Source of the DNA: an uncultured bacterium
Lineage (GTDB): Bacteria; Bacteroidota; Bacteroidia; Bacteroidales; Bacteroidaceae
DNA: 64,000 bases
Assembly: GCA_945829425.1 (NCBI GenBank)
Contig: CALZUQ010000005.1
Coordinates: 18,958 to 82,957 of the forward strand
Direction: 5' to 3'
Shown here in pieces: positions 1 through 64,000 of the stretch. The notes beneath the pieces are model-generated. The model worked only from the letters and a program-made list of their open reading frames with translations. It was not told the DNA's origin and made no database searches. The position numbers and the translations under genes are program-made. The stretch's first letter is position 1. The number at the start of each line of letters is the position of its first letter.

Positions 1-2
1 TC

Positions 3-143
3 AGCGGTGAAGTGAGCAGCGACCTTAAGAGCGTAGAGTTTACTAAAGACACTCCACTCTATGCAGCAATATTCGAACAGGGTGGTGGAGCATTTACCGG
101 CTACATGTGGTTCAATGCTTATGACATCAAGATGCAACGATAA
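3..143 (+). CDS. C-terminal fragment of an unknown protein
   Basis: The reading frame is open from the left edge of the window to a TAA stop and gives 46 residues ending in GYMWFNAYDIKMQR. It is too short for the ORF track because the start lies outside the window. The Gly/aromatic-rich end (QGGGAFTGYMWF) would suit a secreted beta-rich domain, but I do not recognise a family. A strong hairpin follows about 85 bases downstream, which supports this being a true gene end. Function unknown. Confidence 0.55.
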   Translation, partial: SGEVSSDLKSVEFTKDTPLYAAIFEQGGGAFTGYMWFNAYDIKMQR

Positions 144-497
144 ACACTTTACAGACTTCATGTCAAGTCATCGGGAACCATAAGAGTCTGGCTGACATGA
201 AGACGTGAAGAAACACATTCAGGAAAGAGGGTAAGCGCAAAATAAAAATTGGGCTTACCCTCATTTTACCTTAAAGGTTAACTCTCAGATTGCCTTAACA
301 AAGGCTTATGGTTATAGGTTAACAGAAAACAAGCAACACGACAAAGTGAGAACACGATAAGTCACGATCTATAAAACAGGAAAACGACAGGTCTCACTTG
401 CAGCAAGTGAGAAGACAAGATCACATTCTGAAAAGCAGGAAAACAAGAACTACAGAGAGTGACAACACGAATAATCACCTTAATAAAAATTACTCCT
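144..497. other. Intergenic region with three hairpins
   Basis: No gene is visible in this 354-base spacer. It holds an inverted repeat CTTCATGTCA/TGACATGAAG (156-165 and 193-202), the terminator-like hairpin annotated separately, and a near-perfect hairpin TCTCACTTGC-A-GCAAGTGAGA (392-412) that would lie in the leader of the downstream protease gene. No clear TAnnTTTG promoter element was found. Confidence 0.5.
227..262 (+). terminator. Probable intrinsic terminator
   Basis: GAGGGTAAGC pairs perfectly with GCTTACCCTC across a 16-base A-rich loop and is followed by ATTTT. It lies downstream of the partial gene at the left edge and probably ends that transcript. Confidence 0.6.
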
Positions 498-2624
498 ATG
501 AAATTTACTGTTCTATTAACATTATTGGCATTATGCACACCAGCATTCGCCGACCAGGCTCAGCCGGGACTGAAGCAGAAGATAGTGCTGGAAAACGGCA
601 TGGAGGTCATGGCAGAACTCCGTGGCGACGAGTCAGCACATTTCTGGCGTACTGACGACGGCAAGCTGTATCGTATGAGAAGCGGGAAATATGTTTCCAC
701 GTCACTCGAAGAGGTAAGGGAGATATCCATACAGAACCGTAAGCGGTATTTCAACGGTACGACAGCCGACGGAGCACTGAAGACACGCAGCAGCGTGGAC
801 AGAAGCAGCACCGTAGGCAACAAGAAGGGTCTGATTATCCTTGTAGAGTTCAAGAACAAGAAATTCTCCATGGACGACCCGAACGCATACTTTAACCGCC
901 TCGCAAATGAGGAGGGCTTCTCAGAAGGAAAGAACCGCGGCAGCCTCTACGACTATTTCAAGGCTCAGAGCGACGGCAAGTTCCTTCTGAACTTCAACAT
1001 CGTAGGTCCTGTAACGATGCCTAACGACTATGAGTACTACGGTGCAGACTCGGACTACGAGCAAGACAAGAACGTAGGTCAGATGATAGTCAACGCCATA
1101 GGTCAGATATCGTCAAAAGTCAACTGGAAAGAGCTTGACTGGAACGGTGACAACGAGGTGGAGCAGATATACCTCATATACGCCGGAGAGGGACAGTCGA
1201 CAGGCGGTGGAGCAAATACTATATGGCCACACAAGTCGAAGATTGAGTATCAGACCTCAAACGGCAAGCCATACGAAATTGACGGCATGAAGGTGAATAC
1301 ATACGCCTGCTCAAACGAGATAAGAGGACGCTATATTGCCGGTATAGGAACGATATGCCATGAGTTCTCACACTGCCTCGGATATGCCGACCTCTATGAC
1401 ATTTCTGGAAACAGCGGCAACACGAACACGCAGTACGGTATGGGAAGATGGGACCTGATGAGCAGCGGAAGCCATAACGATGACGGATACTGTCCTCCGA
1501 ACTATACAGCTTACGAGAAGATGACGGCAGGATGGATAACACCTACCGTGCTTTCTACAAATCATTACTCCGGAAGGATAAAAAGTGAAACTGACCAAGG
1601 TGAGGCATTCATAGCATACAATGACGCCAACTACAACGAGTATCTCATCATTGACTACCGCGACAAGACGGGCTGGGACGAGAAAACTGCCGGCTCAGGG
1701 TTGATGATAATGCACGTGGACTATGACGACCTGATATTCAAGGCATACAACAGTCCTAATACGCTTCAAAGCGGCATCAACGACCATCAGCGCATGACGA
1801 TATACCACGCAGACCTCACAGCATCGCAGAGCGACGAGTCGACAGACCTTTTCCCATATCTTTCGGAGGGTAGTGTATGGAGGGACATGCTAACAGCAAG
1901 CAGCTCACCATCGATAGTGGCATACAACCAAAGGAACGGAAAGTCAAGCCTCTTAGACATAAAGATCAGCCGTATAAGGAAACACGACGACGGCACGATG
2001 TCGTTCTTCTTCGGAAACCCGGTTCTCGCGGGCGACGAGTTCATCTTTGCAGAGTCATTTGACGGATGTGCCGGAACAGGCGGCAACGACGGAAACTGGG
2101 TGACGCTGCGAACTGCGACAGGTGCTTTCGTGGCAGACAACGAAGGCTGGACAGGAGACTATATGAAAGGTGGATCGACATGCGCACGCTTCGGCTCCAA
2201 AGCAGACAACGCTACGGTGACCTCTCCTGAGATAGCCTTTACAGGCGACTGTGAGCTGTATCTAAAATATGCTGCCTTCGGATCAACGACAACGGCAATA
2301 GAAATCAGCTCTGACAATCCTTCTGTCAAGATAGAGCAGCCGACATTGGAAGTGACGAAGCAGGGGTGGTGGAACGAGGCTACGGTAAAGATTACCGGAA
2401 AGGGCAAGGCAAAGCTGACGTTCAAGCCTAATGGTCCGATGTTCCTTGACGACCTTCTCGTTACTGACCTTTCTTCTACCGGTCTTGAGAACGTCACTAT
2501 CGACACCGTAAAAGAAGGGGCAAAGGGTGTCTATACTCTCTCTGGACAGCGTATAGCAACAGACACAAAGTCACTGCCAAAGGGACTGTACATCATAGAC
2601 GGAAAGAAGACTGTAATAAAATAA
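498..2624 (+). CDS. Secreted M6 family metalloprotease
   Basis: Zinc protease of the M6 (immune inhibitor A-like) family, 708 residues. The zinc motif HEFSHCLGYADLYD (HExxHxxGxxD) starts near residue 288. The N-terminus MKFTVLLTLLALCTPAFA is a clear signal peptide. I start at this ATG, 13 codons inside the track ORF, because the upstream extension would spoil the signal peptide. The last 50 residues (GVYTLSGQRI ... LPKGLYIIDGKKTVIK) resemble the conserved C-terminal tail of many secreted Prevotella proteins, often read as a type IX secretion sorting domain; that is inference. An additional beta domain lies between the catalytic part and the tail. It probably degrades extracellular protein. 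It appears monocistronic, followed by a repeat-rich spacer. Confidence 0.88.
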   Translation: MKFTVLLTLLALCTPAFADQAQPGLKQKIVLENGMEVMAELRGDESAHFWRTDDGKLYRMRSGKYVSTSLEEVREISIQNRKRYFNGTTADGALKTRSSVDRSSTVGNKKGLIILVEFKNKKFSMDDPNAYFNRLANEEGFSEGKNRGSLYDYFKAQSDGKFLLNFNIVGPVTMPNDYEYYGADSDYEQDKNVGQMIVNAIGQISSKVNWKELDWNGDNEVEQIYLIYAGEGQSTGGGANTIWPHKSKIEYQTSNGKPYEIDGMKVNTYACSNEIRGRYIAGIGTICHEFSHCLGYADLYDISGNSGNTNTQYGMGRWDLMSSGSHNDDGYCPPNYTAYEKMTAGWITPTVLSTNHYSGRIKSETDQGEAFIAYNDANYNEYLIIDYRDKTGWDEKTAGSGLMIMHVDYDDLIFKAYNSPNTLQSGINDHQRMTIYHADLTASQSDESTDLFPYLSEGSVWRDMLTASSSPSIVAYNQRNGKSSLLDIKISRIRKHDDGTMSFFFGNPVLAGDEFIFAESFDGCAGTGGNDGNWVTLRTATGAFVADNEGWTGDYMKGGSTCARFGSKADNATVTSPEIAFTGDCELYLKYAAFGSTTTAIEISSDNPSVKIEQPTLEVTKQGWWNEATVKITGKGKAKLTFKPNGPMFLDDLLVTDLSSTGLENVTIDTVKEGAKGVYTLSGQRIATDTKSLPKGLYIIDGKKTVIK

Positions 2625-2720
2625 TCCAACTTTCGCAAGCGTTTGTTGCCGGTAAACAGAGCTTCAAGTCACGCCCCGAAGGGGCAAAAGCACTTAAGAA
2701 AGTTGAATTAGGTTACATAC

Positions 2721-2844
2721 AAAAAGAAGATATACTTACTCTAAAAAGAAGATATACTTAATTTAAAAAGAAGATATACTTACTTTAAAAAGAAGATATA
2801 CTCCTATAGCAAAGTAAGTATATCTTCTTTTTAAAGTAAGTATA
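2721..2844. repeat. 22-bp tandem array with inverted copy
   Basis: Four head-to-tail units of 22 bases, each starting AAAAAGAAGATATACT, occupy 2721-2808. An exact 22-base reverse complement of unit 3 (2765-2786) follows at 2811-2832 and the sequence continues with AAAGTAAGTA. The whole block could fold into a long hairpin when transcribed from either side. Confidence 0.9.
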
Positions 2845-3083
2845 ACGTGAGTTCGATGAATTTGAACTAACAGGAAAGGCGCAACAAGATATATCATCGA
2901 AAGGGTTAATATGTCTTCGTTGGCTGCAAGGTTAATAACCTTTCGGCTGCAAGGTTAATAACCTTTCGGCTGATAGGTTATTAATCTTATCGGCAATGAA
3001 GCCAACTTGCCATGGCAACGCAGCAATGTCCCGCCTCTGTCAGGTAAGTCTTACTGTATGCAGAATTCATCGAACTCACGTTA
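2843..3083. repeat. 20-bp perfect inverted repeat, about 200 bp apart
   Basis: TAACGTGAGTTCGATGAATT at 2843-2862 is repeated as its exact reverse complement at 3064-3083. Both copies lie next to AAGTATA-like sequence. The pair encloses the 23-bp array. It resembles the ends of a small non-autonomous element, but no target duplication was established. Confidence 0.75.
2921..2989. repeat. 23-bp tandem array of palindromic units
   Basis: Three 23-base units (2921-2943, 2944-2966, 2967-2989). The first two contain the palindrome AAGGTTA-A-TAACCTT. The third has drifted (GATAGGTTATTAATCTTA) but keeps the 23-base register. Confidence 0.9.
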
Positions 3084-3110
3084 AATTAAGTATATCTTTT
3101 TCTGTATACC

Positions 3111-6100
3111 TTATTCTATTGTCACTCCCTCTCTTGGTTCGAGGACAGGTATTTCGAATACGAAGCGGGCTCCATGGTTAATGCCCGGCGTATCTTTCGG
3201 ATAGCGTATATCAAGATAACACCTGCCGTTCATCTTTTCAGCTATTATGCGGCATATACTCAATCCGAGACCTGTTCCCTGTACGAATTTTTCCAGTTTT
3301 ACGAAACGCATGAATATTCTGTCTCGCTGCTCCGGCGGCACTCCTGTACCAGTATCTGCTACGGTGAAGCGGAGCATAGGAATGTTATTTATCGTTGTAT
3401 GCCTTACAGAAAGCGTTATACTACCTTCTACAGTATGCTTAATGGCATTGGTAAGATAGTTTATCAGCACCTGTACCATACGCCTTCCATCAGTATATAG
3501 CATGAAATCGTCAGGAACAGCAGATTTATATATCATCTTAACCCCTGCCGGCACGCGGTATTCTACCGTTCCCATGGCAACGAGTGTCATGTCGCTAAGC
3601 TTGGTGTTCTTATACTCTATCGTGTATGTTCCCCTCTCAAGATTACCCATGTTGACGATGTCGTCTATAAGCATGGAGAGGAGGTTTGAGTTGTGAGCCA
3701 CATGCTGTGCGAACCTCTCACGCTCCTCAACGGTGAACGTATCTTCCGGCAATGCGAGAAGCTGTGCAAAGCCAGCGATGGCGTTAAGGGGAGTACGTAT
3801 CTCATGAGACATATTCTGTATGAAGAGGTCCTTACGCTCTGTTGCCGTAATGGCTTCTGCACGTGCGAGAGAAATATCCTTGTTCTTTTGTGCCAGTTTT
3901 TTATATTGCCTCTGGTTTCTCAGCCTCCATGCGTATAGCATGAATATCGCCCCGGCAATGGTACATACTGCAATTATTACCCCAACGACGTAAAGCATCA
4001 GCCTACGTTTCTCTGCCTCCACCTTGTCTGCCAGTGCTCTCGCCGCCTGTGTGTTCAGCGCAATGCGTTGGCTTTCCAGTTCAGCTTTTTGGAGTTGCAG
4101 GTCCCGTTGTCTTGAAAAGTCCTCCATCTGTGCCTTACGCAACATCAGTTTCCTCTGTTCTTTTTCAAGCAGCAGTTTCTGTTCCTGTAGAGCTATCTGG
4201 TTCTGCTGCTCTTCCAGTTGAATAGCGACACTTCTGGCGTGTGCGAGGCTTTTTGCAAGAGAGTCTGTCCCATACATCTGACGCAATGCGAGGAGGTCCG
4301 TTCGCATCACCCGGCTTGTCTCTTCTGCTCTTGCCACTACGAGCGAGTCGCGTATCATCAGCGCACTATGATATCGTTTGAAACGTCTTGCCAAGGCGAG
4401 TTGCAGCCTATAACGTGTTATACGGTTCTCTTCAAGTGTCATGACCTTTAACGCTTTCGCTATATCGCCTTGAAACACCCAGTGATAAGCTCTTGCTATA
4501 TACTCACGAGGAATATAGACAGGTATCATCTTCTTCAAGCTGTCAGCCTGTGCCATGCAGGAATAGTAAAGCAGGGAGTCTTGGTTTGTTCCTGCGCGGA
4601 AAGCCTTTTCGAGATATGCCACAAGTCGCGCATAGTCATTGTTGGCTGTCTTCAACGCCATATTGAGCAAAGAGTCACCATATTGTGAGTAAACAGCATT
4701 TTTTGTTGACCTGAAGATCTCTATAAACACCTGACTGTAGTCCTGCTTTATCTTCAGTTCTTTGTTCAGTTCGAGCACCTTCTCTGCCCATTGCGTCACT
4801 CCACTTGGCTCGTCACGCTCACGGGAAATCATCATACGTGAGAAATACTCATAGAATTCCGCTGTCTTGTTTCCCTTTACCTTCTCCTTATCAAGAAAAT
4901 CAAGAATGCGAAGAGCATGGAAGAAGTCCTTGTCCCTGAGATAACGTTCTATCTCTTCTTTATAAGCGTAATAATAGAAACGGTTTATGCCATATTTCTT
5001 GGCTTCTGTCTTCAGTGCGTCCTCTGCAATATGGAATTCCTGCAATGTCCCGTGCAGTTTATAACTTCTCATCTGAATGCACAGCAACAGGCAATGTCCG
5101 AGAGTGTCTTTTGCTGCCACAGCCTTTTTTACATTCTTGTTGATAATAGACTGCAACATTTTCGGCTGATAATTCACCATGTATGCCTCCATCTGTACAT
5201 CATGTACATACCGTTTCAGCGGTTTGTCAACCACCGCAAGCTCTTCTGCCAGCCCTAACACGAAAGAATCCGCTTCGTTTGTTTTCTTTTTCTCGCCTTT
5301 TCTGTCTTCGTGTACACTTATTGTCTCCTTCGTCACAGTGCTTTTTGAGAAGAAAGTCGACAATGCGCTACGGTTGGCGTAAGATACAGAAGAGAGTAAG
5401 AGGAAAAGGAACACCACGGTCATCATAGCCTGGTATTTCTTCCTTGCCGCCTCTATACGCACCTCCTCCGACTCACGGTCTTCGTCTGTGACATATTCAT
5501 CAGGATTAAGTATGGAGTTGATATGTTCAATTATCTTCTGGCTCTTTTCCTGCACCAATACTCCATATTCCATACGTTCGTCGTCGGTAAGAGTGGTGTT
5601 CGGGTCGGCAAGGATGCGTGAGTATTCCGTAACCTGCCGTAGAGGAATCTGCATCTCCTCAGACATGTTCTTTATAAAGGAGTCACGTCCTTTGGAGGCA
5701 TTTACAGCCTCCTCTCTCAGTTTCTCCTGTCTTGCATTAAGCGCACGCATGTTCGCCGTCATGCGGTTTCCGCTGCGAGCCCAAAGCCACATGAAGAGAG
5801 CCACCATTCCGAGTACTACACAAACGACGGAGAGGATTATTATGCCTATCGTGATCTGCATCCTTTCCTCTTCCATGGCCTTTATGCCGTTCTCCACCTC
5901 ACGGTGTGATATCTCAATGTTCTGCTGCTTGACCCTTGCACTGTCAAGACGCATGGCGTACATCCTCTCACGGCTTTTCTGTTCCAGATGTTTCGCCTGG
6001 TTTTCTGCACGTTCCGACTCTAAGAGCAGTTGCTCTCTGAGCAGCATACTCTTCCTTATCTCCGCCTGTGCCAAAGCAATCTCGTAGTTCTCTGTATAAC

Positions 6101-6914
6101 GAGCGTATTCGAGGTTGCTCTTCTCAACGAGCGCTTCAATCTGCGTTGCGTTGTGTGTAAGGTCGTAGTTGCTTTCCTGCCTATGATACAAATCCGTAGA
6201 GTCTGCGTATCTCATAGCCATATCCCAACGGTGTGTGGTGCGATATATGCTTGAGATGCTTGACACACGCTGTATCTTATTCTTGATTTTATTCAGCACG
6301 ATAACGGCAGAGTCTATGTCGTTTAGGAAGGCATGATGAAACGACTCCGCCCTATTATACATGACATTATGCTTTGCGATATTCTCTGCGGTAGCATAAC
6401 GCTTGTAGTTCTCACGGGCATGCAGATATGTCTTGTACAGTCCTCTACGTCCGGAATAGTCTGCAAGGCATATATACGCCTCAAAGATGTCTTCGTCAGA
6501 CTTTGCCCTGTCGACAGCCTCGTTGACATAGCTGAATCCGGAGACCCTTGACGGGTCGTATTCATACAGCGAGCGGTAAAGAAGTACAAAAAGATGTGAT
6601 ATGCTGTTTCTTACAGGCAGTCCCTTGTCTATCTCAATGGCTTTCAATGCATATTCCTTCGCACTCTCATAGTCTCCGCATTTCACACATTGCTCGCAGA
6701 GCAGGCTATAACTGGCAAACAGTTCATCGGGATTGTTTGTCCGCAAGGCTTTGTTATATACGTCAAGTATAAGAAGCATTGAGGAATCTTTCGTGAGAGA
6801 GCGGTCAAAATACCTTCTGTTGCTCACCGTATCGCTACGGCTCTCTGCACCTTGCGGAATGATGCACAAGGTGAGAAGCATTGCTGCCAGAAAGATATAA
6901 GACAAGTTTTTCAT
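3111..6914 (-). CDS. Fused double sensor histidine kinase with TPR-like domains
   Basis: 1267 residues in two similar halves. Half 1: signal peptide (1-25), helical TPR-like sensor, coiled coil (about 280-350), membrane helix (354-378), then a HisKA-like dimerisation helix in which NMSEEMQIPL replaces NMSHEIRTPL, so Glu419 stands where the phosphorylated His should be. No ATPase domain follows. Half 2: hydrophobic segment 497-514 that still looks like a signal peptide (LLLSSVSYA), a second TPR-like sensor, coiled coil (890-970), membrane helix (973-996), a normal HisKA (NMSHEIRTPLN, His1037) and a HATPase domain (N box NYLTNAIKH, DTGTG, GTGLGLSI). The topology is self-consistent with two periplasmic sensors. 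It looks like a fusion of two neighbouring kinase genes. No response regulator is adjacent. The cognate signal is unknown. Confidence 0.85.
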   Translation of the reverse strand: MKNLSYIFLAAMLLTLCIIPQGAESRSDTVSNRRYFDRSLTKDSSMLLILDVYNKALRTNNPDELFASYSLLCEQCVKCGDYESAKEYALKAIEIDKGLPVRNSISHLFVLLYRSLYEYDPSRVSGFSYVNEAVDRAKSDEDIFEAYICLADYSGRRGLYKTYLHARENYKRYATAENIAKHNVMYNRAESFHHAFLNDIDSAVIVLNKIKNKIQRVSSISSIYRTTHRWDMAMRYADSTDLYHRQESNYDLTHNATQIEALVEKSNLEYARYTENYEIALAQAEIRKSMLLREQLLLESERAENQAKHLEQKSRERMYAMRLDSARVKQQNIEISHREVENGIKAMEEERMQITIGIIILSVVCVVLGMVALFMWLWARSGNRMTANMRALNARQEKLREEAVNASKGRDSFIKNMSEEMQIPLRQVTEYSRILADPNTTLTDDERMEYGVLVQEKSQKIIEHINSILNPDEYVTDEDRESEEVRIEAARKKYQAMMTVVFLFLLLSSVSYANRSALSTFFSKSTVTKETISVHEDRKGEKKKTNEADSFVLGLAEELAVVDKPLKRYVHDVQMEAYMVNYQPKMLQSIINKNVKKAVAAKDTLGHCLLLCIQMRSYKLHGTLQEFHIAEDALKTEAKKYGINRFYYYAYKEEIERYLRDKDFFHALRILDFLDKEKVKGNKTAEFYEYFSRMMISRERDEPSGVTQWAEKVLELNKELKIKQDYSQVFIEIFRSTKNAVYSQYGDSLLNMALKTANNDYARLVAYLEKAFRAGTNQDSLLYYSCMAQADSLKKMIPVYIPREYIARAYHWVFQGDIAKALKVMTLEENRITRYRLQLALARRFKRYHSALMIRDSLVVARAEETSRVMRTDLLALRQMYGTDSLAKSLAHARSVAIQLEEQQNQIALQEQKLLLEKEQRKLMLRKAQMEDFSRQRDLQLQKAELESQRIALNTQAARALADKVEAEKRRLMLYVVGVIIAVCTIAGAIFMLYAWRLRNQRQYKKLAQKNKDISLARAEAITATERKDLFIQNMSHEIRTPLNAIAGFAQLLALPEDTFTVEERERFAQHVAHNSNLLSMLIDDIVNMGNLERGTYTIEYKNTKLSDMTLVAMGTVEYRVPAGVKMIYKSAVPDDFMLYTDGRRMVQVLINYLTNAIKHTVEGSITLSVRHTTINNIPMLRFTVADTGTGVPPEQRDRIFMRFVKLEKFVQGTGLGLSICRIIAEKMNGRCYLDIRYPKDTPGINHGARFVFEIPVLEPREGVTIE

Positions 6915-6939
6915 GAAAGATTTAAGTTTCGGTTAGAAT

Positions 6940-7020
6940 TACACCTTATTATATATAGGCATACGCTATTACATATAGGCATACGCTTTCTCTCTCCAAG
7001 CATACACCTTATTACATATC
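6940..7020. repeat. Degenerate 20-22 bp tandem array
   Basis: About four loosely repeated units, each containing TACACC/TACGC followed by a T-rich stretch and AGGC or AAGC, lie directly upstream of the double kinase gene. The first unit carries the dispersed motif ACACCTTATTATATATAGGC. Confidence 0.65.
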
Positions 7021-7043
7021 TCCCCCTTCACATGTCAAGTCAG

Positions 7044-7691
7044 TTACCTTTTTATATATTGTTTTTGCACCTCTCCGTCATATGTAGGTATTGTCACGTC
7101 TACCGTATCTCCGGCATTGATGTCTTCTGCCGGAACAGAGAAGTACACCCTTACGGAATAATATTCCGGCACCCCATTACGCTCGTGCAGCATTCGGTAG
7201 CAGTACCTCTTTCCTGTCGGCGATGTCTTCACTGTATCGCAAAGCATTGCTATGTTATGGCTGCCGTTATCTTCCGGTGTTCCCGTCTTTATGTCTACTG
7301 TGAGGTTCAGGTATTTTCCGTTCTTGGCATACCATCCACTGACAAAAGTCAGAGGGTCGTCAGCTTTCGGAACGTTCTTCATCTCCTGCCTTGTCTTTGG
7401 TCTCAGCAGCAGCACCTGTTCTGCTGCAACAGGCACGATGTTCACTCCCTCACGCCGGAAGTAGAGCAACGCCCTGTATATGGTGTCAGCCTTCTCCGCC
7501 CACGCTATCGTTGCCGGCTGTATGAAAGACAGGTTTTCGTTCTTGTCTGTTACGACATACGTTATTATCCCTCCGCTCCTTGTCGGCATAGTACACATCT
7601 CGGCTTCCATTCCCGAGATGTTCGCCTCGTCATGTGAGCATGAAGTGAAGAGGACAGCGAATGTCGTAATAAATAAAAAGACATGTCTCAT
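7044..7691 (-). CDS. Lipoprotein, possibly NigD-like
   Basis: 215 residues starting MRHVFLFITTFAVLFTSC, a lipoprotein signal with lipobox FTSC, so it should be anchored in the outer or inner membrane facing the periplasm. The body is beta-rich. The pattern DPLTFVSGWYAKNGKYLNL is similar in style to DPVEIVNSWETVAEDGYMNI of the NigD-like protein at 15.8 kb, so a NigD-type C-terminal sandwich is possible but not proven. Its start overlaps the stop of the upstream acyltransferase gene by 4 bases, which suggests translational coupling as the last gene of the envelope operon. Confidence 0.75.
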   Translation of the reverse strand: MRHVFLFITTFAVLFTSCSHDEANISGMEAEMCTMPTRSGGIITYVVTDKNENLSFIQPATIAWAEKADTIYRALLYFRREGVNIVPVAAEQVLLLRPKTRQEMKNVPKADDPLTFVSGWYAKNGKYLNLTVDIKTGTPEDNGSHNIAMLCDTVKTSPTGKRYCYRMLHERNGVPEYYSVRVYFSVPAEDINAGDTVDVTIPTYDGEVQKQYIKR

Positions 7692-8818
7692 ACTGCGAGT
7701 TTATTTTTTGCAGGGTTGGCATACATGGATATGATACGCTCACGGAGATAAGCCACATCCTTGTTCGGTATGTCTATCTTTGCTATCTGCTTCTGTATAT
7801 AATCCTCAAAACGTTTTTCGTCGGCAGGCGTATATTCCTTCTGATGCTCTCTGTTGCCGTTGAGGATGTCAAGAGCAATATAGTTGCAGGGGAAGAGGCG
7901 GTATCCGCGGTGTATCTCCACGTCCATTCTTCTCGCTACCTCGGCAAAGTATTCACCCTTCGGCATGCCTTTCAGTTCTCCGAGCCATGTGTTTATACAC
8001 GGTGCACACTCATAATGTATGCGTCCTTTGTATCCCATGATGCCTGTCTTCATATTCTCCAGGTCGTCCTGCTTTGTCTTACGGTACGACGGATTGTCAC
8101 GTTTCAGCTGAAACTCCTTAGCTTTCAAGAAGTCACACGGGTCGTATTCGTAAGATATCGACAACGGCACGATATTAAGCTCACTAAGGTCTCCGCCGTA
8201 GCTCAGCATCTTCAGCACAGACTCCTGAGTGCGGTCGTTAGAGTCCTTCGCCCTTCCCTCACGCTGTGCAATCCATATATTCTCCCCTTTCTCTGTCACG
8301 GCATGATGAATATACCTCGACATAAGCATAGAACTCTCAAGGAGTTGCCTCGGTGAGAGTCCACGTTTTACGGTAAACGCCTTGTTCAGCTTTACGAGAG
8401 TCCTTATCCACGGATATATGAGCAGGTTATCGCCTATGGCAATCTCCACGGTATTGTCATAGCCTGACTCCACGAGCTTTACGTCGAGAATGGCAGCGTC
8501 GAGAACGATGTCCCTATGGTTGCTGACATACGTATGACGCGGAGCCTTGTCGGGCAGAGGATGCCCGGCGAAGGTACATCCGTCGGAGCATTTTCTCAGT
8601 ACGTAGTTCACGACGTGTTTCATATACCTCTTCTGGAAATCGAGAGGTGTATTGACGCCGATGAACATTGTCTTTACAATAAACCGTATCAATCCCTTCG
8701 GCAGGGGCACCATGCCTCTGAGCATGGTCATAAACTGCCTGTCGGCAAGCAGTGCCTCGACAGCCGGCTTCACCTCACCGGGCCCATAAGGCCTTATCTC
8801 ATCATAGTTCTCGTTCAT
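7688..8818 (-). CDS. Putative glycerolipid acyltransferase (PlsC-like)
   Basis: 376 residues with the acyltransferase signature NHRDIVLD (HxxxxD family, NHxxxxD) near residue 98 and a second block QREGRAKDSND matching the EGxR-type substrate-binding motif. Such proteins transfer acyl chains to lysophospholipids or related lipids at the inner membrane. It is longer than E. coli PlsC and belongs to the long Bacteroidota form; the exact acceptor cannot be told from sequence. It overlaps the lipoprotein gene by 4 bases and follows ddl after about 110 bases, so all are probably one operon. Confidence 0.75.
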   Translation of the reverse strand: MNENYDEIRPYGPGEVKPAVEALLADRQFMTMLRGMVPLPKGLIRFIVKTMFIGVNTPLDFQKRYMKHVVNYVLRKCSDGCTFAGHPLPDKAPRHTYVSNHRDIVLDAAILDVKLVESGYDNTVEIAIGDNLLIYPWIRTLVKLNKAFTVKRGLSPRQLLESSMLMSRYIHHAVTEKGENIWIAQREGRAKDSNDRTQESVLKMLSYGGDLSELNIVPLSISYEYDPCDFLKAKEFQLKRDNPSYRKTKQDDLENMKTGIMGYKGRIHYECAPCINTWLGELKGMPKGEYFAEVARRMDVEIHRGYRLFPCNYIALDILNGNREHQKEYTPADEKRFEDYIQKQIAKIDIPNKDVAYLRERIISMYANPAKNKLAV

Positions 8819-8932
8819 GTCTGGAAAACGTTTTGGGGTGTTATTATTTATTAGTTGGAACAGTATACGGGTTTGTGTTGTCGTAGTATGTACTGTGGCT
8901 CAGCGTCGGCTCACCACAGAATATCCTGTGGC

Positions 8933-9925
8933 TTAGAACTGGTTCTCGACAATGTCTGTCAGCACGTCGGTGATGTTCAGTCCTGCCGCCCTCACCTGTT
9001 GTGGTATGAACGATGTCGCCGTCATGCCCGGAGTGGTGTTCACCTCCAACATGTTTATCTTTTCCGTGCCGTCGGCGTTCTTCGAAATGATATAGTCTAT
9101 ACGTATTATGCCGTTGCAATGCAGGATGTCGTAGATGGCACTTGTGATCTTTGCCACACGTTCCGCTGTCTCTGGTGCGAGTCGTGCCGGTGTTATCTCC
9201 TCGACCTGTCCGTTATATTTCGCATCATAGTCGAAGAACTCATTGTTTGTCACCACCTCTGTCGCAGGCAGTACGACAGACTTCGTACGTGTCTTATAGC
9301 ATCCCTGGCTTATTTCCACACCGTCGAGGAAGCCCTCGATCATCACCGTCTCCGACTCAAGGAAAGCCTTTCTGAGAGCCGGCGCGAGGTGGTCTATGTC
9401 CTTCACCTTGCTGACACCGAAGCTGGAGCCGTCGGCGGCAGGCTTTACAAACAGCGGAAGTCCGAGCTTCTCGACAATCTCCTGCTCGTCGATAGAGTGC
9501 TCTGAGCCATGCCTTACGAGTATGCTGTCGGCAACGGCTACACCAAAGCCACGCAGATAGTTGTTGAGCGCAAACTTATCAAATGTCAGCGCCTCCACGA
9601 GTACATCGCTGGTAGAATACGGTATATGCACGAGGTCGAAATATCCTTGCAGCCTTCCGTTCTCACCAGGAGTGCCATGGATAGTGATATACGCATAGTC
9701 AAAATGTTTCCTCACACCGTCGAGCATAAAGGAGAAGTCGTCCTTGCTTATTCTCGCCGTATCGCCCGAAGGAAGGTTGACATGCCAGTCGAGGCCTTTC
9801 ATCTCTACTACATAAAGTTCATAACGCTCCTTGTCGAAGAAAGAATACAACCCTTGTGCCGAGCGCAAGGAGACATTATGCTCACTGGAGTCGCCTCCAC
9901 ATACTATTGCTATTGTGCGTTTCAT
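8933..9925 (-). CDS. ddl: D-alanine--D-alanine ligase
   Basis: ATP-grasp enzyme that joins two D-alanines for peptidoglycan, cytoplasmic. The start MKRTIAIVCGGDSSEHNVS fits the family; the 31-residue extension in the ORF track is rejected because it has no similarity to the family N-terminus. Visible motifs are GGDSSEHNVS, HGTPGENG, the ATP-binding stretch LPLFVKPAADGSSFGVSK, the metal-binding end EVNTTPGMT and FIPQQVRAAG. The length of 330 residues is typical. It sits with rluD and a PASTA protein in a minus-strand operon; murF, which uses its product, is at 37 kb. Confidence 0.95.
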   Translation of the reverse strand: MKRTIAIVCGGDSSEHNVSLRSAQGLYSFFDKERYELYVVEMKGLDWHVNLPSGDTARISKDDFSFMLDGVRKHFDYAYITIHGTPGENGRLQGYFDLVHIPYSTSDVLVEALTFDKFALNNYLRGFGVAVADSILVRHGSEHSIDEQEIVEKLGLPLFVKPAADGSSFGVSKVKDIDHLAPALRKAFLESETVMIEGFLDGVEISQGCYKTRTKSVVLPATEVVTNNEFFDYDAKYNGQVEEITPARLAPETAERVAKITSAIYDILHCNGIIRIDYIISKNADGTEKINMLEVNTTPGMTATSFIPQQVRAAGLNITDVLTDIVENQF

Positions 9926-10010
9926 TTTTCTGTTCTGTATTTTAGAATCGGCATGGCTTTCATGCCGCGCGTTTGTTATGGTGGGAACAAATAGAGTCCC
10001 CTTTTTTATA

Positions 10011-11093
10011 TTACTCAAGAGTATTTCTCGTCGTGCCGCTGATATACTCCCTCCATTTCTGTATTACAGCCCCAAGGTCGGCGGGGAGCTCTGAGGTGAA
10101 GTCCATCTGGCTGCCTGTTACGGGATGTACAAATCCGAGGGTCTTGGCGTGTAACGCCTGTCGCGGACAGAGTCTGAAGCAGTTGTTTATGAACGCCTTG
10201 TATGACGACGACCTCTCGCCACGCAGTATCTCCATTCCTCCATACCTCTCATCGGCAAAGAGCGGGTGGCCTATCGCCTTCATGTGAGCACGTATCTGGT
10301 GTGTGCGTCCTGTCTCAAGAATACACTCTACGAGTGTGGTGTATCCGAAACGTTCCAGCACTCTCCAATGTGTCACGGCAGGCTTTCCTATCCCCGACTC
10401 AGGTGCTGTCACCGTCATGCGGAGCCTGTCCTTCGGGTCGCGGGTTATGTTACCTTCTATGCGTCCCTCGTCTTCCTTCATGTGCCCCCACACCAAGGCG
10501 TGGTATGAGCGGTGGGTCGTCTTGTCAAAGAACTGCTTTCCGAGTATCTTCTTCGCCTCCGGTGTCTTTGCTATGAGGAGCAGTCCCGACGTGTCTTTGT
10601 CTATGCGGTGTACGAGTCCCACCTCGGGAGAGTTCGGGTCGTATTCCGGAACATCCCTCATGTGCCACGCCATAGCGTTGACAAGAGTCCCCGTGAAGTT
10701 TCCTGCTCCAGGGTGTACCACCATTCCCGCCTCTTTGTTGACAACCATCAGCTCCTCGTCTTCGTAGACGATGTTCAGCGGGATGTCCTCGGGCTTGATG
10801 CTCGTATCGTGCGGCGGACGGGCGAGCATAAGAGTTATTATGTCTCCCGGCCTAACCTTATAGTTTGACTTCACGGCTTTTCCGTTGGCGTGTATGTAGC
10901 CTGCTTCCGCCGCCTGCTGTATGCGGTTGCGTGAGGAGTGCTGCATGTGTTCGAAGAGGAACTTGTCTATCCTCAACGGTGTCTGCCCTGCATCCGCCAC
11001 GATACGGAAATGCTCATAGAGCTCACCGTCTCCGGTATTCTCTTCCATTTCCAGCATCTCGTCGTCATACAGTTCGTCGTCAATATTCATCAT
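10011..11093 (-). CDS. rluD: RluD/RluA family 23S rRNA pseudouridine synthase
   Basis: Converts uridines to pseudouridine in 23S rRNA. An S4 RNA-binding domain (LRIDKFLFEHMQHSSRNRI) comes first, then the catalytic block HRIDKDTSGLLLIAK containing the essential Asp, then GRTHQIRAH. The N-terminal 40 residues are acidic and variable. The start is uncertain. I use the ATG giving MMNIDDELYDD; the track ORF adds 20 Lys/Arg-rich residues (MMRKRNMTRQ) that look like upstream noise. The symbol follows the closest well-known family member; RluC or RluA specificity cannot be excluded. Confidence 0.88.
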   Translation of the reverse strand: MMNIDDELYDDEMLEMEENTGDGELYEHFRIVADAGQTPLRIDKFLFEHMQHSSRNRIQQAAEAGYIHANGKAVKSNYKVRPGDIITLMLARPPHDTSIKPEDIPLNIVYEDEELMVVNKEAGMVVHPGAGNFTGTLVNAMAWHMRDVPEYDPNSPEVGLVHRIDKDTSGLLLIAKTPEAKKILGKQFFDKTTHRSYHALVWGHMKEDEGRIEGNITRDPKDRLRMTVTAPESGIGKPAVTHWRVLERFGYTTLVECILETGRTHQIRAHMKAIGHPLFADERYGGMEILRGERSSSYKAFINNCFRLCPRQALHAKTLGFVHPVTGSQMDFTSELPADLGAVIQKWREYISGTTRNTLE

Positions 11094-11210
11094 GTCTTTT
11101 TTCCGTTTGTTCGTTGTTTTCGTCTGTCTCGTCATATTCCTTTTTCGCATCACCTTTCTCCGTCAAGGCGAAACACAACAAAAAAGACGTTCGTTATCCT
11201 GTTGTCCGTG

Positions 11211-11909
11211 TCATTCCTCAACAATCTGGAACGGGTCTTCCTGCTGCTGGGGTACCGTCGTCTTCGCAATAGAGTCTGCTCCGACGGTCATCATAATGTC
11301 ATCACCCGCAGACTCGATGTCCGGATCGACGTATTCGTAGTCGTCAGCATCGCTGAGCATGCCGTTGCCTACCTGCAGCATAACCATAGCGTCAACAGCC
11401 ACCCTGTCGCCTGGAGCCAATGACCTGCCACGGCATATCACGCCATACACCCAGTCTTTCTCTCCTGCTATATATTGCGGCTCTCCGACCTTAAATCCTA
11501 ATATCTTCAGCCGTGCCATGGCTTCTCGCATCGAGCTGTTGTCTATGATGTCCGGTACTACGAGTGTCGGCTTCTTAGATGCGTTGATAGAGACATATAC
11601 CATACGTCCGCTCTTCACCTCTGATCCCGGTGACGGTGTCTGGTGCAGTACACACCCTGGTGGGAGAAGCTTGTTGTAGCCCGTGTCTGTAACGGTAATG
11701 AAGAGTCCGTCGGCTTCTGCGAGTCTCTCTGCGTCCTCTATGCGTTTGTTGGTGAGGTCGGGCACGCTGATAGCCTCTCCGTGGTGGGTGTAAACAGATG
11801 CTCCTAAAGAGATACCCGTCATGACAACGAGTATCACCACCGCCATAGCAAGAAGGTTAAGAACAAGGTATCTGCTACACAGTTTCTGTATAAATGTCTT
11901 TGCCTGCAT
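11211..11909 (-). CDS. Membrane-anchored PASTA domain protein
   Basis: 232 residues: a short cytoplasmic tail, one membrane helix (LNLLAMAVVILVVMTGISLG) and two to three extracytoplasmic PASTA repeats (VPDLTNKRIEDAERLAEADG; VVPDIIDNSSMREAMARLKI), then an acidic tail. PASTA domains bind peptidoglycan fragments in kinases and penicillin-binding proteins; here no kinase or transpeptidase domain is attached. I start at MQAKTFIQKL because a TAnnTTTG promoter element (11933-11940) lies inside the longer track ORF. It heads the envelope operon with rluD and ddl, consistent with a cell-wall role. The precise function is unknown. Confidence 0.85.
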   Translation of the reverse strand: MQAKTFIQKLCSRYLVLNLLAMAVVILVVMTGISLGASVYTHHGEAISVPDLTNKRIEDAERLAEADGLFITVTDTGYNKLLPPGCVLHQTPSPGSEVKSGRMVYVSINASKKPTLVVPDIIDNSSMREAMARLKILGFKVGEPQYIAGEKDWVYGVICRGRSLAPGDRVAVDAMVMLQVGNGMLSDADDYEYVDPDIESAGDDIMMTVGADSIAKTTVPQQQEDPFQIVEE

Positions 11910-11932
11910 CCGATTACTTTGAAAATTTTTAG

Positions 11933-11940
11933 CAAAGGTA
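11933..11940 (-). promoter_or_regulatory. -7 promoter element of the PASTA/rluD/ddl operon
   Basis: TACCTTTG on the minus strand, matching TAnnTTTG, 24 bases upstream of the chosen start codon. It fixes the start of the PASTA gene at 11909 rather than 11972. Confidence 0.7.
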
Positions 11941-12205
11941 CGAAAAATTTTCATTTCAGCCACATGAAACAAGAAAAAATTTTACCATAAAAGGTTATTT
12001 CTTGACCAATGTGGTTGCAAGCAGAGAGAAGAGGGCTTGAAACAAAGGTCTGGCGACAGAAACAACCATAGTAAAGCCAAGGTGTAACATGCAGGTACAA
12101 GCCTTACGGCGACATGAGAGACAACCTTTAAAACAAAAAAAAGCAGCGTGAAGACTGAGTCCTCTGCTGCCTGCTTTTCTACGCATCCTGCGTCAGTGAC
12201 AAGGT

Positions 12206-12361
12206 TTACTTGCCGTGTGTCTCGTCAGAAACAGTGAGCTTCTTACGGCCATGGGCACGACGAGAAGCAAGTACGCGACGACCATTCTTGGTCTTCATAC
12301 GCTCGCGGAAACCATGCTTGTTAACGCGACGACGGTTGTGAGGCTGAAATGTTCTTTTCAT
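12206..12361 (-). CDS. rpmH: 50S ribosomal protein L34
   Basis: 51 residues, missed by the ORF track because of length. The translation begins [18 protein letters not shown] and continues with the conserved [22 protein letters not shown], the full L34 signature, with a short tail SDETHGK. L34 is a component of the large ribosomal subunit. It has its own promoter and is divergent from efp. The usual neighbours dnaA or rnpA are not present here. Confidence 0.97.
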
Positions 12362-12403
12362 TTTTCTATTCTTGTTTTATTTGATTTTCCACAATTCGGG
12401 TTG

Positions 12404-12411
12404 CAAAAGTA
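12404..12411 (-). promoter_or_regulatory. rpmH -7 element
   Basis: TACTTTTG on the minus strand, 42 bases before the rpmH start. Confidence 0.7.
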
Positions 12412-12485
12412 CATAATTTATTTTAAATAAGCAAGAAAATAAGCACTTTTCCCCGAAAAATAAGCGTTTTTTAATAAAAATATAG

Positions 12486-12493
12486 TAACTTTG
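12486..12493 (+). promoter_or_regulatory. efp -7 element
   Basis: TAACTTTG on the plus strand, giving a leader of about 110 bases before efp. The rpmH and efp promoters are divergent, 75 bases apart, in AT-rich DNA. Confidence 0.7.
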
Positions 12494-12613
12494 CACTCGA
12501 AAAGCAGTTAAGACATATTTTTATATATATTATTAGCGTCGGCTTTTCCTTCTTCCCTCAACATCAAATATAAGGCAAAACAAACAATATAAACAAACAA
12601 AACAACACTCAAG

Positions 12614-13180
12614 ATGATTAAATCACAAGACATCAAGAACGGAACAGTTATCCGTCTCGACGGCAAGCTCCTCGTAGTAATCGAGTTCCTCCACGTTAAG
12701 CCAGGCAAGGGCAACACTTTCATGCGCACCAAGCTCAAGGACGTTGTGACAGGATATGTCATAGAGAAGCGCTTCAACATCGGTGAGGCTCTTGAAGACG
12801 TACGCGTAGAGCACCGCCCATACCAGTTCCTTTACATGGACGGCGAGGACGCTGTATTCATGAACCAGGAGACCTTCGACCAGGTGAACATTGACAAGGC
12901 TATGGTTATCGGCAGCGAATTCATGAAGGAAGGCGACGTCGTAGAGGTGGTTTCCGACGCATCGACAGAAACGATACTCACAGCAGAGATGCCTATCAAG
13001 ACAACACTTGAAATAACATACATGGAGCCGGGAGCAAAAGGAAACACTGCGACAAACACTCTCACAAAGGCTACAGTGGAGACAGGCGGTACGGTTATGG
13101 TGCCTCTCTTCTGCAAGGAAGGCGACAAGATTATCGTTGACACACGCGACGGCAGCTACGTACAGCGCGTAAAGGAATAA
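12614..13180 (+). CDS. efp: Translation elongation factor P
   Basis: 188 residues, full length. EF-P enters stalled ribosomes and helps peptide-bond formation at proline runs. The KOW-like N-terminal domain contains the loop KPGKGNTF; the Lys in PGKG (residue 32) is the position that is modified in many bacteria. The two OB domains end with the family-typical GDKIIVDTRDGSYVQRVKE. I see no EpmA/EpmB or other modification gene nearby. A glycosyltransferase gene follows after 23 bases and may be co-transcribed. Confidence 0.97.
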   Translation: MIKSQDIKNGTVIRLDGKLLVVIEFLHVKPGKGNTFMRTKLKDVVTGYVIEKRFNIGEALEDVRVEHRPYQFLYMDGEDAVFMNQETFDQVNIDKAMVIGSEFMKEGDVVEVVSDASTETILTAEMPIKTTLEITYMEPGAKGNTATNTLTKATVETGGTVMVPLFCKEGDKIIVDTRDGSYVQRVKE

Positions 13181-13203
13181 GAAGTGGCATACATAAATCA
13201 GAA

Positions 13204-14259
13204 ATGAATATTGACTATAGTATTATCGTCCCGGTTTTCAACCGCCCTGACGAGGTTGACGAACTGCTCGACAGCCTGACACGACAGACCGTGAAGAACT
13301 TCGAGGTCATCATCGTGGAAGACGGCTCAAGCGTGACATGCGAAGAGACGTGCAGGAAGTACGACGGAAGACTGGACATACATTACTATAAGAAAGACAA
13401 CTCCGGACCTGGCCAGAGCCGTAACTACGGTGCTGACCGGGCTTCCGGGGCTTTTCTTTTAGTGCTCGACTCGGACGTGGTGTTGCCGGAGACATATATC
13501 GAGGCGGTAGGAAGGGAAATGAAAGAGAACCCCTGTGATGCCTTCGGAGGCCCTGATGCCTCCCACGCTTCGTTTACCCCGACGCAGAAAGCTATCTCCT
13601 ACTCCATGACGTCGTTCTTCACTACCGGTGGCATACGCGGAGGAAAGACTAAGCTCGACAAGTTCTATCCACGCTCCTTCAATATGGGCATACGCCGTGA
13701 GGTGTACCGGAAGCTCGGCGGCTTCTCGCCGATGCGCTTTGGTGAAGACATAGACTTCTCTTACCGCATCGTGGAGGCAGGGTTTTCTACACGCCTGTTC
13801 CCGACAGCATGGGTATGGCACAAACGCCGTACCGACTACCGTAAGTTCTGGCGGCAGGTATATAACAGCGGCATAGCCCGCATAAACCTTGAAAAGCGTC
13901 ATCCGGGAACAATGAAACTCGTACATTTGCTCCCTACGGTGTTTACCGTAGGTATCTTCGCCCTGTTGGCCACGTCTTTCACAGGTCGGATGCTTATGGT
14001 TTACGGTCCGGGGCCTGACCCTCTCCACCGCTGGTATTGGCTGTGCGCCGCACCGTGGCTGCCTATCCTGCTTTACTCTCTGCTGTTATTCCTTGACTCC
14101 ACACGGGTGAACAAGTCCATAGGCATAGGGGCAAGGAGTGTCGTGGCGGCATTTGTGCAACTCATGGGCTACGGTTGCGGCTTCATATATGCATGGTGGC
14201 AACGCTGTGTGCTGAAGAAGGACGAGTTCCACGCCTTTGACAAGACATTCTATAAATGA
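13204..14259 (+). CDS. Family 2 glycosyltransferase with membrane tail
   Basis: 351 residues. GT-A fold domain with nucleotide-binding start YSIIVPVFNRPDEVDELL, VEDGSS, the DxD-type metal motif LVLDSDVVLP and the late acidic motif FGEDIDFSYR. The C-terminus has two or three hydrophobic helices (LLPTVFTVGIFALLATSF; WLPILLYSLLLFL), so the catalytic domain is held at the cytoplasmic face of the membrane. Probably adds a sugar to a lipid-linked or surface glycan; donor and acceptor cannot be inferred. It follows efp closely on the same strand. Confidence 0.85.
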   Translation: MNIDYSIIVPVFNRPDEVDELLDSLTRQTVKNFEVIIVEDGSSVTCEETCRKYDGRLDIHYYKKDNSGPGQSRNYGADRASGAFLLVLDSDVVLPETYIEAVGREMKENPCDAFGGPDASHASFTPTQKAISYSMTSFFTTGGIRGGKTKLDKFYPRSFNMGIRREVYRKLGGFSPMRFGEDIDFSYRIVEAGFSTRLFPTAWVWHKRRTDYRKFWRQVYNSGIARINLEKRHPGTMKLVHLLPTVFTVGIFALLATSFTGRMLMVYGPGPDPLHRWYWLCAAPWLPILLYSLLLFLDSTRVNKSIGIGARSVVAAFVQLMGYGCGFIYAWWQRCVLKKDEFHAFDKTFYK

Positions 14260-14267
14260 CCGCTTTT

Positions 14268-14285
14268 ACACCTTATTATATATAG
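14268..14285. repeat. Dispersed motif ACACCTTATTATATATAG
   Basis: One copy of the dispersed AT-rich motif, nine bases after the glycosyltransferase stop codon. See the finding on this motif. Confidence 0.7.
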
Positions 14286-14393
14286 ATAAGAAAAAAAGAA
14301 TTGTTGATGACATTTCTCAATGACAAACGGGTATAGTGTCACATGTGATTTTGTTTCTGACAGTTTACCCTGCCAACCCCAAAAACCGAAAGA

Positions 14394-15131
14394 ATGGAAG
14401 AAGAAAGAGGCGAATGGATAGTGAAGGAGGTGCATGACGCACCGAAGAAAAGGAGCATAAACGAATGGAACCGTGACGACCGCCCCCGTGATAAAATGCT
14501 TGAGAAAGGTGCTGCCGCCATGAGCAAGGCCGAGCTTCTCGCCATCCTCATAGGCTCTGGAACGGCACAGGAGAGTGCTGTAGACCTTATGCGCCGCATA
14601 CTGACAGACTGTGGCGAGTCGCTGAAAATTCTCGGACAGAAGAGTGCCGAGGAACTGATGTCATACCACGGCATTGGTGAGGCGAAGGCGATATCCATTC
14701 TCGCCGCCTGCGAACTTGGAAAACGCAGGCAGGAGGAAGAGGTAAGGGAACGGCTCGACCTCTCTTCCGCACAGTCGATATACGAGTTTATGCACTCCAA
14801 GATGCAAGACCTCCCCACGGAAGAGGCATGGATTCTTCTCCTGAACAATAACTTCAAGCTTATCGGCAATGCCATACGCCTTTCGCAGGGAGGACTGACA
14901 GAGACGGCTGTCGACATGCGCATTATCGTAAGACACGCCATTCTCAACAACGCCACAGTTGTGGTACTCGTTCATAACCATCCGTCGAACAACTGCCGGC
15001 CTTCGGGAGAGGACATCAAGATAACGCAAAGGGTGAACGAGGGGTTGAAAACCATGAGACTATATCTCGCCGACCATATCATAGTGACCGACGGAAAGTA
15101 TTACAGCTTCAGGGAAGAAGGGAAGCTATAG
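14394..15131 (+). CDS. radC: RadC/JAB domain protein
   Basis: 245 residues. An N-terminal helix-hairpin-helix region (LMSYHGIGEAKAISILAA) is followed by the JAB/MPN-type domain with the metal motif HNHPSNNCRPSGED (HxHPSxxxxxSxxD). Chromosomal RadC proteins are widespread; a role in DNA repair was proposed but is unproven, and the fold resembles deubiquitinases. It seems to be expressed alone, with tandem repeats directly downstream. Confidence 0.92.
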   Translation: MEEERGEWIVKEVHDAPKKRSINEWNRDDRPRDKMLEKGAAAMSKAELLAILIGSGTAQESAVDLMRRILTDCGESLKILGQKSAEELMSYHGIGEAKAISILAACELGKRRQEEEVRERLDLSSAQSIYEFMHSKMQDLPTEEAWILLLNNNFKLIGNAIRLSQGGLTETAVDMRIIVRHAILNNATVVVLVHNHPSNNCRPSGEDIKITQRVNEGLKTMRLYLADHIIVTDGKYYSFREEGKL

Positions 15132-15199
15132 ACATGCAGAGACAAAACCGTCACACCGGCAAAGGCTTGCCGTAAGGAGAGCGTAAGGCAAGCTATGAC

Positions 15200-15291
15200 A
15201 AACTGCAGGCATAACTTATGACAAGATGCAGGCATAACTTATGACAAGCTGCAGGCATAACTTATGACAAGATGCAGGCATAACTTATGAC
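15200..15291. repeat. 23-bp tandem array, four units
   Basis: Four units of 23 bases (15200-15222, 15223-15245, 15246-15268, 15269-15291), consensus AARMTGCAGGCATAACTTATGAC, each containing the palindrome CATAA-C-TTATG. Differences are limited to one or two positions per unit. Confidence 0.95.
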
Positions 15292-15768
15292 ATTCAATTC
15301 CATAAGTACAATATATCAGACTTCGGCTGCAAATTTAGGCATTTATTTTCATATTTGCAAGAAAAAGTCGATTAAATCATACTTTTTAGATTGAATAAAT
15401 GATTTCATGGAGTGCTACATATTAAAATATGAGCAATACTTTCCTATTAGATTCTGCAATGTCAGGTCGCCTCTGTTAAATCTTTCGGCATCGAGGGGGA
15501 GAATGCGCTCACGCACCTTTGTCTTGCCCTTGAATAGGGCGGTGAGATTATAGGCTTGGTTCTCATTCACAATCTTGATGTCAGAGACATCTTAATCACT
15601 TCTATAAGATAAAAGGTTACGAAATCCCCTGAAAGCAAATTAACATCTTTTATGTCTGACACGTGCAATATTTTTACCTCACCGTTGTTTTATGGGTAAA
15701 GAAGAGAGAAAACGGCACAAAAGCCGTGAGGTAAAAACAAAGGCAACAATAAAAAACATAAAAAGGAC
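15292..15768. other. AT-rich spacer with a decayed gene
   Basis: Between the tandem array and the NigD-like gene there is no intact gene on either strand. The central part holds the pseudogene described separately; the rest is AT-rich without a clear TAnnTTTG promoter for the NigD-like gene. Confidence 0.5.
15415..15689 (-). pseudogene. Frameshifted remnant of an unknown gene
   Basis: On the minus strand a frame opens after a TAA at 15690 and reads NNGEVKILHVSDIKDVNLLSG, and continues to about 15594; the sequence then resumes in another frame (DVSDIKIVNENQAYNLTAL, then GKTKVRERILPLDAERFNRG) and ends at TAG 15415. The composition is protein-like, with balanced codons, and no ATG is suitably placed. 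I read it as the C-terminal part of a gene broken by a frameshift and lacking its beginning. The family is not recognised. Confidence 0.45.
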
Positions 15769-16479
15769 ATGAAAAGACTCAAGACACTTATGATGCTGCT
15801 CGTAGCAGCACTGACAACAGTAACTCTTTACTCTTGCGACATCGACGATGACAACTGTCCGTCGTTCAGCCTTGCCACCGTAACCCTACGCCCTGCCACA
15901 GAAGGCAGAAACTGGTGCATGCAGCTCGACGACTCCACGACGCTTCACGCCGTAAACATCGCCTCACACCCTTACAACGACAAGGAGCAGAGAGCATACA
16001 TACGTTTCAACGACCCGAAGCCGATACCGGAGTCAAGCCAAAGAGAGTACACGGTGAATGTCCTCACCATTGACACCATATTGACGAAGCCTATGGCTCC
16101 GCTGCTTAAGAGCGCAGAAGAGAATGTTGAGGAGGACATCAACGCCAAGGAATACGGCTCAGACCCTGTAGAGATTGTCAACAGCTGGGAGACAGTAGCC
16201 GAAGACGGATATATGAACATACGCTTCCGCACTCGCTTCGGAGGAGGGAAACACCGCGTGACACTCGTACACCGCACCGACGCCTCCGAGCCATACGTAG
16301 TAGAGTTCTTCCATGACGCCAACGGCGACCTCGACGGTGTGGTGAACGACGGAATAGTGGCGTTCCGCCTCGACGAAGCGTTCAACGCCGGCGACAAAGC
16401 GATAGAGATAACGCTGAAATGGAACTCTTACTCCGGCGAGAAGACAGCGAAATTCAAATACCTCCCACGAAAGGATTGA
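15769..16479 (+). CDS. NigD-like lipoprotein
   Basis: 236 residues, beginning MKRLKTLMMLLVAALTTVTLYSC with lipobox LYSC. The pattern matches the NigD-like family: an N-terminal OB-type domain (SFSLATVTLRPATEGRNWCM) and a C-terminal beta sandwich (DPVEIVNSWETVAEDGYMNI; RVTLVHRTDASEPYVVEFF). NigD-like proteins are common Bacteroidota surface or periplasmic lipoproteins of unclear biochemical role. It is followed after 75 bases by an ECF sigma factor and a dual-membrane anti-sigma gene on the same strand, so it is likely part of, or a target of, that circuit. Confidence 0.85.
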   Translation: MKRLKTLMMLLVAALTTVTLYSCDIDDDNCPSFSLATVTLRPATEGRNWCMQLDDSTTLHAVNIASHPYNDKEQRAYIRFNDPKPIPESSQREYTVNVLTIDTILTKPMAPLLKSAEENVEEDINAKEYGSDPVEIVNSWETVAEDGYMNIRFRTRFGGGKHRVTLVHRTDASEPYVVEFFHDANGDLDGVVNDGIVAFRLDEAFNAGDKAIEITLKWNSYSGEKTAKFKYLPRKD

Positions 16480-16553
16480 TGCGCTACGGTGGGGACAACA
16501 GCACCCACATAAAGCGCGAGAGCCTTACAATGCCAGTAACATCTTAACACACA

Positions 16554-17147
16554 GTGAACAGCAAGAAGACATACGTCAGTGAACAGGACATAGCAGAAGG
16601 ACTTCGCAAGGGTGACAACCATGCGATGAGGGAGTTTTATGCCTCCTTCGGCGGTATGCTCACTGGCGTATGTTGCAGATACCTCGCTGACGACGATGAT
16701 GTGAAAGACATACTACAGGAAACCTTAATAAGCATCATAAAGAATATCCATTCCTTTGAATATCAGGGGAAAGGGTCGCTGAGAGCATGGGCAGTACGCA
16801 TAACGGTAAACCACGCTCTCAGCTTTTTGCGTAAGAAACAGCGCGACACGGCACTCTTCGTAAACGCTGACAGCGACGTCGCCGACGAGGAGACACCACC
16901 CGACATCGAGGATATTCCGGCAGACACGATAACCGAGATGATACGCCAACTGCCCGACGGCTACCGCATGGTGTTCAACCTTTACGTCATAGAGGGGAAG
17001 AGCCACAAAGAGATAGCACAGACGCTGGGCATAAAGGAGGTGACATCAGCGTCGCAGCTGCACAGGGCAAAAGCCATACTGACAAAGAAAATAAACGAAT
17101 ACAGGAAACAACAACGTGGGGACATCACAACACCCACCTCAAGGTAA
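16554..17147 (+). CDS. ECF-type RNA polymerase sigma factor
   Basis: 197 residues with sigma region 2 (CCRYLADDDDVKDILQETLI) and region 4 helix-turn-helix (LPDGYRMVFNLYVIEGKSHK, then EIAQTLGIKEVTSASQLHRAK). The track start is a GTG codon; no better ATG exists upstream in frame, and a second GTG (VSEQDIAEG) is possible. It would direct RNA polymerase to envelope-response promoters when released by its anti-sigma factor. The next gene starts only 5 bases after the stop, so the two are translationally linked. Organisation matches the Das/Dma sigma/anti-sigma pairs described in Bacteroides. Confidence 0.9.
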   Translation: MNSKKTYVSEQDIAEGLRKGDNHAMREFYASFGGMLTGVCCRYLADDDDVKDILQETLISIIKNIHSFEYQGKGSLRAWAVRITVNHALSFLRKKQRDTALFVNADSDVADEETPPDIEDIPADTITEMIRQLPDGYRMVFNLYVIEGKSHKEIAQTLGIKEVTSASQLHRAKAILTKKINEYRKQQRGDITTPTSR

Positions 17148-17152
17148 AGGAC

Positions 17153-18466
17153 ATGAAAGATAAATGGACAGAACAATTCCAAGCGAAAATGGCAGGGCAC
17201 GAAAGGAAAGCCCCAGAGCTGTCATGGCCTGAACTTGACAAAGCTCTCGAAGAAAACAGGGAACGAGCGGCGGAAGAAAGCCGGACAGCCTGGAAGAGAA
17301 AGGCTTGGACACTATGGATAAAACCTGGAGAACGCTCTGTATATGGACGAAGGCTTACCGTGGCGGCGACAATAGCGTTGGCCCTGATAAGCGGCACGCT
17401 GCTCTTCTTCGACAGGCTGTCACCTGAACAGCAGCAACTCGCCGAAGAAGCTGTAAGACAGGCTGCCAATACACCACGCCTCACGGCACAAGGGGTAGAG
17501 GAGAACAGCACGAAGGAGAAGCAACAACAGAAGCGGAAGGAGCAGGGAGAGGAAGGAAGGTATGCAGATGCAAGACAAGAGTCACAGCCCATGGGAGAAC
17601 ACGGGTACGGTGACGACGGAAAAGCATCTTCTGCCTACGGACAACAGCCGACAGAGCGAAAGGCAAACGACGGGGAGGGTTCAACGTCAACCCAACCCCC
17701 TTCCAGCCGTGACAGCCGTACTACAAGCGGCAACTCCTCACGCCTTGACATGATTTTCAATGAAGGCGGAAAGCGAGGCAGGCAGAATAACAGCCTTGTG
17801 GCAGGACTCTATATGAACGCCATGGCGACAGGCTCACAGAACACAGGCGGCATTATGGCGCAAAGCTCGCCAATGCTTGCAGAGCCTTACGGTCCTGTGA
17901 CAGACGACTTTCGCTTCGGGACGTTAGACATCGTGGCGAACAGCAACCCACGGGAAATACGTTACGACCACGACTACCCTATCAAGGCAGGACTGTCCGT
18001 AGGTTACGCCTTCGGCGGGAAATGGAGCGTGACGACGGGAGTGACCTACAGCTTCCTCCGCTCTACGCTGAAATATTCAGAAGGGAAGAGCCACGGCGAG
18101 GGGACACAGAAGCTCCACTACCTTGGCATCCCGGTATCGCTGAACTATGACATCGTAAAGAACAGGAGGCTTACGCTCTACCTCTCTGGCGGAGGAGAGA
18201 TGCAGAAACTCCTCGACGGCAAGATGACCATAAGGAAGGAAGGCACAGGCTCAGAAACAATTAACGAGGGCGTAAGCGAGAACTCCCTGCAATGGTCGCT
18301 GCACGCTGCTCTCGGCGCACAGTATATCCTCGGCAACGGTATAGGGATATACGTAGAACCCGGAGCGGAATACCATTTCGACAACGGCAGCAGCGTCATG
18401 AACTATTATAAGAAGCACAAGACAAGCTTCAGCCTTAACCTTGGAATAAGGCTGAACATCAAGTAA
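17153..18466 (+). CDS. Dual-membrane-spanning anti-sigma factor (Dma-like) with outer-membrane beta-barrel
   Basis: 437 residues. Residues 1-60 form a charged cytoplasmic domain that should bind the sigma factor. Residues 67-86 (LTVAATIALALISGTLLFF) are one inner-membrane helix. Residues 88-208 are a long, low-complexity linker rich in Gln, Glu, Gly, Ser and Arg, long enough to cross the periplasm. Residues 213-437 read as an 8-stranded outer-membrane barrel (LSVGYAFGGKWSVTTGVTYS; LHYLGIPVSLNYDI; SFSLNLGIRLNIK) ending in a basic residue after alternating hydrophobics. There is no signal peptide, as expected if the helix is the only export signal. This is the architecture reported for Dma proteins that control vesicle formation in Bacteroides thetaiotaomicron; assignment here is by architecture and position. 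Confidence 0.82.
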   Translation: MKDKWTEQFQAKMAGHERKAPELSWPELDKALEENRERAAEESRTAWKRKAWTLWIKPGERSVYGRRLTVAATIALALISGTLLFFDRLSPEQQQLAEEAVRQAANTPRLTAQGVEENSTKEKQQQKRKEQGEEGRYADARQESQPMGEHGYGDDGKASSAYGQQPTERKANDGEGSTSTQPPSSRDSRTTSGNSSRLDMIFNEGGKRGRQNNSLVAGLYMNAMATGSQNTGGIMAQSSPMLAEPYGPVTDDFRFGTLDIVANSNPREIRYDHDYPIKAGLSVGYAFGGKWSVTTGVTYSFLRSTLKYSEGKSHGEGTQKLHYLGIPVSLNYDIVKNRRLTLYLSGGGEMQKLLDGKMTIRKEGTGSETINEGVSENSLQWSLHAALGAQYILGNGIGIYVEPGAEYHFDNGSSVMNYYKKHKTSFSLNLGIRLNIK

Positions 18467-18593
18467 GCCCGGAGTCTTTTCCACCTGCACGGTTGAAGGA
18501 AAGAAAGGGCAATAACAAAGCCAGGGCGTTGCCCTCGACTATGAGCTTTTGGGCTTTCAGCCCGAATTCCCAACCGTACATGTCGAGTTTTTT

Positions 18594-18649
18594 AAGCTTA
18601 GAGAAGGAAGCTTAGAGCTTAGAGAAGGAAGCTTAGAGCTTAGAGAAGG
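18594..18649. repeat. 21-bp tandem array
   Basis: Two perfect 21-base units (18608-18628 and 18629-18649, AAGCTTAGAGCTTAGAGAAGG) preceded by a shortened copy (18594-18607). Each unit itself contains a 7-base internal repeat GCTTAGA. Confidence 0.9.
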
Positions 18650-18690
18650 TAGGAGCTTGAACATACAAAATCTAAAAAAATGAATAAAAG

Positions 18691-18718
18691 TCGGCGGAAT
18701 ATTTGGTTATTCCGCCGA
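18691..18718 (+). terminator. Hairpin terminator of the sigma/anti-sigma operon
   Basis: TCGGCGGAATA and TATTCCGCCGA form an 11-bp perfect stem with a 6-base loop, followed by TTATCTTTATTTTT. The downstream T-rich tract overlaps the next gene's promoter. Confidence 0.7.
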
Positions 18719-18725
18719 TTATCTT

Positions 18726-18733
18726 TATTTTTG
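18726..18733 (+). promoter_or_regulatory. -7 element of the SufT-like gene
   Basis: TATTTTTG, matching TAnnTTTG, 47 bases upstream of the start codon. Confidence 0.6.
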
Positions 18734-18779
18734 TACTACAAAATGTAGGAAGACATCAATAAAAACATATTCAACCATT

Positions 18780-19100
18780 ATGACAGCAGAAGAAAAGACA
18801 GCAATAGAAGAAAGAATTGTCGAGGTACTGAAAACCGTTTACGACCCTGAGATTCCGGTAAACATCTACGACCTCGGACTGATATACAACATAGACCTTC
18901 AGGAGGACGGTAGCGTGGACATCGACATGACCTTCACCGCCCCTTCGTGTCCTGCCGCCGACTTCATACTGGAAGATGTGCGCACCAAGGTAGAGGCCGT
19001 AGCCGGCGTCACGTCTGCGACAATCAATATGGTCTTTGAGCCGGAATGGGACAAAAGCATGATGACAGAGGAAGCCCGTATAGAACTGGGCTTTGAATAA
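18780..19100 (+). CDS. SufT-like/MIP18 family metal-sulfur cluster assembly protein
   Basis: 106 residues of the DUF59 (MIP18) family. The signature DPEIPVNIYDLGLIY near the N-terminus and TAPSCPAADFI with the conserved Cys are intact. Family members act in maturation of Fe-S proteins as carriers or targeting factors. The gene stands without other suf genes; lpxH starts 14 bases after it, so the two are probably co-transcribed from the promoter at 18726. Confidence 0.9.
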   Translation: MTAEEKTAIEERIVEVLKTVYDPEIPVNIYDLGLIYNIDLQEDGSVDIDMTFTAPSCPAADFILEDVRTKVEAVAGVTSATINMVFEPEWDKSMMTEEARIELGFE

Positions 19101-19114
19101 CCCACACGCAAACC

Positions 19115-19957
19115 ATGGACAAAATATATTTCATCAGCGATGCTCACCTCGGCTCCTGGGGCATAGAGCACGCCAGGATGCAGGAGCGCCGTCTTGTGCG
19201 CTTTCTCGACTCCATAAAACACCAAGCAAAAGCCATATACCTCCTGGGGGATATGTTTGACTTCTGGTACGAATGGAGATACGCAGTGCCTAAAGGCTAT
19301 ACGCGCTTTCTCGGAAAACTCAGCGAACTGACAGATATAGGCATCGAAGTGCATTTCTTTACGGGCAACCACGACATCTGGATGTATGGTTACCTTGAGG
19401 AGGAATGCGGAGTGGTGATACACCGCAATGCCGAGACGGTAGAGATATATAATAAGGTGTTCTACCTTGCCCACGGCGACGGCCTCGGCGACCCCGACCT
19501 TCAGTTCCGCTTCATTCGCGGCATGTTCCATAACCGCACGTGCCAGCGTCTCTTCTCCATGCTCCACCCCCGTCTGTCCATGTGGTTCGGCATGACGTGG
19601 GCGAAGCATTCACGAATGAAACGCAAGGACGTAAGCGGCAAAGAGAATGGCTGCGGAGCCGACGGCACACTGTTCAACGGCAATGTCACCACGACGTACA
19701 ACACCTCCGGCGAGCCGGAATATATGGGTGAAGACCGTGAACATCTGGTGCTGTACACAAAGGAATATATGACAACGCACCCCGACATAGACTATTTCAT
19801 CTACGGTCACCGGCATATAGAGCTTGACCTTATGCTCTCAAACAACAAGCGTATGCTGATACTCGGCGACTGGATTACGCAGTTTACTTACGCCGTGTTC
19901 GACGGCGAACATCTCCTGCTCTCGGAATACGAGGAGGGCGCAACAAAGTTTGACTAA
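19115..19957 (+). CDS. lpxH: UDP-2,3-diacylglucosamine diphosphatase
   Basis: 280 residues, calcineurin-like metallophosphoesterase of lipid A synthesis. It hydrolyses UDP-2,3-diacylglucosamine to lipid X and UMP at the inner membrane. The metal motifs are visible in order: SDAHLGS (DxH), LLGDMFDFW (GD), GNHDIW (GNHD), HGDGLGDPD and GHRHIEL (GHxH). The length is longer than E. coli LpxH (about 240) but usual for Bacteroidota. An intrinsic terminator follows. Confidence 0.88.
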   Translation: MDKIYFISDAHLGSWGIEHARMQERRLVRFLDSIKHQAKAIYLLGDMFDFWYEWRYAVPKGYTRFLGKLSELTDIGIEVHFFTGNHDIWMYGYLEEECGVVIHRNAETVEIYNKVFYLAHGDGLGDPDLQFRFIRGMFHNRTCQRLFSMLHPRLSMWFGMTWAKHSRMKRKDVSGKENGCGADGTLFNGNVTTTYNTSGEPEYMGEDREHLVLYTKEYMTTHPDIDYFIYGHRHIELDLMLSNNKRMLILGDWITQFTYAVFDGEHLLLSEYEEGATKFD

Positions 19958-19973
19958 GCCCCAAACAGGAAAA

Positions 19974-20011
19974 AGACAGGTTCTATAGGCGGGAAGCCAT
20001 AGAGCCTGTCT
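19974..20011 (+). terminator. Intrinsic terminator after lpxH
   Basis: AGACAGG and CCTGTCT close a stem that includes CTAT/ATAG, followed by a run of seven T. The placement 17 bases after the stop codon supports it. Confidence 0.85.
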
Positions 20012-20038
20012 TTTTTTATTCTGTACGGAATACAAGTG

Positions 20039-20083
20039 GGTTCTGGTAAGGCAGGTTATTAATTCCTTCATTACCAGAACCTT
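20039..20083 (-). terminator. Possible terminator of the secreted protein gene
   Basis: GGTTCTGGTAA pairs with TTACCAGAACC across a 22-base loop, just after the stop of the minus-strand gene at 20095. No strong T tract, so this is tentative. Confidence 0.4.
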
Positions 20084-20094
20084 CCTGTAATGTA

Positions 20095-20727
20095 TTACTT
20101 CACATACTTCACTCCGTCCTTTATGACGATGCCTTTGTAGCTGGCGTCAACCTCAAGTCCTGCGACGTTATACATCCTGCCAGCCTTGGCAGCAGCCTCA
20201 ACGCCCTTAATGGCAGTAGCAGTAGACGCTGTCTTTGCCGGACCGAAGCCACCACGAACGTTTGCTGCACGTACGGAAGCAACAGATATTTCACCGTCGA
20301 TGGTCAGCGAAGTACCTGTCGTGATGACAGGAGCCTCATTGTTTATCTTTACGAGGTATGTCATGACATCCACCTTCTCGTTTGCAGCGTTCCATGTCAG
20401 AGTGTGCTTGTCTTCTGAAATCTTCACCTTGCCCTCTACCGGCACGACGACTTTGAGGCTTGTCGAGCCATGATCATTGTGAGACTTGCCGCTTACTGTA
20501 GCGACAGAGTTTGCAGCATCCTTTTCAACACGCGTAACAGTGCCGTCGTCAGCTACTGCAACACCGAACGTGAATGCCGTCCCCTGCTTAGCCTTCTCGG
20601 TATCTGTCAACATGCTGTTGGCGCTGTTGTCAACGAGAATACTGAAATTCCTAAACTCCGCCCACGACATCTGCGAACACAGCATCATGAGACATGAAAC
20701 AAGGAATACCTTAGTAAAATGCTTCAT
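20095..20727 (-). CDS. Small secreted protein with Prevotella C-terminal tail
   Basis: 210 residues: a signal peptide (MKHFTKVFLVSCLMMLCSQMSWA), a beta-rich domain of about 120 residues (FRNFSILVDNSANSMLTDTE; SHNDHGSTSLKVVVPVEG), and a tail GRMYNVAGLEVDASYKGIVI ending in KDGVKYVK of the type seen at the end of many secreted Prevotella proteins. The N-terminal domain recalls a module found in front of pectate lyases and similar enzymes, but no catalytic domain is present. It may be a stand-alone binding module or a deletion derivative of a larger enzyme. Function unknown. Confidence 0.72.
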   Translation of the reverse strand: MKHFTKVFLVSCLMMLCSQMSWAEFRNFSILVDNSANSMLTDTEKAKQGTAFTFGVAVADDGTVTRVEKDAANSVATVSGKSHNDHGSTSLKVVVPVEGKVKISEDKHTLTWNAANEKVDVMTYLVKINNEAPVITTGTSLTIDGEISVASVRAANVRGGFGPAKTASTATAIKGVEAAAKAGRMYNVAGLEVDASYKGIVIKDGVKYVK

Positions 20728-21005
20728 TTGTTTTGTTTTAGTTAAGTTAATATTAGGAAAATTGTCTTTTCACACCTGACGTACCAAATTGATATACCTA
20801 TTGCTGTATATTGGCAATATAGTAATAATATTATATATTTAAGGTAAGAATAACAGTCTTTCGGTTAACAAATATGCTGCAAATTATACAAAAAACACAA
20901 GGAGTAAGCAAAAGGATGAGTTAAAAAGTATAAAAGACAATAAAAATACAAAGCAAATGAAACAAAAAGCGAAATAAAAGAACGAAAAACGTCCTGCCAA
21001 CGCCG

Positions 21006-21407
21006 TCAGGAAACATTCTTCCTGCAGGCATTGGCACGGAGGACATAAGCCGCCCCAATAAGGAACGGCACGCTGCACCCTATGGCATTGGCAAGAAAGT
21101 CAAGCCATTCACCGGAGCGGCGACCGCCGGTGCAGTATGCCTGCAGCAGCTCTATCGCCCCGCTCATCATTACGGGTACGAGCCATATCCATAACGTCAC
21201 ATGCGACCATTTCACGCCTTTCCCTCTATGGCAATAGAGGTATTCCACCCATATCACGCTGCATGTCACGGCATACATCGCCGTATGCGTCCACTTGTCT
21301 ATTAGGGCGACATCGCTGAGCGGCGTCTCAGGGACATCAATGAAACACGCCACCCAGATAACGGCAATAAGAAGGAGAGAAAACGGGTGATTCTTTAATT
21401 TTTTCAT
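21006..21407 (-). CDS. VanZ-like membrane protein
   Basis: 133 residues with four membrane helices and the VanZ-type pattern LIDKWTHTAMYAVTCSVIW (DKxxHxxxY) and an ELLQ motif (GAIELLQAYC). VanZ-like proteins are small membrane proteins; some affect glycopeptide susceptibility, most are uncharacterised. I start at MKKLKNHPFSLL because the -7 promoter element at 21439-21446 lies within the longer track ORF. It is divergent from the sodium symporter gene. Confidence 0.8.
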   Translation of the reverse strand: MKKLKNHPFSLLLIAVIWVACFIDVPETPLSDVALIDKWTHTAMYAVTCSVIWVEYLYCHRGKGVKWSHVTLWIWLVPVMMSGAIELLQAYCTGGRRSGEWLDFLANAIGCSVPFLIGAAYVLRANACRKNVS

Positions 21408-21438
21408 GAAAACAATCATCTTTCTTACTTTTTTGATG

Positions 21439-21446
21439 CAAAAATA
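21439..21446 (-). promoter_or_regulatory. VanZ-like gene -7 element
   Basis: TATTTTTG on the minus strand, 32 bases upstream of the chosen start. Confidence 0.65.
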
Positions 21447-21458
21447 GATATTTTTTCG

Positions 21459-21466
21459 TACTTTTG
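21459..21466 (+). promoter_or_regulatory. -7 element of the sodium symporter gene
   Basis: TACTTTTG on the plus strand. The two opposing -7 elements are only 12 bases apart, so the promoters overlap and may exclude each other. The symporter leader would be about 150 bases. Confidence 0.65.
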
Positions 21467-21622
21467 CAAGCAATTTACAATATTTATGTTTCCCACGGCT
21501 TCTTCAAAAGGTATTTTTACATCATCTCTTGAGCTATGCCAAGAGAAGAGAAGTCAAGGACGACAACGGCAACACAAATAACATGCGGGGCGACACCATG
21601 CCCCCGAAAAAAGTAAAACGAC

Positions 21623-22975
21623 ATGTCAGAAAGAGCAAGTTTCAAAAACACCCTGGGTGTTATCCTCGCTACGGCAGGCTCTGCCGTTGGTTTGGGCAAC
21701 GTATGGCGTTTTCCCTATATGGCAGGCGAGAACGGCGGTGCCTCGTTTATCATCGTCTACGCCTTGTGCATCATAGTATTAGGTTTGCCCTGCATGGTGT
21801 CAGAGTTCATCATAGGCCGTCACTCGGCTTCAAACACCGCACGTGCCTACAACACCATGGGCAACAAGATGTGGGCGCTGGTAGGCGTTACGAGCGTAGC
21901 CACGGGTTTTCTCATCACGTGCTATTACGTCATCGTTTCCGGCTGGTGTCTGGAGTATCTTTACGCCACGATAGCCGGCGAGCTGAGCGGTGACGCAAAC
22001 TATTATGTGAACTATTTCTCCTCGTTCATGCAGAACCCTTGGAAACCCGTGATGTGGGCTGTCATCTTCATGGCTATAACCCATTACGTCATAATACGCG
22101 GTGTACGCGGCGGCATAGAGAAGGCATCGAAAGTCCTTATGCCTGCGTTGTTCATACTGCTGTTGGTCATAGTAGGCGCATCATGCTCATTGCCCGACGC
22201 AGAGAAAGGCATACTGTTCCTCTTCCGTCCTGACTTCTCGAAGATTACGGGCGGCACGCTGCTCGACGCCATGGGACAGTCGTTCTACTCGCTGTCCATA
22301 GGCATGGGGTGCATCTGCACTTACGCCAGCTATTTCTCACGCCGCACGAACCTCGGGAAGTCGGCTGTGCAGATTTCCGTCATCGACTGTCTTGTTGCCG
22401 TCCTCGCAGGACTGATGATTTTCCCTGCCGCCTTCTCGATAGGCGTAGAGCCTGACAGCGGGCCGTCGCTGATATTCATCACGCTGCCAAACGTCTTCCA
22501 GCAGGCTTTCGCCTCCGTCCCGGCAATAGGCATCGTGGTGTCGCTGGCTTTCTACGCCCTCATGTCGCTGGCAGCCCTTACGTCGCTCATCTCGCTCCAT
22601 GAGGTAAGCACAGCGTTCTTCCAAGAAGAGATGAAGATTTCACGCAAGCGCAGCGCACGCATCGTGTCGTTAAGCACGCTGTTGATAGGCGTGTTCTGCT
22701 CTCTCTCGCTGACGGGAGCGGAATGGCTCACCTTCGGTGGTTCGACGCTCTTCGACCTTTTCGACTTTGTGACGGGACAGATTTTCCTGCCTGTCGTAGG
22801 CTTCTTCGCCTGCATCTTCATAGGGTGGTACGTGCCATTGGAGACGGTACGCGCGGAGTTTACAAACTGGGGCACGCTGAAAGGGGCGTTCTTCCCTCTC
22901 TTCCTCTTCTGCGTGCGTTTCGTCTGCCCTACCGCCATACTGCTTATCTTCCTCAACCAGCTCGGAATACTATAG
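21623..22975 (+). CDS. Sodium-dependent transporter of the NSS family
   Basis: 450 residues with about 11 membrane helices. The hallmark first helix is intact: ILATAGSAVGLGNVWRFPYM followed by GENGGASFIIVY, as in LeuT and related neurotransmitter:sodium symporters. The unwound helix 6 region (GQSFYSLSIGMGCICTYASY) matches the sodium and substrate site. It should import an amino acid or similar compound with Na+. The substrate cannot be assigned. The gene has its own promoter and long leader and appears monocistronic. Confidence 0.92.
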   Translation: MSERASFKNTLGVILATAGSAVGLGNVWRFPYMAGENGGASFIIVYALCIIVLGLPCMVSEFIIGRHSASNTARAYNTMGNKMWALVGVTSVATGFLITCYYVIVSGWCLEYLYATIAGELSGDANYYVNYFSSFMQNPWKPVMWAVIFMAITHYVIIRGVRGGIEKASKVLMPALFILLLVIVGASCSLPDAEKGILFLFRPDFSKITGGTLLDAMGQSFYSLSIGMGCICTYASYFSRRTNLGKSAVQISVIDCLVAVLAGLMIFPAAFSIGVEPDSGPSLIFITLPNVFQQAFASVPAIGIVVSLAFYALMSLAALTSLISLHEVSTAFFQEEMKISRKRSARIVSLSTLLIGVFCSLSLTGAEWLTFGGSTLFDLFDFVTGQIFLPVVGFFACIFIGWYVPLETVRAEFTNWGTLKGAFFPLFLFCVRFVCPTAILLIFLNQLGIL

Positions 22976-23021
22976 GTAGGTCCTACCTCATTCACTCCGT
23001 CATAATATATGACAAAAGCAA

Positions 23022-23039
23022 ATTAACAGAACCCACTTA
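23022..23039 (+). repeat. Leader motif ATTAACAGAACCCACTTA
   Basis: One of three copies of a conserved leader motif, here 29 bases before the helix-hairpin-helix gene. The others are before trpS and cdaA. Confidence 0.6.
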
Positions 23040-23067
23040 TAGACCGTAACCACATCATCAAAATACC

Positions 23068-24072
23068 ATGACACTGAAAGACTGCATATTGCTTATTCGC
23101 AATGACAGGAGCTTCGCACTCGGAGTTCTTGTCACGGCAATAGCCCTCATAGCACTGTTGTTTACTGGAAATGGAGGGAAAGAAGCGGAAAGCGGAGAGG
23201 ACAACAGAGACTCTCTGAAAGCCTCCAGCGACACACGGGCAGGCAAGGGCTACGCCCGGAGTGAATATAGCTTGTCAGATAACGGCAAGGGCTATTATGC
23301 TGCAGAGCCTAAGGAGGTGTGTCTGAGAGCTTTCGACCCAAACACCGCCGACTCCACCACGCTCCTGCTCCTCGGGCTTACACCATGGCAGGTAAAGAAC
23401 ATCTACCGATACCGTGCCGCCGGAGGTGTATATACGTGTAAGGAAGACTTTGCACGCCTCTACGGACTCAGCGTGAAGAAATACCGTGAGCTGGAGCCGT
23501 ATATCAGGATATCACCGGAATACCGTCAGGCTTCTGAGGTTTACCACAAGGCTTACGGCAGACCTTCAGAACAGAGGGAAGGCCAGAACGCCGCTGTGGC
23601 GTCACGTCCCATGACAGCCTCTGACAGCACTGTGGCGAGAACCATTGCCTACGACGAGGTGAGGAAACTGCGCAAGGGCGAGACGATAGCCCTGAACCTT
23701 GCAGACACGACGGAACTGCGCAGCGTACCGGGCATAGGACGATATTACGCCCGGAAGATAGCGAGATACCGCGAGCAACTCGGCGGCTTCACTTCAGTAG
23801 AACAGCTGAAGGAGATTGACGATTTCCCTCTCTCCGCCCTGCCCTATTTCTCTCTCGACAACGACGGCGGACAGCACATCAGGAAAATAAACATCAACAA
23901 AGCCTCAACAGAAGAGCTTCGCAGACACCCTTACATCACGCCTGTCATGGCTCGCCAGATACGACGCTACATACAGATGAAAGGGAGAATAGAACATCTC
24001 TCCGACCTCCGTCTGCTGCCTTCCTTCACTCCCGAGACAATAGAACGCCTGCTACCGTATATAGAGTATTGA
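23068..24072 (+). CDS. Membrane-anchored helix-hairpin-helix protein (ComEA-like)
   Basis: 334 residues. One membrane helix near the N-terminus (FALGVLVTAIALIALLF) is followed by a variable region and three helix-hairpin-helix units: LGLTPWQVKNIYRYRAAGGV, SVPGIGRYYARKIARYREQL and a last one from NINKASTEELRRHPYITPVM. Such proteins bind DNA and resemble ComEA. If the topology is N-in, the domains face the periplasm, as in DNA uptake receptors, but this family is widespread in Bacteroidota and a competence role has not been shown here. Confidence 0.82.
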   Translation: MTLKDCILLIRNDRSFALGVLVTAIALIALLFTGNGGKEAESGEDNRDSLKASSDTRAGKGYARSEYSLSDNGKGYYAAEPKEVCLRAFDPNTADSTTLLLLGLTPWQVKNIYRYRAAGGVYTCKEDFARLYGLSVKKYRELEPYIRISPEYRQASEVYHKAYGRPSEQREGQNAAVASRPMTASDSTVARTIAYDEVRKLRKGETIALNLADTTELRSVPGIGRYYARKIARYREQLGGFTSVEQLKEIDDFPLSALPYFSLDNDGGQHIRKININKASTEELRRHPYITPVMARQIRRYIQMKGRIEHLSDLRLLPSFTPETIERLLPYIEY

Positions 24073-24134
24073 AAGAACCTTGACAAACCGAAAAACACAC
24101 TGTCATAGGGAAAAAAGAAAAGGCATAGAAACTG

Positions 24135-24240
24135 GAAAGACATGCCATTACCATAAAGAAAAGTAGGGATATAAACAAGAAAGACCTGCCATTACCGTAA
24201 AGAAAGGTAGGGATATAAACAAGAAAGACCTGCCACCCCT
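24135..24240. repeat. 44-bp (2 x 22) tandem repeat
   Basis: Units start at 24135, 24179 and 24223 (GAAAGACMTGCC...), exactly 44 bases apart, i.e. twice the 22-base period seen elsewhere. The third copy is truncated and runs into the tRNA-Phe terminator. Confidence 0.85.
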
Positions 24241-24259
24241 ATAAAAGAGGTAACAGGTC
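24227..24259 (-). terminator. Terminator of tRNA-Phe
   Basis: On the minus strand GACCTG-TT-ACC pairs with GGT-GG-CAGGTC and is followed by TTTCTTGTTT. It overlaps the truncated third copy of the 44-bp repeat. Confidence 0.6.
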
Positions 24260-24275
24260 AGGTGAAAGGAGGAGG

Positions 24276-24348
<73 letters not shown>

Positions 24349-24412
24349 ATTCTTTCTTTGCAAACCATCACTTTGCTCACTCGCAGGAAGTGTTGTTTCT
24401 TGATTGCGGGTG

Positions 24413-24420
24413 CAAAGGTA
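24413..24420 (-). promoter_or_regulatory. tRNA-Phe -7 element
   Basis: TACCTTTG on the minus strand, 65 bases upstream of the mature tRNA 5' end. Confidence 0.65.
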
Positions 24421-24509
24421 CGACTATTTTTTTTACTGTGCAAATTTTTAAGCAGTTTTTTTCTAAAGAAAATGAATATTTTTAGAAAAACGTCTCAAGA
24501 ACAGCCTTT

Positions 24510-24527
24510 ATACCTTATTATATATAG
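24510..24527. repeat. Dispersed motif ATACCTTATTATATATAG
   Basis: One copy of the dispersed motif, in the spacer upstream of tRNA-Phe. Confidence 0.7.
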
Positions 24528-24664
24528 TATCTCACGTCTGCAGCAACTCATTTTGCCTTGCCTCATCACGTTCGTCTTCCGCCAACAAATATATTCAGAT
24601 TTCCCCATGATGGAAAACATGACAGACAGGGTGGAAAATATCCTTTCATAAGGAAAGAATTTTC

Positions 24665-24724
24665 GTTCAAAGCTTTTGAATGTACGTTCAAAGCTTTTGA
24701 ATGTATGTTCAAAGCCTTTGAACA
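24665..24724. repeat. 21-bp tandem array of palindromes
   Basis: Units at 24665-24685, 24686-24706 and 24707-24724. Each full unit contains TTCAAA-GCT-TTTGAA. The last unit has one change and is 18 bases long. Confidence 0.92.
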
Positions 24725-24908
24725 AAAAAACTCATGCTGAGAAAAATATAATTCTCAAGCTATATAAATATATTCTGTAGAGCATATCACGGAAAGCCGG
24801 CAAGGCTACAAGACATGGAGAACTGGAACATAAGACATGGAAAGAAGGTTGGAAAACCATATCAAAACAGCAAAGAGAGACAATGTAATAAAAAATCAAC
24901 ACAAAATA

Positions 24909-24940
24909 TTTGCCGGATAAAAGAATACTTGCTACCTTTG
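24909..24940 (+). promoter_or_regulatory. Promoter of the AraC-half sensor kinase
   Basis: TTTG (24909-24912), 20-base spacer, TACCTTTG (24933-24940): a good match to the Bacteroidetes -33/-7 consensus. The leader to the annotated start is about 270 bases. Confidence 0.7.
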
Positions 24941-25217
24941 CAAAAAGAATTCAAAAAAGGAAAAACAAGCCATAAAAAGAGAGAAACAGCACAACACAGG
25001 AGGGATAAAGACTGCCCGATGCAGGAATTGCAAACTCCGGAAACCTCTGCAATAGGAACGTAATCCATCAGACAAGAAACTGTCTCAGACAAAAGACATT
25101 TGACTGATTGGGGTACAGAAAAAGGAAAAGAAGCGAAAGGAACGAGGCAATATGGCCATCCTGCCCGAAAAGGTTTAGCAAAAGGTATCAGCAACTTAAG
25201 TAAAAATATAAGCAAGC

Positions 25218-26546
25218 ATGTACAAGGATTTTCACACAAGACATATACACCTTATTATATATAGGCTGACATTTGTCGTGGCTGCGGTCATGACACTTGC
25301 TGTCGTGGCATGCCGGGACGGCAAGAGCACACTAACGGTCAACCACGTTGTCAGCACACAAGCCGCAAGGTATGTCAACACCTTAGACGCCGACGCTCCA
25401 ACCCTCGCCCTCGCCATGCTCTACGAGAGGCAGGAGAAAGACCGCGAAATAATGAGAAAAGACGAACAGCTGGAAAACCAGGCGGTGATGATCGTAGTCA
25501 GCGCGATAATAATAGCTCTGGCGATATGCTCCATAACGGTCATGACGATATACAGCCGGAAACTGAAGCAGCACAACCAAGCAATCGTCGCCACGATAAA
25601 CCAACTCATGGAACAGCAGGGAGAGCTGGCACGACTGAGAATGGAGAAAAGGGACGGGAAGGCGAAAGTGGACCCTGAAGAAATGCGCATGGCTCACGCC
25701 GTTGAGATGCTGCGCGACGACCGGCGCATCGAGTACATAGTGAGGGACGGGGGCTTCGACAGCACGGAGGCGTTTACACGGAAATTCTACCGCCGCTTCG
25801 GCATCTCACCGATATCTTACCGGAAATGGGCCATGAAGGTAGGAACGGCGAACAGCGAAGAGACAGAAGATAGGGCGGACAGGGCGAAAGAGACGTTCCT
25901 CAAGAACGTGTCGCATGAGCTTCGCACTCCGCTGAACCAGATTTTCGGCTTCGTACAACTGCTCACCGACCCTGACGTGGAACTGGGAAAAGAGGAGAAG
26001 AAGGAGTATAACAACATCATTAAGGAACAGACGAAGCACATGACTGCCATGCTGAGCAAGTTCCTCGAAATATCGGAATACGAAAACAGCGACGCACTGC
26101 TGACTATGGAGACGGTAAACATCAGGGAGCTTATGGAACAGACCATGGAGAGCCTGCCGAAACCGAAGCCGGGAGTGGAAGTGACCTTCCGGAACAACAG
26201 CGGAGAGGAAACGGTGGTGAGCAACAAGAGAGGGCTGATGCGGATAATACAGTGCCTCATGGGCAACGCACAGAAATTTACCGACGAGGGGTATATTGCC
26301 ATAGAATGCACCAAGCGGAAGCAGGGGAACATCGTGTTCTCTGTGACAGACACGGGAAGGGGCATAAGCGAAGAGCAGAAAGGGCATATCTTCGAAAGAT
26401 TCTATAAAGGCGACAACTTCGTGCCGGGAACGGGGCTCGGACTACCGTTGGCACGCGAGATAGCCAAGCGCATGAAGGCTGACATAACCCTAGACGAGAC
26501 ATACCGCGCTAAAGGTGCACGCTTCGTACTGGTGCTGCCAACGTAA
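25218..26546 (+). CDS. Sensor histidine kinase with an AraC-type half domain before HisKA
   Basis: 442 residues. N-terminus with a lipobox-like VVAC at residue 32, a short periplasmic part (about 33-88), membrane helix 89-112, coiled linker, then residues 157-204 (RRIEYIVRDGGFDSTEAFTR, KFYRRFGISPISYRKWA) that match the second helix-turn-helix of AraC regulators. HisKA follows (NVSHELRTPLN, His233), then HATPase (NAQKFT, DTGRGI, GTGLGLPLA). In the usual hybrid two-component systems of this phylum the AraC domain is at the C-terminus after a receiver; here it precedes the kinase core and there is no receiver. The start codon is uncertain because the dispersed motif (25247-25265) falls inside the first 20 codons. 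No response regulator is adjacent. Confidence 0.85.
   Translation: MYKDFHTRHIHLIIYRLTFVVAAVMTLAVVACRDGKSTLTVNHVVSTQAARYVNTLDADAPTLALAMLYERQEKDREIMRKDEQLENQAVMIVVSAIIIALAICSITVMTIYSRKLKQHNQAIVATINQLMEQQGELARLRMEKRDGKAKVDPEEMRMAHAVEMLRDDRRIEYIVRDGGFDSTEAFTRKFYRRFGISPISYRKWAMKVGTANSEETEDRADRAKETFLKNVSHELRTPLNQIFGFVQLLTDPDVELGKEEKKEYNNIIKEQTKHMTAMLSKFLEISEYENSDALLTMETVNIRELMEQTMESLPKPKPGVEVTFRNNSGEETVVSNKRGLMRIIQCLMGNAQKFTDEGYIAIECTKRKQGNIVFSVTDTGRGISEEQKGHIFERFYKGDNFVPGTGLGLPLAREIAKRMKADITLDETYRAKGARFVLVLPT
25247..25265. repeat. Dispersed motif ACACCTTATTATATATAGG
   Basis: A copy of the dispersed motif inside the annotated 5' end of the kinase gene. In all other long-form cases it is intergenic, which raises doubt about the kinase start. 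Confidence 0.65.
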
Positions 26547-26594
26547 AGGCGTAGAAACGCTATGAGCCGGCGAAAGGCAATAAAAAGGCAGGTA

Positions 26595-26658
26595 AAACGG
26601 ACTCTGAACAAGGAAAAACGGACTCTGAGGAAGGGAAAGAGACTTCTGAAGAGACGGA
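26595..26658. repeat. 21-bp tandem array
   Basis: Units at 26595-26615 and 26616-26636 (AAACGGACTCTGA + 8) and a diverged third (26637-26658), directly after the kinase gene. Confidence 0.85.
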
Positions 26659-26781
26659 AAGCAATGGAAGAACGGGGATAAAAGGAAGGCAAAGAGCGCA
26701 AAAACTCCATGAAATGTCTCATACTTGCAAGAATAATGAGAAAAAAACATGAGAAAAATTGCGTATTAAAAAAATATGTTG

Positions 26782-26789
26782 TAACTTTG
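26782..26789 (+). promoter_or_regulatory. tRNA-Pro -7 element
   Basis: TAACTTTG, 43 bases upstream of the tRNA. Confidence 0.65.
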
Positions 26790-26832
26790 CACCCGCTAAA
26801 GCTTCCAGGAGTATGTTCCAGAAGCTGGAAGA

Positions 26833-26905
26833 CGGGATGTAGCGCAGTTGGTAGCGCACTACGTTCGGGACGTAGGGGTCGGGCGTTCGAGTCGCCTCAT
26901 CCCGA
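26833..26905 (+). tRNA. tRNA-Pro (CGG)
   Basis: 73 bases: acceptor CGGGATG/CATCCCG, D arm GCGCAGTTGGTAGCGC, anticodon stem CTACG/CGTAG with loop TTCGGGA (anticodon CGG), T arm GGGCG TTCGAGT CGCCT, discriminator A. CCA is not encoded. Confidence 0.96.
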
Positions 26906-26939
26906 CAAGAGCTTGGCAGAATTCTCTGCCAAGCTCTTG
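26906..26939 (+). terminator. Hairpin after tRNA-Pro
   Basis: CAAGAGCTTGGCAGA-ATTC-TCTGCCAAGCTCTTG, a perfect 15-bp stem directly after the tRNA. There is no T tract, so it may act in processing as well as termination. Confidence 0.7.
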
Positions 26940-27010
26940 CGCAAATAAGGGGGAGGGACTGCGGCAAGCAGGAAAAAAACCGTCACCCCTGAAATAATAA
27001 AATATTGACG

Positions 27011-27036
27011 GTGGGCATTAACAGAACCCACCTTAA
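27011..27036 (+). promoter_or_regulatory. trpS leader hairpin with motif ATTAACAGAACCCACCTTA
   Basis: GGTGGG (27011-27016) pairs with CCCACC (27028-27033) around CATTAACAGAA. The motif recurs before cdaA and before the helix-hairpin-helix gene. Confidence 0.5.
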
Positions 27037-27054
27037 CTAAAAAACGAACTTTTT

Positions 27055-28140
27055 ATGGAGAAAGTAATACTTACTGGCGACCGCCCAACAGGCAAGCTGC
27101 ATATCGGGCATTACGTCGGGTCGCTGCGCCGCCGTGTGGAGTTGCAGAATTCCGGCGAGTTTGACAAGATATTCATCATGATTGCCGACGCACAGGCTTT
27201 GACCGACAACGCCGACAACCCGGAGAAGATTCGCCAGAACGTCATAGAGGTGGCTCTCGACTATCTTGCTGCCGGACTCGACCCTGAGAAGTGTAACATC
27301 TTCATACAGTCTGCCGTGCCGGAACTGACAGAGCTGACATTCTATTACATGAACCTCGTCAGCGTACAGCGTCTGCAACGTAACCCTACGGTAAAGACGG
27401 AGCTGGAGATGAGGAAGTTTGAGGGAGGAACACCTACGGGCTTCTTCACATACCCTATCTCGCAGGCGGCGGACATAACGCTCTTCAAGGCTACCACGGT
27501 GCCTGTCGGAGAAGACCAGAAGCCTATGCTGGAGCAGACGAACGAGATAGTAAGGCGTTTCAACCATATATACGGCGAGACACTCGTAGAACCAAAGATC
27601 TTGCTGCCGGAAAATGCGGCATGTCTCCGACTGCCGGGCACCGACGGCAAGGCGAAGATGTCCAAGTCACTCGGAAACTGCATATACCTCTCTGACTCGC
27701 CAAAGGAACTGAAGAAAAAGGTAAACTCCATGTACACCGACCCGGAGCATATACACATAGAGCAGCCGGGACACCTCGAAGGAAACACGGTATTCACATA
27801 TCTCGACGCATTCTGCACCGACGAGGACTTCCAGAAGTTCCTGCCGGAATACGCCAACCTCGACGCGCTGAAGGAGCACTACACACGTGGAGGACTCGGC
27901 GACGGCACATGTAAGAAATTCCTGTATAACGTACTCAACGACAGGCTGGAGCCTATGCGCCAACGCAGGAAAGAGTATGAGAAGGACATTGCCGGAGTTT
28001 ACGACATTCTCCGCAGAGGCACTCAGGCGGCTCGAGAGGTGGGCATGAAGACTCTCGCAGAGGTGCGCCACGCCATGAGGATAGACTATTTCGACGACAA
28101 GGAACTTATCGAGGAGCAACAGAAGAAATATCAGGGATAA
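27055..28140 (+). CDS. trpS: Tryptophanyl-tRNA synthetase
   Basis: 361 residues, class I synthetase charging tRNA-Trp in the cytoplasm. The HIGH motif is intact ([12 protein letters not shown], residues 16-19) and KMSKS appears as [11 protein letters not shown]. The region [19 protein letters not shown] matches the tryptophan-specific core. Length is slightly above the 330 residues of E. coli TrpS, normal for this phylum. The gene has a short hairpin leader and an intrinsic terminator and seems monocistronic. Confidence 0.96.
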
Positions 28141-28224
28141 CATCCCTTGGAAAGGTTGCGACATCATACATGACATGACCTTTCAACCGTTTCGGCATAG
28201 AGACGTCTCGGAACGGTAAAACTT

Positions 28225-28267
28225 TAAGCCCTGTAAGCAGACCGTCAGTGTCAGCTTACAGGGCTTA
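28225..28267 (+). terminator. Terminator after trpS
   Basis: TAAGCCCTGTAAGC pairs perfectly with GCTTACAGGGCTTA (14 bp) around a 15-base loop, followed by TTATGTTT. Confidence 0.75.
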
Positions 28268-28391
28268 TTATGTTTGGCTATGAGCTTGCCAAACGTAGTT
28301 ACGGGCGTGCCTTTCTCCGTTTTCTACGTTAGCACTGCATAGTTACGGACTTGAATAGATACACATTGTACGCAGCGTTTATCATTCAAGA

Positions 28392-28685
28392 CTATATCGA
28401 CTGCTCGATGTTCCAAACGAAAGCACGGAGTCCGAGCAGAGGGTTGTCGACATCGAGCTTGCGGAGCCTCGCAAGGAGGGGTTCTACACGCTGGTCGTCA
28501 ACGACGGTGATTACCGCCTCGTTCATAGCCGGCCAGGCATGTGAGCCGAGGTGCGGCTCGCCGGTTGACGTGCCGCACCCCCCGACATCTCTCAGGAGTG
28601 TATAACCTCTGCATAAAGAGGATTTCAGAATGTCCGCCACGGCATCATGATGTGCCTGGTCGTAGGTTATAAAGACTGATTTCAT
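28392..28685 (-). CDS. PII-like small protein linked to RND efflux
   Basis: 97 residues. The pattern FITYDQAHHDAVADIL, TGEPHLGSHAWPAMNEAVITVV, and the end GLRAFVWNIEQSI suggest a ferredoxin-like PII-type fold, a family of small trimeric regulators often encoded beside transporters. It lies 105 bases downstream of the RND pump gene on the same strand and may be the last gene of that operon. The ligand and partner are unknown; control of the pump is an inference from position only. Confidence 0.7.
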   Translation of the reverse strand: MKSVFITYDQAHHDAVADILKSSLCRGYTLLRDVGGCGTSTGEPHLGSHAWPAMNEAVITVVDDQRVEPLLARLRKLDVDNPLLGLRAFVWNIEQSI

Positions 28686-28790
28686 GATATGAATACAGAT
28701 TTCGTGATAATTCTACAGATTACGTGATGTGAATAACATGTAAAGCAATGAGAAAGACATGCTGAGTGATGCAAGAAACAGCCACAGCCC

Positions 28791-31700
28791 TTATTTTATC
28801 TCACGCTTCTTAATACGCTCAGCCTTCGTACGCTCCCAATATTCGTCAAGCTCACGGTCATCACGTAGCTTCCTGCGCTGGCGTTTCACGCCAATGCCTC
28901 CGAAGACGCAGAACATGGCAGGGACGTAGATAAGCGTGAGGAGCGTCGAGACACACAAGCCGCCAATGACGGAAACACCGAGAGGACGCCACATCTCAGA
29001 GCCGACACCCTGGCTGATAGCCATAGGAAGCATACCGAGAATGGTCGTCATGGTGGTCATGAGAATAGGACGCAGACGCGAACGGGCAGCGAGCACGGCG
29101 GAGCGCGTCAGGGAGTTGCCTCGTTCTCTCAGGAGGTTGGTGTAGTCAATGAGCACGATACCATTCTTCACCACAATGCCTATGAGCATGATGCTGCCGA
29201 GCATAGACATGATATTGAGGTTCGTACCTGTTACGAGCAGTGCAAGTATGATGCCCGAGAAGGCGAAAGGCACGGAGAGCATGATGATGAACGGATAGGT
29301 GAGAGACTCAAACTGAGCCGCCATGACGATGAAGACAAGGATGATGATGAGGATGCCAAGCGTACCGAGGTCACGGTTGGAGTCCTGCTGGTCTTCATAA
29401 GAACCCGCCACCTGTATGGTCACACCGTTAGGTATGGTGAGCTGGTCGTAGAGCGACTCGCCAAGCTCCACGCCTTCTGAGAGGGCGTGGCCGTCGGCGA
29501 GTACGGCACTCACGGTGACGTAACGCTGGCGGTCCTTGCGCTCTATGGTCGGCGGTATGGCGCTCTCGGTTATCGTAGCCACGTCGCGGACACGTATATT
29601 CTGTCCGAAGCCATTGGGTATGAGCATGTTCTCTATATCCTGAACGGTGATACGCGCAGTAGGTTCATAGCGCACCTTGATGTCGTATTCGTCGCCGTCC
29701 TCACGGAAGTAAGACATCTGCGAGCCTGAGATGAGGTTACGGACATATCCCGCTGCGGTGCTCATGCCAAGGTTCTGCATGGCGAGCTTGTCACGGTCGA
29801 AGTTGACGAGGATCTCGGGCTGGTAGTCGGAGCGTGAGATGAACACCTGCGTCACCATGTCCGAACGGCGCAGATGGTCAGAAAGCTGGTTTGCCACACT
29901 GCCAGTGTTGTCCATGTCATAGCCGTAAATCTCGAAGGTGGCTGTAGCTTGTCCGCCCATGGCGTCGTTATGGCTGCCTCCGAGGCTCACCTGATATTTC
30001 ACCAGCTCTGGTATGTCTTTGAGGTCGGCACGCATCTCGTCGCATATCTGCGCAAGACCTTTCTCACGCTCTGTCGACGGCACCATCATGATGTTGAACG
30101 AAATGATATGCGAGCCGTTGTCGGAAAGCGAGGCGAAGGTGTTGTTGTCGTCAGCCTGACCGACGGTGAAGTTACAGGTCTCCATGTCTTTGCCGTAACG
30201 ACGTGTCCACGTCTCGGTAAGGCGTTTGGCAAGGTCCTCAGAGATTTCTACACGCGTGCCGATAGGCAGCTGGAGGGATATGCCGACACGTCCGGAGTCG
30301 TTGGTAGGGAAGAACTCTGACTTTATGCCGCCCAAGGAGGCGAGGAATATAGTGCCGAAGAAGAGTGTTATGCAGGCGCAGAGCACCGTGGCTCGGTGGC
30401 GCACCGCCCAGTTGATACGCCTCTCATACCACACGTCAAGGCTGTCGAGGCCTTTCGTCACCGGGGCATAGAGCTTGGTGAACAGTCCGCTCTGCTTCTT
30501 CTTGAGCTTGAGGAGCAGCGAGCAGAGCATTGGAGTGAAGGTGAGTGCAGAGACGGTAGAGATAGTCATGATGATACACATCATCCAGCCTAACTGCTCG
30601 AAGAGCACGCCCGCCATGCCCGTTACCATGGTGAGTGGGAAGAAGACGGCAATCATCGTAAGCGTCGAGGCAACAACGGAGATGGCTACCTCCTGCGTGG
30701 CGTGGACGGCAGCCTGCTTGGGGGATGAGCCACGCTCGATATGTGTCGTGACGTTCTCAAGCACCACAATGGCGTCATCGACGACGTTGCCTATGGCTAT
30801 GGAAAGACACGACAGGGAAATCATGTTCAGCGAACCGCCTGTAGCATAGAGATACACGAAGGAGGCGATGAGCGACATAGGGATAGTAATCACGATGATT
30901 ACCGTGGCACGCCATCGTCCGAGGAAGATAAACACCACGAGGGCGACGAAGAGCATGGCATAGGCTATCGTCTCCTCAAGAGAGCCTATGGTGTTGAGAA
31001 TATTGTCGGAGGTGTTGACTATGAGTCCGAGCTTCACGTCGGAGGGCAGAGTCTTCTGCAGCTTAGGCAACTCTTTCATCACGGCGTCGGCAATGGCAAC
31101 AGAGTTGGCTCCCGACTGCTTCTGCACGATGATCATGGCTCCCTGCTTGCCGTTGGTGAAGGTGCGCTGCGAGCGTTCCTGAAGGTTGTCGACAATGCGT
31201 GCCACGTCGCGCAGATAGACGTTGACGCCGTTCTTCGTGGCTACGACGACATTATTCATCTGCGAGGGGTCGCTGAACTCGCCCTCCACGCGCACCGTGA
31301 AGGTCTGCGTTCCGATGTCCACCGTACCGTTTGTAACATTGCGGTTCTCGGCGCTGATGGCAGAACTGACCTGCATCGGCGAGAGACCGTAGGCCTCCAT
31401 CTTCTGCGGGTCGAGATAGACGTTGACCTCACGCTCCGGGGCACCGGCGATACTTACTGAGCCAACGCCGTCGATACGTGCGAGAGGGTTGGCAACGTTG
31501 TCGTCGAGGATTTTATACAACGCTTTCTGCGACTCGTCCGCCTGTACGGAGAGCATCAGAATAGGTATCATGTCGGTGGAGAACTTGAAGATGATAGGTG
31601 TCTGAACCTCGTCGGGCAAGGAGTTCGACACCATGTCGAGCTTGTCGCGGACATCGTTGGTCAATGCGTCAATGTCGTAGCCGTATTCAAACTGAAGCGT

Positions 31701-31973
31701 TATGACGCTGACGTTCTCCCTTGACTGCGACGTGATATGTTTCAGATGCTCAACAGCGTTGAGTGTGTTCTCAAGCGGGCGTGTAACGTTGTTCTCAATG
31801 TCATTTGCCGACGCACCGTTATAGTACGTCATTACCATGATGGTGTTGGTGTCTATGTCCGGATAAAGGTCGATAGGAAGCTTTATCAACGAGAAGATAC
31901 CAAAGATTATGACGGCGGCGAAACAGAGGCTCGTCATGATCGGTCGTTTGACCGCTCCTTCATATAGTGTCAT
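28791..31973 (-). CDS. RND family efflux permease
   Basis: 1060 residues, the inner-membrane proton-driven pump of a tripartite exporter. It begins with the standard first helix (RPIMTSLCFAAVIIFGIFSL) and the YPDIDTNTIMVMTYY porter entry, has helix 4 with charged Asp residues (CLSIAIGNVVDDAIVVLENV) that carry protons, and two large periplasmic loops typical of HAE1/AcrB-type multidrug pumps. The C-terminus is basic. The substrate cannot be told. Gene order TolC-adaptor-pump on the minus strand indicates one operon. Confidence 0.95.
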   Translation of the reverse strand: MTLYEGAVKRPIMTSLCFAAVIIFGIFSLIKLPIDLYPDIDTNTIMVMTYYNGASANDIENNVTRPLENTLNAVEHLKHITSQSRENVSVITLQFEYGYDIDALTNDVRDKLDMVSNSLPDEVQTPIIFKFSTDMIPILMLSVQADESQKALYKILDDNVANPLARIDGVGSVSIAGAPEREVNVYLDPQKMEAYGLSPMQVSSAISAENRNVTNGTVDIGTQTFTVRVEGEFSDPSQMNNVVVATKNGVNVYLRDVARIVDNLQERSQRTFTNGKQGAMIIVQKQSGANSVAIADAVMKELPKLQKTLPSDVKLGLIVNTSDNILNTIGSLEETIAYAMLFVALVVFIFLGRWRATVIIVITIPMSLIASFVYLYATGGSLNMISLSCLSIAIGNVVDDAIVVLENVTTHIERGSSPKQAAVHATQEVAISVVASTLTMIAVFFPLTMVTGMAGVLFEQLGWMMCIIMTISTVSALTFTPMLCSLLLKLKKKQSGLFTKLYAPVTKGLDSLDVWYERRINWAVRHRATVLCACITLFFGTIFLASLGGIKSEFFPTNDSGRVGISLQLPIGTRVEISEDLAKRLTETWTRRYGKDMETCNFTVGQADDNNTFASLSDNGSHIISFNIMMVPSTEREKGLAQICDEMRADLKDIPELVKYQVSLGGSHNDAMGGQATATFEIYGYDMDNTGSVANQLSDHLRRSDMVTQVFISRSDYQPEILVNFDRDKLAMQNLGMSTAAGYVRNLISGSQMSYFREDGDEYDIKVRYEPTARITVQDIENMLIPNGFGQNIRVRDVATITESAIPPTIERKDRQRYVTVSAVLADGHALSEGVELGESLYDQLTIPNGVTIQVAGSYEDQQDSNRDLGTLGILIIILVFIVMAAQFESLTYPFIIMLSVPFAFSGIILALLVTGTNLNIMSMLGSIMLIGIVVKNGIVLIDYTNLLRERGNSLTRSAVLAARSRLRPILMTTMTTILGMLPMAISQGVGSEMWRPLGVSVIGGLCVSTLLTLIYVPAMFCVFGGIGVKRQRRKLRDDRELDEYWERTKAERIKKREIK

Positions 31974-32026
31974 TCTGCTGGATTTTCAAAAAATAATACA
32001 ATGTGAGTGGAAAGAGGTGCAGGAGG

Positions 32027-33040
32027 CTATTTCACCACCTCCACCTTACGACCGTTGGCAAGACGGCTCTGCCCTGCCACAACGACATAGCTGCCGTCGG
32101 CAACGCCGGAGAACACCTCATAGGTCTTGCCGATATGCTTGCCCAGCTCCACCTTATTATATGATACGGTCTTCGCCGTAGGGTTATAGACATAGACATA
32201 ACGGTCTCCGGCACCAATCTGCTTCACGAGAGCCTCGTCGGGTATTAGGACATGCTTCTCGCTGCCGAAGTTGACGGTGGCACGGGCGAACATGCCGGGA
32301 CGCACCTTCAGGGCGTTGTTGCTGATGGTAATCTCTACGGGGAAGGTGTGGGTAGCCTCATCAACCTTCGGATAGACAATGGTCACCTTGCCCGAGAAGG
32401 TCTCCCCGGGATATGCGTCAAGGGCGATGTCTATGCCCATGCCGCACTTCATGTCGCGGTATCTGGTTTCAGAGACATTGATGAGAAGCTTGACAGGGTT
32501 AATCTGTTCTATGGTAAGGATAGGCGTTCCGTTGTACATGTCGCCGTTGTCGTAGTTACGTGCTGTCACAACGCCGCTGATAGGAGCATAGAGCTGTGTG
32601 TTCTGTGACATCTGCCGCAGCTGTGTCTCCATGACGTCGAGCTGCATCTTGGCGTTGTCATACTCTGCCTTGCTCGCTCCTCCTATTTCGTAGAGCTGTC
32701 GTGTGCGGTTAAACTCCAGTTTCTGGTTCTCCACCTGAAGCTTCAGCTGACGGAGGCTGGAAGCGTCAAGCTGCACTACGGACTGACCTTTCTTCACCTG
32801 GTCGCCCACTTCAACAAGTATCTTCTCTATGCGGTAGGGAGTGTTCGGAGAGATATTGTTCTTAACCTCGCTCTCCACTATTGCAGTGTACACCTCTGTC
32901 TGCGGCAGGAGGTCGCTCTTCACTTGCATAATCTTAACCTGTGGCAGTTCCTCTGCCACGCTGCCGGCTTGCTCTTTGTTCTTGTTTCCGCAACTGCATA
33001 TCACTGTTATGACAGCTGCGAGTAAAAAATATTTCTTCAT
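32027..33040 (-). CDS. RND efflux periplasmic adaptor lipoprotein
   Basis: 337 residues. Lipoprotein signal MKKYFLLAAVITVICSC, then the membrane-fusion-protein layout: barrel-sandwich/lipoyl halves (ILVEVGDQVKKGQSVVQLDA and YAPISGVVTARNYDNGDMYN) on both sides of a helical hairpin, a beta-barrel, and a membrane-proximal domain ending VVAGQSRLANGRKVEVVK. It bridges the inner-membrane pump and the TolC-like channel. It lies 24 bases after the TolC gene and 53 bases before the pump gene. Confidence 0.94.
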   Translation of the reverse strand: MKKYFLLAAVITVICSCGNKNKEQAGSVAEELPQVKIMQVKSDLLPQTEVYTAIVESEVKNNISPNTPYRIEKILVEVGDQVKKGQSVVQLDASSLRQLKLQVENQKLEFNRTRQLYEIGGASKAEYDNAKMQLDVMETQLRQMSQNTQLYAPISGVVTARNYDNGDMYNGTPILTIEQINPVKLLINVSETRYRDMKCGMGIDIALDAYPGETFSGKVTIVYPKVDEATHTFPVEITISNNALKVRPGMFARATVNFGSEKHVLIPDEALVKQIGAGDRYVYVYNPTAKTVSYNKVELGKHIGKTYEVFSGVADGSYVVVAGQSRLANGRKVEVVK

Positions 33041-33064
33041 ATCTGTATTTTACGCGTTTACGGT

Positions 33065-34384
33065 TTATTCCCTGCCAAGGGTGTAGTCAAGGTCTGCCTT
33101 GTTCTGCAGATAGTCGTATATGCTTTGGCTGTACGACAGCTCCGTCTGTACCAGAGCCGTCTCGCTCTGGTTCAGCTCGAGTATTGTGCCCCGCCCTACC
33201 TCATAACGTTTTGAGGATATGACGACAGCCTTGTTTGCCTGACGCACGGCTTCGCGGTCGGACTCGATCTTCGAGATTGTCTTGATCATGTTCTGACGGT
33301 AGCTCTCTGCCGCCATTGATATCTGGCGGTAAGTGTTTTCACGTGTGTCGTTAAGTTGCGAGAGCTGTATCCTGTTGTTCTTCAGCTTTGTCCAGTTGCT
33401 TGCCTGGAAGAGAGGTATGCTCAATCCGAACGAAAGGGTCGAACTGGGAGAGTAACTGTATTTGAAGAGGTTCCAGTTGTCGTTGGAATAGGAAGAATAC
33501 TGTCCGGTAAGCTGCATGCCCAACGTTGGCATGAAATTCGTGCGGAGCAGCTTGCGTGTGCGCTCAAGGAGCGAGCGGTTATGGTCTAACTGTCGCAGCG
33601 TGGAGTTGTTGGAGATTTCCGCCGGAACGACACTGGCGTTCTCTAACGTCAGCAACGTTTCGTAAGCCTTCAGTGAGTCGTTGACATTCAGCGTGATGTC
33701 GGTATCAATGCCCATAAGCACCTTAAGCTGAAGCATGGCGAGGGAGAGTCCGGTCTCCGCACCTACCACACTGGAGTGCATGTTACGCATCTGGACCTCT
33801 GCGGTAATCTTGTCATATTCGCTGACGCGTCCTGCCTCATACTTGCTGTTCACCACGTCGTAGTTCTCCTTAGAGACGTTATAGCTCTTCTCAATGACGT
33901 CACGGCTGTCTTTCGAGAGGAGCACGCCGTAATACGCTTTGGTAACCTGGTTGACAAGGTCAAGGCGTGAGCCGCGGGCTTTCTCCTGCGAGAGGAGGAT
34001 ATCCTCTTTCGTAAGCCGCATATTCTGATAGACGGCAGGGGCAAAGAGGGGAAGGGATAGCGACACGCCGCCCGTAGCTGTCGTCGAGCCGTCCATGCCC
34101 ATCTTAAACTCGCCCATGGCGGTCTTTATCGCTGCCACCTGAATGCTGTGCTGAAGCCCGAGGTCGGCGCTGACGGTAGGGAGCAGTGCCTGCCATGCCT
34201 CTGTGTCGGCAACTTTCTTCAGTTCTATCTCTTTGTCTGCAACTTTAATGGTGGGGTTCTCCGCCAAGGCTATCTCTATGGCTTTCTCCAACGTAAGGTC
34301 GAGGACAGCTTCCTGAGCTGATGTCACAACGGGCAGAAAGACCAATGAGCAGAGAACAATCTTCTTAAAACTTAATTTGTTCAT
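33065..34384 (-). CDS. TolC family outer-membrane efflux channel
   Basis: 439 residues with a signal peptide (MNKLSFKKIVLCSLVFLPVVTSAQ) and the duplicated helical pattern of TolC proteins (LEKAIEIALAENPTIKVADK; later KYEAGRVSEYDKITAEVQMR and RYEVGRGTILELNQSETALV, the two equivalent repeats). It forms the outer-membrane exit duct of the exporter. It is first in the operon, with a TAnnTTTG promoter element 47 bases upstream. Confidence 0.95.
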   Translation of the reverse strand: MNKLSFKKIVLCSLVFLPVVTSAQEAVLDLTLEKAIEIALAENPTIKVADKEIELKKVADTEAWQALLPTVSADLGLQHSIQVAAIKTAMGEFKMGMDGSTTATGGVSLSLPLFAPAVYQNMRLTKEDILLSQEKARGSRLDLVNQVTKAYYGVLLSKDSRDVIEKSYNVSKENYDVVNSKYEAGRVSEYDKITAEVQMRNMHSSVVGAETGLSLAMLQLKVLMGIDTDITLNVNDSLKAYETLLTLENASVVPAEISNNSTLRQLDHNRSLLERTRKLLRTNFMPTLGMQLTGQYSSYSNDNWNLFKYSYSPSSTLSFGLSIPLFQASNWTKLKNNRIQLSQLNDTRENTYRQISMAAESYRQNMIKTISKIESDREAVRQANKAVVISSKRYEVGRGTILELNQSETALVQTELSYSQSIYDYLQNKADLDYTLGRE

Positions 34385-34430
34385 CTTACTTTTTTAACAT
34401 AAAAAACATCTACAATTCGTAAACCAAGTG

Positions 34431-34438
34431 CAAAGATA
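34431..34438 (-). promoter_or_regulatory. Efflux operon -7 element
   Basis: TATCTTTG on the minus strand upstream of the TolC gene. Confidence 0.65.
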
Positions 34439-34560
34439 TAGTTTTGTAAGCAATTAATTAAAATAGATTATCCTTATTAATAATAATTAACCATAGAAAC
34501 TGAATTATGTATAAAGTTTAGACAACAGGCTGTCAATTCAATGAGTATTAGCGAAAAAAA

Positions 34561-34612
34561 ATGAGGACGGCACGGCGCAAGGGATAGAGCCTTGCAACCA
34601 TGCTGTCCTCAT
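34561..34612 (-). terminator. Terminator of the S9 peptidase gene
   Basis: On the minus strand ATGAGGAC/GTCCTCAT closes a two-part stem (inner CAAGG/CCTTG) followed by TTTTTTTCGC, 25 bases after the peptidase stop codon. Confidence 0.8.
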
Positions 34613-34636
34613 ATATAAGGAATAAAGATTAGCCGC

Positions 34637-37066
34637 CTAAAGTTTCTTCGGAGTGTATATGGCGTTCCACCATGTCTCGTCGCCTTTCAGCCAGCGGTCG
34701 AACCACGCTACCATAGAGTTTATCCATTTCGTACGCTTCTCCGGGTCCATAATGCCATGGTTCTCGCCTTCTACGAGTATAAGTCCCGTAGGAACGCCGA
34801 GGAGGCGCAGGGCGGTAAACATCTGAATGGACTCTCCCGGTGGCACGTTGGTGTCTGCCGTGCCGTGGGTGAAGAGCAACGGCTTGGTAATCTTGTCGGC
34901 GTTGAAAAGCGGGGAGCGGTCGACGAAGAGGTCCTTACGCGTCCAGGGGTAACTGCCGGCAGCGCAGACCTCGCTGTAAGTATATCCCCAATAGCCTTCG
35001 CCCCAATAGCTGGTATGGTCGGAGATACCGGCATGTGAGATGCCGCAGGCGAAGGGGTTGTCCTTGGTGAGCATGTACTGGGTCATAAAGCCACCGTAGG
35101 ACGCTGATACGCAACCAATCTTTCCTGCGTCGACCTGAGGGACATCGAGGGCAAACTGACGGGTGGCGTCTATGATGTCTTGCGCAGGACCTTCACCCAT
35201 GGTGTTGACATGGCGCGAAGCCCACTCCTGACCGAAGCCGGAGGCACCCGAAGGATTTACCACAAATACGATATATCCCATGGCATTCCAGTAGTGAGCG
35301 GGATAATGCGAGCCACCGCCAAAGCGGCGCGACGTAGGAGAGCAGCCGCCATAGTAATGCACGATGACGGGATATTTCTTCGCCGTGTCGAAATGTGGGG
35401 GCAGGAAATAGAAACCTGTGACATCGTAACCACGTGAACAGCGGAAACGCCACGGCTTTGCCTCGCCGAGGAGTATGCCGTCATAGAATGTCTCGTTAGG
35501 GTCGAAGACGAGTTCCGCACGTGGTTTGCGCGAAGGCTGAAGGACGTTGTACGTACGGTAAGGGACACATGCCGAAGAGCCGGAGACGAGGACGTTGCCG
35601 CCACGGGAAGCGACAGAGAGGCTGCCGAGGACTTCCAAAGGCTGGTTGATACGCCGTGAGGCGTAGGTCTTCATGTCAAGACGGTAGAGGCTTACGGAGT
35701 CGGCGTTCTGCGCGAGATAATAAACGGCGTTGTCGGCAGGTGAATACTCAATATTCTCGACGCTGGTCTTGTCGTCGGCGGTGACGGGGGTCACGGTGCC
35801 GTTGGTGGTGTCCATGACGTAGAGGTAATGGTCGAAGGCGTTAGGGATGCGGCCCTCGGGCAGGCGTTTGCCTATTCCGCCGAAAGCCTCGGCAGAGCCT
35901 GTAAAGACAAGACGTCCGGTAGTGCCGGCAAAGATTGCCGAAGATATGAAGCCGTCGTCGTTGACAACCTTCTTGACGCTTTGGTCGGAAAGGTTCATGA
36001 CATAATATGTCGCGCGTCCGTTAGGGCGCTGCTGCACACTGTCGGTCATGACGGAGAAGAGGATTTGCCGTCCGTCGGAGGATATGTCGTGAAGCGAGAC
36101 ATGATGGTAGGTATAGGTCAAGGGCTGAAGCAAGCCGGTGCGGAAGTCATAACGTGCCAAGGAATAGCGCGAGCGCCAACCCGGCTGGCGGTCGTTGGGG
36201 TGTACGATCTCGTAAACGCCTTTCTCTTTCTCAGGACTCTTCTCTTCTACGGTGAGGATAGCAAAGTCTTCTGTCGGAGACACGGCGACATAGCGTGAGG
36301 GAAGGTCGCAGGCGAGGAGACTTGCTGCTCCTGTCTGTGGGTCTGTGGCTTTGAGCACGGTCTTGCCCGATACGGTCTCAAGGGTGTAGTATCTGTCACT
36401 GCGAGGCATCCATGTGGCGTCGCCAGGAACGTCACGGCGCTCGCCGTTTCTGAGGTTGCAGAGCGTTGTCTTTGACTGTCGCTTATTTGTCTTGTCATAC
36501 CATACGTAGCCCACCATAGCCCACAGGCCTGAAGGTGAGAGGCTGTTGGAGGTTATGACACGGGTGCCAAGGTTTTCCTCCATGGTGAAGAGACGCTCGC
36601 GGGAAGCCACGGCAGAGACATTGCCGCAGGGGATGGTGACGGCAAGACGTGAGGAGTCCGCAACAAATTTAACGTCAAAGACATGACAGCCGGGCTGCAA
36701 CGCACCCCCGGAGTGTTCCTTGCCGTCGGCAAAGACCTTATACTTCTTTGCACCGGAGACATTGACAGAGAAATTCTTGACATACGACGTAGCGTTGAGC
36801 GTGAAGCCCACGACATTCAGCGTGCCTTTCTGAAACTCAGCAGCAGCGAGGTCAAGGCTTTCAGGGGCTGAAGGCGAGGTGAGGCGCAGCGGCAGGTCAA
36901 TGACTTTCTCGTCAGAGTATTTCTCCTGATTGCTGTTGATACTGTCGAAAACCACGGGAGCCATGACATCAAAAGGTCCGGAGTGTCTTACCTTCGTAAT
37001 GGTCAGCGTATCGGCTGAAGCCATGCCGCTCACGAGCAGCGTGAAGAGGAAAAGGATTGTTCTCAT
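34637..37066 (-). CDS. Secreted S9 family (prolyl oligopeptidase/DPP-type) serine peptidase
   Basis: 809 residues with signal peptide MRTILFLFTLLVSGMASA. An N-terminal beta-propeller region (about 150-510) precedes an alpha/beta-hydrolase domain. The catalytic triad is visible: Ser656 in SASYGGF, Asp738 in HGTADTNVP and His770 in EGENHGIMD. Such enzymes trim peptides, often at proline, in the periplasm; many Prevotella are amino-acid and peptide users. The gene stands alone with its own terminator. Four 22-bp repeats with the dispersed motif lie just upstream. Confidence 0.9.
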   Translation of the reverse strand: MRTILFLFTLLVSGMASADTLTITKVRHSGPFDVMAPVVFDSINSNQEKYSDEKVIDLPLRLTSPSAPESLDLAAAEFQKGTLNVVGFTLNATSYVKNFSVNVSGAKKYKVFADGKEHSGGALQPGCHVFDVKFVADSSRLAVTIPCGNVSAVASRERLFTMEENLGTRVITSNSLSPSGLWAMVGYVWYDKTNKRQSKTTLCNLRNGERRDVPGDATWMPRSDRYYTLETVSGKTVLKATDPQTGAASLLACDLPSRYVAVSPTEDFAILTVEEKSPEKEKGVYEIVHPNDRQPGWRSRYSLARYDFRTGLLQPLTYTYHHVSLHDISSDGRQILFSVMTDSVQQRPNGRATYYVMNLSDQSVKKVVNDDGFISSAIFAGTTGRLVFTGSAEAFGGIGKRLPEGRIPNAFDHYLYVMDTTNGTVTPVTADDKTSVENIEYSPADNAVYYLAQNADSVSLYRLDMKTYASRRINQPLEVLGSLSVASRGGNVLVSGSSACVPYRTYNVLQPSRKPRAELVFDPNETFYDGILLGEAKPWRFRCSRGYDVTGFYFLPPHFDTAKKYPVIVHYYGGCSPTSRRFGGGSHYPAHYWNAMGYIVFVVNPSGASGFGQEWASRHVNTMGEGPAQDIIDATRQFALDVPQVDAGKIGCVSASYGGFMTQYMLTKDNPFACGISHAGISDHTSYWGEGYWGYTYSEVCAAGSYPWTRKDLFVDRSPLFNADKITKPLLFTHGTADTNVPPGESIQMFTALRLLGVPTGLILVEGENHGIMDPEKRTKWINSMVAWFDRWLKGDETWWNAIYTPKKL

Positions 37067-37111
37067 TGTTCTTGTGCTTTATTACAGTGGGGATTGTCCG
37101 AAAATTACGGT

Positions 37112-37199
37112 GAGACAGATTATATAATAAGGTAAACCATACTATATAATAAGGTACGGCGGATTATATAATAAGGTTAGTGTATTATATGATTCAGCC
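37112..37199. repeat. 22-bp tandem array built from the dispersed motif
   Basis: Four 22-base units (37112-37133, 37134-37155, 37156-37177, 37178-37199). The first three end in TATATAATAAGGT, the fourth is degenerate. This is the only place where the dispersed motif forms an array. Confidence 0.9.
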
Positions 37200-37207
37200 A
37201 ACTTGTT

Positions 37208-38503
37208 CTATAATATCTCCGGCAGCGTGAAGAGACGCTGTGCGTTGGAGCCTTTTATCAGAATGAACATATTCTCGGGGCGGTGGGCGAGAATGGCCTC
37301 ACGCACTTCTTCGACAGAAGGGAACTGACGGAAGGGATGGTCCACCGCAGCGAAGCCTTCGCCGACAAGCCACACGTCGCTGACCTGCATGTCGCCTATC
37401 ATGGCGACAATCTTCTCATGCTCTTCCTGCGACACGTCGCCAAGCTCTTTCATGCTGCCGAGTATGAGCATCTTGCGTTCTGCACGTATGGCAGAGAAAT
37501 TGCGCAATGCGGCAGCCATGGAGGTGGGGTTGGCGTTGTATGCGTCCACGACAAGGTGGTTGTGAGGCGTCACGGTGAGCTGCGAACGGTTGTTGGAAGG
37601 GACGTAATCAGACAAGGCAGAGCAGACATCTTCTTCCCCAACGCCGAAGGTGAGGCCTATGGCGGCTGCGGCGAGCATGTTATATATGTTATAGTCACCG
37701 ATGAGATGGGTTGTCACGTTATGTTCCACCCCTTCGCGCGTCTTCCAGGAGAAGGAAAGATACGGTGCACATTCGGTCACGGTGCCTGTGACAAAGTTGT
37801 CGGGCGACGGCTCTGTGCCGTAGCGTATGAGGTTCAGCCCGTCGGCAATGGCAAGGAGATGCTCGTTGCCGGAATGTATGAATACTGTGGCATGACGCGG
37901 GCGCAGGAAGTCGTACAGCTCGCCCTTTGTCTTCACCACGCCTTCAAAACTTCCGAAGCCTCCGAGGTGTGCCCGTCCAACGTTCGTGATGATGCCGCAG
38001 TCAGGCTCGACAATGTCTGTGAGGGTCTTTATCTCACCGGGATGGTTTGCTCCCATCTCTATTACGGCAACCTCATGCTCTGCGGTAAGGCGTAGGAGGG
38101 TCTTCGGCACACCGATATGGTTATTGAAATTGCCTTGTGTGTAAAGGACGTTATATTTCTTCTCCAGAACGGCTGCGATGAGCTCCTTCGTGGTCGTCTT
38201 GCCGTTAGTTCCCGTTACGCCGATAATCTTTGTACCCAACTGCTTGCGGTGGTAGTGGGCAAGCGACTGTAACGTAGTGAGCACATCGTCGACAACGATA
38301 AGGCGGCTGTCGGCAGCACCGTCACACAACTCGTCGACGACAGCATAACAGCAGCCTTGATCCAAAGCCTGACGGGCAAAGAGATTGCCGTTGAACGACG
38401 CACCTTTCAGTGCGAAGAAGATACTGCCTTCCGGGCATTCGCGTGTGTCGGTGGTAATTACGGGATGCTGGCGGAAGATTTCATACAACTCTGTTATTTC
38501 CAT
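37208..38503 (-). CDS. murF: UDP-N-acetylmuramoyl-tripeptide--D-alanyl-D-alanine ligase
   Basis: 431 residues. Adds D-Ala-D-Ala (made by Ddl) to the UDP-MurNAc tripeptide, cytoplasmic. The P-loop GVTGTNGKTTTKELI, the EMGANHPGEI block and VVDAYNANPTSMAAAL (Mur ligase signature) are intact. The start MEITELYEIFRQHP is chosen; the track adds 15 residues with no family support, and the promoter -7 element lies 62 bases upstream. Divergent from folP. Confidence 0.96.
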   Translation of the reverse strand: MEITELYEIFRQHPVITTDTRECPEGSIFFALKGASFNGNLFARQALDQGCCYAVVDELCDGAADSRLIVVDDVLTTLQSLAHYHRKQLGTKIIGVTGTNGKTTTKELIAAVLEKKYNVLYTQGNFNNHIGVPKTLLRLTAEHEVAVIEMGANHPGEIKTLTDIVEPDCGIITNVGRAHLGGFGSFEGVVKTKGELYDFLRPRHATVFIHSGNEHLLAIADGLNLIRYGTEPSPDNFVTGTVTECAPYLSFSWKTREGVEHNVTTHLIGDYNIYNMLAAAAIGLTFGVGEEDVCSALSDYVPSNNRSQLTVTPHNHLVVDAYNANPTSMAAALRNFSAIRAERKMLILGSMKELGDVSQEEHEKIVAMIGDMQVSDVWLVGEGFAAVDHPFRQFPSVEEVREAILAHRPENMFILIKGSNAQRLFTLPEIL

Positions 38504-38564
38504 TTTTCTTTCTCTCCCCCTCAAAGTATTAAGAACCAAATTATCCAAAAAGACTAATTCCTTG

Positions 38565-38572
38565 CAAAATTA
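38565..38572 (-). promoter_or_regulatory. murF -7 element
   Basis: TAATTTTG on the minus strand. Confidence 0.6.
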
Positions 38573-38616
38573 AGAATTATTTTCTAATAATATCACGCTT
38601 TGTCATAAAAAAATGC

Positions 38617-38624
38617 TAATTTTG
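38617..38624 (+). promoter_or_regulatory. folP operon -7 element
   Basis: TAATTTTG on the plus strand, 47 bases upstream of folP; divergent from the identical murF element. Confidence 0.65.
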
Positions 38625-38670
38625 CACCTATTAGTGCATTTTATTGCAATGAACCACAACCAACCGGATA

Positions 38671-39510
38671 ATGAACTACGAACTGAATATAAATAACGGT
38701 GTCTGGAGAATAACCCAACCGGAAGTGATGGGAATACTGAACTGCACACCGGATTCTTTCTTCTCGGCCTCAAGGAAACAGACGGAGAAGGAGATAGCAG
38801 AACAAGCTTGCAGGATAATAAGCGAAGGGGGAAAGATAATTGATGTGGGAGGAATGTCGACACGTCCTGGAGGACTTTTCGTCGACGAGGAGGAGGAACG
38901 CCGCAGGCTGTCCTTCGCCTTGGCGATAGTAAGGAGAGAATGTCCGGAGGCTATACTCTCCGTAGACACCTTCCGTCCACAGATAGCCCGCATGGCTGTT
39001 GAGGAGTATGGAGCGGACATAATAAACGATGTCAGCGAAGGCGGCGTGACGACACTGGAGGGCGTAAGAAACACCGAAGGGGGAAACATCTTCGCTGAGG
39101 CGGCACGCCTGAAGGCAGTATATCTCCTCATGTCTGTTCAGCCTACGCTCTCCGCCACGCTGAAGGTCTTCAAAGAGAAGACGGAGGAGCTGAGGCGTTA
39201 TGGTGTAAGCGACATAATCCTTGACCCGGGCTACGGCTTCGGAAAGGACATAGAGCAGAACTACGGCATTCTTGCGCAGCAACAAGCCATAGCCGACGTT
39301 TTCCCCACCATGCCCGTGCTCGCCGGAGTGTCGAGGAAACGTATGATACGGCAGCTCCTTGACACCACTCCCGAGGAGGCTCTCAACGGCACTACGGCGG
39401 TGCATGTCCTCGCACTCTGCCAAGGCGCAGCGATACTACGCGCCCACGATGTTCGCGAGGCGGTAGAGGCGGTAAGAATATACCGCGCATATATTTCCGG
39501 CGGGCAATGA
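38671..39510 (+). CDS. folP: Dihydropteroate synthase
   Basis: 279 residues, TIM-barrel enzyme joining pterin pyrophosphate and p-aminobenzoate; the target of sulfonamides. Motifs: VMGILNCTPDSFF (usual NxTPDSF), DVGGMSTRPGG (pterin-binding loop), SVDTFRPQIA, NDVS, LDPGYGFGKDIEQNY and VLAGVSRKRMI. All catalytic blocks are present. It is followed after about 95 bases by cdaA, an order common in Bacteroidota. Confidence 0.96.
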   Translation: MNYELNINNGVWRITQPEVMGILNCTPDSFFSASRKQTEKEIAEQACRIISEGGKIIDVGGMSTRPGGLFVDEEEERRRLSFALAIVRRECPEAILSVDTFRPQIARMAVEEYGADIINDVSEGGVTTLEGVRNTEGGNIFAEAARLKAVYLLMSVQPTLSATLKVFKEKTEELRRYGVSDIILDPGYGFGKDIEQNYGILAQQQAIADVFPTMPVLAGVSRKRMIRQLLDTTPEEALNGTTAVHVLALCQGAAILRAHDVREAVEAVRIYRAYISGGQ

Positions 39511-39540
39511 CGCTTCACGCCATAAGAGAGTAAAATAACT

Positions 39541-39585
39541 GTGGGTGACGCATTGCCTGTGGAGAATAACAGAACCCACCTTAAC
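39541..39585 (+). promoter_or_regulatory. cdaA leader hairpin with motif TAACAGAACCCACCTTAAC
   Basis: GTGGGT (39541-39546) can pair with ACCCAC (39574-39579); the second arm is part of the motif that also precedes trpS and the helix-hairpin-helix gene. The motif ends 21 bases before the cdaA start. Confidence 0.5.
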
Positions 39586-39606
39586 GACAAATAATAACGC
39601 TCTTTC

Positions 39607-40398
39607 ATGTTCATAACAATATCGGCAAAAGATATCATTGACATTTTTCTCGTAGCACTGCTGCTGTATTATATCTTCCGGCTGATGCGCGAGTCACGTT
39701 CGCTGAATGTCTTCATAGGCATCATGGTGTTCATAGTAATCTGGCTCTTCGTGAGTCAGGTGCTTGAGATGCGTCTGCTCGGTAGCATTCTCGACAAGCT
39801 AGTCTCTGTTGGAGTTCTTGCCATAATAGTGCTGTTCCAAGAGGAGATCAGGAAGTTCCTGTACTCTCTCGGCGCACACCAGCGCGTCTCGAACGCCCTA
39901 AGGCTCTTCGGCTCGAAACACAAGAGCGAGCACGCCGACAAGAAAAGCATCATGCCTATCGTAATGGCGTGTATGAACATGGCGAGACAGAAATCGGGAG
40001 CCTTGATAGTGATAGAACGCATGGCACCGCTCGACGACATAGTGTCTACGGGCGACCTTATTGACGCCAACATCAACCAGCTGCTTATAGAAAACATCTT
40101 TTTCAAGAACTCACCGCTGCACGACGGAGCAATGATCATACGCAAGCAGAGGATTTGTGCGGCAGGATGTATCCTGCCCGTCGCCCACGACCAGGACATT
40201 CCTAAAGAGTTAGGACTGAGACACCGTGCGGCTCTCGGCATCTCGCAGGCCTCCGACGCCATAGCGATAGTATGCTCTGAGGAGACGGGACGCATATCTG
40301 TAGCCATAAAGGGTGTGTTCCAACTGAGACTGTCGGCAGAAAAACTGGAGTCGCTGCTGACAGAAGAGTTATTCGTAAATACGACAAGCAACAAATAA
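39607..40398 (+). CDS. cdaA: Diadenylate cyclase (c-di-AMP synthase)
   Basis: 263 residues. Three membrane helices (FLVALLLYYIFRLM; VFIGIMVFIVIWLFVS; LVSVGVLAIIVLF) are followed by the DAC domain with the catalytic DGA (SPLHDGAMII) and RHR (GLRHRAALG) motifs. It converts two ATP to cyclic di-AMP at the inner membrane; c-di-AMP controls osmotic and cell-wall balance. It lies between folP and a penicillin-binding protein gene that starts one base after its stop, which links it to wall metabolism. Confidence 0.95.
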   Translation: MFITISAKDIIDIFLVALLLYYIFRLMRESRSLNVFIGIMVFIVIWLFVSQVLEMRLLGSILDKLVSVGVLAIIVLFQEEIRKFLYSLGAHQRVSNALRLFGSKHKSEHADKKSIMPIVMACMNMARQKSGALIVIERMAPLDDIVSTGDLIDANINQLLIENIFFKNSPLHDGAMIIRKQRICAAGCILPVAHDQDIPKELGLRHRAALGISQASDAIAIVCSEETGRISVAIKGVFQLRLSAEKLESLLTEELFVNTTSNK

Positions 40399-40399
40399 A

Positions 40400-41740
40400 A
40401 TGAAGAAATACCGCATACGCTGGGACCGTATAGCTATGCTCCTCGCCGCCGTTGCGGCGTTTTGCATGGCTGTGTACTATATTATAATAGGTATAATGTC
40501 TCTCTTCTCATGGATAGCCTCCTTCTTCGGCGGCATGACATGGTGTCCAGAAGAGAAGGAAAGGAAAGAGACACCAAAGCATATCACACAGGAGCAAAGA
40601 GACGAGGCACTGCACATGAAGGAACGCATAGACAGCTTCATGGCTCTCCCTACACGCCTGGAAAAAGAGAAAATATCCATTTCGATATACGACCTCACCA
40701 CACAGCAGTATATATACGCATACCAGCAGGACAAGCTCTTCCCGCCGGCATCGTGCATGAAGATACCTACCGCCGTAGCTGCCCTCAAGACTCTGGGCGT
40801 AAACCACAGGCTCACGGAGTCGTTGCAGATAAGGGGAGAGATTGTAAACGACACCCTTTTCGGCAACCTGCTCCTGAGGGCTGACGCCGACCCGCTCCTC
40901 ATCTCGCTCGATGCGCTGACGGCAAAGGCAAGACAGGAAGGCATAAAGCATATCAAGGGAAATATCTACCTAAACCTCGCACACAGAGACAGGCTGACAG
41001 CACACCCTTCAGCAAAGACGTGGGACATACCGTTCAACAAGACACCACTTCTGCTGAAAGGGGAGAACGTGGTGAGGAGAAACCTTATGGCGTCACTGCA
41101 CAGAGCCGGCATAACATACCGACACGACGCCACGCAGAAGCCCAACGGAAAATACCGCTGCATAGCAGCGTCGGCACACCGCATGACAGACGCCATGATA
41201 CCCATGATGAGAAACAGTTCGAACATCATGGCAGAGACAATACTCTATAACCTCGACCATAAGCAAGGCAGACTGAAAGACAACATGACGAACTACGCCA
41301 TACGTCATGGGCATGAGGACTTCTGGAGAACGGTCTTCGCAGCAGACACTACATATAACATGGATGCCTTCATCTTCAACGACGGCAGCGGCCTGTCGCC
41401 CGACAACCGTCTTTCAGCACGCATGCTTACCGACATGCTTCGCTATACTTACTCCGAGAAGGCTGTCTACGACTACCTCGTAGGCTATGCCTTGGCATCG
41501 CCGTCAGGCGAGCGGCGCGGCTCCTTGCTTACGCGCCTGTCTCACCCTGACTACCGCAACAGGATATTCTGCAAGACAGGCACCATGACGACACGCGGTG
41601 TCTCTTCCATTGCCGGGTACCTTGAGGGCAGCGATGGCCACTGGTATATCTTCACCATTATGAACGACGACTCTCCCGTTGCAGAAGCGAGGATATATCA
41701 AGACAAACTGCTTAAGATGATGATGAAAAAGAAGCAATAG
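40400..41740 (+). CDS. S13 family D-Ala-D-Ala carboxypeptidase/endopeptidase (PBP4-like)
   Basis: 446 residues with an N-terminal membrane anchor (IAMLLAAVAAFCMAVYYIII) rather than a cleaved signal. The active-site motifs of S13 peptidases are all present: SxxK as PASCMKI (Ser118), SxN as NSSNIMAE, and KTG as CKTGTMTTRG. It cleaves peptidoglycan cross-links or terminal D-Ala in the periplasm. The gene begins one base after cdaA and is probably co-translated. Downstream lies a long 22-bp repeat array. Confidence 0.9.
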   Translation: MKKYRIRWDRIAMLLAAVAAFCMAVYYIIIGIMSLFSWIASFFGGMTWCPEEKERKETPKHITQEQRDEALHMKERIDSFMALPTRLEKEKISISIYDLTTQQYIYAYQQDKLFPPASCMKIPTAVAALKTLGVNHRLTESLQIRGEIVNDTLFGNLLLRADADPLLISLDALTAKARQEGIKHIKGNIYLNLAHRDRLTAHPSAKTWDIPFNKTPLLLKGENVVRRNLMASLHRAGITYRHDATQKPNGKYRCIAASAHRMTDAMIPMMRNSSNIMAETILYNLDHKQGRLKDNMTNYAIRHGHEDFWRTVFAADTTYNMDAFIFNDGSGLSPDNRLSARMLTDMLRYTYSEKAVYDYLVGYALASPSGERRGSLLTRLSHPDYRNRIFCKTGTMTTRGVSSIAGYLEGSDGHWYIFTIMNDDSPVAEARIYQDKLLKMMMKKKQ

Positions 41741-41755
41741 GATGTGGCAGGGCGT

Positions 41756-41909
41756 AACTTATCATCTATTGAAGTCATAAGTTATCATAAAAATAATCAC
41801 AAGTTATGATTGAGAAAATCATAGCTTGTGTTTCTAAAAAGCACTGCTTGTGTTTCTAAAAAGCACTGCTTGTGTTTTTGGAAAGCTCCGCTTATCTCTG
41901 CGTATAGCA
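41756..41909. repeat. Seven-unit degenerate 22-bp tandem array
   Basis: Units of exactly 22 bases at 41756, 41778, 41800, 41822, 41844, 41866 and 41888. Neighbouring units share up to 20 bases, distant ones only (A/G)(C/G)TT(A/G)T near the start and CA at the end, yet the spacing never changes. Confidence 0.9.
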
Positions 41910-41976
41910 TAAAAAATAAGATATATATCAAGAACTCCTGCAGTCATTCCGCAACAGATATTGCCCATAACGAAGA

Positions 41977-42021
41977 AGCCGTTTACACGTATTTCCATTT
42001 CAAATCTACGTGTAAACGGCT
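41977..42021. terminator. Bidirectional hairpin between convergent genes
   Basis: AGCCGTTTACACGTA pairs perfectly with TACGTGTAAACGGCT (15 bp, 15-base loop). It sits between the convergent dacB-like and methyltransferase genes and could end both. Confidence 0.6.
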
Positions 42022-42121
42022 GTTAGTATTCTGTGTTTTTATTTCATGCGTACGCCAATCATAAAGCCTATGCCCCAACACCGTGATGCCTCATCCCGCG
42101 CATAGCATTGCCTTATGTCTG

Positions 42122-43075
42122 TCAGCCTTTCTTCTTTTCAGTTTTCTTTTTTCCACATTGCTGGCTGTTTCTCTCCCAGAACACTCCGTCGGAATATCCC
42201 TGTATGGAGTTGTCGGCATCGGCGAGGAGTAGTCTTTTCGCCGTCCAGAGACAATACGTGTCGTTCCATTCTATTGCCGTAAAATGTCTTCCGAGCTTCT
42301 TCGCCACGACGGCAGCCGTTCCGCTTCCTGCAAACGGGTCGAGGATGCGGTCGCCGGGTTTCGACGATGCGAGTATTAGCTTTGCATAAAGCTTCTCCGG
42401 CTTCTGCGTAGGGTGGTCGGTATTCTCGGGCATAGACCAAAAGGGTATGCTGATGTCGTCCCAGAAATTCGAGGGATAAGTCATGCGGTATTTCCCGTCG
42501 TCAGAAGCCTGCCAGTCTTTCGGCATTCCGTCCACGGTGTACGGCGCCAGTACCTTCCTCTTCATCTTCACCGCTTCGACATCGAAAAAATAATTGCGGG
42601 GATCGTTGACAGCAAACCATATGTCCTCCATGGCGTTCTTCCAGTTTCTCTGCGCTCCACGCCCTTTCTCTCTCTGCCATGTTATGCGGTTCAGGACTGT
42701 CAGCCTGCTGCTGACTACTCTGAGCATCACCGCCGACGAACGCCAGTCGCCGCACATATACAACGTGCCATGCGGAGCGAGCTTCCGGCACACGGTGTCA
42801 AACCACGACAGGAGATAGCGCTCGTAGTCCTCGTCAGGGACAGCATGGAAGGTCTTTCCATGAAAATTGCGAGACAGATTATAGGGTGGGTCGAGAATAA
42901 TGAGGTCATAATAGCTGTCGGGCAACCTCTCCAAGCATTTCGCCATATCGCCACAGACAACCTTGTCGTCGCAACTGTCTGGAGCAAGGGCATCGGCAGA
43001 AAGGACATACTGCTGCAGCAGCTGCCTCTCGTCATCTCCTATAGTCAATGTGCGGTTGTTCTTTGCTTTAACCAT
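42122..43075 (-). CDS. Solitary DNA methyltransferase (beta class, N6A or N4C)
   Basis: 317 residues. The catalytic motif DPPYNLS comes first and the AdoMet motif DPFAGSGTAAV near the C-terminus, the order of beta-class amino-methyltransferases. The target recognition part lies between. No restriction enzyme or specificity subunit is next to it, so it looks like an orphan enzyme; its sequence target cannot be read from the protein. The C-terminal tail (GKKKTEKKKG) is low complexity and the next frame carries a protein-like remnant, so the end may have been altered by a frameshift. Confidence 0.9.
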   Translation of the reverse strand: MVKAKNNRTLTIGDDERQLLQQYVLSADALAPDSCDDKVVCGDMAKCLERLPDSYYDLIILDPPYNLSRNFHGKTFHAVPDEDYERYLLSWFDTVCRKLAPHGTLYMCGDWRSSAVMLRVVSSRLTVLNRITWQREKGRGAQRNWKNAMEDIWFAVNDPRNYFFDVEAVKMKRKVLAPYTVDGMPKDWQASDDGKYRMTYPSNFWDDISIPFWSMPENTDHPTQKPEKLYAKLILASSKPGDRILDPFAGSGTAAVVAKKLGRHFTAIEWNDTYCLWTAKRLLLADADNSIQGYSDGVFWERNSQQCGKKKTEKKKG

Positions 43076-43142
43076 ATTTGCAGCTTTGAAAGAAAAATAC
43101 TACGCTCTGCGAGAGAAAATCATTCTCCTGCCACCTAAATAT

Positions 43143-43176
43143 TTGGCGGAATTAAGTACACACTTAACTCCGCCAA
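43143..43176 (-). terminator. Hairpin between ackA and the methyltransferase gene
   Basis: TTGGCGGAATTAAGT and ACTTAACTCCGCCAA pair with one G-U. It lies downstream of ackA (minus strand) and upstream of the methyltransferase start. Terminator of pta-ackA is the simplest reading. Confidence 0.55.
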
Positions 43177-43313
43177 AAGTCTTTCATACCTCACGCCTTG
43201 CGTCATAGGACAGGAGTCTTACCGCCCTACCCTACCTGCTTCCGGCTTTTCCGAGGTAAGTCATTATGTATCTCAAAGCAAGTGATAATGACTGTCGCTA
43301 CAGACCTGTCAGC

Positions 43314-44510
43314 TTACTTTATGAGAGCCATGGTGTCAGAAGCAATCATAAGCTCCTCGTCGGTAGGTATCACAACAACCTTGACCTTTGAGTCAGGAGT
43401 AGAGATGACAGCCTCCTCACCACGTATCGTAGCGTTCTTAGCCTTGTCGAGCTTTATGCCCATGAACTCAAGACCCTCGCAGGCAGCCTCACGCATGCAA
43501 ACCTGGTTCTCGCCTACTCCGGCAGTGAACACGAGGACGTCAATGCCCTCCATTGCAGCAGCGTATGCTCCGATATATTTCTTGATACGGTAGAAATAAG
43601 AGTCCTGTGCGGCTATGGCCTTCTCGTCGCCCGCCTTGGCAGCGTTCTCTATGTCGCGCATGTCACTTGACAGCCCTGTCAGTCCAGCAATGCCCGACTT
43701 CTTGTTCAGAAGGTTTGATATGCCGTCGGCGTCAAGTCCAAGCTTCTTCTGTATGTAAGCCACAGCGCCAGCATCGATGTCGCCGGAGCGTGTACCCATC
43801 ATGACACCCTCAAGCGGAGTGAGGCCCATTGTGGTGTCTATACACTTTCCGTCTACGACAGCCGCGAGCGAGCCACCGTTGCCGATATGTGCGGTAATGA
43901 CCTTAGAGCCTTCCACCGGCATTCCGAGGAATTCCAGAGCGCGTGCGGAGACATAACGGTGTGACGTGCCGTGGAAACCGTAACGACGCACGCCGTATTT
44001 CTCATAAAGCTCGTAAGGAACGGCATAAAGGTATGCACGTGCCGGCATTGTCTGATGGAATGCTGTATCGAAGACACCTACCTGAGGCAGCCCCGGCATA
44101 AGCTCCGTCACGGCATCAACGCCCTTGAGGTTTGCCGGATTATGAAGCGGAGCGAGGTCGCTGCACTCCTTGAAAGCCTCAATGACCTCGGGAGTGATGA
44201 CAACAGACTTTGCAAACTTCTCTCCTCCGTGTACCATGCGGTGACCTACAGCGTCAATCTCGTCAAGAGACTTTATGACACCAATCTCTGGGTCGGTAAG
44301 CAGAGAGAAAATGAACTTCACGCCCTCTGTATGCTCCGGTATGTCGTGCATGATCTGCTTCTTCTCCCCATTGGAGAGCTTCACCTTTACGAAGGCGTTG
44401 TCAAGCCCTACACGCTCAGCGCCACCAGATGTCATAACGGAATTGTCGTCCATATTGTACAGTGCGTACTTTATTGATGACGAACCACAGTTTAATACGA
44501 GTATTTTCAT
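43314..44510 (-). CDS. ackA: Acetate kinase
   Basis: 398 residues. Converts acetyl phosphate and ADP to acetate and ATP, the energy-yielding end of fermentation. Family blocks are intact: VLNCGSSSIKYALYN at the N-terminus, GHRMVHGGEKF, DTAFHQTMP, GFHGTSHRYV and GNGGSLAAVVDGKCIDTTMG. It follows pta after 33 bases on the same strand. Confidence 0.97.
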   Translation of the reverse strand: MKILVLNCGSSSIKYALYNMDDNSVMTSGGAERVGLDNAFVKVKLSNGEKKQIMHDIPEHTEGVKFIFSLLTDPEIGVIKSLDEIDAVGHRMVHGGEKFAKSVVITPEVIEAFKECSDLAPLHNPANLKGVDAVTELMPGLPQVGVFDTAFHQTMPARAYLYAVPYELYEKYGVRRYGFHGTSHRYVSARALEFLGMPVEGSKVITAHIGNGGSLAAVVDGKCIDTTMGLTPLEGVMMGTRSGDIDAGAVAYIQKKLGLDADGISNLLNKKSGIAGLTGLSSDMRDIENAAKAGDEKAIAAQDSYFYRIKKYIGAYAAAMEGIDVLVFTAGVGENQVCMREAACEGLEFMGIKLDKAKNATIRGEEAVISTPDSKVKVVVIPTDEELMIASDTMALIK

Positions 44511-44543
44511 GTTTTATATTATTATATGAAGAGTCACAACAGA

Positions 44544-45554
44544 TTATTTCTTGGCATCCATAGCCTGGCAGGCTGTTATAGCCACAAGATTTACGATATC
44601 CTCAACGGAGCAACCGCGTGAAAGGTCGTTGACAGGACGTGCTATACCCTGAAGGATTGGTCCGAGGGCCGTGGCGTTTCCAAGACGCTGAACGAGCTTA
44701 TAGCTTATATTGCCTACCTCAAGGTTAGGGAATACGAGAACGTTAGCCTTTCCTGCTATTTCCGAGCCAGGAGCCTTCTTGCTTCCAACAGAAGGAACGA
44801 GTGCTGCGTCAGCCTGGAGCTCTCCGTCAATCTGTACCGTAGGGTCCAGCTCTTTTGCTACTCGTGTAGCCTCAACGACTTTGTCGACTACCTCATGCTT
44901 TGCGCTTCCCTTTGTTGAGAACGAGCACATTGCCACGCGTGGCTCTGCAAAGCCTGCCACCGAGCGTGCTGTCTGTGCTGTACAAACAGCAATCTGGCCG
45001 AGCTGGTTAGCGTCTGGCATAGGAGTTACTGCTACGTCGGCAAATACGAGCACGCCGTTCTCGCCATACTGTGGTGTCTCGGTAATCATAAGCATTGCTC
45101 CGCTGACGGTGGTTATGCCAGGAGCAGTCTTTATGATCTGGAGAGCCGGACGCAGAGTGTCGCCCGTTGTAGAGAGTGCGCCGGAAATCTGTCCGTCAGC
45201 ACCTTCGGTCTTGATAATCATGCAGCCGAGGTAGAGAGGGTTCTTGACGAGCTCACGAGCCTGTTCAATAGTCATGCCCTTCTTCTTGCGCAGCTCACAG
45301 AGCAGCTGTGCGTATTCCTCCGACTTCTCACAGTTCTCCGGGTCTATGAGTGTTGCCTTGTCAAGGTGTGTCAGTCCCTTCTCCTTTGCCAATGCAGCAA
45401 CCTTCTCCGGGTTGCCGATAAGGATGAGGTCTGCTATGCCATCCTCAAGCACTTTGTCTGCTGCTACAAGTGTACGCTCCTCTTCTGCTTCCGGGAGCAC
45501 AATGCGCTGTTTGTTCGCCTTAGCGCGCGCAATGATTTGTTCTACTAATCCCAT
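44544..45554 (-). CDS. pta: Phosphate acetyltransferase
   Basis: 336 residues, the short form lacking the regulatory N-terminal domains of E. coli Pta. It makes acetyl phosphate from acetyl-CoA for AckA. Typical stretches are RIVLPEAEEERTLVAADKVL, GADGQISGALSTTGDTLRPA, and the end GPILQGIARPVNDLSRGCSV. Promoter with both elements is visible upstream. pta-ackA form one operon. Confidence 0.96.
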   Translation of the reverse strand: MGLVEQIIARAKANKQRIVLPEAEEERTLVAADKVLEDGIADLILIGNPEKVAALAKEKGLTHLDKATLIDPENCEKSEEYAQLLCELRKKKGMTIEQARELVKNPLYLGCMIIKTEGADGQISGALSTTGDTLRPALQIIKTAPGITTVSGAMLMITETPQYGENGVLVFADVAVTPMPDANQLGQIAVCTAQTARSVAGFAEPRVAMCSFSTKGSAKHEVVDKVVEATRVAKELDPTVQIDGELQADAALVPSVGSKKAPGSEIAGKANVLVFPNLEVGNISYKLVQRLGNATALGPILQGIARPVNDLSRGCSVEDIVNLVAITACQAMDAKK

Positions 45555-45632
45555 AGTGTTTTCTTTATTGTTTTGTATGTACGATTTAAGTTAGATAATC
45601 ATTAGTTTTTCGTAATAAATTCAAACTTAGCA

Positions 45633-45663
45633 CAAAAGTACATAAAAAAAACAAAACTCCAAA
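45633..45663 (-). promoter_or_regulatory. pta-ackA promoter
   Basis: On the minus strand TTTG (45660-45663), 19-base spacer, TACTTTTG (45633-45640): a perfect match to the TTTG-N19-TAnnTTTG arrangement. Confidence 0.75.
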
Positions 45664-45753
45664 AGGTATTCACTTTTTTTATACAATTAAAGTGATAAAG
45701 GGTGAAAAAAGACCTTTCTCATGCGGGGCGAAGCAAATAAAGGACTCTTTTTA

Positions 45754-45784
45754 TTTGAGAAACCGATTTTTTGCATTACCTTTG
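45754..45784 (+). promoter_or_regulatory. Promoter of the xylan cluster (GH67 gene)
   Basis: TTTG (45754-45757), 19-base spacer, TACCTTTG (45777-45784). Transcription would start about 80 bases before the GH67 start codon. The rest of the 314-base spacer is AT-rich with no further feature seen. Confidence 0.75.
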
Positions 45785-45868
45785 CAGGGGAATTAAGGTT
45801 TACAATCACATTTTTACTGACTATACATATCACATATTTACTAACTATATATATCACATACACTATTC

Positions 45869-48019
45869 ATGAAACCAAGAAGGACATCAGGGCTTCGCGC
45901 CCTAACAACGGCACGGGGAGGGCATTCCCGCGCCAGCAGCAACGCCATTCTTAAGGCGTGCTTGTTACTGCTTACGCTTGCGGTGGGCGGCGGGGCGGCC
46001 TCAGCCGATAGCGGACACGACCTGTGGCTCAGAATGAAGAAGAGCGACAGGGAGCCGAAGGTGACACCCGCCAAGACGTTGGAGAAGTCTGCCGTAGTGA
46101 AAACGGCGGTTAAGGAACTGAAGGAATACTGGCATGGCGGAGACATAACCATGGAGACGCACTGCGGCAAACCTGCCTGCCAAGACAAGAGGACGGAAAG
46201 CAGAGACAAGGGGAAAGCCCTACTCAACAGCGACGACGGCTACTCCATAACGCGGAGAGAGGACGGCACGGTGGGCATAACGGCATCCAACGACCGCGGA
46301 CTGCTCTACGGCGCATACGCTTTGCTGAGGATGCAGCAGACGGGCAAAGAGCTTGCTGCCGGGGAGGAGCTGTCCTCACACCCTTCGGCATCGCTGCGCA
46401 TACTGAACCATTGGGACAACCCTGACGGCACGATAGAGCGCGGATATTCCGGGCACAGCATATTCTGGAAACCCGGAAGCACGGCGGACATAAGCATAAT
46501 AAAGGAATATGGAAGGGCTAACGCGTCGATAGGCATAAACGCTACGGTGCTGAACAACGTCAACGCCAAACCCGCCATGCTGGGCAAGGAGAAACTAAGG
46601 GAGACACAACGCATAGCCGACGCACTGCGGCCGTACGGCATACGCGTATTCCTCGCCGTGAACTTCGCCTCGCCAAAGGCTTTAGGCAAACTGCCTACCG
46701 CCGACCCTCTGGACCCTGCGGTAAGGAAGTGGTGGCAGAGGAAAGCGGAGGAGATATACCGCATGATACCCGACTTCGGTGGCTTCCTCGTAAAAGCAAA
46801 CTCTGAGGGCGAGCCGGGACCTATGGACTATGGGCGCTCACACGCCGAAGGTGCGAACATGCTGGCGAAGGCTTTGAAACCTTTCGGAGGCATAGTGATG
46901 TGGAGGGCGTTCGTATATTCACCGCAAGGCGGCGACCGTGCATCGCAGGCTTATAACGAGTTCGTGCCTCTCGACGGCTCGTTCGACGACAACGTCGTTC
47001 TCCAGATAAAGAACGGTCCTATAGACTTCCAGCCCCGCGAGCCTGTCTCTCCGGCGTTCTTCGGCATGAAGCGTACGGACATCATGCCGGAGTTTCAGAT
47101 TACGCAGGAATATACCGGCGAGAGCATACACACATGTTTCCTCGCCTCAATGTGGCGGGAGTTCTTAGATGTCATGAAGCTCAACGCCGTGGGCTTCGAC
47201 GCTATTGCGGCAGTTGCCAACATCGGCGACAGCAGGAACTGGTGCGGCTCGGACATGGCACAGGCAAACTGGTATGCTTTCGGGCGCATGGCGTGGGATG
47301 CGTCGCTGACTCCCAAGGCGATAGCCGAGGAGTGGCTGAAACAGACATACTCCACGGAGAAACCTTTCGTAGAGGCTGTGTCACGCCTGCTGTGTCTTTC
47401 GCATGAGGCAACGGTAAGGTATATGATGCCGCTCGGGCTGCATCACATCTTTGCCGGAGGCCATCACTACGGCCCTGAGCCATGGTGCGACCCTGAGGGC
47501 TGGCGCGAAGACTGGAAACCGAAGTATTATCACCGCGCCGACACCTGCGGCATAGGCTTCAACCGTACCGACGGCAGGGACGGCTCGCAAAACACGCTCC
47601 AATACCCCGACTCTCTATACTATATATATAATAAGGTGGAGACGTGTCCCGAGCAACTGCTGCTATGGTTCCACCACGTGCCGTGGACACACCGCATGCA
47701 CTCGGGCGAGACGCTTTGGGAGGCTTTATGCCACACCTACGACCAGGGCGTGCGCGAGGCAGAGGCTTTCTCCACTGTCTGGAAAGCCATGAGGCACTAT
47801 GTCGATGCTGAACGCCACGAGGCACAGCAGAAACTCTTCGACCGCCAGGCGAAAGACGCATGGTGGTGGCGTGACGCCTGCCTGCTATACTTCCAGCAGT
47901 TCTCGCGCCAGCCCCTTCCTCTCGACTGCCCCAAGCCACGTCATTCGCTCACCGACCTTATGAGCTATAAGCTCGTCATGGACAACTATACCACGGCAGA
48001 CATAGACAAACTGCCGTAA
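45869..48019 (+). CDS. GH67 alpha-glucuronidase
   Basis: 716 residues. Removes 4-O-methyl-glucuronic acid from xylo-oligosaccharides. The N-terminus has a long basic region and then a hydrophobic export segment (ACLLLLTLAVGGGAASA), so it is probably periplasmic or exported. The GH67 active-site stretch VKANSEGEPGPMDYGRSHAE is intact, as is the later EFQITQEYTGE. Length matches the family. First gene of the xylan cluster; a perfect 17-bp hairpin follows it, so the downstream genes have a second promoter. Confidence 0.93.
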   Translation: MKPRRTSGLRALTTARGGHSRASSNAILKACLLLLTLAVGGGAASADSGHDLWLRMKKSDREPKVTPAKTLEKSAVVKTAVKELKEYWHGGDITMETHCGKPACQDKRTESRDKGKALLNSDDGYSITRREDGTVGITASNDRGLLYGAYALLRMQQTGKELAAGEELSSHPSASLRILNHWDNPDGTIERGYSGHSIFWKPGSTADISIIKEYGRANASIGINATVLNNVNAKPAMLGKEKLRETQRIADALRPYGIRVFLAVNFASPKALGKLPTADPLDPAVRKWWQRKAEEIYRMIPDFGGFLVKANSEGEPGPMDYGRSHAEGANMLAKALKPFGGIVMWRAFVYSPQGGDRASQAYNEFVPLDGSFDDNVVLQIKNGPIDFQPREPVSPAFFGMKRTDIMPEFQITQEYTGESIHTCFLASMWREFLDVMKLNAVGFDAIAAVANIGDSRNWCGSDMAQANWYAFGRMAWDASLTPKAIAEEWLKQTYSTEKPFVEAVSRLLCLSHEATVRYMMPLGLHHIFAGGHHYGPEPWCDPEGWREDWKPKYYHRADTCGIGFNRTDGRDGSQNTLQYPDSLYYIYNKVETCPEQLLLWFHHVPWTHRMHSGETLWEALCHTYDQGVREAEAFSTVWKAMRHYVDAERHEAQQKLFDRQAKDAWWWRDACLLYFQQFSRQPLPLDCPKPRHSLTDLMSYKLVMDNYTTADIDKLP

Positions 48020-48051
48020 CGACACAGGGAAAGATTAAGGAAACCACGCTC

Positions 48052-48099
48052 TTTCGTATTGTTTACGCCGTGTACACACATAGCGTAAACAATACGAAA
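48052..48099 (+). terminator. 17-bp hairpin after GH67
   Basis: TTTCGTATTGTTTACGC pairs perfectly with GCGTAAACAATACGAAA around a 14-base loop. The T tract is weak, so it may slow rather than stop transcription. Confidence 0.65.
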
Positions 48100-48222
48100 A
48101 GTATGTTTCGGGCTGTTTTTTAACATGCCGCCAAACTTGACTTTATTTAGCAAAACATAATACTATTTTATCCAAACAGTCGATTTCTCACCTCTTTATT
48201 CTTTAGACTTGAGAAATATAAT

Positions 48223-48230
48223 TAACTTTG
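48223..48230 (+). promoter_or_regulatory. -7 element of the symporter-GH10-GH43 genes
   Basis: TAACTTTG, giving a leader of about 160 bases. No convincing upstream element at the usual distance. Confidence 0.5.
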
Positions 48231-48397
48231 CAACTGCTACACAGCGACACGCAGTGAAGCCAACAGCAGCGGCTCGGCTCACCACGTCACGCCACACATG
48301 CAGTACAGGTGGACATATTTCCACCCTTGTCACATCCGACCATATCACTCTTCGGAAACATTTACTAACTTCATAGAATCACTACATTTATTATCTA

Positions 48398-49792
48398 ATG
48401 GCAAACGACACAAAAGGCTTTTACAAGCTATCTTGGCTGCAGCGTATAGGATTCGGCTCAGGAGACCTGGCACAGAATCTGATATATCAGACGATATGTA
48501 TGTACCTGCTTTTCTTCTACACGGACATCTACGGACTCGACGCCGGCGACGCCGCTACAATGTTCCTCGTTGTACGTCTCATTGATGTGCTTTGGGATCC
48601 TCTCGTAGGAACATACGTCGACAAGCACAACCCCCGATGGGGCAAATACCGTTCGTACCTCGTCTTCGCCGGAATACCGCTGACAGGACTGGCGATACTA
48701 TGCTTCTGGAACGGCTTCAGCGGCTCGCTGCTCTACGCCTACGTGACATACGTGGGACTTTCCATGCTTTATACGCTCATCAACGTGCCTTACGGGGCAT
48801 TGAACTCCTCACTGACACGCGACACTGACGAGATAACGATACTCACCTCAGTGAGAATGTTCATGGCAAACGTAGGAGGACTGGCTGTCAGCGCAGGAGT
48901 GCCAATACTCGTGGCCATACTCGCAGCGCCGGAAGGCAACCTGCCAATAGAGATGGCGCTCTTCATGGGGCTCGGCTCCCTGCCGTCGTTTATCTTCATG
49001 CCTCTCGTGCCTGCCATAAAGCGTAAGATAGGCAAGAAGAACATGTTCTACGTATTCCTGTCTGTCGCTATAGTGGGTATGGCAATGCTGTACGTCATAA
49101 GCAAGGTGGGTACGATACAGGAGAACATCATACTCGTGTACATTGCGCAGTTCATAAAGTCTACGGGCGTCATTGTTGCAACAGGATATATGTGGGCACT
49201 GATACCGGAGGTAATATCCTACTCGGAATACACTACGGGGAAGCGCATCGCGGGAATAGTAAACGCACTGACGGGAATATTCTACAAGGCGGGAATGGCG
49301 CTGGGAGGCGTAGTGCCGGGAGCGATACTGAAATGGACGGAATACCAGCCGGCGTCGGGCGGCGACAGCACGTTGCCTAAAGACTCTGACGCATGGTTCT
49401 ACACTATGCTCATATACGCCGTAGTAGGCCTCGCACTGCTGCTCTTCTGCTTCTCGCAGACGAAGGAGCGCGTGGTAATGGACGAGAGCGAGACGAAGAA
49501 CGTGAAGGTCAGCGACCTATGGATGGAGTTCTTCCACAACCGTCCGCTGCGCGTAGTGGCACTGTTCTTTATCACGGCGTTCGCCATGATGTCGGTAGGC
49601 AATGCTGCCGGAGCGTATTTCATGAACAACCTGGAGGCGCAGGCTCCGCTGGCTCAGGAGGGCATCAGATGGCTCGTATGTATCATACCGGCTATACTCC
49701 TCGCCGTGGCGATGTTCATCATTTCACGCTACGAGCTGACAGATGAGAAAATAGACTTTATTAACCGAGAAATAGAAAAACGTGATGAATAA
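48398..49792 (+). CDS. GPH family glycoside/pentoside:cation symporter
   Basis: 464 residues with 12 membrane helices, MFS superfamily, glycoside-pentoside-hexuronide group. The N-terminal part YFFYTDIYGLDAG-like (LLFFYTDIYGLDAGDAATMF) and DVLWDPLVGTYVDKHNPRWGK (the family motif with Asp) are typical. In the xylan context it should import xylobiose or xylo-oligosaccharides with H+ or Na+. Its stop overlaps the GH10 start by 8 bases. In Prevotella bryantii a similar symporter gene (xynD) stands before xynA and xynB; the order is the same here. Confidence 0.9.
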   Translation: MANDTKGFYKLSWLQRIGFGSGDLAQNLIYQTICMYLLFFYTDIYGLDAGDAATMFLVVRLIDVLWDPLVGTYVDKHNPRWGKYRSYLVFAGIPLTGLAILCFWNGFSGSLLYAYVTYVGLSMLYTLINVPYGALNSSLTRDTDEITILTSVRMFMANVGGLAVSAGVPILVAILAAPEGNLPIEMALFMGLGSLPSFIFMPLVPAIKRKIGKKNMFYVFLSVAIVGMAMLYVISKVGTIQENIILVYIAQFIKSTGVIVATGYMWALIPEVISYSEYTTGKRIAGIVNALTGIFYKAGMALGGVVPGAILKWTEYQPASGGDSTLPKDSDAWFYTMLIYAVVGLALLLFCFSQTKERVVMDESETKNVKVSDLWMEFFHNRPLRVVALFFITAFAMMSVGNAAGAYFMNNLEAQAPLAQEGIRWLVCIIPAILLAVAMFIISRYELTDEKIDFINREIEKRDE

Positions 49793-50888
49793 AAGGAACA
49801 TACTGGCTACAACCGTAGCAATGCTCGCCATGACATCGTGCGCACAGCATGAGAAAGTGCTGCACGAGTGCTTCCCCTTCACCATCGGCGCAGCAATAAA
49901 CGTCACCATGCAGTCGGGAGGCGACAGTCTCTCAGACAGCATAGTACGCAAGCACTATAACAGCATCGTGGCTGAGGACTGCATGAAATGTGAAAACATA
50001 CACCCGGAGAAAGACAAGTTCTTCTGGGACGAGGCGGACGCTTTCGTGGCGTACGGCGAGACAAACAACATGGAGATTATAGGACACTGCCTCATATGGC
50101 ACTCACAATGCGCACCGTGGTTTGCTGTAGGCGAAAACGACAGCCTCGTGACTGCCGACGAACTGAGAGAGCGCATGCGTGAGCACATTCACACCATAGT
50201 AAGCCGCTACAAAGGGCGCATAAAGGGCTGGGATGTGGTGAACGAAATGGTGGAGGACGACGGAAGCTTCCGCAACTCGTTCTTCTATCAGGTGCTCGGA
50301 GAGGAATACATTTACCTCGCACTGCAATACGCCCACGAGGCAGACCCCGACGCCATGCTCTTCCTCAATGACTACAACATGTTCAAAGAGGGAAAACGTA
50401 AGGCATACCTGAACATAATAAAAGAGGCGCAACGCCGAGGGCTGCGTCTCGACGCAATAGGCATGCAGTGCCACTACGGCATGGACTTCCCGGAATGGCA
50501 GGACTTCGAGGCAAGCCTGAAGGCGTTCAGCGAGAGCGGCGTGAAGGTGATGTTCACTGAGGTGGACATGAACATACTCTCTACTATCGTACAGGGAGCT
50601 AACGTCAGCGACAAAACGGAGTACGACGAAAAGATGAACCCATACGTTGACGGCGTGCCAGCCGACGTCGACCAGATGTGGAACACACGAATGGCGACAT
50701 TCTTCTCTATCGTGGAGAAATACAGCGGAAGCGTGATCAGAATGACTTCATGGGGCGTGACAGACAAAGACTCATGGCTGAACAACTGGCCTATGAAGGG
50801 ACGGACAAACTACCCGCTGTGGTTCGACCGCAAAGGGAAGATGAAACCTTTCCTCGTAAAGATAATGGAGGAAAAGCAGAAGAAATAA
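49785..50888 (+). CDS. GH10 endo-1,4-beta-xylanase, lipoprotein
   Basis: 367 residues. I use the ATG at 49785; the track start is the preceding GTG. The N-terminus (MNKRNILATTVAMLAMTSC) is a lipoprotein signal, so the enzyme is membrane-anchored. GH10 catalytic residues are visible: acid/base Glu in GWDVVNEMV and nucleophile Glu in FTEVDMN, plus IGHCLIWHSQ. It has one catalytic domain and no binding module, like XynA of rumen Prevotella. It overlaps the symporter gene by 8 bases. Confidence 0.94.
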   Translation: MNKRNILATTVAMLAMTSCAQHEKVLHECFPFTIGAAINVTMQSGGDSLSDSIVRKHYNSIVAEDCMKCENIHPEKDKFFWDEADAFVAYGETNNMEIIGHCLIWHSQCAPWFAVGENDSLVTADELRERMREHIHTIVSRYKGRIKGWDVVNEMVEDDGSFRNSFFYQVLGEEYIYLALQYAHEADPDAMLFLNDYNMFKEGKRKAYLNIIKEAQRRGLRLDAIGMQCHYGMDFPEWQDFEASLKAFSESGVKVMFTEVDMNILSTIVQGANVSDKTEYDEKMNPYVDGVPADVDQMWNTRMATFFSIVEKYSGSVIRMTSWGVTDKDSWLNNWPMKGRTNYPLWFDRKGKMKPFLVKIMEEKQKK

Positions 50889-50934
50889 ACCATCACCGAA
50901 AGAATAACATATAAAAAAACATATCACTATCATC

Positions 50935-51906
50935 ATGGAAGGAAAACATTATCTTATCCCTAACGACTACATGGCTGACCCTTCAGTACATGTATGGAAC
51001 GACAAGCTTTACATCTATCCCTCTCACGACTGGGAGTCAGGAATACCGGAGAACGACAACGGCGACCATTTCAACATGAAGGACTATCACGTCTTCTCTA
51101 CCGACGACATCGAGGCGTTCCCGGAGAAACCGCTGACAGACCACGGCGTGGTGCTCACGACAGAAGACATCCCTTGGGCGGGAAGACAGCTCTGGGACTG
51201 TGACGTGCAGGAGAAAGACGGAAAATACTACATGTATTTCCCTCTGAAAGACCGTAACGACATCTTCCGCTTCGGAGTGGCTGTTGCAGACAAGCCGGAA
51301 GGACCGTTCATACCACAGCCTGCCCCCATGAAGGGCTCGTACTCCATAGACGTGGCGGTATTCAAAGACGACGACGGAAAGTATTACTTCTATTTCGGAG
51401 GAATATGGGGAGGACAGCTCCAGAGATATAAAGACAACAAAGCACTGGAGAACGCTCACCTGCCGGAAGGCGACGAGCCGGCTCTGCCCTCTCGCGTGGC
51501 AAGGCTGAGCGACGACATGCTGGAGTTTGACGAAGAACCCAAGCCGGTCATAATACTCGACAAAGATGGCAACCCGCTGAAAGCAAACGACCCGCACCGC
51601 TTCTTCGAAGCAAGCTGGATGCACAAATACAATGGTAAATACTACCTCTCATACTCTACCGGCGATACGCACTTTATATGCTACGCCACTGCCGACAATC
51701 CTTATGGACCGTTCACATACCAGGGCGTCGTACTCACTCCGGTGAAGGCTGGTTGGACAACACACCACTGCATCGTAGAGTTCAAGGGAAAATGGTATCT
51801 CTTCCACCACGACTCCGTACCGTCAGGAAAGACGTGGCTACGCTCGCTGAAGGTATGCGAGTTGCACTATAACCCGGACGGAACGATACAGACAATAGAG
51901 GGATAG
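50935..51906 (+). CDS. GH43 beta-xylosidase/alpha-L-arabinofuranosidase
   Basis: 323 residues, five-bladed propeller of family 43. The three acidic catalytic positions are recognisable: Asp in YMADPSVHV, Asp in SIDVAVF (pKa modulator) and Glu in RFFEASWMH. There is no signal peptide, so it acts in the cytoplasm on imported oligosaccharides, like XynB of Prevotella bryantii. Xylosidase versus arabinofuranosidase specificity cannot be settled by eye. Last gene of the cluster, followed by a strong terminator. Confidence 0.92.
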   Translation: MEGKHYLIPNDYMADPSVHVWNDKLYIYPSHDWESGIPENDNGDHFNMKDYHVFSTDDIEAFPEKPLTDHGVVLTTEDIPWAGRQLWDCDVQEKDGKYYMYFPLKDRNDIFRFGVAVADKPEGPFIPQPAPMKGSYSIDVAVFKDDDGKYYFYFGGIWGGQLQRYKDNKALENAHLPEGDEPALPSRVARLSDDMLEFDEEPKPVIILDKDGNPLKANDPHRFFEASWMHKYNGKYYLSYSTGDTHFICYATADNPYGPFTYQGVVLTPVKAGWTTHHCIVEFKGKWYLFHHDSVPSGKTWLRSLKVCELHYNPDGTIQTIEG

Positions 51907-51950
51907 AAGAAAATTTTCTTTACAGAAAAATAAATGAACCTCTTACCATC

Positions 51951-51981
51951 AAGGTATGCTGCCTCTTTGGCGGCATACCTT
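51951..51981 (+). terminator. Terminator of the xylan operon
   Basis: AAGGTATGC/GCATACCTT with inner GCC/GGC, followed by CTTTTTTG. Confidence 0.85.
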
Positions 51982-52111
51982 CTTTTTTGCCATTATCACA
52001 ACAACCTTATTTCCTTTCTCTCCATAGCTTCTGTATGTCCTCGTTGTCAGCACATGCTTTTCCTCTCCATGCTTTTAGTCGGGAAACCGCATTTCTTACC
52101 CCCAAAATCTT

Positions 52112-52177
52112 TATGCCTATAAAAATATTTTTCTATGCCTATAAAAAAATATTTCTATGCCTATAAAAAATTATTTT
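52112..52177. repeat. 22-bp tandem array
   Basis: Three units (52112-52133, 52134-52155, 52156-52177), each TATGCCTATAAAAA followed by an A/T tail; the first contains the palindrome AAAAATATTTTT. Confidence 0.92.
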
Positions 52178-52364
52178 GATAGCCATAGAGATTTCCGTGC
52201 TTGCGGAATGCCGTCAATCGCGTTTCTGCAGTACGAAACAAATGTCAAGGGGAGGAAACGAAACGAAGATACGCAAGAGATATTATTGCCGTTCTCAAAA
52301 CCACTTAAGAAAACAGCAAGGCAAATGGTAGGCGATATAATAACAAAAAAAAGTTAATAAGATA

Positions 52365-52394
52365 TTGTTGTTTGAAGAAAAAGCCGTACCTTTG
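52365..52394 (+). promoter_or_regulatory. Promoter of the candidate non-coding RNA
   Basis: TTG (52365-52367), 19-base spacer, TACCTTTG (52387-52394). No coding sequence starts within the next 500 bases. Confidence 0.65.
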
Positions 52395-52400
52395 CATCAG

Positions 52401-52851
52401 TTCTTTTCTGAAGCACAGCACACCTGTGCAATAAGATGACTCTTCATGACGCAACATGCTTGCGGACAACCAGGACAAAGCGTATGGCCTAAGGCGGCAA
52501 AGTTACCAAGATGAGTTCCGCCTTTGAGTACAGAATTTGGAAAGGAAAGAAGAGAAGAGAACAGCTATATTGGAAAAGCGTTTATCTGCGCTTTGTTTCT
52601 TGACTGCATGAAATTCTCGCAAAATTCTCAGCTAAAGTCAGGACAAGGCAATGGTAAGTGCTCAACGTGTGATTATATGAAGATAGCACGTCAAGAGGGT
52701 TTGCTGTATCATGCAGTGAACCCAAGTTGCGTGTATTTCCTTTAATTACAGCGTGGGTTCTTGCTATTGCTCGTTCTACTTTAGCGGGCAATGCGAGAAG
52801 CCTCATGCAGAAGAACGAGCTTTAAGCGTTAGATTTCCCCACGCTTTTTTT
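52401..52851 (+). ncRNA. Candidate structured non-coding RNA or long leader
   Basis: A promoter at 52365-52394 and a terminator at 52838-52851 bound about 450 bases with no convincing ORF. At least six hairpins can be drawn: GCACA-CC-TGTGC, CGCAA-CATGC-TTGCG, AAGGCGG...CCGCCTT, AAAGCG-TTTATCTG-CGCTTT, GGGTTTGCTG...AACCC, and the final GCGTGGG...CCCACGC enclosing GCTCGTTCT/AGAACGAGC and followed by TTTTTTT. I could not match it to tmRNA, RNase P RNA, SRP RNA or 6S RNA by their conserved sequences. It may instead be a terminator-controlled leader of the LRR gene, which starts 55 bases after the T run. Confidence 0.55.
52751..52851 (+). terminator. Two-stage terminator hairpin
   Basis: Outer stem GCGTGGG/CCCACGC (52751-52757, 52838-52844), inner stem GCTCGTTCT/AGAACGAGC (52769-52777, 52812-52820), T run 52845-52851. 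Confidence 0.75.
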
Positions 52852-52906
52852 GTAGCCAATTATATACACTGCTAAGGAAAGCAAACAAAAGGAAATACAA
52901 TTATTT

Positions 52907-53815
52907 ATGGGAAGAAACATCATCAGCAAGCTGTTCTGGAAAACTGCTCCACAGAAAAGCACTTACAATGCGAAGTATGATTTCGAAGCCGACGGAATAT
53001 ATTACAACATCATATCTATAGATGATATGACATGTAAGGTAACGTTGGGAGAGGTACCGTATACGGGAATGGTCGTCATTCCTCAAGAGGTAAAATATCA
53101 AGACAAGACTTTCAACGTAACGGACATAAGCAACACATTCGCGCACAACAGGAAGATAACGGGAATAGTGCTGCCGAACACGATAACAAGGCTAAAGCTG
53201 TTCTGCTTCGTGGGGTGCTACAGTCTTGACGAGGTGAAAATAGCCGACGGAGACAAGCCGCTGGTAATGGAGAATGACGCTTTCTGCAACGCACCGTTGC
53301 AGAAACTGCATATAGGACGCGACATTGCGTACACCGACAGGGAGGCTTCCGACAGCCAGTTTTCCGGCTCACTGCTTTCCACAGTGACCATGGGTGAAGG
53401 GGTGACGGCACTGAACAATGCGATGTTCAAAAACTGCACATATCTTTCGTCGGTAACGTTGCCAAGGGGGCTGAAGAAAATAGGACGGAGTGCCTTCAAA
53501 GGTTGCAAAAGCCTTCCTGAACTGGATATACCCGACAACGTTACAGAGATAGAGGATGAGGCATTTGCCAACTGTGAGAAGATGAAGCAAATAACATTCG
53601 GCGAGAATCTCTCACGCTTAGGAAGAAACGTTCTGAAGGATTGCACAAGCCTCGACACCATAGTATGCAGATGCCTGCAACCGCCATACATAGACGAGGA
53701 GACATTCACAAACCGTGAGTATGTCAAAGCAACGCTGCGCATAAAAAGTGGCATGACAGAAAGATACAAGACAAACGGATATTGGACAAAATTCTGGAAA
53801 ACAGAAGAGGAATAG
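52907..53815 (+). CDS. BspA-type leucine-rich repeat protein
   Basis: 302 residues with LRR_5 (BspA-type) repeats: FNVTDISNTFAHNRKITGIV, LPRGLKKIGRSAFKGCKSL, IPDNVTEIEDEAFANCEKM. BspA-type repeats are usually in secreted adhesins, but here no signal peptide or C-terminal sorting tail is present; the N-terminus (MGRNIISKLFWKTAPQKS) is basic and only weakly hydrophobic. It may be cytoplasmic or lack its export signal. The ligand is unknown. The candidate RNA with its terminator lies directly upstream. Confidence 0.8.
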   Translation: MGRNIISKLFWKTAPQKSTYNAKYDFEADGIYYNIISIDDMTCKVTLGEVPYTGMVVIPQEVKYQDKTFNVTDISNTFAHNRKITGIVLPNTITRLKLFCFVGCYSLDEVKIADGDKPLVMENDAFCNAPLQKLHIGRDIAYTDREASDSQFSGSLLSTVTMGEGVTALNNAMFKNCTYLSSVTLPRGLKKIGRSAFKGCKSLPELDIPDNVTEIEDEAFANCEKMKQITFGENLSRLGRNVLKDCTSLDTIVCRCLQPPYIDEETFTNREYVKATLRIKSGMTERYKTNGYWTKFWKTEEE

Positions 53816-53989
53816 TTTTTTCACACACTGAGTATATGAGTCTGTCAAAAATCCAATAAAAAGATAATCGTGACAGCAGATATCATTAAAACTTTAATAG
53901 TCTATACCAAGAAAGACATAAGAAAAACAATTTACGCAGCCAAAGACATTTTTTAACAAGCAGATATTGCAGGGACAGGAAAAAAAGCC

Positions 53990-53997
53990 TATCTTTG
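53990..53997 (+). promoter_or_regulatory. -7 element of the SpoU methyltransferase gene
   Basis: TATCTTTG, 43 bases before the chosen ATG. The preceding spacer is AT-rich. Confidence 0.65.
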
Positions 53998-54040
53998 CAG
54001 TATGCTTGTTTATATCCTATTCTGAAACTTGACAAAACAC

Positions 54041-54589
54041 ATGGCACGTAAACTGAAAACAATCGAGATAGACAGGATTTCTGTAGAGGAATATCAGAAG
54101 GCGGAAAAGATGCCGCTGGTAGTAATCCTCGACAATGTACGCTCTATGCATAACATCGGGTCGGTATTCCGCACTTGCGACGCATTCCGAGCAGAGGGAG
54201 TATTTCTATGCGGAATAACGGCGACACCTCCGCAGAACGAGATACACAAGACGGCACTCGGAGCGGAGGAGAGTGTAGAATGGACGTACTTCAAAGAGAC
54301 GACAGAAGCGGTGAGGACACTTCAGGAGAAGGGCTACAGGGTGTTCGCCATAGAACAGTGTGAGGGGGCGACGATGCTTCCCGACGACTCATGCTGCCTG
54401 GAGGAGGTGAAAGGCTACGGAGTAGTGATGGGAAACGAGGTACACGGCGTGGCGCAGGAGGTGATAGACCGCTGCGACGGATGTCTGGAGATACCACAGC
54501 ACGGCACGAAGCACTCTATGAACGTCTCGGTGACAGCAGGGATAATAATATGGGAGTACGCCAGAAGGTATTTCTCACGTCAGAAATAA
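54041..54589 (+). CDS. TrmH/SpoU family RNA 2'-O-methyltransferase
   Basis: 182 residues, single SPOUT domain. I start at MARKLKTIEIDR; the track start is a TTG four codons upstream. Motif 1 (LDNVRSMHNIGSVFRTCDAF), motif 2 (VVMGNEVHGVAQEVID) and motif 3 (IPQHGTKHSMNVSVTAGIII) are intact and form the knotted AdoMet site. It methylates a ribose in tRNA or rRNA; the small size without an RNA-binding extension resembles tRNA-type members, but the target cannot be assigned. Confidence 0.9.
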   Translation: MARKLKTIEIDRISVEEYQKAEKMPLVVILDNVRSMHNIGSVFRTCDAFRAEGVFLCGITATPPQNEIHKTALGAEESVEWTYFKETTEAVRTLQEKGYRVFAIEQCEGATMLPDDSCCLEEVKGYGVVMGNEVHGVAQEVIDRCDGCLEIPQHGTKHSMNVSVTAGIIIWEYARRYFSRQK

Positions 54590-54698
54590 GGCGGACAGGC
54601 AAAAAGACTTCATAATGATCTGAATGTCAAGGAAAATACGTCCAATACAATGATTGTGAAAATATTTTTTGTACACCAACATAAAAGAATACTATACT

Positions 54699-56084
54699 AT
54701 GAGAACAAGAAGAAACCTGACAATGATAATCTGCTGGTGGGCTATGACAATAGCGTGGGCGCAGATGCCGGAAAGAAATGCGGAGAATGTCAGGAAATAC
54801 AGTGAGATATGCCGTAAGAACATATACAAGGACATGAAGGGAATGTACCGCGAGGCAGGGCAGTCTCTGCCTTTCCCGTTTCTCGCACCGGGCAGCAACC
54901 AATATCTCGACATGTTGTGGGACTGGGACTCATGGCTCAGCAACGTGGCGTTAAGACAGATATTACTCGAACACGGAGGGGAGAAAGACAGTAAGGAGGC
55001 ACTGAGGTATGAACAGGGATGCGTGCTGAACGCACTGCACTATGGAGGCATGGAGGGATGGATACCTATATGGATTGAGCGTAACGCACCAAGCAGGGAG
55101 GAGATGATGAAGACAAGAAACCCATGGAAGAGCAATATGCACAAGCCGACACTGGCTCAGCATGCAGCATTTATAGCGAGGAACATGGGCGGTGACGCGG
55201 AATGGCTGCGTGAGGATTTCTATAAGCTGCAGGCTTTCGTCTCGATGTACCTTAACTGGCACAGGCATGAAGCAACAGGACTGATGTACTGGCAGACGGA
55301 CGAGGCAATAGGGGTGGACAACGACCCGAGCACATTCTACAGGCCTCATGGCAGTTCAGGATCGATATTCCTAAACGCACTGATGTACCGTGAACTGCTG
55401 GCGACGGAATATCTCGCACAGTGTCTTGGAATGGGCGAGATAGCAAAGGAATACCACAACGAGGCGGAGAAGATAAAGGAGAAAGTCAGGGAGCATTGCT
55501 GGGACCAGAGAGACCGGTTCTACTATAGCGTAGACCTGAACCTGTTGCCGAGGAAAAGACCGGAGACGGAGGGTGTGAAACCGGGAGAACTGTTCCTGCA
55601 TGTCGGACAGCCCAGGACATACGACTGCCTGATACAACGGCTCAGCGTATGGAGCGGATTCATGGCGATGTGGGCAGGAATAGCCACGGAGACTCAGGCA
55701 TGCGACATGGTGGAGAGGCATTACCACGACAAGACGTCGTTCAACGCACCGGCAGGAATAAGGACGCTATCGCCGTTGGAGAAGATGTACGACCTCAGAG
55801 CAAGCGGAAATCCTTCGTCATGGCAGGGACCGATATGGATAAACGTCAACTACCTCGTCTTCCGAGGACTGGTAAGGTACGGATATAACGACGAAGCAAG
55901 GGAACTGGCAGAAAAGACGGTGCTGCTCCTCGGACGTGACTACGAACGCTTCGGAGCACTCCACGAATACTACCTCCCGGAAAACGGAGAGCCGGTGCTG
56001 AACAAAGGTTTCCAAAACTGGAACCTCCTGGTCTTGAACATGATAGCATGGCTGGAAGGCAAGAAGGTCGTAGAGGAATACTGA
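54699..56084 (+). CDS. Secreted alpha/alpha-barrel glycoside hydrolase (GH63/MGH1-like)
   Basis: 461 residues from MRTRRNLTMIICWWAMTIAWA, a signal peptide; the track adds 10 upstream residues that would precede it. The (alpha/alpha)6 pattern and stretches such as LWDWDSWLSN, MYWQTDEAIGVDNDPSTFY and NPSSWQGPIWINVNYLVFRG match the GH63-like group that includes mannosylglycerate hydrolase and related glucosidases. Substrate unknown. The start of a run of three secreted carbohydrate-active genes, with 85 bases to the next. Confidence 0.8.
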   Translation: MRTRRNLTMIICWWAMTIAWAQMPERNAENVRKYSEICRKNIYKDMKGMYREAGQSLPFPFLAPGSNQYLDMLWDWDSWLSNVALRQILLEHGGEKDSKEALRYEQGCVLNALHYGGMEGWIPIWIERNAPSREEMMKTRNPWKSNMHKPTLAQHAAFIARNMGGDAEWLREDFYKLQAFVSMYLNWHRHEATGLMYWQTDEAIGVDNDPSTFYRPHGSSGSIFLNALMYRELLATEYLAQCLGMGEIAKEYHNEAEKIKEKVREHCWDQRDRFYYSVDLNLLPRKRPETEGVKPGELFLHVGQPRTYDCLIQRLSVWSGFMAMWAGIATETQACDMVERHYHDKTSFNAPAGIRTLSPLEKMYDLRASGNPSSWQGPIWINVNYLVFRGLVRYGYNDEARELAEKTVLLLGRDYERFGALHEYYLPENGEPVLNKGFQNWNLLVLNMIAWLEGKKVVEEY

Positions 56085-56169
56085 TAAACAGCAACGGAAA
56101 AAAACAGAAGGGGATTTGAACTTTATTTCATTTTCACATATAATACATCTACTAACTAAATATCAAGAC

Positions 56170-58197
56170 ATGTCAATCAAAAAAATCTACAAGGCAGCTA
56201 TAATAGCATTATTCATGACAGCCTGGCCTGCTTGCGTCATGGGAAAAGACGCGGCAGCGACAGAAAAGGAACAGGGAGGACTACACATGCCGGCAATATT
56301 CGGCGACGGCATGGTGATACAACGTGACGCGGAGATAAACATCTGGGGATGGGCACGGAAAGGAGAAAAAGTGACAGTGACACTGAACGGCAGGAAGGCG
56401 ACGGCAAAAGCCGACAAGCTGGGGGCGTGGAGCGTAAAGATGAAAAGCATGGAGGCTGGAGGACCGTACACGCTGCACATTAAGGGAAAGACGGAAGAGA
56501 AAAGGATTGAGGATGTCATGCTTGGAGACGTATTCCTATTCTCCGGGCAGTCAAATCAGGAACTGATGATATACAGATGTCTCGATGACAAAAAAGTGGC
56601 TGAGGCTGTAGAAGGATACAGCAACGACATGGTGAGAATAATGAAACTGCCACACCAATACAACTACGTAAAGCCACAAGACGACTGCATCGGCGCATCA
56701 TGGAAGAAAGTGTCGCCCGAGACAGTGGGAAACATGGCGGCTGTAAGCTGTCTAACGGCAATGGAACTGCAGAAACATGCAGGAGTGGCGGTAGGCATAA
56801 TAAACTCTTCCGTAGGAGGAACAGGGGTGGAGTGTTGGATGTCGCAGGAAAACCTGAAACGCTTCGCAGAATTCAGCAAGACTTTCAGCCATGAGAAATA
56901 CAAAAACCCCAACTGGCCAAAGGAGAGAATGGAGAAGGAAGCAAAGAAGGGAGGAGCATGGGACAAAAAGCTGACAGAACAAGACACTGTAATAGGGCGA
57001 TGGCGAACACCGGGATATGATTTCTCGCAATGGAGGGAGGTGGACATATTCTCGCAATTCTATGACAGCAAGCAGCCTAACGGAAACTACTGGTTCCACA
57101 ACACCGCAACACTGACGGCAGACGACATCAGGGAGATAAAGAAAGAGAACGGCGGCAGGGCTTTGCTGAGGCTCGGTGCTTTGAAGGATGCTGACAGTGT
57201 ATTCGTAAATGGAGTATGTGTCGGAAACACTACATACCAATACCCGCCAAGGAAATACTCTTTCGACGCGTCACTCCTCCACGAGGGCGACAACGACATT
57301 GTGATACACCTCATCTCACAAAACAGAAAACCGTTTTTCGTAAAAGACAAGAAATACCAGCTTGAAATACCCGGAAGGAATATACCGCTATGCGGAAAGG
57401 AGAAACCATGGAGAATGGCGGTAGGAGCGACTATGGAGCAAAGACCGGGACAGACATATTTCGTGGGGACGCCGACAGGATTATATAACGCTATGATACA
57501 CCCTCTGGGAAAAACAGCAATACGGGGCATGGTATGGTATCAGGGGGAGGCGAACGAATGGAACCCGAAGAACTACGGCAACTTGCTGAAGGCTATGATA
57601 GAGGAATGGCAGGGACAATTCCCGGCTTTAGAGAAAAACGGGGGAAAGCCATGGACAAGCGTGATAGTACAGCTGGCAGGATATCAGCAGAGGCATGTCG
57701 GAGCATACGAAAGTGGATGGTGCAGAATACGATCTGAACAAAGGGCGGTGACACTACCGGAATACGACATGAACGCTGTACTCGCTACGGCAATAGACTG
57801 CGGAGAATATAACGACATACACCCGCAGGACAAGGAGACTGTGGCTCACCGCATAGCACTGCAGGTCTTACGCCACACATACGGAGAGGACATCGTAAGC
57901 GAGGGACCGTCGCCGGTGCAATGTGTCAGGAACGGCAACTCTCTCATCATTACATTCGACAGAAAAACCGGAAAGCTCAGGGACTTCAACGACGGTATAG
58001 CAAGGGTATGCGGTGACTACGAGCTTGCCATAGACATAACGGCAATGGAGAAAGCACTATCCACAACATACAGCGTAAAAGACGGCATATTCAGATATGC
58101 CTACGACGACTTCCCCTTATGTACTATATATAATAAGGACAACATCGCATCGCCACAGTTTGAAATAAACATAACTGACAACAACTGTATAGAATAA
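56170..58197 (+). CDS. Secreted sialate O-acetylesterase-like carbohydrate esterase
   Basis: 675 residues from MSIKKIYKAAIIALFMTAWPACVMG, a signal peptide. SGNH/SASA esterase domain: FLFSGQSNQELMIY holds the catalytic Ser of GQSN, GGTGVECW and GMVWYQGEANE follow, and DIHPQDK near the end holds the Asp/His pair. A beta-sandwich insert (about 270-410) is typical of this family. It removes acetyl groups from sugars; in Bacteroidota many members act on plant polysaccharides such as acetylated xylan or pectin rather than sialic acid. The dispersed motif recurs in its 3' coding part. Confidence 0.88.
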   Translation: MSIKKIYKAAIIALFMTAWPACVMGKDAAATEKEQGGLHMPAIFGDGMVIQRDAEINIWGWARKGEKVTVTLNGRKATAKADKLGAWSVKMKSMEAGGPYTLHIKGKTEEKRIEDVMLGDVFLFSGQSNQELMIYRCLDDKKVAEAVEGYSNDMVRIMKLPHQYNYVKPQDDCIGASWKKVSPETVGNMAAVSCLTAMELQKHAGVAVGIINSSVGGTGVECWMSQENLKRFAEFSKTFSHEKYKNPNWPKERMEKEAKKGGAWDKKLTEQDTVIGRWRTPGYDFSQWREVDIFSQFYDSKQPNGNYWFHNTATLTADDIREIKKENGGRALLRLGALKDADSVFVNGVCVGNTTYQYPPRKYSFDASLLHEGDNDIVIHLISQNRKPFFVKDKKYQLEIPGRNIPLCGKEKPWRMAVGATMEQRPGQTYFVGTPTGLYNAMIHPLGKTAIRGMVWYQGEANEWNPKNYGNLLKAMIEEWQGQFPALEKNGGKPWTSVIVQLAGYQQRHVGAYESGWCRIRSEQRAVTLPEYDMNAVLATAIDCGEYNDIHPQDKETVAHRIALQVLRHTYGEDIVSEGPSPVQCVRNGNSLIITFDRKTGKLRDFNDGIARVCGDYELAIDITAMEKALSTTYSVKDGIFRYAYDDFPLCTIYNKDNIASPQFEINITDNNCIE

Positions 58198-58215
58198 AGA
58201 AAAACACCTGAAAAG

Positions 58216-59184
58216 ATGAAGAGCACCATCATAACACTCACCCTTCTCTGCCTTGCCATCGCAGGAAAGGCAGAGAAGGGGGTATGCACATACGTAGTGT
58301 CACTGAACGGAAACGGAGACTTCAAGACAATACAAGAAGCCGTGGAGGCTATACCTGACTACGACGAACGTGAAACAAAGATATTCATCTCTGCGGGTGT
58401 TTATCATGAAAAGGTCGTACTGCCGGAGAGCAAGAAAAACGTGCTGTTCATAGGAGAGGATAAAGAAACGACAATACTCTCATACGACAACTACGCTACA
58501 ATGAAAAATACGGATGGGAAAAACATCGGGACAGCTGGCACTGCTACATTCTACATATACGGAGATGACTTCAAAGCGGAGAACATGACATTCGAAAATA
58601 CAGCAGGACCTATAGCACAAGCGGTTGCCGTGTTCGTAGCAGGAGATCGCACGGTATTCCAGAACTGTATATTCAAAGGGTATCACGGCACATTATACAC
58701 CTTTGGGAAAACATCAAGACAACTCTACCGAAACTGCTACATAGAAGGATGCGTGGACTTTATATTCGGAGCATCAACGGCATTTTTCGATAAATGTCAA
58801 ATACACTGCCTTAGAAGTGGTATAATAACAGCGGCATCAACACAGAAGGAGATAAAATACGGGTATGTATTCAAAGAGTGTTGCATAACGGCCGAACCTG
58901 ACGTAGAGAATAAAGTTTATCTCGGAAGACCATGGAGACACTATGCAAAGACGGTATTCATTGATTGTACTATGGGGGACTTCATAATACCTTGCGGATG
59001 GAATAACTGGAAATCGGAGGAAAAAGAGAAAACGGCATTCTACGGGGAATACAACAGCAGGGATTACAACGGAAAAGAGACAGACCTCTCACAACGTGTC
59101 ACATGGACACATGCCATAAACCCTCACGACTATTCTATAGACAAAGTACTTAGCGACGCAAACAAACCGGAATGGTACAGATAA
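58216..59184 (+). CDS. Pectinesterase-like protein (CE8) with altered active site
   Basis: 322 residues with a signal peptide (MKSTIITLTLLCLAIAGKA). Right-handed beta-helix of family CE8: GDFKTIQEAVEAIP, GPIAQAVAVFV (oxyanion Gln135), EGCVDFIFG (nucleophile Asp181) and YLGRPW (Arg238) are present. The normal GxQDTLY motif reads GYHGTLY, so the second oxyanion Gln and the general acid Asp are replaced by His157 and Gly158. Ordinary pectin methylesterase activity is therefore doubtful. It starts 18 bases after the esterase gene, in one operon, with a strong terminator downstream. Confidence 0.88.
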   Translation: MKSTIITLTLLCLAIAGKAEKGVCTYVVSLNGNGDFKTIQEAVEAIPDYDERETKIFISAGVYHEKVVLPESKKNVLFIGEDKETTILSYDNYATMKNTDGKNIGTAGTATFYIYGDDFKAENMTFENTAGPIAQAVAVFVAGDRTVFQNCIFKGYHGTLYTFGKTSRQLYRNCYIEGCVDFIFGASTAFFDKCQIHCLRSGIITAASTQKEIKYGYVFKECCITAEPDVENKVYLGRPWRHYAKTVFIDCTMGDFIIPCGWNNWKSEEKEKTAFYGEYNSRDYNGKETDLSQRVTWTHAINPHDYSIDKVLSDANKPEWYR

Positions 59185-59233
59185 CAGCAGCAATCCAAAA
59201 CACATGACGCTCCCTCTCATAACCCTAAACAAA

Positions 59234-59266
59234 GAGGGCGTGTCACTTCATTTTTGACACGCCCTC
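59234..59266 (+). terminator. Terminator after the pectinesterase-like gene
   Basis: GAGGGCGTGTCA pairs perfectly with TGACACGCCCTC (12 bp, 9-base loop), followed by ATTTATTT; reversed, it could also stop the minus-strand gene at 59310. Confidence 0.85.
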
Positions 59267-59309
59267 ATTTATTTCTCCGGGCACCATTGATGCCCTCGTC
59301 GTCATATTC

Positions 59310-59663
59310 TTATTCTGTCAAGTCTATGCCACGGTTCACGAATGTGATGTTCAGAAGACGAAGATAAGTACGCATCTGGTCACGGTCAAGAACAGCGGAA
59401 ATCTTCTTCAGATTATGCTTCAACGCCTCATGGGTCAGACGCGTACGCTCGCTTTCATCTGCTGCTGCAACATTGAGCATATCAGTGCTGAGCGTCTTCT
59501 GAATGCTCTCAACAGCCTTCCTCTGCTCGTAAGAGAGCGAGAGAGACCTTGACAGGCTGTTCATGTTCACATCCATAGTGTAATCTACTGTGCAACTCTC
59601 ATTAGCTGCCGATGCCATTGTCAAAGACATGGCTGCCATAACTGTTAAAACAATCTTTTTCAT
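59310..59663 (-). CDS. Small secreted helical protein
   Basis: 117 residues: signal peptide MKKIVLTVMAAMSLTMASA, then an all-helical domain (LSLSYEQRKAVESIQKTLST; LKKISAVLDRDQMRTYLRLL). The pattern of a helix hairpin ending in a conserved DRDQMRTYLRLLN segment recalls small periplasmic proteins of the Spy/CpxP style, and similar proteins are frequent in Prevotella, but I do not know a function. The gene has its own promoter and a 200-base, strongly structured leader. Confidence 0.75.
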   Translation of the reverse strand: MKKIVLTVMAAMSLTMASAANESCTVDYTMDVNMNSLSRSLSLSYEQRKAVESIQKTLSTDMLNVAAADESERTRLTHEALKHNLKKISAVLDRDQMRTYLRLLNITFVNRGIDLTE

Positions 59664-59694
59664 AATGTTTCCTTTCTTTAATGTGTTATCCTTT

Positions 59695-59816
59695 TGACCA
59701 TAACGGTTCTATAAACACAGCCGGAGGCTGTCGTGGAGCGGACGCGTCCGCTGCATAGAACTATGGCCGTTACCTGAAATGTTTTCGGTCTTCACAGACC
59801 TTACTATACGTATAGT
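59695..59816 (-). promoter_or_regulatory. Multi-helix leader RNA candidate
   Basis: Written on the plus strand: outer stem TAACGG-TTCTAT (59701-59712) with ATAGAA (59755-59760) and CCGTTA (59767-59772), a 6-base bulge, and two inner hairpins ACAGCC-GGA-GGCTGT (59717-59731) and AGCGGA-CGCG-TCCGCT (59737-59752), giving a three-way junction. A separate palindrome ACTATACGTATAGT lies at 59803-59816. The junction ends about 35 bases before the start codon. Confidence 0.55.
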
Positions 59817-59869
59817 GTTTTCTTTATTGAAGATATCGTTGCGATGCCAGATTCTCTGGTTTGCGAGTG

Positions 59870-59877
59870 CAAAGTTA
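59870..59877 (-). promoter_or_regulatory. -7 element of the small secreted protein gene
   Basis: TAACTTTG on the minus strand, about 207 bases upstream of the start codon, defining the leader. Confidence 0.6.
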
Positions 59878-60148
59878 TGTCACTTTCTTTTTTTCAGCAA
59901 GAAATTTTCCCCATTTATTATCTTACCGAAATATTTTTTTGATTTAAAACAACATAAAGCACCACGCGCTCTCGTTACAGCAGACAAAGGAAGCTACAAT
60001 CGCACACATTACTAACATTATGTAACATATTGTCATATTTTCATAACATATATACATCTCAGACCACGACAATACTATCACTAAACACACTAACAAGATA
60101 AGCCCAAAGGCCACAGAAACATTTTTTTATACTCCCAGGCAACTACTG

Positions 60149-60523
60149 TCACACCTCCATGAAAGCAAAGTACACAGCACACACAAGACACAAAAAGGCA
60201 ACAGCATGATTCCAGTGAAGCTGTTCACCCTGGAACAACACACCAGCTATGATTGTGAACACTATCAGCGACACAACCTCCTGAATAACCTTTAACTGTA
60301 TCAGCGTATATGGACCACCATTCCCGACAAATCCAATCTTGTTTGCCGGCACCATCAGCGTATATTCAAAAAAAGCTATGGACCATGAAAACACAATAAC
60401 TCCTATTAGCGGCCATGATGTAGAGACATTCATCTGTTGCAGTTTCAGATGTCCGTACCATGCTAATGTCATAAAGACATTTGACCCTATAAGTAACAAA
60501 ACTGTAAATAATCCTTGTGTCAT
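60149..60523 (-). CDS. DUF486/DMT family membrane protein
   Basis: 124 residues with four membrane helices (FTVLLLIGSNVFMTLAWYGH; WPLIGVIVFSWSIAFFEYTL; LIVFTIIAGVLFQ; AVAFLCLVCAVYFAFMEV). The stretch VPANKIGFVGNGGPYTLIQLKVIQE is the DUF486 signature. These small proteins are members of the drug/metabolite transporter superfamily; no transport substrate is known. The gene is downstream of the 14-bp satellite and the 5'-nucleotidase gene. Confidence 0.88.
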   Translation of the reverse strand: MTQGLFTVLLLIGSNVFMTLAWYGHLKLQQMNVSTSWPLIGVIVFSWSIAFFEYTLMVPANKIGFVGNGGPYTLIQLKVIQEVVSLIVFTIIAGVLFQGEQLHWNHAVAFLCLVCAVYFAFMEV

Positions 60524-60941
60524 TTCCTTTGCGTTTCCTTTTTTATTATTAATTTCTCTAACTTGTTTTCTTATCGCTTATTCTTAGCTTACTCCCCTCA
60601 TTCCTCTCTCCTCATTCCTCTCTCCCCATTCCTCTCTCCCCATTCCTCTCTGTCCATTCCTCTCTCTCCATTCCTCTCTCTCCATTTCTCTCTCCCCATT
60701 CCTCTATCCCCATTCCTCTATCCCCATTCCTCTCACCCCATTCCTCTCTCCCCATTCCTCTCTGTCTCTCCTCATTCCTCTCTCCCCATTCCTCTCTCCT
60801 CATTCCTCTCCCCTCATTCCTCTCTCCCCATTCCTCTCTGTCTCTCCTCATTCCTCTTATCAATTTTATTATTCTTATCATTCTTTTCTATTTTCCCTTC
60901 GCCCCTGCGCCGGCAGGGTTACCTGCCGGAAATGCTCTAAC
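60524..60941. other. Spacer dominated by a satellite
   Basis: 418 bases between the nucleotidase stop and the DUF486 start. Apart from the 14-bp satellite, nothing recognisable. ORFs across it on both strands are translations of the repeat. Confidence 0.7.
60599..60859. repeat. 14-bp satellite, about 18 units, polypyrimidine/polypurine
   Basis: Consensus CATTCCTCTCTCCC. Almost all units are exactly 14 bases; two are extended to 20 by a TCTGTCTCTCCT insertion (60753-60772 and 60829-60848). The plus strand is nearly all pyrimidine apart from the A of each CATT. Confidence 0.95.
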
Positions 60942-62516
60942 TCATTCTCTTTCCTCTTTAACAACAATTCTTTTTTGTTCTTTCGAATACACTTCCGGTA
61001 TTGTGTCTCCCAAATACCTTTGGATATAATCTTTTACACACATACTATAGACATACTGATTTTCGCTTAACCTTTTGCAATGCCTTAGTTTCTTTTTCAG
61101 TCCCCCTCCTGTAACACAGTAATCAACTGTCGCCACTCGGTATTCCCTATCCTGTTCTATTAATATATACTTCTGAAGCCCTTCGTCATAAACCATTACC
61201 TCTGTCACACGTGGAGAAGCATAAGGATCAACCTTAAACCGAATACCAGACACCTGGGGAAAATCGCCACTCTTTCCCGGCAGGGAGCTACAACAAGCCT
61301 CCAATGTTTCCACAATCAGCGAGCCTGGCACAGAAACAACACAAACATAGTTCTCGTATGGCAACAGCGAAATCAAATCACCATATGTTATCTCTCCCGC
61401 ACTTATTGCAGTGCGTAAGCCGCCAGCGTTTGTAATAGCCACCTCTGCTCCTGTCATGACACGATAGGCATCTGTTACGAGATCTCCAGCGTTTGTCTCC
61501 CTCTGCCTTGCAGATAACACATTGCTGTCATCGTGTATCCTCAAGGTGTAGGGGCTATAGCAAACCTTTTCATTCACTTTTTTTTCCATCAGCCTCTTTA
61601 TGCTGTCCGTAGTAAAAGCCACAGCATCATCCAATTTCAGAGGAATGCTTTTATCTATCAACTCTGTTGTTATCTCCCCTGTCGGCTTTATACGTATCAC
61701 CCCAATATTCTCAAAAAGGGTTCCCGTCTGCACTACAGGCACATCTTTACCCTCCTTGTCGCGCACGCTCTTCTCAACGACGACAGAATGCGAGTGACCG
61801 TCCAACAACACATCAATCCCCGTTGTCTTTTTTATCAGGTCATGCGAGTTAGCATGTCGCATACCGCCATTCTCTCCAAGATGTGCCAACACTACGACAT
61901 AATCAGCGCCTGCCCTTCTTGCGTCATCAACATTCCTTTGCACCACCTGATACAATGAGTCCTGGCACAAATGATAAAGCTGTCTTCCTTCCTTATCATA
62001 GAACGCCATACCCTCAGTAAACAATGTCGTAGGCGTCGTAACTCCTACAAAAGCAACTCTTCTCTTCCCGCAACATCTCATTATATATGGACTATACACA
62101 TACCCGCCAGTCACCATATCTCTCATATTAACACAAGTTACAGGAACCTTCGCAGAACGCAGCAGCTCAAACATCCTCTCATCCCCAAAGTCAAACTCAT
62201 GGTTCCCCAATGTCACAGCATCATAACCAACGTTACGCATCAGATCAGCAATATATTGACCACCAGAGACTGCACCTGCCGTACCACCTTGTAGATAGTC
62301 CCCACAAGACACCACGACGACATCAGCGACAGCTGACAAAGAATCCCTTAATCCTGCAAGACGAGCATATCCATCTATATTACAATGTACGTCATTCTCC
62401 TGAAGAATAACAATATCCCTTTCCCACTCTTTCTCCACACGCTTTCCTTCGCCGCAACAAATCATGGAGAAAGCCACTACTATTATTGATATTATCGTTA
62501 ATCCACTTTTCTGCAT
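60942..62516 (-). CDS. 5'-nucleotidase/UDP-sugar hydrolase family lipoprotein
   Basis: 524 residues. The N-terminus MQKSGLTIISIIVVAFSMICC has a lipobox-like end. The metallophosphatase domain shows ENDVHCN, SCGDYLQGG, GNHEFDFGD, HLGENGGMRH and DGHSHSV; the C-terminal 5'-nucleotidase domain shows TNAGGLRTAI (usual NxGxxR) and GDLISLLPYEN. It hydrolyses nucleotides or UDP-sugars in the periplasm for salvage. Length is typical. It is transcribed towards the satellite. Confidence 0.92.
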   Translation of the reverse strand: MQKSGLTIISIIVVAFSMICCGEGKRVEKEWERDIVILQENDVHCNIDGYARLAGLRDSLSAVADVVVVSCGDYLQGGTAGAVSGGQYIADLMRNVGYDAVTLGNHEFDFGDERMFELLRSAKVPVTCVNMRDMVTGGYVYSPYIMRCCGKRRVAFVGVTTPTTLFTEGMAFYDKEGRQLYHLCQDSLYQVVQRNVDDARRAGADYVVVLAHLGENGGMRHANSHDLIKKTTGIDVLLDGHSHSVVVEKSVRDKEGKDVPVVQTGTLFENIGVIRIKPTGEITTELIDKSIPLKLDDAVAFTTDSIKRLMEKKVNEKVCYSPYTLRIHDDSNVLSARQRETNAGDLVTDAYRVMTGAEVAITNAGGLRTAISAGEITYGDLISLLPYENYVCVVSVPGSLIVETLEACCSSLPGKSGDFPQVSGIRFKVDPYASPRVTEVMVYDEGLQKYILIEQDREYRVATVDYCVTGGGLKKKLRHCKRLSENQYVYSMCVKDYIQRYLGDTIPEVYSKEQKRIVVKEERE

Positions 62517-62587
62517 TGTGTGTCACAAAAATGCCTGCATCGTACCATTTTGCCAATAAGCTACCACGGAACTTCCAAGTATTATTT

Positions 62588-62625
62588 TTTAGTAGGTGTA
62601 CATATCACATTGCACACCTACTAAA
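62588..62625. other. Hairpin between fucO and the nucleotidase gene
   Basis: TTTAGTAGGTGT pairs perfectly with ACACCTACTAAA around 14 bases. It lies just after the fucO stop codon; without a T tract on the minus strand its role as terminator is uncertain. Confidence 0.5.
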
Positions 62626-62627
62626 TA

Positions 62628-63785
62628 CTAAAACGCTTTATTATACAAAACCTCAATATCCTCTATTGATGTAGGACGAGGATTACCTCCTGTGCATACA
62701 TCGTTGAATGCATCAATAGCAAGCTGATGCAAGTCCTCTTTCCGCACTCCTATCTCATGTAATTTCTGTGGTATGGCAATGCTTAGAGAAAGCGAACGCA
62801 CAGCATCTACAGCAGCTTTAACACCTTCTTCCACAGACAAGCCTAAGGTATCAACTCCCATCGCCTTTGCTATATCAAGATATTTCGGAGCAGCAGAAGA
62901 CTCTGCGTTATACTCCATTACGTATGGCAACAGCAAGGCATTAGCAACACCATGTGGAGTATCATAATGCGCACCAAGTGGATGTGCCATAGAGTGAACT
63001 ATTCCTAAGCCTACATTACTAAATCCCATACCAGCGATATACTGTGCTTGAGCCATCGCCTCTCTCGCGACTGGATCATTGCCGTTATCTACAGCTGCCT
63101 TCAAGTTCTTTGCTATCATCTCTATAGCCTTTATCTCCAACATATCCGACATAAGCCAAGCACCAGGAGTAATAAAACTCTCAATAGCATGTGTCAGTGC
63201 ATCCATACCTGTCGCAGCAGTCAAACCCTTCGGCATAGAATACATCAGTTCAGGATCAATGAGAGCAACACAAGGAATATCATTAGGATCTACACAGACC
63301 ATCTTCTTCTTAGCTTCCTCGTCGATAATGACATAGTTTATAGTAACCTCTGCCGCTGTTCCTGCCGTAGTAGGAAGAGCAAAGGTAGGAACAGCCTTAT
63401 TCTTCGTGTCTGCCACACCTTCCAATGACTTGACATCGGAGAAATCAGGGTTGTTAAAGACAATTCCAATACCCTTGGCTGTATCTATTGCTGAGCCACC
63501 ACCAAGAGCAACGATAAAATCAGCTCCTGACTCAGTAAACGCCTTTACACCATTCTGTACGTTAGAAATAGTAGGATTAGCCTTTACGTCACTAAATATC
63601 TCAAAAGGAATACCGTTTTTCTCAAAAACCTCAACTACCTTATCAGCCACCTTAAAGCGTATAAGGTCTTTGTCTGTCACGAAGAAAGCCTTTTTATATC
63701 CTCTCCGTATTGCTTCTACTGCAATGTTTTCACGACACCCTGCACCAAAGTAAGATGTCTCGTTAAGTATCATTCTGTGTGTCAT
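62628..63785 (-). CDS. fucO: Lactaldehyde reductase (iron-dependent alcohol dehydrogenase)
   Basis: 385 residues, group III alcohol dehydrogenase. The start MTHRMILNETSYFGAG, the NAD-binding GGGSAIDTAKGIGI, the metal-binding stretch ATGMDALTHAIESF with MAHPLGAHYDTPHGVANA, and the end DDVCTGGNPR match FucO closely along the whole length. It reduces L-lactaldehyde to 1,2-propanediol during fermentation of rhamnose or fucose, which fits a pectin-using organism. No rhamnose or fucose genes are in the window. The upstream 160 bases are very AT-rich with no clear promoter. Confidence 0.94.
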   Translation of the reverse strand: MTHRMILNETSYFGAGCRENIAVEAIRRGYKKAFFVTDKDLIRFKVADKVVEVFEKNGIPFEIFSDVKANPTISNVQNGVKAFTESGADFIVALGGGSAIDTAKGIGIVFNNPDFSDVKSLEGVADTKNKAVPTFALPTTAGTAAEVTINYVIIDEEAKKKMVCVDPNDIPCVALIDPELMYSMPKGLTAATGMDALTHAIESFITPGAWLMSDMLEIKAIEMIAKNLKAAVDNGNDPVAREAMAQAQYIAGMGFSNVGLGIVHSMAHPLGAHYDTPHGVANALLLPYVMEYNAESSAAPKYLDIAKAMGVDTLGLSVEEGVKAAVDAVRSLSLSIAIPQKLHEIGVRKEDLHQLAIDAFNDVCTGGNPRPTSIEDIEVLYNKAF

Positions 63786-63949
63786 AAATAGTAATTTTTA
63801 ATAAGTTAATAAAGATAATAGTTACTATAACAAGTTAAATTTTTATTGGTAAGTCGAATATATTTTGATAAGTTAGACAATAAAAAATAAATTGTCAACT
63901 ATAACGAGTTAGAAAGATATTTATAGGTTATAATTAATAAAAAGGCAAC

Positions 63950-63981
63950 AGAGCCTTGAGGTATTTATTCCTCAAGGCTCT
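63950..63981 (-). terminator. Terminator of a gene beyond the right edge
   Basis: AGAGCCTTGAGG pairs perfectly with CCTCAAGGCTCT (12 bp, 8-base loop). On the minus strand GTTGCCTTTTT follows, so it probably ends a minus-strand gene outside the window. Confidence 0.6.
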
Positions 63982-64000
63982 TGTTCTTGTGAAAGAAGGC

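Follow-up and report, generated by a model that had tools for sequence, protein, structure and literature searches.

In Phocaeicola vulgatus, the loci M0N98_03760-62 are reported to encode a barrel-bearing anti-sigma factor (Reo), its sigma factor (EcfO) and a nigD gene (PMC9308784, PMC13114119). Reo spans the inner and outer membranes, and NigD genes are induced when it is inactivated; in mice, NigD is produced only if EcfO is present (PMC9308784, PMC13114119). Without the anti-sigma factor, a small regulon is induced and the O-antigen becomes longer; toxins also induce the regulon (PMC9308784, PMC13114119). The P. vulgatus pair was described through toxin and outer-membrane stress, while the pair of B. 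fragilis was described through oxidative stress (PMC13114119, PMC9308784).

Das1 and Das2 of B. thetaiotaomicron are held in check by Dma1 and Dma2, whose loss raises vesicle production. NigD1 is needed for the vesicle effect of Dma1, while Dma2 works without raising nigD1. Vesicle control has been established only for Dma1 and Dma2 of this species (PMC13088901). In the literature that we searched, we found no study of an EcfO-Reo/Dma-type system in Prevotella-type bacteria.

Gene content and relation to described systems

The locus analyzed here is located at 15769-18466 of a 64-kb stretch of DNA, hereafter the window, and consists, according to the ORF list, of three genes on the + strand that encode a NigD lipoprotein, an ECF sigma factor and a 437-residue protein. 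A preliminary description had read them as a cluster of a NigD-like protein, an ECF sigma factor and a dual-membrane anti-sigma factor; the ORFs were recovered at these positions, and their products matched the corresponding families. Since only 74 bases separate the end of nigD from the listed sigma start, and 5 bases separate the sigma stop codon from the dma start, the three genes are likely to form a single operon. We consider it highly probable that the locus is a nigD-ecfO-dma (reo) operon of the Prevotella type and belongs to the family known both as Das/Dma and as EcfO/Reo, sensing mechanism included. It would thus be a typical and well-conserved example of a stress switch described recently in Bacteroidota.

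The first gene, nigD (15769..16479, +), encodes a 236-aa lipoprotein that matches the NCBIfam family NF051862 ("NigD1/NigD2 family lipoprotein") with 175.9 bits against a cut-off of 60, which places it in this family. The product contains the NigD_N and NigD_C domains (PF17415, PF12667) and a lipoprotein-type signal at its N-terminus (TVTLYSC), and its relatives of solved structure in the PDB are 3k0y and 3qwn. A second, more distant NigD-family gene (about 90 bits for NF051862) is located at 7044-7691 (-), directly behind an acyltransferase-like gene (7688-8818, -).

The second gene (16554..17147, +) encodes an EcfO/Das1-like ECF sigma factor of 197 aa, with a GTG start as listed, which is putative. 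Its family matches are at the general ECF level (Sigma70_r2, Sigma70_r4_2), its structural relatives are SigH, SigW and SigE, and it shares 35-50% identity with the sigma neighbours of other Dma genes. The third gene (17153..18466, +) encodes the Dma/Reo-like dual-membrane anti-sigma protein. Two short tandem arrays flank the operon, one at 15194-15292 (23-base unit, 4.3 copies) and the other at 18595-18649 (21-base unit, 2.6 copies). No Rfam RNA family was found between 14 and 20 kb of the window.

Compared by description, the locus matches EcfO-Reo of P. vulgatus (M0N98_03760-03762) in gene content: both have a sigma factor and an anti-sigma factor with an inner-membrane helix and a C-terminal outer-membrane barrel. 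In P. vulgatus, a nigD gene lies beside the pair, as judged by locus tag, and belongs to the regulon; the window also has an adjacent nigD. Nevertheless, the genus is different, and P. vulgatus has three nigD genes in its regulon, whereas in the window only the adjacent nigD carries the promoter element described below. Das1-Dma1 of B. thetaiotaomicron (NigD1, BT_4005), also compared by description, shares the order of anti-sigma region, helix, disordered tether and barrel, the partner ECF sigma factor and a NigD1/NigD2-family lipoprotein; for Das1-Dma1, a vesicle phenotype is known (PMC13088901). Das2-Dma2 (BT_1559-BT_1558) has the same architecture in a three-gene operon with its sigma factor, but its third gene is BT_1557 (DUF4943) instead of nigD, and the loss of Dma2 leaves nigD1 unraised (PMC13088901). 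In Dma3 (BT_2778-2779 locus), the sigma factor is fused to a barrel protein of the same barrel family (PMC13088901), whereas the sigma and anti-sigma factors of the window are separate proteins.

Architecture of the predicted dual-membrane anti-sigma protein

The preliminary description attributed to the 437-residue protein a sigma-binding region, one inner-membrane helix, a low-complexity linker and an outer-membrane barrel. An AlphaFold2 model, built with an alignment of 54 full-length sequences, reproduced this order of domains, with sigma binding being presumed. The cytoplasmic N-terminal region (residues 1-62; 17153..17338, +) is modeled with helices at 2-14 and 25-53, both with fair confidence, and residues W5 and P21 in this region are nearly invariant, each in one family alignment. 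By analogy with the named relatives, these two helices would bind the sigma factor. The inner-membrane helix (residues 63-87; 17339..17413, +), preceded by RR, was delimited from hydropathy and the model and includes the single hydrophobic segment of the protein (residues 68-86), with a hydropathy of 2.27 over residues 70-86. Classical anti-sigma factors of the RseA and RsiW type hold an ECF sigma factor by means of a helical cytoplasmic region and one membrane helix. The Dma-like protein shares these two elements with them, but RseA and RsiW have no outer-membrane barrel.

The periplasmic linker (residues 88-214; 17414..17794, +) is rich in Q, E, S, G and K and is predicted to be disordered except for a helix at 91-105, with pLDDT below 50 for most of residues 110-207. 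At roughly 0.35 nm per residue, its 127 residues would reach about 44 nm, enough to cross the periplasm. The architecture is shared by all 54 aligned proteins, in each of which one hydrophobic segment is followed by a linker; the segment starts 42-91 residues from the N-terminus, and the linker is 108-173 residues long (median 127).

The C-terminal part alone matches OMP_b-brl_2 and OMP_b-brl (PF13568/PF13505), and the model presents it as an OmpA/OmpX-like outer-membrane beta-barrel of eight main strands (residues 215-437; 17795..18463, +), with strands at 215-225 and 268-436. The pLDDT of the barrel blocks is 88-98, mostly above 90, so that the structure prediction proposed in the preliminary description yielded a barrel with high confidence. 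Based on Foldseek searches, the best PDB matches of the barrel are eight-stranded barrels of the OmpA type (OmpA, Ail, NspA and OmpX), with E-values of about 1e-7. Over the whole chain, the model has moderate confidence (mean pLDDT 72.7, pTM 0.53), owing to the disordered linker and to a relative position of the domains that the model does not fix. Of the two outcomes that would have spoken against the preliminary reading, a missing barrel and a signal-peptidase cut between helix and barrel, neither turned up, the second being judged by a heuristic motif test. The likeness to Dma noted in the preliminary description was borne out, as gene order, sigma pairing and linker agree with those published for Dma and Reo (PMC13088901, PMC9308784, PMC13114119).

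Conservation and gene order in relatives

The anti-sigma protein was matched in 43 of 60 same-genus genomes, the own genome included, although some of these matches cover only the barrel; the arrangement of the window operon was also seen in same-genus genomes. The family profile matched 31 of the 119 genomes drawn from the order. A scan of genome contigs with the 437-residue protein as a single query returned no relatives, while an alignment-based scan of public genome contigs gave 325 matches, from which we kept 80 loci, including loci of Prevotella, Hoylesella, Segatella, Alloprevotella, Muribaculum and Chryseobacterium. The sigma gene is immediately upstream of dma in 76 of the 80 loci, and nigD precedes the sigma-dma pair in about 49 of them; near many dma loci of this set, nigD was not detected. 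The order nigD-sigma-dma is widespread in Bacteroidales. The identity between the window protein and the collected family members is only about 24-34%, and the transfer of function from a single paralogue, Dma1 or Dma2, is therefore loose.

In six loci of other genera of the family (L138, L140, L142, L151, L152 and L154), nigD is divergent from the sigma-dma pair, unlike in the window and its relatives, where it is co-directional and first in the operon. We also observed natural fusions (L063:6888-8555 and L163-L168) in which a complete ECF sigma factor is followed by a membrane helix, a linker and a barrel of the same family. These fusions have no separate anti-sigma region and resemble Dma3 of B. 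thetaiotaomicron; there are probably many of them in the genus. None was found in the own genome, which has one barrel-family match only.

The predicted promoter element upstream of nigD

Based on a matrix derived from relatives, we identified an ECF-type promoter element, TGCAATATTT - N - TTTTA, at 15664..15692 (+). This predicted promoter starts about 105 bases before the nigD ATG. The window was left out of the counts for the matrix, and eight low-scoring loci were excluded by hand. The consensus of the relatives is (A/G)TGCAAG(A/T)TTT, with G also occurring at the second variable position in the alignment, and an ATTTA is located about 22 bases from the first element. About 41 of the 49 homologous operons carry the element ahead of nigD, usually 40-75 bases from the start codon. 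When words and dyads were counted without supervision in nigD upstream regions, TGCAAG and GCAA-N19-TTTA likewise came out far above the shuffled expectation. The window copy carries a T at a position that is G in 40 of 41 relatives (TGCAAT versus TGCAAG), and other genera carry the variant TGCAGTATT. According to PMC7366714, a recognition motif of B. fragilis EcfO has already been published; thus, we claim no novelty for the motif.

In the 64 kb, both strands included, the matrix ranks the site at 15664 first; a score as high was reached by 0 of 3000 random 300-base stretches. A score of 16 or more was reached by 2.3% of 299 other genes, which served as a clean control, and a pattern search in the window gave 2 matches versus 0.16 expected. 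The margin over the second-best site is small (19.7 versus 19.0), and this second site, at 28770 (+), was rejected because it lies outside a promoter position, just past the 3' end of an efflux-pump gene that runs in the opposite direction. The third site, at 6914 (+), lies over the start of a gene of the opposite strand.

The search for the motif upstream of NigD-like genes, suggested in the preliminary description, was successful for the adjacent nigD but not for the second NigD gene at 7044-7691 (-), before which there was no matching element among the top sites of the window. In other genomes, the element or TGCAGTATT was also found before several nigD genes whose flanks, over about 1.5 kb, contain no sigma-dma pair (L134, L137 and L148), as would be expected if the regulon were shared, while the upstream regions of a more distant NigD group had no element. 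Over the own genome, a loose promoter pattern gave 20 sites versus 5 for a control pattern. Most of them read TGCAAA(A/G)TTA, apparently a separate motif that is common upstream of genes in general, and were set aside. Besides the nigD site, only G000:C7 (TGCAAGATTT) closely fits the refined element in this genome; with this single further fit, a wider regulon is not established.

A 12-base perfect inverted repeat, TTTTTACCTCAC / GTGAGGTAAAAA (15671-15737), overlaps the spacer and the -10 region of the predicted nigD promoter as well as the early leader. The window contains no second pair of this kind (0 expected by shuffling), the genome has no further copy of the exact half-site, and the repeat did not appear in five relatives. 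It is possibly an operator or a leader hairpin.

Proposed mechanism and alternative explanations

In the unstressed cell, the Dma-like protein would span the envelope, with its N-terminal helices keeping the cytoplasmic ECF sigma factor bound and silent, a single helix anchoring the protein in the inner membrane, the flexible linker of about 127 residues crossing the periplasm and the eight-stranded barrel sitting in the outer membrane. Outer-membrane damage, or a barrel that is not assembled or retained there, may change or release the hold on the sigma factor; the inducing stress is taken here from the named relatives. The freed sigma factor would then transcribe from 15664-15692, resulting in more nigD, more of the sigma factor itself and more of its own inhibitor. 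NigD, whose function is likewise read from the relatives, would be exported as a surface lipoprotein and, as the main local output, may affect the outer surface, for example through the shedding of vesicles. The preliminary description proposed that a signal at the cell surface acts directly on the sigma factor, a reasonable hypothesis that is also put forward in the literature.

Vesicle control in the source organism may be expected by homology only, and there is a real, if tentative, possibility that the core mechanism is right but that the pair controls another output, such as toxin or oxygen resistance or host-glycan gene sets. Related pairs have been described through oxygen exposure (EcfO of B. 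fragilis), toxin-induced lengthening of the O-antigen (P. vulgatus) and PUL expression (Dma2), which is consistent with such an output (PMC13114119, PMC9308784, PMC13088901); nevertheless, NigD1, a relative of the NigD of the window, is the gene tied to vesicles in B. thetaiotaomicron (PMC13088901).

Regarding NigD, the preliminary description considered it a likely partner or target of the system. Since a conserved sigma-type promoter lies ahead of nigD, which leads the operon, NigD is most likely the first output of the switch and not a sensing partner, as in P. vulgatus, whose NigD production depends on EcfO; the analysis gave no sign of a physical partnership. It is unlikely that NigD is a physical partner of the barrel, as a ligand or plug, and shares in sensing beyond being an output. 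As a lipoprotein, NigD could reach the outer membrane, and no other gene is linked to the sigma-dma pair as often as nigD, which is co-directional in Prevotella types and divergent but adjacent in several other genera. However, shared regulation explains this adjacency equally well, the promoter element is also present on nigD genes that do not lie beside the pair, no NigD was detectable near many dma loci, and the three nigD genes of P. vulgatus are simply members of the regulon (PMC13114119). We regard as very unlikely the specific case in which NigD is exposed at the surface and either reports to the barrel sensor or resets it; if this were true, the Prevotella-type nigD-sigma-dma operon would be a feedback loop across both membranes.

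Other ECF anti-sigma factors commonly undergo regulated proteolysis, and a loose AXA-like (small-X-small) match is present near the helix in 14 of the 54 family members, about a quarter. Nevertheless, we find it hardly credible that the 437-residue protein is cut after the helix during normal growth into a separate barrel and an ordinary single-membrane anti-sigma factor, given that a heuristic motif test found no signal-peptidase I motif or small-X-small site after its helix, that the matches in the family are at unconserved positions, that the pre-helix region comprises about 62 residues and is partly folded, that transposon insertions in the P. vulgatus gene activate the regulon (PMC9308784), and that the B. 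thetaiotaomicron Dma proteins are described as reaching from the outer membrane into the cytosol (PMC13088901).

The locus confirms earlier work and adds to it, without changing it. The conserved element, which marks the operon and some nigD genes elsewhere, provides a simple regulon prediction in Prevotella-type bacteria, and the locus bears on how one polypeptide relays a change in the outer membrane to a sigma factor in the cytoplasm.
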